Source of the DNA: Thiomargarita sp.
GTDB lineage: Bacteria > Pseudomonadota > Gammaproteobacteria > Beggiatoales > Beggiatoaceae
Direction: 5' to 3'
DNA: 34,592 nucleotides
Assembly (NCBI GenBank): GCA_020721045.1
Contig: DYNN01000020.1
Location: 1 to 34,592, forward strand
Both the position numbers and the translations under genes were made by a program. A model generated the notes under the pieces. The model was not told the DNA's origin. It made no database searches and saw nothing but the letters and a program-made list of their open reading frames with translations. This document shows, piece by piece, positions 1-34,592 of the stretch; positions within the stretch are counted from its first letter, which is position 1; each line of letters starts with the position of its first letter.

Positions 1-537
1 GCGTTGTACTTCTTTGAATAAGCGAACAAATTGCGCGCGGGCAATGTCACCTTGTAAGTTAGGCACTTCCTTGGGCGCGTAGTCTAAACCTTGTAACTCC
101 ATGAAATCACGCAATTCAGCAATTGCCGCATCTAATTTTTCAATCACCACAGGCGCGGGATCGGTCAGCCAGATTTTTCTCGCTTCCTCGCGATGATGAC
201 TGTCACGGGTATTAATGCGTAATTGGTTGACGACTTCAAAGGTGTTTTTGCACCAATCTTTGAGATTAATGAGGGTGTAAAATAATGGCGTGCCGTCGTC
301 GCGTTCCATGCTGTTATGTTCGCGCATCCGGCGAGCATTGGTAAATACATCTGTGCTAATAATTTGATTTAATAGGCGTTTAAATTCTTTATCGGTCAAT
401 TGTACTTGGTTTAATGCTTGGAAATGCTGGCGAAAATTGTGCTCTAATGTGGCATTATCGCGGATGTCAGAGCGATAGCTGTATTTAAGCGTTTGTAATT
501 TCTCGATAAGATGCGTTTCGATTTGTTGTTCGTTCAT
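1..537 (-). pseudogene. hsdR: Type I restriction enzyme R subunit remnant with internal deletion (partial, runs off left edge)
   Basis: An open frame of 179 codons runs from the ATG at 535-537 to the window edge with no stop. The first ~130 residues read like the N-terminus of a type I restriction HsdR subunit (motif FEVVNQLRINT.DSHHR at about residues 121-137). In family members that motif is followed by the nuclease sequence (YDVILLING...IELK) and then the SF2 helicase core. Here it is followed directly by EEARKIWLTDPAPVVIEKL, which in full-length HsdR lies after the helicase core, and then by NLQGDIARAQFVRLFKEVQR. About 500 residues, including the nuclease D...ExK and the Walker motifs, are therefore missing in frame; the join is near 187-192. 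Family order is recalled, not aligned. The product should have neither nuclease nor translocase activity. The gene diverges from the hsdS remnant at 919, and no hsdM is visible. Confidence 0.75.
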
Positions 538-642
538 TTTTTGACTACGAGAAAGTTCTAATGTAGTGATTGAATGTAAGCGTTTAATTGTCTTTGTGCT
601 TGAGATTATAGCAGTAATTAAGGTATTTTTGTCTGAATCAGA

Positions 643-851
643 GATGAAATCCCCCCAGCCCCCTTTACAAAGGGGGAGTGATTGCAAAGTACAGAAATAG
701 CTTATAATTCAAATATTTGAGCAAATGAAGCTGTTCACCCCCTTTACAAAAGGGGAGTAACTGCAAAGTATAGAAATAGCTTATAATTCAAATATTTGAG
801 CAAATGAAGCTGTTCACCCCCTTTATCAAAGGGGGCTGGGGGGATTTCATC
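643..851. repeat. Palindromic element with matching terminal inverted repeats
   Basis: The two ends match as an inverted repeat. GATGAAATCCCCCCAGCCCC at 643-662 continues into CTTT...AAGGGGG to 676, and the mirror image runs from CCCCCTTT at 817 through GGGGCTGGGGGGATTTCATC at 832-851. The ends agree over about 24 bases before the small internal loop. This element occupies most of the 381-base gap between the hsdR remnant (start at 537) and the hsdS remnant (start at 919); the rest of that gap shows nothing recognisable. There is no ORF and no transposase, so it is a REP- or MITE-like unit. The same CCCCC-spacer-CCCCCTTT style recurs at 18485-18630. No clear target-site duplication was found. 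Confidence 0.85.
659..835. repeat. 79-bp direct repeat, two full units plus a third core
   Basis: Inside the palindromic element the core CCCCCTTTA.(C)AAA..GGGG occurs at 659, 738 and 817, exactly 79 bases apart each time. Each full unit also carries the stretch TGCAAAGTA.AGAAATAGCTT, an AT-rich tract and GAGCAAATGAAGCTGTTCA. The two full units (659-737 and 738-816) differ at only a few bases. The third core at 817-835 closes the outer palindrome. The pattern suggests a simple ~50-bp palindrome that was expanded from within. It is not CRISPR-like, because the unit is long, itself palindromic, and has no variable spacers. Confidence 0.85.
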
Positions 852-918
852 GGTTAGAAAAAGTCGAGCATGACGCAAGTTTTTTAATTTTCATAATTAA
901 CGTAACAGGAATAAACCC

Positions 919-1350
919 ATGGGCAATAAAAAATCCTCGTCCCTTGTGCCTACGCTGCGCTTTCCTGAGTTTCGGGAGGCGGGGGTGTGGGATATTAAAC
1001 TATTGGGAAGTATTGCTGAAAACTTAGATTATCGAAGAGTGCCAATAACAGAAAGTGATAGAGCTAAAGGACAAATTCCTTATTATGGTGCTTCTGGCAT
1101 TATTGATTATGTCAAAGATTATACTTTTAATGAACGTTTCGATTATTCCATGTTCACTGCACAACACATAAGTGGTAAAATTCCCGCTTTCCCAAAAAAT
1201 ACCATCATAAGGACTACTCACCATGCAGCGTCATTTTCCTGCACGCCATCCCGCTATCAAAACACACAGAATACACCTCACCACAATTCGCATCGCTATT
1301 ATCGTTCGTACCAAAGACCGCCCACAACTACTCACACGCTGTTTACGTAG
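919..1350 (+). pseudogene. hsdS: Type I restriction specificity subunit N-terminal remnant
   Basis: The frame from ATG 919 begins with VPTLRFPEFREAGVWDIK.LGSIAENL.YRRVPITESDR and IPYYGASGIIDYVKDYTFNE, the usual opening of the first target-recognition domain of HsdS. The homology I recognise stops near 1140. The rest of the frame (to 1350) does not look like HsdS and overlaps the glycosyltransferase start by 128 bases, so it is probably non-coding read-through. A complete HsdS is about 400 residues with two recognition domains; here at most ~75 residues remain. There is no hsdM upstream, only the repeat element. Together with the deleted hsdR it marks a dead type I R-M locus. It is unlikely to be a functional half-HsdS, because even the first recognition domain is cut short. 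Confidence 0.75.
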
Positions 1351-4300
1351 CCTTGCCGAACAAAAAAGATGCCCTGATGAAGTAATTATCGTCAACGATG
1401 GTGGTCAACCTGTTGATCAAGTCATACACTTATTTAATACACTTAACATTCAACTTATTGATAATAAAAATAATTTAGGGCGTGCCGCAGCAGGGAATCA
1501 GGGCATAGCAGCCGCACAAAGTGATGTCATTGGTTTTTTAGATGATGACGATCGCTATTTATCCGATCATTTGCAACGTTTAGAAAAAGCATTGCAACAT
1601 TTTGATACTAAAGTTGTTTATTCTGGTTGTTATTTAATTCAAAGAGATTTATTAGGGGATACTGTTGTTTTACAAGAAAAACCGATAGGACAATTTAATG
1701 ACGCTTTCCAAGCAGAAAGATTACAATATGAAAACTATATCCCACTGATTAATTTACTTATTAATAGAGATTTATGGTTAAAAATCGGTGGTTTTGATGA
1801 ATCCTTCAATTTATTTGAAGATTGGGACGTTTTATTGCGTTTATCACAACAAACACCTTTTTATCACATCAATCGCATGACCACCGAATACGCTGTTTGG
1901 GGTGCGCAACAAATTACACGTGCTTCAGAAAAACAACGGTGGATACAAGCATATCGCCAAATCTTAACCAAACATTTTGCAGTTTTACCAAGCCAAAAGC
2001 AACTAGACTATTTAGCACAATATTGGCATTTAAGCCAAGAACGACGCGGCAATGTTACAGAAAATCGTCAAGAAATCCAACAGTTACAAAGCAAATTGCT
2101 AGAAACGCAACACACATTAACACAATTTGAATCTTACAAACAACATTACGATAATCTGCAACAACATCATCAACAACTACAAGCCGAAAAAGACCGTCAA
2201 CATCAAGAATGGCAACAACATTACGCACATTTAGAAACTGAATGGCAACAACGTTATGCGCGTTTAGAAACTGAATGGCAACAAAAAGTTACGCAATTAC
2301 GAACAGAACAAGAACAGCAGTTATCACAAGTATATAGTGATCATCAAAAAGAAGTACAATTATGGCAAACTGAACTAAAAAAACAGAAAATTAACTGGCA
2401 AATTAATTCTTATAATAAAGAAACTGAATTATTACAACAGATTAATCGATTAGAAAAACAATATCAGCAACAACAAGCAGAAAGCTTACAACTCAAACAA
2501 TTTATCCCAAATTTACAAGCGAGCTTACACGATTGTTCACGAAGAATAAGCTTAGGTTTAAACCAAGCGACAATGGAACGTATTTTAACTACGCAACCTC
2601 CTGTTTATACAAATATAATTAATGCTGATGCGATCCGTTTTAATTATCAACGTTTAGTTGATTGGTGTGAAGAAAAAAATCATCAACTCACTGTAATAAA
2701 ACAACAATTTTATTCAGAAACTTTATCCAATTTACAAGATGAATTGATGTTATTACGCAAGCAATTACATCAAATTACCGAAAAAGCGGTTAAATCACGT
2801 TGGTTACATTATGGTGGTTATGTCAAATTACTTGATAAAATTAATCTAACCAGCGATAACTTATCCATTCAAATTAACAATTATCTTACCCAAATAGTAC
2901 AACCCAAATCGGCTATTTATGAAACATTGCCTACACCGCGACAATTATCAGAATTTTACCCTAGTATTATCACTTTTTCTAAAAAGTCATCAGAATTGCA
3001 AATTATGCAACATACTGAGCAACGAGGTGATATTATTTTTCACTTGGGAATACACGATACATTGGTATTTACAGTCTATTGTTCTCATACTGATTTTTGC
3101 CGTATAGACATTGCAATGGCAACTTATGTACGGATTAATGCGTGCCATATTCGGGTTATTATTCGTGAAATGGGTAAAACTGAAATTTTGCGATTAATTC
3201 ATTTCAGTGCAATGATTATATTAGATAATTTATTTCATCCGGTGACTTTTGAGCCATTAATCGATTCTGTAGGTAAAACTTATCAAATTGAAATAGATTC
3301 TCCAGACAGCAATGATCACAATGCCATAGCTATTTGGTGTCAATCGGCACTACTATTACCGCAACAATTAAAGCAAATTTCAATTGAACAAACAATATCA
3401 ACTTTACCATCATGGTTACAAGAAAATATTGTAGAAATACCTTTAGCTAATTGTTTGATTTCAGAACAATCGTGTACACATTTATTTTTAATTTCTGGTG
3501 TTGATAGCTTATTAAGTTTATATCTCTTTTTAAATAAATTAGCCCACGCACTAAATCAAGTTTCTCGCCAAGCTAAAGTAGTGATTACTGGAAAAATAGA
3601 CGAAACTATTAAAAATTATTGTCAACGGCACAAATTACTCACTTTTCCACAAACTGATTTTGCTCACTTATTGGCGCAATTACAACAGAATAACTTTGTT
3701 GAATCAATCGATTATACTTGGTTTTGTCATATTAATGCGATTCCTCAATTAAAAACAATTCAACAAGCAGAAGAAATATTCGATAATCAGGCTAATGCCG
3801 CATTATTAATGCCTTTACAGATTTTACCTAATGTGCAAATTGGGGCTGCTTATGCATTAATTGGCACTACTGGTGAATTACATCATTTTCCCGTTGAAAT
3901 GCCAGCCAATCATCCTTATCATGGCTATCGTCGTATTATACAAGCAGCCAGTAATCATCTGATTATTTTGAAAAATCAAATTATTCAGCAAATTGATGTC
4001 GCTATTTTGTCTGATTATCAAACACCCTGTTATCAAGTAACTGAGTTAATTTGGCAATTACAAGCACAACAATTAATGAGTTTTTATGATTCAGCTTGTG
4101 CTTATCAAGTAGCACAACCGATTTATACTATTGATGAAAATACATGTGCACAAGATAGAAAACTGTTTTTTAATCATTGGCAATTGCAATTAGCACATCA
4201 AGCGGCTTTAAATGGTAGTTTTTTACTCAATCCTAAGCAATTACCAACCATTTTAATTGTTGATGCGACTTTGCCAACTTATGATGAAGATTCAGGTTCT

Positions 4301-5326
4301 TTGCGTATTTTTACAATTATGAAGTTATTGATACAATTAGGGTATAAAGTCAGCTTTTTTCCAGATAATCTCGATAGCTGTTTTAAATACCGTCACGCAT
4401 TAGAGGCTTTAGGCATTGAAGTATTTCATGGACAATATACAATTGGGGATGCATTGAGTTATCGTATTTTTGATTTTGCAATGGTCTGTCGCGTTGATAT
4501 TGGGCATCGTTATATTCCATTTATTCGTTTAATTAGCCCTAAAACTAAAATTTTCTATGATACCGTCGATATTCATTATATTCGTGAGTTTCGGCAGGCA
4601 GAAATTGAGGACAATCCACAGTTAGCTGAAAATGCGAAGGAAACCAAGCGTAAGGAGTTATCTAATTGTTTATTATCGGATTTGACTTTAACCGTCACTG
4701 AAGAGGATGGTAAGCATTTACAACAGGAATTGCCGCAGCTCTCTTTTGCCGTGTTGCCTAATGTTCACGAGTCTTACCCAATTGCGATGACTGATTTTGC
4801 GCAACGTGATGGCTTAGTATTTATCGGTAATTATAATCATCAACCTAATGAAGATGCTGTATTTTATTTTGTCGAACAGGTGTTACCTAAAATTCATTTA
4901 CGTTTGCCTAAGGTGAAACTGTATTTGATTGGTAGCAATATGAAGGATAAAATGAAAAAGTTGGCAAGTGAATATATTCAAGTTATTGGTTGGGTTGATA
5001 AAGTTGAACCTGAATTTGAAAAACGACGGCTATTTATCTCTTATTTGCGTTATGGGGCTGGAATGAAAGGAAAGTTAGGGCAAGCGTTGTCGTTAGGTTT
5101 GCCTGTAGTAACGACTAATATTGGTGCAGAAGGTATGGGTTTAATTGAGGGTGAAACCGCTCTCATTGCCGATGAAGCCGAACAATTTGCACAGGCGGTT
5201 TGTTGTTTGTATGAAGATGAAATTTTGTGGCAAAAATTGGCACAGCAAGGGCGTGATTTTATTGAACAACGTTATGGGGAGACGGCTGTCAGCCGGCAAT
5301 TAAAGCAGTTATTTTTCACTACATAA
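1223..5326 (+). CDS. Giant multi-domain glycosyltransferase (GT2 - coiled coil - beta domain - GT2-like - GT4)
   Basis: 1367 residues, probably cytoplasmic, building a surface polysaccharide. Residues ~22-240 are a GT2 domain: IRIAIIVRTKDRP, then VIIVNDGG, a DDDD nucleotide-sugar/metal site at 107-110, and the acceptor-side EDWDVLLRL at 199-207. Residues ~265-430 are a Gln-rich coiled coil. Residues ~600-705 resemble the beta-sandwich segment found in large O-antigen transferases (RIDIAMATY..., ending SPDSNDHNAIAIW). Residues ~720-980 look like a degenerate second GT2 without an obvious DXD. From ~1008 a GT4 domain follows: ILIVDATLPTYDEDSGSLR, PNVHES, FIGNYNHQPNEDAV, YGAGMKGKLGQALSLGLPVV and GAEGM. 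Start: AAGGA at 1209-1213 lies 9 bases before ATG 1223. The donor and acceptor sugars cannot be read from the sequence. No transporter or polymerase gene lies next to it, so its pathway is elsewhere in the genome. Confidence 0.88.
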   Translation: MQRHFPARHPAIKTHRIHLTTIRIAIIVRTKDRPQLLTRCLRSLAEQKRCPDEVIIVNDGGQPVDQVIHLFNTLNIQLIDNKNNLGRAAAGNQGIAAAQSDVIGFLDDDDRYLSDHLQRLEKALQHFDTKVVYSGCYLIQRDLLGDTVVLQEKPIGQFNDAFQAERLQYENYIPLINLLINRDLWLKIGGFDESFNLFEDWDVLLRLSQQTPFYHINRMTTEYAVWGAQQITRASEKQRWIQAYRQILTKHFAVLPSQKQLDYLAQYWHLSQERRGNVTENRQEIQQLQSKLLETQHTLTQFESYKQHYDNLQQHHQQLQAEKDRQHQEWQQHYAHLETEWQQRYARLETEWQQKVTQLRTEQEQQLSQVYSDHQKEVQLWQTELKKQKINWQINSYNKETELLQQINRLEKQYQQQQAESLQLKQFIPNLQASLHDCSRRISLGLNQATMERILTTQPPVYTNIINADAIRFNYQRLVDWCEEKNHQLTVIKQQFYSETLSNLQDELMLLRKQLHQITEKAVKSRWLHYGGYVKLLDKINLTSDNLSIQINNYLTQIVQPKSAIYETLPTPRQLSEFYPSIITFSKKSSELQIMQHTEQRGDIIFHLGIHDTLVFTVYCSHTDFCRIDIAMATYVRINACHIRVIIREMGKTEILRLIHFSAMIILDNLFHPVTFEPLIDSVGKTYQIEIDSPDSNDHNAIAIWCQSALLLPQQLKQISIEQTISTLPSWLQENIVEIPLANCLISEQSCTHLFLISGVDSLLSLYLFLNKLAHALNQVSRQAKVVITGKIDETIKNYCQRHKLLTFPQTDFAHLLAQLQQNNFVESIDYTWFCHINAIPQLKTIQQAEEIFDNQANAALLMPLQILPNVQIGAAYALIGTTGELHHFPVEMPANHPYHGYRRIIQAASNHLIILKNQIIQQIDVAILSDYQTPCYQVTELIWQLQAQQLMSFYDSACAYQVAQPIYTIDENTCAQDRKLFFNHWQLQLAHQAALNGSFLLNPKQLPTILIVDATLPTYDEDSGSLRIFTIMKLLIQLGYKVSFFPDNLDSCFKYRHALEALGIEVFHGQYTIGDALSYRIFDFAMVCRVDIGHRYIPFIRLISPKTKIFYDTVDIHYIREFRQAEIEDNPQLAENAKETKRKELSNCLLSDLTLTVTEEDGKHLQQELPQLSFAVLPNVHESYPIAMTDFAQRDGLVFIGNYNHQPNEDAVFYFVEQVLPKIHLRLPKVKLYLIGSNMKDKMKKLASEYIQVIGWVDKVEPEFEKRRLFISYLRYGAGMKGKLGQALSLGLPVVTTNIGAEGMGLIEGETALIADEAEQFAQAVCCLYEDEILWQKLAQQGRDFIEQRYGETAVSRQLKQLFFTT

Positions 5327-5342
5327 TGAATTGAGTTAGAAT

Positions 5343-5379
5343 ATGTAGGGTGAGCAATGCGAAAAGCGTTACCCACCCA
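5343..5379. terminator. Possible shared terminator hairpin between convergent genes
   Basis: GGGTGAGCAATGC and GCGTTACCCACCC form an imperfect stem around a GAAAA-type loop. The site is centred in the 64-base gap between the glycosyltransferase stop and the stop of the convergent PKD protein. There is no strong T-tract on either side, so it may instead be a dispersed short palindrome of the GTAGGGTG...CACCC kind. Confidence 0.4.
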
Positions 5380-5390
5380 TTAATTACACG

Positions 5391-8300
5391 CTATTGCTTA
5401 GGATAATTACCGATTTTTAATTCTGGGAAGTTGTGTTTTTGTTGCCCTTGATCAATGACTTCAATGCTCATTTGTTCTTGGGCTTTACCCCCAAATAGAC
5501 TGCCAAATGTGCCTTTTGCAAGAAATCCTTCTGAATAAGTATAATTCACTACATATAATTGATCGCCATTTGGTAAAATTTCCGCCAAATTCATCGGTAA
5601 ATGAAATGTTCCTTGATTTTGTTTGATCGTCACACTTTTAATCGGATATAAGCCAGTACGAACAATGGCTTTTATTTGAAATTCAGTATCTTGCATGTCA
5701 ATTAATGCGGGATCAAAACCGGCAGCTAAAACTTGTGGTTGTCGTCGATGAATTCCAACTTGACGAATTGGTTCGATTTGTAAAACAGTTGGTAGTGTTG
5801 TCACTGTCGGATTTTGTCCAACTTCTAAATTAGGAAAACTGTGAAATTGTCCTGCTTGATCAATCGCTTGTATTTTTAATTGTCCGGGCGCATCGCCCAG
5901 TAGATAGTCATAGGTAACGACTGGAAAAATGCCTCTTTCAAAGGTGTAAACGGCTTCATAATGCTGATCGCCGTTGGCATAGGTCGCTACGTGTTGCATG
6001 ACTAAACGAAAATCACTATTATTACGACTAACTTGCACCGTTTTTAGTGATTGATTACCGGGTCTGACAATTGCGAATAATTTGACATCGGTATCTAAAA
6101 CATCAATTAATATCGGATCGAAGCCTGCCATGATCACTTGTGGACGGTCGCGACCTTTGCCGATGACGGGTATTTTAGCGGTTTCTCGATCAATGATTGC
6201 AATTGGAATGCTGTAAGAGGCACTTTGATGAATTAAATTTGAATACGCTTGTAATATCACGTTATACATGCCTTCTTGAGCAAAATTGTAGGTGGGATGG
6301 GTATCAGTAGAAATTTCTCCGTTACCAAATCGCCAAATGTAACGCAAGCTGTCATCGGCTAAACCTGTCACTGATTCGTTGGTAAAGAAAACACGTAAGG
6401 GCGTTTCTCCATACAGTGGTGTGGCACGAAACTTAGCAAAAGGCGGATTGACAGTTTTTGTAACTTTAACTAGTTGATTGCCGGTTATTTTTTGTTGTTG
6501 CGCATTGATTGCAGTCAGTGAGACTGTGTAATTGCCGGGCATGGCGTAAATATGTGACGCTGTGGCATTACTGGTCCCACTTTCTACTTTTCCATCACCA
6601 AAATTCCAAGTTAATAATGTTGGTTTAAAATTTTCTGGTAACCGTGCAACTAGCAGTGTTTGTAAGGGTTGAGTTATAGAAGATGAGGCTTCTATCGGAC
6701 TATTGACTGTTGTTGCGTTACTGGCTTTGTTGACACTTAGATTATAATTGCCTAAGCGGTTGTCATTAAAACTGCTGGCTTCAATCAGTAATGGATTGTT
6801 ATTTAAGGGAATATAATGTAAGCGCGCATGATTGCCACCACCGCTGTTATCGTCTTCACGTAATAACCGATTATATTGGTCGTAAAGATATAAATAGCTA
6901 TCAAATTCAGATGATTGCATATCAATAATTAATTCTTCGCCTACGGTGACAGTGTTAATAATGTAACGGTCAGCATAGGCATTATAACGTGTAAGTGATT
7001 TTTGATCCGAAGAAGCTAATTCATTGGTTATATTATTAGAAATAGGTAAAATCACTGCGTTGTCGGTGGCTGCAATCGTTAATTCTTCACTATGGGCGCG
7101 CCAAAGATCATGGTCGTCTTTCAAAGTTAAGGTAACGCTATAGTGTCCAGCTTGTTGATAACTATGTGAAACTACTGCTTCTTTGCTGCAAAATCGATCT
7201 GTTCCATCACCAAATTGCCAACATCGTTGTGTGATTTCGCCATCAATATCACGACTAAAATCGCTAAAAGTCACTGTTGCAGGTGCAGTGAGTTGATTCA
7301 TTGTGATTTCAAAGGGATAGGCTTCTGGGGCAAAATTGGTCGCACCTTCTGTGATTTTGATACTGTATTGACCGTATTCATTGGGATTATGTGCAGTGGC
7401 TTCGATGTAGTAAGTGCCGCTGGTTTCTGGAGTGAAACTGAACGCTGCATTTTTAGTTTCGATGCTGCTGTCGTCATTGCTAGCAGCGATAAGTTTGCCG
7501 GCAACATCTGCAAAAAGATATAGATAAGCATTAAAAAACGCAGAAAGTTGTAAAGTGACTGTTTTTCCTGCTTCTAAATTAATTGCATAAGCGTCAGCCG
7601 TTGTGATTGCGCGGACGTGGGAAAATTTATCTTCGTTAGTTAATGTGCCGATGCGGGTTTCATTGAAATTTAAAAACGGTACTTGGGTAAAATCGGTAGT
7701 GGCAATCGGATTAGCGGCTTTAAAATTAATAATTTGTGTAATGGCGATTGTGCCCAAACTTTCATATAAAGCAGTGGCATTATTGAAGATAAAATTGGCG
7801 GTTTCATAAGCGGATTTAGTATCAGCAGTTTGCGCGACAAAATAGATGAGACGTACCGTTGATTGTGGTGGAACCGTGATATCCGGATAGGTCCAACTGA
7901 GTTGTGAGCCATTGATTTGATGAATAGCTTTTATTGAGTTACCAACTTGTGAGTGATAATGTAGTAAAGTTGGGGTATTAGTTTGAGTATTTTCTTTGGT
8001 AATCAAGAAGGTACTCTGATTATCAATTATCGTATTATTACTCGAACTTAAGGTGCTAAAAATTTCTACACTGGCGGTTTGTGCTACATCGGTCGGATTG
8101 TGCAAAATTTCCATAAAACGGGCGAAGTTGTTAGTTTTTGGTACATAAATGCGCCGTTCAATTTCTAAGCCGCTGTTTGGTTCGGTAAATACTGTGCTGA
8201 GACTTTGGCGACCACCGACCGATAATCCAGTGACTTTGCCAATATAGTTGGTTTTATTTACGCGCAAACGATACATTGTCTGATAGGCATTGCTTAAGGC

Positions 8301-8414
8301 ACAGTCTTGCCCAATGTTGTAGATAAAGCTTTTGCCATCAACGAATTGTAAGGCTGAACAAGGTAGTGAATTTAGTGATAGGACTAAACCACAATACCAT
8401 AAGAACTTGGACAT
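5391..8414 (-). CDS. Secreted PKD/PPC-repeat protein with C-terminal tandem unknown domain
   Basis: 1007 residues, probably exported. Residues 1-21 are a signal peptide (short basic start, hydrophobic core, PCSA before the likely cut). Residues ~30-230 form an uncharacterised beta-rich domain. A PPC-type domain follows at ~265-355 (ADAYAINLEAGKTVTLQLS..., YYIEATAHN), then a PKD domain at ~367-447 (CWQFGDGT...HSYQQAGHYSVTLTLKD), a second PPC-like domain at ~475-562 (DRYIINTVTVGEELIIDMQS), and PKD domains at ~590-650 (WNFGDGK...YAMPGNYTVSLTA) and ~660-740 (WRFGNGE...FAQEGMYNVILQAYS). The C-terminus carries two related ~115-residue repeats (from ~757 and ~892) sharing RxPQVxxAGFDPxLIDxxDT. No protease or other catalytic motif was found. 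The start is supported by GGAG 7 bases before the ATG. It is likely a surface or periplasmic binding/adhesion protein; its partner is unknown. Confidence 0.85.
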   Translation of the reverse strand: MSKFLWYCGLVLSLNSLPCSALQFVDGKSFIYNIGQDCALSNAYQTMYRLRVNKTNYIGKVTGLSVGGRQSLSTVFTEPNSGLEIERRIYVPKTNNFARFMEILHNPTDVAQTASVEIFSTLSSSNNTIIDNQSTFLITKENTQTNTPTLLHYHSQVGNSIKAIHQINGSQLSWTYPDITVPPQSTVRLIYFVAQTADTKSAYETANFIFNNATALYESLGTIAITQIINFKAANPIATTDFTQVPFLNFNETRIGTLTNEDKFSHVRAITTADAYAINLEAGKTVTLQLSAFFNAYLYLFADVAGKLIAASNDDSSIETKNAAFSFTPETSGTYYIEATAHNPNEYGQYSIKITEGATNFAPEAYPFEITMNQLTAPATVTFSDFSRDIDGEITQRCWQFGDGTDRFCSKEAVVSHSYQQAGHYSVTLTLKDDHDLWRAHSEELTIAATDNAVILPISNNITNELASSDQKSLTRYNAYADRYIINTVTVGEELIIDMQSSEFDSYLYLYDQYNRLLREDDNSGGGNHARLHYIPLNNNPLLIEASSFNDNRLGNYNLSVNKASNATTVNSPIEASSSITQPLQTLLVARLPENFKPTLLTWNFGDGKVESGTSNATASHIYAMPGNYTVSLTAINAQQQKITGNQLVKVTKTVNPPFAKFRATPLYGETPLRVFFTNESVTGLADDSLRYIWRFGNGEISTDTHPTYNFAQEGMYNVILQAYSNLIHQSASYSIPIAIIDRETAKIPVIGKGRDRPQVIMAGFDPILIDVLDTDVKLFAIVRPGNQSLKTVQVSRNNSDFRLVMQHVATYANGDQHYEAVYTFERGIFPVVTYDYLLGDAPGQLKIQAIDQAGQFHSFPNLEVGQNPTVTTLPTVLQIEPIRQVGIHRRQPQVLAAGFDPALIDMQDTEFQIKAIVRTGLYPIKSVTIKQNQGTFHLPMNLAEILPNGDQLYVVNYTYSEGFLAKGTFGSLFGGKAQEQMSIEVIDQGQQKHNFPELKIGNYPKQ

Positions 8415-8617
8415 GATAGGTCTCCATAGGATAAACGATGTATTTTACAGCACGTTAGTTTGATTTTGGATATATTTGGTTTAGTGTCTATGGAGTTCGC
8501 AGATCAAAGGATCGGTTGGGATGCTAATTATTTTAAAATATTGTTTTTTTGCAAGCTTACGAGCTAATCACCCATTAATCTCATCTTTTTAAGTTTTATC
8601 CAACAGTCGTTTGAGTG

Positions 8618-8623
8618 TATAAT
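8618..8623 (+). promoter_or_regulatory. Likely -10 box (TATAAT) of the gmhB-plsC(-NRPS) unit
   Basis: A perfect TATAAT lies 36 bases before the gmhB ATG at 8660. The best -35 position at 17-base spacing is only TTTATC, so the match upstream is weak. The box overlaps the GTG at 8615 that would otherwise extend gmhB, which argues that translation starts at 8660. The rest of the 245-base gap 8415-8659 holds no recognisable gene. Confidence 0.45.
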
Positions 8624-8659
8624 GATATCTATCTTCCTCATCACTTTACTTTACAATTT

Positions 8660-9214
8660 ATGCAATTAGTGATTTTAGATCGAGATGGTGTCATCAATTA
8701 CGATTCCGACGAATACATTAAATCTGCGGATGAATGGAAACCGATTCTTGGCAGTTTAGAAGCTATTGCGCGTTTAAATCAAGGCGGTTATCGTGTAGTA
8801 CTTGCCACCAACCAATCGGGATTAGCACGCGGTTTATTTACGCCGGACGATTTACACCAAATTCATAGTAAAATGCTTAAACAACTCGCTGAAGTTGGTG
8901 GCAATATTGAAGCAATTTTTTTCTGTCCACACAGTCAAAAAGACGGCTGTCAGTGCCGAAAACCGCGCCCCGGCTTATTGCTAGACATTGCGAATCGACT
9001 GGGCACTTCGCTTGCTAATGTCATTTCAATTGGAGATTCACTACGAGATTTACAAGCCACCATTGCTGCAGGTGCCAAACCTATATTAGTATTAACTGGA
9101 AATGGAAAACGTACATTAAATCAACTAGAAGCATTTGAAGATGTACCCATTTTTGATAATTTAGCGGCTGTTGCAGATCATTTACTACAAAGTGACGAAA
9201 ATGACAAAGATTAA
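8660..9214 (+). CDS. gmhB: D-glycero-beta-D-manno-heptose-1,7-bisphosphate 7-phosphatase
   Basis: A HAD-family phosphatase of 184 residues that removes the 7-phosphate during ADP-heptose synthesis for the LPS inner core. The N-terminus reads MQLVILDRDGVIN with the nucleophile and acid/base aspartates at D7 and D9. ATNQSGLARG is the second HAD motif. The zinc loop CPHSQKDGCQCRKPRPG (Cys-x-His...Cys-x-Cys) is characteristic of GmhB, and SIGDSLRDLQA is the last HAD motif. The frame is open 15 codons further upstream from a GTG, but that GTG overlaps a TATAAT box, and family members begin at the ATG chosen here. It overlaps plsC by 14 bases, a common pairing in proteobacteria. Confidence 0.92.
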   Translation: MQLVILDRDGVINYDSDEYIKSADEWKPILGSLEAIARLNQGGYRVVLATNQSGLARGLFTPDDLHQIHSKMLKQLAEVGGNIEAIFFCPHSQKDGCQCRKPRPGLLLDIANRLGTSLANVISIGDSLRDLQATIAAGAKPILVLTGNGKRTLNQLEAFEDVPIFDNLAAVADHLLQSDENDKD

Positions 9215-9935
9215 CTTATTCGTGCGCTCCTCATTATTTTCACTGGGTCTGATTGTTTCGCTACTTATTTTCACTACCCTGACTTTGCCATTCAAACTTA
9301 TTTTACCTTATCCGCGCTACTATTATTTAATGTCGAATTGGGGAAAATTTGTTGTCTGGTGGTTGAAAATAACTTGCCGTATTAACTATAAAATTCATGG
9401 ACTTGAAAACATACCCAAACAAACTGTTGTTGTTTTATGTAAACATCAATCGGCTTGGGAAACATTCGCCTTACAGATTTTCTTTCCTGTGCAAGCTTGG
9501 GTTTTAAAAAGAGAATTATTATGGATACCTTTCTTCGGTTGGGCATTAGCTTCAATGAAACCCATTGCTATCGATCGTGACCAACCGCGAAAAGCACTAC
9601 AAAAACTCATAAAATTAGGTCAACAACGATTAGCCCAAAACATTTGGGTAGTTATTTTCCCTGAAGGCACGCGGGTTGCACCCGGAGAAAAAAAACCTTA
9701 TGCAGTCAGTGGTGCATTGTTGGCAACCAAAGCAAACTGTCCGGTGTTGCCCGTTGCGCATAATGCCGGAAATTTTTGGCCCAAACGCGGTTTTATTAAA
9801 TACCCGGGTATAATTCAAATTAGCATTGGTCAACTTATTGATGTAAATGATAAAAAAGCAAACGAAATTAATAAAATTGCTGAAACATGGATAGAAAACG
9901 AGATTGTGCGTTTTGAGCAACAAAATTTCACCTAA
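9201..9935 (+). CDS. plsC: 1-acyl-sn-glycerol-3-phosphate acyltransferase (PlsC family)
   Basis: 244 residues from the ATG at 9201. It transfers an acyl chain to the sn-2 position of lysophosphatidate at the inner membrane. A hydrophobic segment near residues 10-33 anchors the protein. The catalytic block is KHQSAWET, the His-x4-Glu form seen in the NlaB-like branch in place of His-x4-Asp. IFPEGTRVAPG is the phosphate-binding motif, and PVLPVAHNAG follows. An ATG at 9171 in the same frame would lengthen the overlap with gmhB; the 9201 start begins MTKINLF just before the membrane segment and is preferred. It sits directly after gmhB and 29 bases before the NRPS gene. Confidence 0.9.
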   Translation: MTKINLFVRSSLFSLGLIVSLLIFTTLTLPFKLILPYPRYYYLMSNWGKFVVWWLKITCRINYKIHGLENIPKQTVVVLCKHQSAWETFALQIFFPVQAWVLKRELLWIPFFGWALASMKPIAIDRDQPRKALQKLIKLGQQRLAQNIWVVIFPEGTRVAPGEKKPYAVSGALLATKANCPVLPVAHNAGNFWPKRGFIKYPGIIQISIGQLIDVNDKKANEINKIAETWIENEIVRFEQQNFT

Positions 9936-9964
9936 TATTAACCTAACATTATCTAAATTACTTT

Positions 9965-12900
9965 ATGAATGAACATAATATTTTATTTACCAATCAAGAA
10001 TATTTGCCACATAAAAATTACTGGCAAGAACAATTAAAAGAACTGACTCATCATTTTTCTATCAAAATACCTAAAGATAATAGAAAAACTGATCAAAAGC
10101 GCGAAAATATTACTTTTCCCCTCAACCAGACTCAACAAGCCATTGTTTCTAAACTCACTCAAGGTAGATCATTAGAAACATTTATCATCTTATTATCTGC
10201 CTATACGATATTACTAGCCAAATATGCGGGTCACTCTCAATGCATCATCGATACGCCCTTGTTAAAACGAGATAATTTGACTACTGCACAGACTGATACA
10301 GTCACTTTAGTCACTTCACTTAATTTTGAAAATACCATTAAAGAACTCATTGTACAGATTAACCAAATTGTTACTCAAAGCTATAAATATCAAAACTTTC
10401 CTATCCAACTAGCGGCTACCCAATTAACAGAAAGATTGCCTTTTACTCAATTTTTTGCCTATTTCAGTGAAATTCATGCCCAATTACCTATTTTAGATGC
10501 TTACGATTTAGTGATTGCGTTTGATCACTCAGTGTTGACAATCTCCTATAATTCAATCTTATTTTCTGTTGATTTTATAACAAATTTTGCCAATCATTAT
10601 CAAAATATTTTAGCTAACTTTGCAAATATTAATGTAAGTCTTAAAAATATTACTTTGTTGGATGAAACGGAAAGGCAACAAGTATTATTTCATCTAAATG
10701 CGACCCAAACCCATTATCCTGTAGATAAAAATATTAGCCAACTTTTTGAAGAACAAGTAAAAATTACTCCAAATGCTACAGCGATTGTTTTTGAAAATAC
10801 CACTTTGACTTATCAAGCACTCAATGAAAAAGCCAATCAGTTGGCACATTATTTACGTGCGCATTATCAAATACAACTAAATGATTTTATAGCAATTATT
10901 TTAGATCGTTCTGAATATATAATCATTGCGATTTTGGCAATTTTGAAATCGGGTGGTGCTTATTTACCAATTGAACCTGATGCACCAAAAGCAAGAATAC
11001 AATTGATGTTGGATGAATGTCATATTTCGACGATTTTAACGAGTAGCCAGTATGCGGGTAAATTTAAACAAACGATTGATTTGCCAAAATTATTATCTAG
11101 TTTGACTGAAGAAAATAACCAAAATTTACCTTCGTTGAACCAATCCACTGATTTAGCCTACATCATGTATACTTCAGGTTCAACAGGCAAGCCTAAAGGT
11201 GTGTTAATCCAACAAAAAAGCGTGATAAGACTGGTCAAAAACACCAATTACACCGCGATTAAACCAAGCGACCGTTTATTGCAATTATCAAACTATGCCT
11301 TTGATGGTTCTATTTATGATATTTTTGCTGCGTTGTTAAATGGCGCAAGTTTGTATTTATTTCCTAAAGAGTTATTGTTATCAATAGAAAATTTATGTCA
11401 TTTTATTATTAATCATCAAATTAACATTACTTTTATCACAACTGCCCTATTTAATAAAGTTATCGATATTAACCCAAGTGTGATCAGTCAATTTGACAAA
11501 ATTTATTTTGGAGGACAAGAAGCTTCCTTAAAACATGTGAAGATTGCACTACAATATCGTAAAAATCCCGATTCTATCGTTCATGTTTATGGTCCTACCG
11601 AAAATACCACGTTTTCTACCTACTACGTCATCGATACCATAGAGGAAAATGACAGCACTATTCCCATTGGTACGCCTATAAGTAATAGTCAAGTCTATGT
11701 TTTGGACGAACAATTAAATCTTTTACCTATTGGGATAGAAGGTGAAATTTATGTCAGTGGTGATGGAATTGCACGTGGTTATCTAAATAATACAAAATTG
11801 ACAGAAGAACGCTTTTTAAATCATCCATTTATACAAAATGAAAAACTGTATAAAACTGGAGATATTGGGGTTTGGTTAGCCAGTGGACAAATTGATTTTC
11901 GTGGTCGTCGAGATGAGCAAGTTAAAATTCGTGGTTTTCGTGTGGAATTAGGTGAGATTGAAAATGTATTATTAACTCATCCAAATATTCGTCAAGCATT
12001 TGTTATGGCAAGACAATTAGAGGATGGAAATAGAGAATTAGTAGCTTATATCGTGGGTCAAGTGAATATTATAGAAATCAGGGCATATTTAGCAAATAAT
12101 TTATCCGATTATATGATTCCTGCGCATTTTGTATCATTGGATAGTTTACCTTTGAATTTAAACGGAAAAGTGGATAAGCAGGCATTACCCGCGCCAGAAT
12201 CTGCCAGTTTGATTTTGGGAACAACTTATGTTGCGCCACGTACTGAAATTGAACAACATTTGGCTGCTGTTTGGCAAAAAGTATTGGATAAGCAAGAAAT
12301 TGGTATTTATGATAATTATTTTGCTTTGGGAGGAGATTCCATTAAAGCAATCCAAATTGCTTCGCGTTTACATCAAGAAAATCTAAAAGTTGAAGTAAAA
12401 GATATATTTTTGTACCAAACTATTGCTGAATTAGCTGAACAAGTGGGTACGGTAAAAAATGTGATTAATCAATCAGATATCAGTGGTATTATTCCTTTAA
12501 CTGCGGTACAAGCTTGGTTGTTTGAGCATTATTTATTAGAACAGTGTGCGCATTTTAATCAATCAATTTTGACGAAAATTATTCAACGATTACAAAGTGA
12601 TGCGTTAAAACAAGCATTAGCTAAATTGCAACAACATCATGATGCTTTGAGAATGCGTTATTATCGCGATAAAGATCAAGTTATCCAAGAAAATGCGGAT
12701 GTTAATTGTCCTGTACATTTAGAAGTAATTGATTTACGTGGACAAATGGAAGCGATGTCTCATTTACAGCAACATGCTGATAGGTTGCAAAGTAGTTTTC
12801 ATTTGTCCGTTGCGCCTTTGATAAAAACGGCGTTATATCAATTAGATGACGCTGATTATTTGTTAATTATTGTACATCATTTGGTGATTGATGGCGTGTC

Positions 12901-13891
12901 ATGGCGGATTTTATTGGAAGATTTACAGTTGCTTTATCAACAAGTTTTGCAAGGTCAAACCTTGTGTTTACCGACTAAAACAGATGCTTTTCAAACTTGG
13001 GCGTATCGTATGCACGAATATGCAAAAAGCAAAACATTACTTTCTGAATTTGATTATTGGTATATACTTGAAAATAAAGAAATTAAATCATTGATTTGTG
13101 ATAATGAATCTGCTTTAAATTTAGAAAAAGACTTAAAACAAGCTACTTTTGCTTTAACTAATCAAGAAACCATTGATTTGCTCACTAAGGTGAATGAGGT
13201 TTATCGTACAGAAATTAATGATATTTTACTGACGGCGTTGGCGATCAGCTTGTATCGTTGGTCAGGTTCAGCTCAAACTTTATTGAGTTTGGAAGGGCAT
13301 GGGCGTGAAGCAATTGTGGATAATATCGATGTGGGTAGAACGGTGGGTTGGTTTACTAGTATTTATCCGGTGTTGTTGGATTTAGCTGTAGAAAATGAGA
13401 TCGGTTATCAGATTAAAAGTATTAAAGAAACGCTGCGAAAAGTGCCTAATAAGGGCGTTGGTTATGGTATTTTGCGTTATCTAACACCTAAAAACTTATT
13501 ATCTGTTCCATTGACTGTGACTCCACAAATGAGTTTTAATTATTTAGGTCAATTTGAGGAAAATCAAGGTGATTGGGTTTTGTTAACCGAAGGCAAAGGG
13601 CATGAAATTAGTCATGAATGGCAGTGGTTGAATAAGTTAGATTTTGTGTGTTATGTCGTCGCACAGCAATTACATGTAGTGATTCACTATAATAGTTGTT
13701 CATTCAATTTAGAAACTATCACGCGTTTATCTTCGTTGTATCATCAGGCATTACAGGATGTAATTGTGCATTGTTTGAATGCTGATGACGCAAGTCTAAC
13801 GCCTAGTGATATTGATTATGAAGGTTTGGAAATTGATGAGTTGGATGAGATGTTAGCAGGACTAGAACAGACGTTTCGTGATCATTCATGA
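9965..13891 (+). CDS. Non-ribosomal peptide synthetase module: half C - A - PCP - E
   Basis: 1308 residues. Residues ~1-240 match only the C-terminal lobe of a condensation domain (NYWQEQL..., then a LLSAYTILLAKYAG segment); the HHxxxDG lobe is absent. The adenylation domain spans ~255-745: YTSGSTGKPKG (from 402), NYAFDGSIYDIFAALLNGA, YGPTENTT, YKTGDIG, RGRRDEQVKIRGFRVELGE and NGKVDKQ. Reading the specificity pocket against GrsA by eye gives roughly D-G-Y-F-I-F-V-T-F-K, a hydrophobic pocket that I cannot assign to an amino acid. The carrier has GGDS with the phosphopantetheine Ser792. Residues ~835-1285 are an epimerisation domain with HHLVIDGVSW (His971/His972), EGHGRE and NYLGQFE. There is no thioesterase. 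It should load and epimerise one amino acid and pass it to a partner encoded elsewhere. No Shine-Dalgarno is evident at the start; it may be read from the gmhB-plsC transcript. Confidence 0.9.
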   Translation: MNEHNILFTNQEYLPHKNYWQEQLKELTHHFSIKIPKDNRKTDQKRENITFPLNQTQQAIVSKLTQGRSLETFIILLSAYTILLAKYAGHSQCIIDTPLLKRDNLTTAQTDTVTLVTSLNFENTIKELIVQINQIVTQSYKYQNFPIQLAATQLTERLPFTQFFAYFSEIHAQLPILDAYDLVIAFDHSVLTISYNSILFSVDFITNFANHYQNILANFANINVSLKNITLLDETERQQVLFHLNATQTHYPVDKNISQLFEEQVKITPNATAIVFENTTLTYQALNEKANQLAHYLRAHYQIQLNDFIAIILDRSEYIIIAILAILKSGGAYLPIEPDAPKARIQLMLDECHISTILTSSQYAGKFKQTIDLPKLLSSLTEENNQNLPSLNQSTDLAYIMYTSGSTGKPKGVLIQQKSVIRLVKNTNYTAIKPSDRLLQLSNYAFDGSIYDIFAALLNGASLYLFPKELLLSIENLCHFIINHQINITFITTALFNKVIDINPSVISQFDKIYFGGQEASLKHVKIALQYRKNPDSIVHVYGPTENTTFSTYYVIDTIEENDSTIPIGTPISNSQVYVLDEQLNLLPIGIEGEIYVSGDGIARGYLNNTKLTEERFLNHPFIQNEKLYKTGDIGVWLASGQIDFRGRRDEQVKIRGFRVELGEIENVLLTHPNIRQAFVMARQLEDGNRELVAYIVGQVNIIEIRAYLANNLSDYMIPAHFVSLDSLPLNLNGKVDKQALPAPESASLILGTTYVAPRTEIEQHLAAVWQKVLDKQEIGIYDNYFALGGDSIKAIQIASRLHQENLKVEVKDIFLYQTIAELAEQVGTVKNVINQSDISGIIPLTAVQAWLFEHYLLEQCAHFNQSILTKIIQRLQSDALKQALAKLQQHHDALRMRYYRDKDQVIQENADVNCPVHLEVIDLRGQMEAMSHLQQHADRLQSSFHLSVAPLIKTALYQLDDADYLLIIVHHLVIDGVSWRILLEDLQLLYQQVLQGQTLCLPTKTDAFQTWAYRMHEYAKSKTLLSEFDYWYILENKEIKSLICDNESALNLEKDLKQATFALTNQETIDLLTKVNEVYRTEINDILLTALAISLYRWSGSAQTLLSLEGHGREAIVDNIDVGRTVGWFTSIYPVLLDLAVENEIGYQIKSIKETLRKVPNKGVGYGILRYLTPKNLLSVPLTVTPQMSFNYLGQFEENQGDWVLLTEGKGHEISHEWQWLNKLDFVCYVVAQQLHVVIHYNSCSFNLETITRLSSLYHQALQDVIVHCLNADDASLTPSDIDYEGLEIDELDEMLAGLEQTFRDHS

Positions 13892-13928
13892 AAGCGCACC
13901 AATTGTGAGTATGATGCGCTTTTTGTTT
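13891..13928 (+). terminator. Rho-independent terminator after the NRPS gene
   Basis: AAAGCGCA and TGCGCTTT form a 7-8 bp stem around a 16-base loop, followed by TTTTGTTT. The stem starts at the NRPS stop codon and fills the gap to the convergent pcnB stop. On the opposite strand the same stem follows pcnB but with a weak T-tract. Confidence 0.8.
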
Positions 13929-15342
13929 ATACGGTAGGCGTAGTTTTAGTATTGTTTTTTTTATGTGGTCTACGTCTTCTACGTACGATTTTCTTGGGTT
14001 CAGAGGTTTCAGGCGTTGGCGTTTCTTCAATGGATGCATCTTGTCCCATTTGTACCCGTGTCCAAAATTTGATCCAAGTTTCTAACGGTTCCCCTGAATT
14101 GGCACGCAAGATTAGAAAATCGTAACTTGCTCGAAAACGCGGATGTTGTACTAGTCCCACGTTGCGTTTACTTTTGCTTTTGCGACGGGTTAATCGAAGT
14201 TGTAGTACCCAAATCTCTTGCATTAAAGTGATGATGCGTCTCGGAATTGCGACGCGCTTATTTTGTTCGGTCCACACGCGTTGACTGCAATGAAATAATA
14301 AAGCTTGTTCATTGGCATTTTCTTCTCGCTCTTTTTCAAACAGCCGCATGATTGGGTGCCATAAGAATGCTGCAAATAGAAAAGCGGGTAAGACAGATTG
14401 CCCTTTGGCAAATCGTTCATCTGTATTTTGCATGGCTTTTTCGATGAAGGTTAATGCAATTGGATTTTCTATAAACGATTGTTCTGTCAGTGGAAATAAT
14501 TGACCAAATAGTTGGTGTTGACGCAATTGTTGGAGTGATTGAACTGCGTGACCGGTCAAAAATAATTTGAGCATTTCTTCGTATAAACGTGAGGTATTGA
14601 CGTTATCTAGTAGGTGACTAAATTGTTGAATCGGTGCAGCAGTTGCGGGATCGAGTTGAAAGTTCAATTTTGCTACAAAACGTAATGCACGCAGCATTCG
14701 CACTGGGTCTTCTTGATAGCGTAATAAGGGGTCTCCGATTAAACGCACAATGCCTAAACGTAAGTCTTCGATTCCATTTGCATAACCAATGACAGAAAAA
14801 TCACTGATGTCATAGTAAAGTGCGTTGATGGTAAAATCGCGTCGCCATGCATCTTCTTCTAAAGTAGTGCCGTAAACGTTATCACGCACAATACAACCGT
14901 CTTTGATCACCCGATCTCCTACTTCTTGCATTTCATGCGCGCGAAAAGTGGCAACTTCAATCAGGTCTCTGCCAATATGTACATGGGCTAATACAAAACG
15001 TCTACCGATAAGATGGCAATAGTGGAATAAATTTTTGACTTGTTCGGGGCGCGCATTGGTCACAATATCGAAGTCTTTGGGCAGTTGTCCCAATAAAACA
15101 TCACGCACACCACCACCGACTAAATACGCCTGATAACCTGCACGATGAAGTTCATAAAGCACTTTTAGCGCAGATTTGCTAATCAGTTGACGAGACAATA
15201 TATGTTCTGAGCGTCGAATCCGTTGTGGTGGCAGAGAATGTTTGATCTTTTCTATCGGTGCAGATTGTGGTTCTGCAATGTTTTTGGGATTATTGAATAT
15301 ATTTTTTATGCTTGCAATTAAACGCTTGTAAGCTGCCATCAT
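13927..15342 (-). CDS. pcnB: Poly(A) polymerase I
   Basis: 471 residues, close to the E. coli enzyme. It adds 3' poly(A) tails that mark RNA for decay. The nucleotidyltransferase core is LVGGGVRDVLLG (GGG at 76-78) followed by KDFDIVTNA, with the metal-binding aspartates D90 and D92. RRFVLAHVHIGRDLIEVATFRA and DAWRRDFTINALYYD-type motifs follow (EEDAWRRDFTINALYYD), then the RNA-binding region DPVRMLRALRFVAKL. The C-terminus is strongly basic (RRRRRPHKK), typical of PcnB and not of CCA-adding enzymes. Two adjacent ATGs lie at 15342 and 15339; AAGGA is 5 or 8 bases upstream of them, so either may be used. The usual neighbour folK is not here. Confidence 0.92.
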   Translation of the reverse strand: MMAAYKRLIASIKNIFNNPKNIAEPQSAPIEKIKHSLPPQRIRRSEHILSRQLISKSALKVLYELHRAGYQAYLVGGGVRDVLLGQLPKDFDIVTNARPEQVKNLFHYCHLIGRRFVLAHVHIGRDLIEVATFRAHEMQEVGDRVIKDGCIVRDNVYGTTLEEDAWRRDFTINALYYDISDFSVIGYANGIEDLRLGIVRLIGDPLLRYQEDPVRMLRALRFVAKLNFQLDPATAAPIQQFSHLLDNVNTSRLYEEMLKLFLTGHAVQSLQQLRQHQLFGQLFPLTEQSFIENPIALTFIEKAMQNTDERFAKGQSVLPAFLFAAFLWHPIMRLFEKEREENANEQALLFHCSQRVWTEQNKRVAIPRRIITLMQEIWVLQLRLTRRKSKSKRNVGLVQHPRFRASYDFLILRANSGEPLETWIKFWTRVQMGQDASIEETPTPETSEPKKIVRRRRRPHKKNNTKTTPTV

Positions 15343-15407
15343 CGCAATCCTTGACGAATTTGTGTTTATTATAATGTATCTAAGAGATTGGTGTTAATTT
15401 ATTTATA

Positions 15408-16679
15408 TCAATTGGAAACACCGCTAAAATATTGTTGACCATAATTTGCCACGTCAATATCTTTTAATTTAAAGGTAATGCCGAATTTTTGTTCTGATTT
15501 ATTCTGTTCTGCACGCACGCCTTGACTAAAATCGACACTGACAAAAGTCGGTTCGCTGGCTAAAATCTCAACTAAGTTAGAGGGTGTTGGGCTATAACCT
15601 TCTATTTCTACTACGCCATTTTCTATTTTAAAATTGGAAATCCAGCTGTCTTTGGGGATTAAACTTTCTAATTTAGTCAGAACAGCTAATACATTCTGAT
15701 TGGGAAAGTTTTTAATCGGCGCAATGGCTTCTTCAATATTTACTGCATCTATTTGTAATTCACTGACATCACGTGTGTCTGCACGCAGTTTCGCCAGTCG
15801 TTTTTGCAAGGCATGTTCATAATGAATAACAGCACCAATTGCAACGATGAGCGCTAACATGACTAAAGTAGCGGCGATTGCTAAGAATCGACGTTTTTTT
15901 CGTTGTGCTATCTGGGCTAAATGGGCAATTGCTGCATTAGAAACAAAGGCATAGCCATAAACATTAGGACAAGGCATGGGTAATTTTTCCCAATCTGCTG
16001 ATTTGTCTTTGTGTATTTCTGGAAATTTAGCACTGGTAGTGGTAATAATCTCTTCTAATTGTTGATGAAAACTGGTTTCTTCACAGTCAATTTTTGAATA
16101 GTATAACCATTTTTGTATAATTTCATCTGTCCAAATTACGATCGTGACAGCGGTTTCATCTTCATCATAAATATAAACTGGACGCGTTTTGGGTGGAACA
16201 GCCACTAGGGGACGCGGCAAAATACAAGCTAGAAACAAGCCTACTTTATTAAACGCGCGATAAAGTTCATCTGCCCGTTTACTCGACATCCATAAAGCAA
16301 CTGTCATACCATCAGTTTCTTGTGGTTGTACAGCTAATAAAAGCGGTTCATTGGTGCCTGGAAGTAATGTAGGTAGCTGTAAACTAACCACATTTTTTAT
16401 ATTTTGGGCAGCGATTGCGGGCAATTGTATACTCGTCATCACAAATTCACTGCTGGGTAAGGCAAGAGAAATACGCTGCTGATTATCAGTATTAGGCAGT
16501 AAACGACGTGCGGCTTCAGCCAATTCAGTCGGATTGGGTTCTAAGACAGATTCATCTTGTAAAGCCACTAAATGTTGTCGTTCTGTATGTAGCAGAATAT
16601 TGCCATAAACAATCAAACAAATATCACAACGCGGTATATTTTTAGTTGAGCGATGTAATTTAGGAAACTTAATTTTCAT
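15408..16679 (-). CDS. GspL/PilM-PilN-like single-pass membrane protein
   Basis: 423 residues with the layout of a secretion/pilus platform protein. A cytoplasmic actin-fold-like N-terminal part (~15-250) contains ISLALPSSEFVMTSIQLPAI, as in GspL and PilM-like proteins. After a basic stretch (QRKKRR) comes one membrane segment at ~265-287, then a coiled segment and a periplasmic PilN/GspL-type alpha-beta domain (LTKLESLIPKDSWISNFKIENGVVEIEGYS). This equals PilM and PilN joined in one chain, as in GspL of type II secretion. No other gsp or pil gene is in the window. A TATAAT (16682-16687, minus strand) lies only 2 bases before the ATG and there is no Shine-Dalgarno, so the transcript might be leaderless. 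Exact system unknown. Confidence 0.68.
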   Translation of the reverse strand: MKIKFPKLHRSTKNIPRCDICLIVYGNILLHTERQHLVALQDESVLEPNPTELAEAARRLLPNTDNQQRISLALPSSEFVMTSIQLPAIAAQNIKNVVSLQLPTLLPGTNEPLLLAVQPQETDGMTVALWMSSKRADELYRAFNKVGLFLACILPRPLVAVPPKTRPVYIYDEDETAVTIVIWTDEIIQKWLYYSKIDCEETSFHQQLEEIITTTSAKFPEIHKDKSADWEKLPMPCPNVYGYAFVSNAAIAHLAQIAQRKKRRFLAIAATLVMLALIVAIGAVIHYEHALQKRLAKLRADTRDVSELQIDAVNIEEAIAPIKNFPNQNVLAVLTKLESLIPKDSWISNFKIENGVVEIEGYSPTPSNLVEILASEPTFVSVDFSQGVRAEQNKSEQKFGITFKLKDIDVANYGQQYFSGVSN

Positions 16680-16863
16680 GCATTATACTTAATAGCGAGC
16701 TAATCATTCTAAAGCAAATAATCTATAATTATTAATATATTGAAATCGAACTGACTCATTTTGCAATAATATTGTCACTAATCATACCAAATTTTAACCT
16801 AGAATTCCTAAAATTTTTGACTTTATTGAGATTAATGTGATTCAGATGAGATAATTTTGGGGT

Positions 16864-16887
16864 GTAACAAGGGATAGCCCTTGCTAC
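16864..16887. repeat. Short palindrome downstream of guaB
   Basis: GTAACAAGGG and CCCTTGCTAC form a 10-bp stem with one mismatch and a 4-base loop, 10 bases after the guaB stop codon. No T-tract follows on the guaB strand, so it is more likely a dispersed palindrome or an mRNA 3'-end stabiliser than a classical terminator. The remaining 200 bases up to 16680 are AT-rich and must contain the promoter of the GspL-like gene; I see no other feature there. Confidence 0.5.
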
Positions 16888-16897
16888 AGGAGAAAGG

Positions 16898-18403
<1,506 letters not shown>

Positions 18404-18405
18404 CT

Positions 18406-18435
18406 AGTTTACACTATTTTGCTCACTTCTGTCAC
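18406..18435 (-). promoter_or_regulatory. Candidate sigma70 promoter of guaB
   Basis: On the minus strand GTGACA (18430-18435) and TAAACT (18406-18411) are separated by 18 bases and lie about 42-70 bases before the guaB start. Each hexamer matches the consensus only partly. This is an inspection-level call. Confidence 0.3.
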
Positions 18436-18484
18436 AGAAACGTAAAGACGGCTAGGGCAAACGCATTAAAATTTCAGAGACCGT

Positions 18485-18630
18485 GGGTCCAATGCCATTA
18501 AGTTAAGCGTTTCCCTCCCTTTTTTAAAGGGGGCAGGGGGATTTAAGTAATTGAAATATAAAAAATCCCCCTCAATCCCCCTTTGGCAAAGGGGGAAGCG
18601 AAATTTCCTTAACTTAATGTTATTGAGTCC
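18485..18630. repeat. Long palindromic element overlapping the 3' end of prpD
   Basis: An imperfect inverted repeat of about 145 bases. The outer arms are TCCAATGCCATTAAGTTAA (18488-18506) and, inverted, TTAACTTAATGTTATTGAG (18609-18627). The inner arms are AAAGGGGGCAGGGGGATTT (18526-18544) and AAATCCCCCTCAATCCCCC (near 18563-18581). Its right arm contains the last codons and the TAA of prpD. It fills most of the gap between prpD and guaB and could act as a terminator for prpD. The C5/G5 style matches the element at 643-851, suggesting one repeat family. There is no ORF of its own. Confidence 0.75.
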
Positions 18631-20071
18631 ATAAATCCATGAATTCATTTACAGTAGTACTTTCTAACGTCGCTTGGTTTGCGCAAATTGCCAAAATCTT
18701 AGTTGATTGTTTGGGTGATAAACGGGTTGCTAAATTGCGTTCAAATTTTGCCTTTAACACCGGAATTCCCTCTGCACGACGGCGACGATGTCCAATGGGA
18801 TATTCCACAACGATTTTATCAGTTTTGCTACCGTTTTTGAAAAATACCTGTACTGAATTACCAATTGACCGTTTATTAGCGTCTAAATAATCTACAGTAA
18901 ATTGTTTATTTTCAATAACTTCCATCTTGTTACGCAACTCATCAATCAAGGGATTAGCTGCAACATTATCTTCATAATCTTCAGCCGTTAAATTGCCCTT
19001 GATTAAAGGCACCGCCACCATGTATTGAATACAATGATCGCGATCAGCCGGATTATTCAATGGTCCGGTTTTATCAATAATACGCACGCCAGATTCTTGC
19101 GTTTCGATGATAATTTTTTCAATTTGATCAAATTTACCAACGACTTGCGGATGTAATGTCACTGCGGCTTCACAAGCAGTTTGTGAATGAAATTCGGCTG
19201 GAAAAGAGATTTTGAATAAGATATTTTCCATGACATAAGTGGCGTAATTTTGTGTAAATTTTAACGCATTGCCTTTGAATATCACATCGTTGAATCCCCA
19301 AGTTTTTACAGTCAAAGCAGAGGGATAGCCCATTTCGCCGCGCAATACCATGAGTGCTAAACGTACACCACGACTGGTGGCATCTCCAGCTGCCCAACTT
19401 TTGCGAGAACCGGTATTAGGTGCATGGCGGTAAGTCCGTAAAGAGCTGCCGTCAATCCATGCGTGCGAAACGGCATCAATGACTTCTTGACGGGTACCGC
19501 CCAACATTTTAGTGACCACAGCAGTTGTGGCAATACGCACTAACATGACATGATCTAAACCTACGCGATTAAAACCATTTTCTAATGCGATAACACCTTG
19601 AATTTCATGCGCTTTGATCATGGCTTCTAAGACTTGTTTCATCATCAAAGGCGGTTTGCCAATAACAACGGCTTGGCGACTCAAATAATCGGCAACGGCT
19701 AAAATACCGCCCAAGTTGTCGGATGGATGTCCCCATTCTGCAGCTAACCACGTGTCGTTGAAATCTAACCAACGAATCATGGCACCAATGTTAAATGCGG
19801 CTTGTACGGGGTCTAATTCATAGGAAGTGCCGGGGACTTTTACCCCATTTACCATAGACGCACCGGGCACAACTGGACCTAATACTTTGGTACATGCCGG
19901 ATAATTGAGTGCTAATAATCCACAACCCAAGGTATCCATGAGGCAGTAACGCGCGGTTTCCATCGCTTCATCACTTTGAGTGACATCATAATTCATAATA
20001 TAATCAGCGATATCGACTAAAACTTGATCGGGCTCAGGTCGTTTAGTATCGCGAATATCGTGAGATGACAT
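18620..20071 (-). CDS. prpD: 2-methylcitrate dehydratase
   Basis: 483 residues, equal in length to E. coli PrpD and recognisably similar throughout. It dehydrates 2-methylcitrate to 2-methyl-cis-aconitate in propionate breakdown. Signature stretches are [92 protein letters not shown] and [22 protein letters not shown] lies 10 bases before the ATG. It follows the GDYXXLXY gene by 27 bases on the same strand; prpB and prpC are not in the window. The last codons lie inside a palindromic repeat (18485-18630), so its C-terminus may have been set by that element. Confidence 0.96.
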
Positions 20072-20098
20072 AATTGAAGTTCCTTAAAAATTAATTAA

Positions 20099-20590
20099 TC
20101 AACGTGTAGTGCCTAAAGATTTAAAATGTTCATCAGCCAAACCTACTAATAAATAATTACCGGCTGCATCAAATTTGAATTCACCATATTTTGCTTGGCT
20201 ATAGAGTTCTGCTTGCCCTTCTTGAAAAAAGAACGCATTGGGCGTAATAATCACATCTTCACCATGTGCCGTGTAACGTAGTAATTTTTCTTGGGCAGCC
20301 AACGGTTCTTGTTGATGAAATCGCTCAAAATGGGCTACATGATTTGCATCTGTCGTCACTACCATATAACCTTTTTGTGTGGCTTGATTAATGTCAGTTG
20401 CGGGTATGTTATCTTCAAGCGCGTAACGTAATGCCATATAATCCCCTTGCATCAGTGAACGTGGATCAACGGGTGCGAGTTCTAATAAGACAATTTCGCC
20501 TCGATTGATGATGCGTTCTTTTTGTAATATTGCATAATTTAAAACAGTTAACACGATGATTGAGAAAGAAATAAATAGCAATTTTTGCAT
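20099..20590 (-). CDS. GDYXXLXY-domain membrane-anchored protein
   Basis: 163 residues. A hydrophobic N-terminal segment (~4-22) is followed by a soluble domain containing MQGDYMALRYAL, the motif that names the GDYXXLXY family. These proteins typically follow DUF2157 and DUF4401 membrane proteins, exactly as here. No enzymatic role is established for the family that I know of. GGAG lies 6 bases before the ATG and overlaps the stop codon of the DUF4401 gene, so the genes are translationally coupled. The C-terminal part (GEFKFDAAGNYLLVGLADEHFKSL) is the other conserved block. Likely faces the periplasm. Confidence 0.85.
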   Translation of the reverse strand: MQKLLFISFSIIVLTVLNYAILQKERIINRGEIVLLELAPVDPRSLMQGDYMALRYALEDNIPATDINQATQKGYMVVTTDANHVAHFERFHQQEPLAAQEKLLRYTAHGEDVIITPNAFFFQEGQAELYSQAKYGEFKFDAAGNYLLVGLADEHFKSLGTTR

Positions 20591-20591
20591 G

Positions 20592-21710
20592 TTATTCTCC
20601 TATTTGATGCCATTGACGAAATTTTAGGTAAAAATAGCCCATTAATAAAATAATGCCGCTGGCAATCAAGATGGCTGATTTGTTCATTAATGTTAATTCT
20701 AAGTCGTAGTAGTAAAAAAATAAAAATACGGGCAACAATAGGATACCTGATGCGGTAATTAGGCGATCAAATTTGGCATAACCTAGAATTAACAATAGGA
20801 TAGATAAGACGATACCCGTAGATGAAACGATTCCTAAGGCTATAACACCTAACAAAGCAACAATAAATGGTTCTTGCCATAATTTATTGGTATTACCCGC
20901 TATCCAAACAATGAGCAGTATTAATGCAAAAGTCAGTATCATTTTGATAACATTGAAATCTATTTCGAAATATTGTAATAGTCTACCGCCTTCGGGTATC
21001 ACCGTCCATAAAATCACTTGGGTATAAATCGCGGAGATAGTGGCGTAATTCAATGGTTCTAATGCTTTTGTAACTTTTTTGTGAGTACAAAGAATGGCTG
21101 CCACAATGATTTGTAACAGAAAAAAAGCTTCTAACCAGATATTTTGCCAAGCAACATCGTTGTCATAACTTATTAAAATACTAGCGAAAATTGCCATAAG
21201 CGAGCTGAAACTGGATAACGTGCGATCAAAAGCAACTGGATAGATTGGATAAATCAAAATAGTTATAAATAGAATTGCACCAGTGATAAGCCATTGTATA
21301 TCAACAACAAATTCCTCAAAAAAGATAAAGCAACCGATCACAAAAGCAATTTTTCCAGCTGCCATAAAGCTGAACGAAGTTTGTGATAAGAAGTTGAAAA
21401 TTAAATTGTTTTCATCTTGAGTCTGCACTGATTGATGTATGAAAATGGCGGCACCTATAAAGATAAGTCCCCAAAATAACAGCGATTTTTCTTGTTCAAT
21501 GAGACCAATGGCAAATAGAAATCCAATGAAAAATAGAGAGAAGAAAAAACTGCCTAATCCTACAAGTACTTGTAAATAAATAGGTATTTTAGTGAAAGTG
21601 GTAGATAATTGTTCTATTTGTGGTACTGTATCACTACTAATTAAGCGATTTTGTTGCAATTTTTCAAGCAGTTGTTGGGTAGAAATATGAGTTGATTTTT
21701 CGCTAAACAT
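20592..21710 (-). CDS. DUF4401 polytopic membrane protein
   Basis: 372 residues. The N-terminal ~45 residues are soluble (TQQLLEKLQQNRLIS), followed by about ten hydrophobic segments, beginning YLQVLVGLGSFFFSLFFIGFLFAIG. Position between a DUF2157 protein and a GDYXXLXY protein and the overall layout match DUF4401. It overlaps the upstream DUF2157 gene by 8 bases and has GGAG 7 bases before its ATG. The biochemical function is unknown; the three proteins presumably form one inner-membrane complex (inference). Confidence 0.8.
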   Translation of the reverse strand: MFSEKSTHISTQQLLEKLQQNRLISSDTVPQIEQLSTTFTKIPIYLQVLVGLGSFFFSLFFIGFLFAIGLIEQEKSLLFWGLIFIGAAIFIHQSVQTQDENNLIFNFLSQTSFSFMAAGKIAFVIGCFIFFEEFVVDIQWLITGAILFITILIYPIYPVAFDRTLSSFSSLMAIFASILISYDNDVAWQNIWLEAFFLLQIIVAAILCTHKKVTKALEPLNYATISAIYTQVILWTVIPEGGRLLQYFEIDFNVIKMILTFALILLIVWIAGNTNKLWQEPFIVALLGVIALGIVSSTGIVLSILLLILGYAKFDRLITASGILLLPVFLFFYYYDLELTLMNKSAILIASGIILLMGYFYLKFRQWHQIGE

Positions 21711-22713
21711 GATTATTCTCCACTAGTTGCGCTATTTTTCTTAAAGTGGTCACAGCTAATGTGAATAAAATCAGAGAAAACGCGCTCATACCAAAAAACA
21801 TTAATGAACCGTTCATTATTTTAATTGATAGTCTAAATGCCAAAAATTCTAATAATACACAAATAGCAATAATAACGGCAGAAAGTGCTTGTAAATCAGG
21901 TTGTTGATAACGATAATAATAGAAAAAAGCTAAATAAATGATGCAGCACAGTAACGATCCGATTAAGGTGGCTTGTGTGGATGAAAAGTGACCCATTAAG
22001 TCAATTGGAGCGATAATCAGAAAAAATACAACGGCTAATATCAATAAAGTGCGCGTCCAATTGGCTTGTAACCAAATTAAACCTTGCAAATAACCGTATT
22101 CTCTGGCGATTAAGAAAGCAAGATTGATTATGCCCAAAATGGGAAAAATTAACATTTCCCATTCATGTGTGGGATAAACGACTTGCGTCCAATAAAATCC
22201 AACGGCAATTTGAATAATAACTGCCCAAATTATCCATAATGCGGCAAAATTGCTGATAATAACCCAAATTGAGATTAATATTGCCCACATCATGAACAAT
22301 TGGTATACATCGGCACCAGATTGGTAGATTTGTCCAAATACCGCTAAAAATACGCCAATCAATACTGCTGCTGAAGTGAGTAGAATTTTGCCAAGTAATT
22401 GTTGTAAAGTGAAAAAGTAAGTTGCGACTAAACAGATGATAATGCCGGCTTCTATAGCGGAAAATTTCATCCAAGTCGTTAATTGTGTCCAGTTGAAAGC
22501 GAAAAAGTAAATAATGCCGGATAAAATTAAACTTGCACCGATCATGAGTAGAAAACGTGAAATCCATTCTATCCAATTTCGTTGTGGATAAAGTAAATTC
22601 AAAGCAAATTCGCGGGCTTGATTGGTTAATAAATTTTCTGCGTAAAACGTTTCAATTTGTGCGCGCGTGACGCTGTTTAAATTCGCTTTTAATTCAATAG
22701 GTTCTATATCCAT
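21703..22713 (-). CDS. DUF2157 polytopic membrane protein
   Basis: 336 residues from the ATG at 22713. An N-terminal soluble helical stretch (~1-50) has the form seen in DUF2157 (residues reading IETFYAENLLTNQAREF). About ten membrane segments follow, starting ISRFLLMIGASLILSGIIYF, with FGQIYQSGADVYQLFMMWA in the middle, a typical conserved block. The frame is open four codons upstream (22725), but GGAG sits 6 bases before the ATG at 22713 and nothing comparable precedes 22725, so the shorter form is preferred. First gene of the DUF2157 / DUF4401 / GDYXXLXY / prpD run; a promoter would lie in 22714-22780, where I see no strong match. Confidence 0.82.
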   Translation of the reverse strand: MDIEPIELKANLNSVTRAQIETFYAENLLTNQAREFALNLLYPQRNWIEWISRFLLMIGASLILSGIIYFFAFNWTQLTTWMKFSAIEAGIIICLVATYFFTLQQLLGKILLTSAAVLIGVFLAVFGQIYQSGADVYQLFMMWAILISIWVIISNFAALWIIWAVIIQIAVGFYWTQVVYPTHEWEMLIFPILGIINLAFLIAREYGYLQGLIWLQANWTRTLLILAVVFFLIIAPIDLMGHFSSTQATLIGSLLCCIIYLAFFYYYRYQQPDLQALSAVIIAICVLLEFLAFRLSIKIMNGSLMFFGMSAFSLILFTLAVTTLRKIAQLVENNHV

Positions 22714-22780
22714 TTTGGTCTCCATGAGGGTAGAGTAACATGAGAGTCAGCCTTAGTTTAGAACGATTTGATTATAGCAT

Positions 22781-24046
22781 TCAATTTGCAATGTTGGCTA
22801 AAACTTCAGCAACCGTCAAAAATGAACCAAATACCACAATACGATCAGTGGGTTGAGCATGTGCCAATGCATCGGTATATGCTTGAATAATAGAGGAATA
22901 AGTATGAGTAGTTGTTACTTGTAGCGTTTGTAGGCAAGTTTGTAAATCTTCTGCACTCGCTGTATTATTGCTAGATAAATTACCGATATACCACTGATCT
23001 ATCACTGATTTTATCGTTGCTAACATTGAATTGATGTCTTTGTGTTTCAAAATACCGATCACTGCAATCGTTTTGCCTTGACAGGGTTGTTGTTGTAATA
23101 GTTGTTTTAGCACGGCAACACCAGAAGGATTGTGTGCAACATCAAGAATTTGCGTTATTTCTCCGGGTATAATTTGAAAACGCCCTAAAATTTTCGCCCG
23201 CGTTAACCCCGTTGCAATGGCAGTCTGTGATATAGTAAGTCGTGGGGATAGTAGGTGCGCAGCCATAATGGCACCGGCGGCATTGTTGAACTGATGCTCA
23301 CCCAATAAGTTCGGCAAGGGTAATTGCGTGAAAGTAACAGCTTGTTGTGTGGTTAATGTCCAACTATCATCTTGTTTTATATAGCTAAAATCTTGATTTA
23401 TACAATATAATTGTGTTTGTAATTGTTGGGCTTTAGCAATAATTGTGTAGGGCGGATTAGAATCACTACATATTGCTGGACGTTGTGGACGAAAAATGCC
23501 TGCTTTTTCTAAACCAATTTTTTCTCGATCAGTACCCAAAAAATCAGTATGATCCAAATCAATTTGCGTGATTAAAGCAATATCTGCATCAATGATATTC
23601 ACTGCGTCTAAACGTCCACCTAAACCCACTTCCAAAATTGCAATATCAATGGGATTGTGTTGAAAAAGCCATAAAGCAGCTAGGGTGAAAAATTCAAAAA
23701 ATGTGAGCGTGATATCGCCGCGAGTTTCCTCAATTAGATTAAAAATATCACACAGTTGCGTATCGGTGACTTCTTCACCTGCTAAACGAATTCTTTCGGT
23801 AAAGCGCAATAAATGTGGTGAAGTATAACAACCCACGCGATAACCAGCAGCGGTAAAAATTGCTTCTAAAAAAGCTACGCTTGAGCCTTTGCCATTGGTA
23901 CCCGCCACAGTGATAACGGGAATTTTTGGGCTTAATAAATCAAGACGTTGTGCGACTGCTTGACAACGCGTTAATCCCAAATTAATTTTATCAGGATGTA
24001 CCGCAGCATGTTGATCAAGCCAAGTTTGAAGAGTTGAAAAGTGCAT
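22781..24046 (-). CDS. folC: Dihydrofolate synthase / folylpolyglutamate synthase
   Basis: 421 residues, Mur-ligase-like. It joins glutamate to dihydropteroate and extends folate polyglutamate tails. The P-loop is VAGTNGKGSSVAF (residues 47-59), followed by YTSPHLLRFTERIRL, FEFFTLAALWLF, EVGLGGRLDAVNI (carboxylated-lysine/metal region), TQIDLDHTDFLG and, in the C-terminal domain, LDVAHNPSGV. Starts at ATG 24046, only 20 bases from the divergent permease gene. The usual neighbours accD and dedD/cvpA/purF are absent. Confidence 0.94.
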   Translation of the reverse strand: MHFSTLQTWLDQHAAVHPDKINLGLTRCQAVAQRLDLLSPKIPVITVAGTNGKGSSVAFLEAIFTAAGYRVGCYTSPHLLRFTERIRLAGEEVTDTQLCDIFNLIEETRGDITLTFFEFFTLAALWLFQHNPIDIAILEVGLGGRLDAVNIIDADIALITQIDLDHTDFLGTDREKIGLEKAGIFRPQRPAICSDSNPPYTIIAKAQQLQTQLYCINQDFSYIKQDDSWTLTTQQAVTFTQLPLPNLLGEHQFNNAAGAIMAAHLLSPRLTISQTAIATGLTRAKILGRFQIIPGEITQILDVAHNPSGVAVLKQLLQQQPCQGKTIAVIGILKHKDINSMLATIKSVIDQWYIGNLSSNNTASAEDLQTCLQTLQVTTTHTYSSIIQAYTDALAHAQPTDRIVVFGSFLTVAEVLANIAN

Positions 24047-24066
24047 AAAATTAATCGATTATCGAA

Positions 24067-25122
24067 ATGACCCAATATATGTTAAAACGTTATTTTTATT
24101 TGTGGATGACTATTTTACTACTTTTGTTAGCTGTCATCGCGTTTCTTTCGATTCAACAAGGTACAATTTCACTGACTTTCGCCCAAGTTATCGCTATTTT
24201 CGCGCATTTAATGGGTATTGAAACTAACACGCCTTTTACAACTTTGCAACAAGCGATAGTGATAGAAATTCGTTTGCCACGTACAGTATTAGGGATTTTA
24301 GTTGGTAGTAGTCTTGCTATTTGTGGTGTTACTATGCAAGGACTTTTTCGTAATCCTTTAGCAGACCCTACATTAATCGGTGTATCTAGCGGTGCTTCTT
24401 TGGCGGCGGTCACTATGATTGTTTTAGGTCATAGTTTGCTCGCACCCGTAACGCAATGGTTAGGTTTTTATGCACTACCCATTGCAGCATTTATAGGCGG
24501 ATTTATCACAACTTTTTTGGTTTATCAATTAGCGAAATTAGAAAACGGTGAAACTTCTGTTGCCACATTATTGTTGGCTGGAATTGCGATTAATGCTTTT
24601 TGTGGGGCATTGGTTCATGTGCTAATTTATTTGGCAGATAATGATCAATTGCGTACATTAAGTTTATGGCAAATGGGTAATTTAGCTAATGCCAGTTGGA
24701 CGGAAATATTGATTTGTTTGCCTGTTATACTAATCACTACTTTATTATTATTAAATCATGGGCGCGCATTAAATGCCTTATTATTGGGTGAAAGAGAAGC
24801 ACATTATTTAGGTTTTAACACAACACGCTTAACTCGGCGTTTATTAATTTTAGTCGCATTGACAGTAGGGACAACTGTAGCTATCGCGGGCATCATTGGT
24901 TTTATTGGTTTAATTGTGCCACATTTATTACGATTATTATTAGGCGCGAATCACCGTTTATTATTACCTACTTCTTTATTGCTAGGCGCGATTTTACTAG
25001 TCAGTGCTGATATATTAGCGCGTTTACTCGTCGCACCGGCTGAATTGCCTATTGGTATTTTAACGGCGTTGTTAGGCGCGCCATTCTTTATTGCTTTATT
25101 AAAGCGTCGTTATCACAAGTGA
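24067..25122 (+). CDS. FecCD/BtuC-family ABC transporter permease
   Basis: 351 residues with about ten membrane helices. This is the inner-membrane channel of an importer for vitamin B12, heme or iron-siderophore. Diagnostic stretches are IRLPRTVLGILVGSSLAICG, TMQGLFRNPLADPTLIGVSSGASL, the coupling-loop region ALLLGEREAHYLGFN, and IAGIIGFIGLIVPHLLRLLLG. The substrate cannot be told from the permease alone. No ATPase, binding protein or TonB receptor is next to it: folC lies divergently upstream, and a convergent gene begins 11 bases after its stop. No Shine-Dalgarno is obvious before 24067; ATG 24079 is an alternative. Its promoter must sit inside folC or the 20-base gap. Confidence 0.9.
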   Translation: MTQYMLKRYFYLWMTILLLLLAVIAFLSIQQGTISLTFAQVIAIFAHLMGIETNTPFTTLQQAIVIEIRLPRTVLGILVGSSLAICGVTMQGLFRNPLADPTLIGVSSGASLAAVTMIVLGHSLLAPVTQWLGFYALPIAAFIGGFITTFLVYQLAKLENGETSVATLLLAGIAINAFCGALVHVLIYLADNDQLRTLSLWQMGNLANASWTEILICLPVILITTLLLLNHGRALNALLLGEREAHYLGFNTTRLTRRLLILVALTVGTTVAIAGIIGFIGLIVPHLLRLLLGANHRLLLPTSLLLGAILLVSADILARLLVAPAELPIGILTALLGAPFFIALLKRRYHK

Positions 25123-25133
25123 TTTGTATAATT

Positions 25134-28010
25134 TTAAAATGATTGTCGATTGTTATGAGCCAACAACTTATTAATTTCTGATAATAATTGCACCTTATCA
25201 CATCCTCCTTTTTGAAAAATAGTTTGAACCTTATGAGTCAGTTTTACCCGATCTTCTGGAGTAATTTCTTTTGCAGTCAATACAACCACAGGAATCGCTT
25301 TCCATTCATCATGCTCGCGTAAATGATTAACAAATTCAAAGCCATCCATGTCGGGCATCATCAAATCAAGTAAAATTAAATCGGGATAAAAATCGTCATG
25401 TTCCAATTTTTGCAACGCAACCCGTCCATTATTCGCTTGAGTTACTTGCCAACCTGAGCGCGATAACATAATTTTCATCATTTGTTGTGCCATTGGATCA
25501 TCTTCTACGACCAGCACTTGATGCATTTTTTTACCTTTGCCAAATTTTTTAAGTACGTTACTCAATTGATTACGGTCAACCGGTTTCACCAAATAATCAT
25601 CTGCGCCCAATGAATAGCCTAAACGTTTATCTTCAATCATAGAGACGACAATAACTGGAATTTCGAGTAGTTCAGGGTCAGATTTTAAAGCAGAAAGGAC
25701 CATCCAACCATCCATGCCAGGCATCATCACGTCTAAAGTAATCACATCAGGTTGCAATTGACGCGCTAAACGCAAACCTTCACTACCATTGGAAGCGGTA
25801 ACAACCTGATAATTTACTTTTTCAAGATAATTGCGAAATAAATTACGGACTGAAAGATCGTCGTCAACGACTAAGATTAATGGTTTATCACGCTTCTCAC
25901 GGATATCTTCCAGATTTAATTTATCTGATTCAACAAGATAAGAATTGCTATGTGTAGGTAAATGAACATGAAAAGTGGAACCTTGTCCAAATTGACTTTC
26001 CACTCGAATATCCCCACCCATCATCTCAGTAAAATGCTTAGTAATCACCAAACCTAAACCGGTTCCACCATATTTACGTGTAGTTGAAGCATCAGCTTGA
26101 CTGAAAGCACGGAACAATTTTTCTTGTTGTTGCTCTGAAATACCAATACCCGTATCGATAACACGAAAATAAATCCATGAACCCACTTGCGCGTCTTTAC
26201 GTTCTACCGCTAAAGTGATCACACCTTGTTTGGTAAATTTCGAAGCATTACCGAGCAAATTGAAGAGTACTTGGCGCACTTTAGTTAAATCGGCGACCAT
26301 TTCTCCCAAATTATCAGTGCATTGGATTTGTAACACATTATCTTGCTTTTCAATCAAAGGTTTAATTGTTGTCACTACTTCATTGATCATCGTGCGTACA
26401 TCAAATGTCTCGTTATAAACATCCATTTTACCGGCTTCAATCTTGGAAATATCTAATACGTCGTTGATTAAACCCAATAAGTGTTTACCTGCACTGTGAA
26501 TTTTGCGCAAATCTTCAATAAAAGCGGAGTCATCTAAATCTTGTGCATCTTCTTGCAACATCTCGCTATAACCTATGATAGCATTTAGCGGTGTGCGTAA
26601 TTCATGGCTCATATTCGCAATAAATTGGCTTTTGGTAATATTAGCTGATTCAGCCAATTCTTTAGCTTGAATCAGTTGATGAGCTTGTTGTTCTAATTCA
26701 TTTGCATATTCAACAAGTTGATTTTCACGATCCGATAAAATAACGATCATTGATTTAAAAGCAAACGCTAATTTTCCTATTTCGTCTCTGCGCGTGTCGT
26801 CGAGTTCAACATTAAAATCTTCTTTTTCAAGTCGTTGAATCGCAAGCAAAAAATTGTGTAGCGGTTTAGTAATGTGTTGGTGCATGGAAAAATAAAGAAT
26901 GCTCAGCACAAAAAATAAGGAAAAAATACCAAGAATAATAATGATTTGTGCAGTTTCCCAAGCCACTTGTCGTACAAAACTTTTGGGTATCACAACGACA
27001 AAATACCAATCAGGTTGTGCAACATGAGTAAACGCTAAATAACGTTGATAGGCATCATCTTCAATAATAGGTGATTGTGCATTATTCACTAAATTGAAAA
27101 TGTGTTTTAAATCCTCGTTATCTTCTTGTAACACGTTAAACATACCGTGTTTTTGTTCAATCTGTGCTTGCCAATCGGGATGTGCGATTAATCGTCCATC
27201 TTTTCTAAAAATAATACTATAACTATCAGGTAACTGCTGAGTAAACATACGTTTAAGCAAGTGGGTAAGTTCAATATCGTGACCAACGGTGGCAATATGA
27301 CGTCCCCCAATATCAATCGGCGTTACCCCTGAGATCATCCATTTTGTAGCAAATTTATCAAAATAAACGCCCGTCCATACAGTTTTGCGCATGGGGTTGT
27401 AAACGTGATTGGATATCCAAAAATACTCTTCGTGACGCAAATTGAAGTGTTCATCAACATCATGACACCAAGTAGCATTTTCAGGCCAGTAAAGAGAAAT
27501 GGTATTTTTAGGAGAAATAATATAAGTATTGATAAAGTGTTTACGCCATGCTTGCCCATATTGACTTGTTAAATCATGAAAAGTAACAAGTTGTTTCTCA
27601 AGCTCAGGCGTGAGTTCCAAAGATTTATCACCATAAAAACAACTTTGACTATCACCATCAAATTGTTCTTTTCGACTGCGAATAACTCCCTTTTCATCAC
27701 GACTAAATAAACGTTCAAATCGTTGATGAATTAATTGCGGATCAACAGGTTGTAATAATTTTTTTAAAATAGCGGCTTTAAGCAATTCATGATCATCGGA
27801 TACCTTAGCAAATAGTTCATTTTCCAACTGTCCACGTTGTTGGATATAACTTTTTAGCTGAGTGAGCGTTTGCTCTTTAACGCGATAGGAAACTTGCCAA
27901 TAACAGATGATTGCTGTCACGACGATGACAATGGCTATCCAGCGTCCTACCTTAAACACTGTTGAAATTGTCAAAGAACAACTTATTAATTCATCAAGTT
28001 TTTTTAACAT
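25134..28010 (-). CDS. Hybrid sensor histidine kinase (Cache - HAMP - HisKA - HATPase - REC - REC)
   Basis: 958 residues, inner membrane. Membrane segment at ~22-40; a large periplasmic sensor (~42-345) of double-Cache type, with the distal part reading [18 protein letters not shown]; second membrane segment at ~353-374; HAMP at ~376-428. The HisKA box is [20 protein letters not shown] with phospho-acceptor His469. The HATPase has the N box ([15 protein letters not shown]), G1 (VIDTGIGI) and G2 (GGTGLGLVI). Two receiver domains follow: VVDDDLSVR with acceptor Asp760, and VVEDDPMAQ with Asp882, each with the conserved Lys (VKP; FQKGG). No output domain or HPt is present, so phosphoryl transfer to another protein is expected. 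It begins 11 bases after the upstream RNase stop; no clear Shine-Dalgarno. Ligand unknown. Confidence 0.93.
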
Positions 28011-28021
28011 CGTTCATATGA

Positions 28022-30064
28022 TTAACTATTTGAAACTAACGTTAGATAAATAGAAGAGGCTTTTATGCGAATTTTTTCTATGACAGCAATAACCATATCA
28101 CCGGGCATTAATTTTTTAGTAGTTCCCATGAAAGCATCAACTCCCCAAGGCTGCATTTCCATTTTATAACCTCCTTTAACCGCATCGATAACTAAAGCTG
28201 ATAACGGCTGATTGCGCCAAGTTTGTTGTAAATAAATCATAAACCAACGTTTTTTAGCCTCGCCTTCAATTTGACGAGAATCGCGTGCAGTTTTTTCAGC
28301 AGTAGCTAGTACTTTAAATAATTCTTCTTGATCATAAGGTAATTCTTCACCCACTAAATGCGCAACTAATTGTCTTTGAATCACTAAATCAGCAAATCGA
28401 CGTAAAGGAGAAGTCAATTGTGTGTATACAGACAAACCTAAACCACTATGTCCACCGGGCTGTAACGACAAAGTTGAACCGCGTAATAATTTACGTACTT
28501 TATAAAAACTCAAAGGTTCTGCCAACATTTCAGCGGTAATTGGTTCCAACGGTTCCTCTTGAGTGCGATAAATAATTGGTACTTGATGATGTTGTGCATA
28601 ACGCGCTGCAATATTATTAGCTAAAATCATCATTTCAGCCACCAACAAACGACTGGAAGAATCTGATTTTAACACTGTAACATCAACAACGGCATTTTCT
28701 ACAGTCACTTTATATTCAGGACGTTGAAAAACAAATGCACCTTCTGTTACTCTTTTATTAAACAATGAATGTGCCAATTGCTGCAAATTGCGTAATTGTT
28801 GCGCAGTTTCATCCGCACCTGTTGCAATTAAACCATCTGCATCACGATAACTTAATCGTTGTCTAACGCGAATTGTTTCACGGCTTAAATCACTTTGTTG
28901 TAATTGACCTTGATCATCTAACCATGCTCGTATCACAAAAGAAGAACGTATTTCGCCGGCAGTTAAACTGGCAATATCACATGAAATTTTAGCCGGCAAC
29001 ATTAATACAGTTTGAGTGGGTAAATAAACTGTAGTACCCCGTCGCATGGCTTCTCGATCCAAAGCATCTCCGCGGTGAACCACACAAGCAGGGTCTGAAA
29101 TCGCAATAGTGACTTTCCATAAATCACCTTCACATTCAATTGCTAAAGCATCATCTACTTCACGCGTTTCATCATCATCAATGCTAAAAAATAACTCAGT
29201 GATTGTATCATGATCAGCGGGTAACCAAGGCTTTATTGCCTGAGCAACTTCATTAACAGGCACTGAAAATTCTGGTTTTAAGCCCGCTACAATCACATCA
29301 CGATCAGCATCTAATGGCAAACGCCCAACTTTTTGTAAAATTTCAAAGACCAACTCACGAATATTTAATTTTGCCGCTTCAGCTACCGGTGTTAACAACT
29401 CCTCAACCAACTTATCATGATCGCCACGTAACCAACATTCCAAACGATCAATAAAAGGCGAAACTGCTGTTGAAATAGGCATCGGCACAAATGGATTATC
29501 TGTTGTCTCATTTGATAATTGCAACCGCTGTGACCACGATGGTAACGCATAAGCTATCACCTGTTGTAACCAATCCGTTGCCAGTGTTTGTGAAAGTAAC
29601 TTCTCTTGTTCTCGTTCTCGTTGAGTTTGCAACTCTTTAACCTGTTCTGCAGAACGTGCTTCCCAAACTCTGCCTCTACGCTTGAAATAAAGCCGATCGG
29701 TTGCCATTGCCTTCCACAAACTGGCTAAATGATCCGTTGTGATTTCACCGCCAAAATACAATTCTGCCAATTCAGATAATTCTGAAAGTTCTAATTCTAA
29801 AGCACTTTCCCAAAGAAGAGAAACATCAATATCATTTTGTATCTGCTCGAGATTATTTTGTAACTGCGAGACTAAATGTAGCCATTCTTGCTGATCATGG
29901 ATTCTCGTTGGATGCCGCCATAACAACTTCTCCTCGGATAATTTAATTTCCCGCCCTTTCTCATTTAACGCCTGAATCTTATTTTTTACTTTCTTGGTAA
30001 TATAAATAAAATTAATTTCATCATTTTCCTGCGCAAGCCAAATATTACCTTCTAAATCAGTCAT
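28022..30064 (-). CDS. RNase II/RNB-family 3'-5' exoribonuclease
   Basis: 680 residues from the ATG at 30064. It degrades RNA processively from the 3' end. The N-terminal ~280 residues are divergent and lack recognisable paired cold-shock domains. The RNB domain (~290-575) has SIDDDETREVDDAL; aligned by eye with RNase II, D298, D306 and D307 (numbered from the ATG at 30070) match the metal-binding aspartates, while Glu304 stands at the position of Asp207. ISDPACVVHRGDALDREAMR and GTTVYLP follow. The C-terminus reads like an S1 fold. AAGGA is 6 bases before ATG 30064 but abuts the upstream ATG at 30070, so the shorter start is chosen. This resembles the cyanobacterial/plastid-type branch more than E. 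coli Rnb or Rnr (impression only). It lies between ccmC and the sensor kinase on the same strand. Confidence 0.88.
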   Translation of the reverse strand: MTDLEGNIWLAQENDEINFIYITKKVKNKIQALNEKGREIKLSEEKLLWRHPTRIHDQQEWLHLVSQLQNNLEQIQNDIDVSLLWESALELELSELSELAELYFGGEITTDHLASLWKAMATDRLYFKRRGRVWEARSAEQVKELQTQREREQEKLLSQTLATDWLQQVIAYALPSWSQRLQLSNETTDNPFVPMPISTAVSPFIDRLECWLRGDHDKLVEELLTPVAEAAKLNIRELVFEILQKVGRLPLDADRDVIVAGLKPEFSVPVNEVAQAIKPWLPADHDTITELFFSIDDDETREVDDALAIECEGDLWKVTIAISDPACVVHRGDALDREAMRRGTTVYLPTQTVLMLPAKISCDIASLTAGEIRSSFVIRAWLDDQGQLQQSDLSRETIRVRQRLSYRDADGLIATGADETAQQLRNLQQLAHSLFNKRVTEGAFVFQRPEYKVTVENAVVDVTVLKSDSSSRLLVAEMMILANNIAARYAQHHQVPIIYRTQEEPLEPITAEMLAEPLSFYKVRKLLRGSTLSLQPGGHSGLGLSVYTQLTSPLRRFADLVIQRQLVAHLVGEELPYDQEELFKVLATAEKTARDSRQIEGEAKKRWFMIYLQQTWRNQPLSALVIDAVKGGYKMEMQPWGVDAFMGTTKKLMPGDMVIAVIEKIRIKASSIYLTLVSNS

Positions 30065-30105
30065 TACCATTCCTTAGATTAAAGATACAATGAGAAAATT
30101 GACGC

Positions 30106-30855
30106 TCACTTCTTAGTTAAAACCGTCTGACCTAATTCTTGCACCCAAGCGAGATTCTTTTCCCTTTCTAAAACTTCGCAACGTGCGCGGATTAACACCA
30201 CAGTCACATAAAACAATTTAAACGCCACTGCCATCAACAACAACGGGATTAACATATCAATATGAATAGAAGGTTTATCCAATTTAGTAATAGTCGCCCC
30301 TTGATGCAAGGTATTCCACCAAACCACAGAATAATGAATAATCGGTATATTAACCACACCCACTAATGCCAATATACCGCTGGCACGCGCTGCAATGCGT
30401 TTATCTTCAATGGCTGCATTTAACGCAATAACACCTAAGTAGAGAAATAATAAAATTAATTCAGAAGTTAAACGCGCATCCCAAACCCACCACGCGCCCC
30501 ACATGGGTTTGCCCCACAAAGACCCCGTTACCAATGCCAAAAAAGTAAAAGAAGCACCAATAGGCGCAGAACTGGCTGCAAAGGCTTCCGCAATTTTCAT
30601 TCGCCAAATCAGACCAATCATGCCAGAAACCGCCATCACCATATAAATAAACATAGACATCCATGCAGCGGGAACATGAATAAAAATAATGCGATACGCT
30701 TCACCTTGTTGATAATCTGCAGGTGCGACAAATAAACCGTAATATAAACCCATTACCATAAAGATTAAACAAGTCCAACCAAACCAAGGGGTTAAACGTT
30801 GAGAAATAGTATAAAAATGTTTAGGAGATGCCAAACGTTGTAAAAATTTCCACAT
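30106..30855 (-). CDS. ccmC: Heme exporter / cytochrome c maturation protein CcmC
   Basis: 249 residues with six predicted membrane helices. It presents heme to CcmE in system I cytochrome c maturation. The tryptophan-rich WWD signature is GKPMWGAWWVWDARLTSELI. The two heme-ligand histidines are expected in IIFIHVPAAWMSMF and IPIIHYSVVWWNTLHQG, both present. The usual neighbours ccmA, ccmB and ccmD-I are not adjacent: the RNase gene follows 41 bases downstream and a divergent gene lies upstream. Shine-Dalgarno weak. Detached ccmC would mean the ccm genes are split in this genome, or that ccmABDE lie outside the window. Confidence 0.94.
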   Translation of the reverse strand: MWKFLQRLASPKHFYTISQRLTPWFGWTCLIFMVMGLYYGLFVAPADYQQGEAYRIIFIHVPAAWMSMFIYMVMAVSGMIGLIWRMKIAEAFAASSAPIGASFTFLALVTGSLWGKPMWGAWWVWDARLTSELILLFLYLGVIALNAAIEDKRIAARASGILALVGVVNIPIIHYSVVWWNTLHQGATITKLDKPSIHIDMLIPLLLMAVAFKLFYVTVVLIRARCEVLEREKNLAWVQELGQTVLTKK

Positions 30856-31028
30856 GCGAATCGTTACTCATTGGTAAAATAATAAAAAGAGTTGTGTAAT
30901 CTAATTGATTCACTAAAATAGCTTTGAATTATAATCTTGAATGATAAAAAAAGCGATTAACCTTATAATTAATTTAACTTTACAACTCAAAAACATGCAA
31001 TCTTAAACCACTTGCTCGTAAAAATACC
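30856..31028. promoter_or_regulatory. AT-rich divergent promoter region (ccmC / transketolase half)
   Basis: 173 bases separate two divergent starts. Rightward TATAAT hexamers lie at 30930-30935 and 30964-30969, and TATAAT also reads leftward at 30928-30933. Good -35 boxes at standard spacing were not found: TTGAAT at 30937 is 21 bases from the second hexamer, and TTGATT at 30905 is 19 from the first. Promoters for both genes are expected here by position. Confidence 0.35.
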
Positions 31029-32030
31029 ATGAATATTGTAACTAAACCCTATGCCAATGCATTTATCAATTTTGCCCATGATAAACCCGAAATTCTTTGC
31101 TTATCTGCTGATTTGACCAGTTCTTGTGAAATTGACAAATTTCGTGATCAATACCCCAATCGTTTCTTTTCAATGGGCATGACAGAACAACACACGCTGA
31201 GTTTTTGTGGCGGATTGGCGATGGAAGGTTATCGTCCTTTCTTCCACACATTTAGCGTTTTTCTCTATCGTCGCCCTTATGATCAACTAATAAATTCAGT
31301 GGCTTACTCCAATCGTAAAGTACGCTTAATGGGATTTTTACCCGGCATTACCACACCCGGCGGTGCAACACATCAAGCCATTGAAGACATTGCTGTTTTA
31401 CGCAGCGTGCCCAATATGACAATTTTAGAAACCGGTGATGCCACTGAAGTAGAAACCGTGTTAGAAGTTGCTGATGCCGTTGATGGACCTGTTTATGTAC
31501 GTGTTTTACGAGGTTTAGTACCGCGCTTATTTACAACACCTTTTCAATTCAACCAATTGCGCTTATTAAATCATGGAAAAGATATACTAGTGATTTCAGC
31601 GGGTATTACTACAGAAGAAGCTATGCGCGCAACCAAAGCACTCACAGCAGCTGGTGTCAATATTATGCATGTACATGTTTCTACACTAAAACCATTTGCC
31701 ACCGACGCATTATTAGAATTAATTGAAATGGTTAAATATGGCATTGTTACTATTGAAAATCATACGGTGATTGGCGGATTGGGCAGTATTGTTGCAGATA
31801 TTTTAGCTGAATATGGTATTGGTAAACGATTGATTAAATTAGGTTTACAAGATACTTTTGCCCACGGCGCTAGCCGTCCCTATTTGATGAAAAAATTCGG
31901 TTTAGACGCAATTGCATTGGTACACGCAATTGAAAAATTACTGGGTTCGACAACGAATATTTCAGAAACTGATTTACAAACTGTGCGATTAGATGAAGTG
32001 CACAGCGTCGCTAAGGCAGAAGCACTATGA
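31029..32030 (+). CDS. Transketolase C-terminal half (pyrimidine-binding + C-terminal domains)
   Basis: 333 residues covering only the second half of a thiamine-diphosphate transketolase. Residues ~1-165 are the pyrimidine-binding domain: FFSMGMTEQHTLSFCGGLAMEG with the cofactor-activating glutamate at E53, then PGITTPGGATHQAIEDIAVL. Residues ~190-310 are the C-terminal domain (THGKDILVISAG-like, ending ENHTVIGGLGSIVADILAE). The pyrophosphate-binding half (GDG...N motif) is missing. In split transketolases that half is usually the gene just upstream, but here upstream is divergent ccmC, so the partner must be elsewhere. Its stop overlaps the next start by 4 bases (ATGA), coupling it to the RuBisCO-like protein. 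No clear Shine-Dalgarno. DXP synthase is excluded: that enzyme has both halves in one chain. Confidence 0.88.
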   Translation: MNIVTKPYANAFINFAHDKPEILCLSADLTSSCEIDKFRDQYPNRFFSMGMTEQHTLSFCGGLAMEGYRPFFHTFSVFLYRRPYDQLINSVAYSNRKVRLMGFLPGITTPGGATHQAIEDIAVLRSVPNMTILETGDATEVETVLEVADAVDGPVYVRVLRGLVPRLFTTPFQFNQLRLLNHGKDILVISAGITTEEAMRATKALTAAGVNIMHVHVSTLKPFATDALLELIEMVKYGIVTIENHTVIGGLGSIVADILAEYGIGKRLIKLGLQDTFAHGASRPYLMKKFGLDAIALVHAIEKLLGSTTNISETDLQTVRLDEVHSVAKAEAL

Positions 32031-33145
32031 ATAATAACCGTTTTTTAGTCACTTACCAAATCACAGGTGACGAAGTTGATGCATTAGCGCGCGCACAAAT
32101 CATCTGTTTTGAACAAACTGTGGAAGTGAGCGAAGAGTTGATTAATTCTGATTTTATTCGTGAACAAATTGTTGGGCAATTAATTGAATTTAAAACAATA
32201 ACTGAACAATGTTTCAACGTCACTATCAGTTATGCAATTGATACCACTGCTTTTGAAATAACACAATTACTTAACGTGATTTTTGGCAATACTAGTATTA
32301 AAACACATATTAAAGTCGTTAATATTCAATTTCCTAGCACATTACTAGACTATTTTTCCGGACCACGTTTTGGCGTACAAGGTTTGCGAGAAAAAGTTCA
32401 AATCACTCACAAACCACTTTTATGTACCGCCTTGAAACCAATGGGAAAATCGGCAACTGAGCTTGCAACATTAGCTTATCAATTTGCTTTAGGGGGCGTA
32501 GATATTATCAAAGATGATCATGGATTAACCAATCAATCTTTTTGTCCCTACGAAGAACGAGTAAAAGCTTGTGTAGCGGCTGTGGCAAAAGCCAATGATA
32601 AAACTGGAAAAAATTGCATTTACGTACCTAATATCACTGCACCAGTAACGGAAATTGAAAAACGTGTGACTTATGCTAAACGACAAGGGGCGGGAGGATT
32701 ACTCGTTGCACCGGGCTTAACAGGTTTTGATACGATGCGCGCTATTGCAGAAAGTGAGTTTATTGATTTGCCACTGATTTCTCATCCGGCTTTATTGGGT
32801 TCAATGGTTACTAGCCAAACTAATGGATTTGCGCATTCAGTTTTATTTGCGACATTACAAAGACTTGCTGGAGCAGATGCTACAATTTATCCCAATTATG
32901 GTGGACGATTTGGATTCAGTCGAGAAGAATGTGACGCGATTGCAACGGCTTGTAGTGCGCCATTGGGTAATTATCCGGCGATTTTCCCAACTCCCGGCGG
33001 TGGTATGACTTTGGATAAAGTGCCTGATATGCAACAACTTTATGGTGAAAATGTCATATTTTTAATCGGTGGTGCATTATATGCGCATTCACCCGATTTA
33101 GTAGAAAATGTGCGTTACTTTTTAAATTTAGTTGGAAGAACTTAG
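32027..33145 (+). CDS. RuBisCO-like protein (form IV), probably an isomerase/enolase-type enzyme rather than a carboxylase
   Basis: 372 residues, shorter than true RuBisCO large chains (~470). The fold landmarks are present: GPRFGVQGLRE, TALKPMG with K137 (RuBisCO K175 position), GGVDIIKDDHG with K162 and D164 (K201, D203 positions), SHPALLG with H253, PGGGMTLDKVPDM and FLIGGALY. RuBisCO Glu204 is replaced by His165, and loop 6 with its catalytic lysine is replaced by ADATIYPNYGGRFGFS, so carboxylation is not expected. From memory this set (KDDHG, PN.GGRF) resembles the Rhodospirillum rubrum RLP that isomerises 5-methylthioribulose-1-phosphate to 1-methylthioxylulose-5-phosphate. Coupled by ATGA overlap to the transketolase half. 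The substrate here is inference. Confidence 0.9.
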   Translation: MNNNRFLVTYQITGDEVDALARAQIICFEQTVEVSEELINSDFIREQIVGQLIEFKTITEQCFNVTISYAIDTTAFEITQLLNVIFGNTSIKTHIKVVNIQFPSTLLDYFSGPRFGVQGLREKVQITHKPLLCTALKPMGKSATELATLAYQFALGGVDIIKDDHGLTNQSFCPYEERVKACVAAVAKANDKTGKNCIYVPNITAPVTEIEKRVTYAKRQGAGGLLVAPGLTGFDTMRAIAESEFIDLPLISHPALLGSMVTSQTNGFAHSVLFATLQRLAGADATIYPNYGGRFGFSREECDAIATACSAPLGNYPAIFPTPGGGMTLDKVPDMQQLYGENVIFLIGGALYAHSPDLVENVRYFLNLVGRT

Positions 33146-33155
33146 GAATGTAGTG

Positions 33156-33746
33156 ATGACTGATGAGGAATTAAAAGAACTGGTTGCAAGTTTAGCCATT
33201 GCACAACGTGAAACACGTGAACAGATGAAAGAAACTGATGCACGCATGAGAGAAACACGTGAACAGATGAAAGAAACTGATGAACGCATGAGAAAGACGG
33301 ATGAAAAGTTAGAACGGATTGGAATCCATTTGGGTAATATTACCGCAAATCAAGGAGATGTTGCAGAGGAATTCTTTTTCAACAGCTTGGTAAAAGACAT
33401 GCGTTTAGGCAGTATTCGTTTTGAAGATGTGATGAAAAATTCATCTAAGCAACGTGGCAAAATTCAAGAAGAATATGATCTAATTTTAACTAATGGTGAT
33501 TCATTAGCAATTATTGAAGTGAAGTATAAAGTGCATCAAAATGATTTGGCTAAATTAGATCGAAAAATGCAGAATTTTAAGAAATTATTCCCGATTTATC
33601 AGAACTTTAAACAATATGGCGCAATTGCTTCTTTTCATATTAATGATGATGCTAAAAGAGAAGCTTTAGAACGTGGTTATTTTGTATTACAACGACAAGG
33701 TGAGTTAATTCATGCTGAAAGTAGTGAACATTTAACTGTCTTATGA
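33156..33746 (+). CDS. Coiled-coil + PD-(D/E)XK-like protein, tandem copy 1 (4 heptad units)
   Basis: 196 residues. N-terminus MTDEELKELVASLAIAQR, then a charged coiled coil made of alternating 7-residue units of the type ETREQMK and ETDERMR: four units here, encoded by a near-perfect 42-base repeat. The C-terminal domain has the layout of a PD-(D/E)XK nuclease fold: helix VAEEFFFNSL with a Glu, EEYDLILTNGDSLAIIEVKYK supplying D...ExK, then ALERGYFVLQRQG. Catalysis is not shown. The frame extends to a TTG at 33132, but the two paralogues begin at the equivalent of ATG 33156, and AGGA sits 8 bases before it, overlapping the RLP stop. It is therefore probably in the same transcript as the RLP. 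Function unknown. Confidence 0.8.
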   Translation: MTDEELKELVASLAIAQRETREQMKETDARMRETREQMKETDERMRKTDEKLERIGIHLGNITANQGDVAEEFFFNSLVKDMRLGSIRFEDVMKNSSKQRGKIQEEYDLILTNGDSLAIIEVKYKVHQNDLAKLDRKMQNFKKLFPIYQNFKQYGAIASFHINDDAKREALERGYFVLQRQGELIHAESSEHLTVL

Positions 33747-33762
33747 CTCAAGGAGAACAATC

Positions 33763-34332
33763 ATGACAGATGATGAATTAAAAGAACTGGTTGCAAGTTT
33801 AGCTGTTGCGCAACGTGAAACCAGCGAACTCATGAGAGAAACGCGTGAACAGATGAAAGAAACTGATGAACGAATGCGAAAGACGGATGAAAAGTTAGAG
33901 CGAATTGGAATCCATTTGGGTAATATCACTGCAAATCAAGGAGATGTTGCAGAGGAGTTTTTTTTCAATAGTTTGGTAAAAGACATGCGTTTAGGCAGTA
34001 TTCGTTTTGAAGATGTGATGAAAAATTCATCTAAGCAACGTGGCAAAATTCAAGAAGAATATGATCTAATTTTAACTAATGGTGATTCATTAGCAATTAT
34101 TGAAGTGAAGTATAAAGTGCATCAAAATGATTTGGCTAAATTAGATCGAAAAATGCAGAATTTTAAGAAATTATTCCCGATTTATCAGAACTTTAAACAA
34201 TATGGCGCAATTGCTTCTTTTCATATTAATGATGATGCTAAAAGAGAAGCTTTAGAACGTGGTTATTTTGTATTACAACGACAAGGCGAGTTAATTCATG
34301 CTGAAAGTAGTGAACATTTAACTGTCTTATGA
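33763..34332 (+). CDS. Coiled-coil + PD-(D/E)XK-like protein, tandem copy 2 (3 heptad units)
   Basis: 189 residues. From MRKTDEKLERIGIHLGN to the last residue it is identical to copy 1. The N-terminal coiled coil is one heptad shorter (ETSELMR, ETREQMK, ETDERMR). The ATG follows AAGGAG by 7 bases in a 16-base gap. The putative nuclease residues (YDLIL...IIEVK) are unchanged. Near-identity at the DNA level through the C-terminal domain indicates recent duplication or gene conversion. Confidence 0.8.
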   Translation: MTDDELKELVASLAVAQRETSELMRETREQMKETDERMRKTDEKLERIGIHLGNITANQGDVAEEFFFNSLVKDMRLGSIRFEDVMKNSSKQRGKIQEEYDLILTNGDSLAIIEVKYKVHQNDLAKLDRKMQNFKKLFPIYQNFKQYGAIASFHINDDAKREALERGYFVLQRQGELIHAESSEHLTVL

Positions 34333-34348
34333 CTCAAAGAGAACAATC

Positions 34349-34592
34349 ATGACAGATGATGAATTAAAAGAATTGGTTGCAAGTTTAGCTATTGCGCAAC
34401 GTGAAACGCGTGAACAGATGAAAGAAACTGATGAGCGCATGAGAAAGACAGATGAGAAGTTAGAACGGATTGGAATCCATTTGGGTAATATTACCGCAAA
34501 TCAAGGAGATGTTGCAGAGGAATTCTTTTTCAACAGCTTGGTAAAAGACATGCGTTTAGGCAGTATTCGTTTTGAAGATGTGATGAAAAATT
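34349..34592 (+). CDS. Coiled-coil + PD-(D/E)XK-like protein, tandem copy 3 (2 heptad units; cut by window edge)
   Basis: The 81 codons visible begin MTDDELKELVASLAIAQR and carry only two heptad units (ETREQMK, ETDERMR) before RKTDEKLERIGIHLGN. The rest matches copies 1 and 2 up to the edge. The 16-base gap before it is the same as between copies 1 and 2 except that AAGGAG has become AAAGAG, a weaker ribosome site. The gene, and perhaps the array, continues to the right. Confidence 0.78.
   Translation, partial: MTDDELKELVASLAIAQRETREQMKETDERMRKTDEKLERIGIHLGNITANQGDVAEEFFFNSLVKDMRLGSIRFEDVMKN

Follow-up and report, generated by a model that had tools for sequence, protein, structure and literature searches.

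Organization of the array

The window, meaning the whole 34,592-nucleotide stretch of DNA analyzed here, is an entire contig from a genome of 3.39 Mb in 253 contigs. At its right-hand end lies an array of two complete genes and a third that is truncated by the end of the contig, and the copy number is therefore at least three. A first-pass annotation had described three adjacent genes for a coiled-coil and PD-(D/E)XK protein; the array was confirmed, and because seven other genomes have arrays of the same kind it is not a chance arrangement. The start positions (33156, 33763 and 34349) reproduce the start-to-start distances of 607 and 586 reported earlier, which differ by 21. The features of the array and its upstream neighbor are as follows.

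32027..33145, + strand: gene for a RuBisCO-like protein, the upstream neighbor outside the array, 10 bp from copy 1
33156..33746, + strand: copy 1 (196 aa), with N-terminal motif, 5-heptad rod and PD-(D/E)XK head
33207..33311, + strand: rod of copy 1, five 21-bp heptad units
33210-33293, + strand: near-perfect 42-bp tandem duplication within the copy 1 rod
33366..33524, + strand: predicted catalytic residues of copy 1, invariant in alignment A1: E71 (33366-33368), D108 (33477-33479) and E121-x-K123 (33516-33524)
33747..33762, + strand: 16-nt spacer ahead of copy 2, with an AAGGAG ribosome-binding site
33763..34332, + strand: copy 2 (189 aa), with a 4-heptad rod
33814..33897, + strand: rod of copy 2, four heptad units
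34333..34348, + strand: 16-nt spacer ahead of copy 3, CTCAAAGAGAACAATC
34349..34592, + strand: copy 3, 81 residues up to the contig end, with a 3-heptad rod
34400..34462, + strand: rod of copy 3, three heptad units

In the window, as in an array found in a Thiomargarita MAG that belongs to a different genus, the copies are spaced by 16 nt and each has its own ribosome-binding site, an arrangement from which the copies of each array are probably co-transcribed. A scan of the genes for in-frame internal starts gave none above 3/6 Shine-Dalgarno matches, and a continuation of the array was not found on the other contigs of the window's genome.

Composition of the rods

The rod of copy 1 reads RETREQM-KETDARM-RETREQM-KETDERM-RKTDEKL, that of copy 2 RETSELM-RETREQM-KETDERM-RKTDEKL, and that of copy 3 RETREQM-KETDERM-RKTDEKL. 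Copies 1, 2 and 3 thus have 5, 4 and 3 heptads with RKTDEKL counted, and 4, 3 and 2 without it, so that the earlier count of one heptad lost per copy (4-3-2) holds if that unit is excluded; a meaningful stepwise ladder, as had been proposed from it, is unsupported. Copy 1 differs from copy 3 by an apparent single two-heptad event, the 42-bp duplication, whereas copy 2 has a single 21-bp unit, RETSELM, more than copy 3. Together with the relationships among the copies and the clustering of their differences given below, the sequences indicate that the apparent ladder arose from unlike events.

Identity of the heads and probable gene conversion

Copies 1 and 2 have ten differences over the 456 nt from RKTDEKL to the stop codon, and all ten are synonymous. 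Copy 3, as far as it is visible, differs from copy 1 at 2/151 nt and from copy 2 at 11/151 nt, again only synonymously, which bears out the earlier statement that copies 1 and 2 are identical in protein to the end and that copy 3 agrees. The first 96 of the 456 nt hold nine of the ten core differences between copies 1 and 2 (P about 7e-6). Copies 1 and 3 are alike, and copy 2 is nearer to a copy in the Thiomargarita MAG, its nearest relative (4/456 core nt differ), than to copy 1. The comparison of copies that had been suggested as a check for gene conversion therefore came out in its favor, and the mosaic of differences would fit such exchange.

Nuclease fold and family membership

Residues E71, D108, E121 and K123 are invariant in an alignment of 32 relatives, and the E.D...E.K spacing is present in 102/108 cores. 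In an AlphaFold2 model (pLDDT 85), residues 3-80 form a helix that leads into an alpha/beta core, and when this modeled core was compared with the PDB (Foldseek, VIA-align) it matched NucS/EndoMS (Z 11.7, rmsd 2.9, 105 residues), Can2 (Z 10.8) and Card1 (Z 10.0), with matches to XisH structures as well. The conserved active-site residues and the characteristic alpha/beta core are the features expected of the PD-(D/E)XK superfamily, and the head is thus predicted from sequence and model to be a DNA nuclease with this fold and an intact E/D/ExK site. The rod was modeled as a monomer only, and its Met/Thr core looks weak.

In Pfam, the protein falls just below the gathering cut-off for PDDEXK_10 (PF07788; 19.9 against 21.2 bits) and below that for DUF3782 (PF12644; 10.6 against 24.4 bits), while the Rpn/transposase family is absent from the matches up to an E of 1. 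The pairing of a coiled coil with a PD-(D/E)XK domain is already known: according to Hartmann et al. 2016 (PMC4786415), PDDEXK_10 and DUF3782 nucleases likewise place a heptad coiled coil ahead of the domain, and the bacterial members lack nonads. The window protein differs from them in lying under both cut-offs and in its own N-terminus, MTDxELKxLVASLA, and heptad-stepped rods in tandem arrays are not described in the passages of that paper considered here. EndoMS/NucS and Card1/Can2 have the core fold in common with the window protein by structure comparison, but their other domains, in Card1/Can2 a cyclic-oligoadenylate sensing domain, are replaced here by the coiled coil.

Genomic setting and transfer

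The DNA of the array is about 99% identical between the two genera, whereas the neighboring genes are about 67% identical, and in Thiomargarita the counterparts of the window's neighbors lie on another contig. Because near-identical copies have different flanks, these comparisons indicate that the array, or parts of it, moved between genera. An array behind the RuBisCO-like gene was absent in five relatives of the same family. The gene that follows the RuBisCO-like protein in G011 sits, in the window's genome, on another contig rather than at the array. A type II methyltransferase-like gene lies 11 bp past the Thiomargarita array (L008 6624-7625); its counterpart in the window's genome (contig C214; L076 2695-5094) is 83% identical and is preceded by a toxin-antitoxin-like pair.

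None of the neighbors turns up at more than four of the compared loci, and no operon partner recurs across them. A defense-island setting was rejected, the neighbors being mainly housekeeping genes and each defense model matching at most two among 98 neighbors, counts that stand without a control set. In a search for a separate small coil-only partner none was convincing, the one candidate being an unlinked 121-aa coil protein. Plasmids, phages and viral contigs gave no family match. Several dispersed pairs resemble each other no further than the gene itself plus about 40-70 nt of upstream leader.

Side by side at window positions 31029-33145 are the C-terminal half of a transketolase and the RuBisCO-like protein, a pair that is also adjacent in several relatives (L085, L088, L090). 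The RuBisCO-like protein reads KDDH at a position where RuBisCO has KDDE.

Rod variation in other genomes

Seven other genomes, the Thiomargarita MAG included, have tandem copies in which the heads are conserved but the rods unequal, and so the changes in unit number that the first-pass annotation proposed to look for in relatives do occur. The Thiomargarita array consists of a C-terminal remnant followed by copies with 4 and 6 heptads. Elsewhere, tandem rods differ by 7 residues (G008), 14 (G010), 21 (G030), 36 (G022) or 18 (G088), and in G002 by 30, 40 and 70; the heads in these tandem arrays are 87-99% identical at the nucleotide level. Two of these arrays lie on contigs of over 4 Mb (G002, 4.81 Mb; G010, 4.24 Mb), which argues that assembly error is no general cause. 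Orders and steps vary among these arrays and the ladder is ruled out as a conserved rule; 4-3-2 shows a changing set of rods at one moment.

When homologs with heads at least 90% identical were compared, rod length varied between dispersed copies just as it does between tandem ones, again counter to a stepwise ladder, and the comparison gave no support to greater variation among tandem than among dispersed copies. In separate genomes, for example, L135 and L137 have identical aligned heads and rods 7 residues apart. Of 18 nonzero rod differences, hand-picked to represent separate pairs, 15 are divisible by 7 (P 1e-10, with 1/7 expected by chance; because the genes share ancestry, P overstates the independent evidence); the three others (11, 18 and 30 residues) come from rods with other repeat units. 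For 76 MTDxEL-type genes with rods of 30-156 residues, two classes modulo 7 hold 52 and 19 (chi-square P 5e-42, likewise an overstatement since these genes are kin). Selection on register and mutation in 21-bp units are both possible sources of this modulo-7 quantization, singly or together.

Three tandem copies at L078 574-3437, on a 4.8-Mb contig, have rods of 126-196 residues with no simple heptad count, and more diverged tandem pairs occur at L079 and L080. Within one genome, L011 6001-6609 and L020 6001-6609 have heads 97% identical and rods equal in length but built of different repeats; in one rod the unit has 14 residues and is similar to the N-terminal motif. Family members with frameshifts or truncations recur in these genomes (L036, L159, L161).

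Interpretation of the array

Probably a partnerless gene for a predicted PD-(D/E)XK DNA nuclease, one that spreads horizontally, has expanded in tandem here, and the length of its rod shifts by register-preserving slippage while the head is held by gene conversion and purifying selection. In such a protein the rod would oligomerize the enzyme, and N-terminal motif and head would have to keep their register while rod length is largely free; units of 21 bp could therefore come and go by slippage or unequal recombination, and purifying selection together with gene conversion would keep the head. Slippage-driven rod variation, one of the possibilities raised in the first-pass annotation, is supported.

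The alternative that survives best, although it appears unlikely, is that rod length acts as a code: only rods of equal length would pair, paralogs would stay separate homo-oligomers, and length would be under diversifying selection, as proposed for Rpn. Rpn shares a set of traits with the window genes (PMC10327210), namely a PD-(D/E)XK nuclease, single-gene transfer, tandem arrays and a fast-changing number of helical repeats, and an Rpn protein with one added four-residue repeat fails to counteract its partner, a precedent that makes such a code worth testing. Each of the tandem arrays found here whose heads are conserved also has unequal rods, and the repeat number in a predicted helix varies between close homologs. 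Rpn, however, has four-residue C-terminal repeats and an internally started antitoxin, whereas the repeats here are seven-residue and N-terminal, and the genes gave no internal start of that kind with a Shine-Dalgarno site. The failure to find a separate small partner and the mostly housekeeping neighbors likewise speak against it. Because arrays vary no more than dispersed homologs with near-identical heads, the data do not favor this code over tolerated slippage. Doubtful too is the more specific proposal that the number of heptads in the coiled coil is a length code separating near-identical nuclease paralogs, with arrays generating new lengths, in a system that resembles Rpn but is independent of it.

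It is less likely still that the gene is a selfish single-gene element, its nuclease promoting its own spread and rod variation being incidental. Changing neighbors, recent transfer, broken copies and pairs that are alike over little beyond the gene itself would all suit such an element, but neither a common insertion site nor terminal repeats nor target duplications could be recognized, and the family was not found in plasmids, phages or viral contigs. A ruler, with the spacing of two cutting heads, or of head and anchor, fixed by the length of the rod so that the enzymes differ in reach, is very improbable: helical repeat number does set DNA gap length in EcoR124I/II (PMC3874165), yet a DNA-recognition domain was not found here and rods run from 30 to 156 residues without a preferred set. 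Slimmer again is the chance that the three-copy order is partly a repeat-mediated chimera close to the contig end, for although the contig stops within copy 3 and copy 2 is closest to another MAG's copy, the 3' end of copy 2 is that of copy 1, and its spacer is of the window type, unlike the one in the other MAG. A chimera would therefore need two switches, and such arrays also sit inside multi-megabase contigs.

Relation to known systems

A further likeness is with the Type IC HsdS subunits (EcoR124I/II, PMC3874165), in which short helical repeats also differ in number between close relatives, and the number alters spacing. HsdS is a DNA-specificity subunit without a nuclease head and has four-residue TAEL repeats, whereas the window protein has a nuclease-like head and heptads. 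A literature search, with most subscription papers outside its coverage, did not find tandem arrays with register-quantized rods, the nearest reports being PMC4786415 and PMC10327210.

In this nuclease-like family a constant head is joined to a coiled-coil rod that changes in whole-repeat steps, both within arrays and between genomes. The family thereby offers a natural length series in which the effect of coiled-coil length on an enzyme could be tested, and is possibly a second instance of the repeat-number logic reported for Rpn defense nucleases. Apart from the array, the window contains two short tandem repeats, one of a 79-nt unit present 2.2 times (659-835) and one of a 33-nt unit present 2.4 times (2207-2284).
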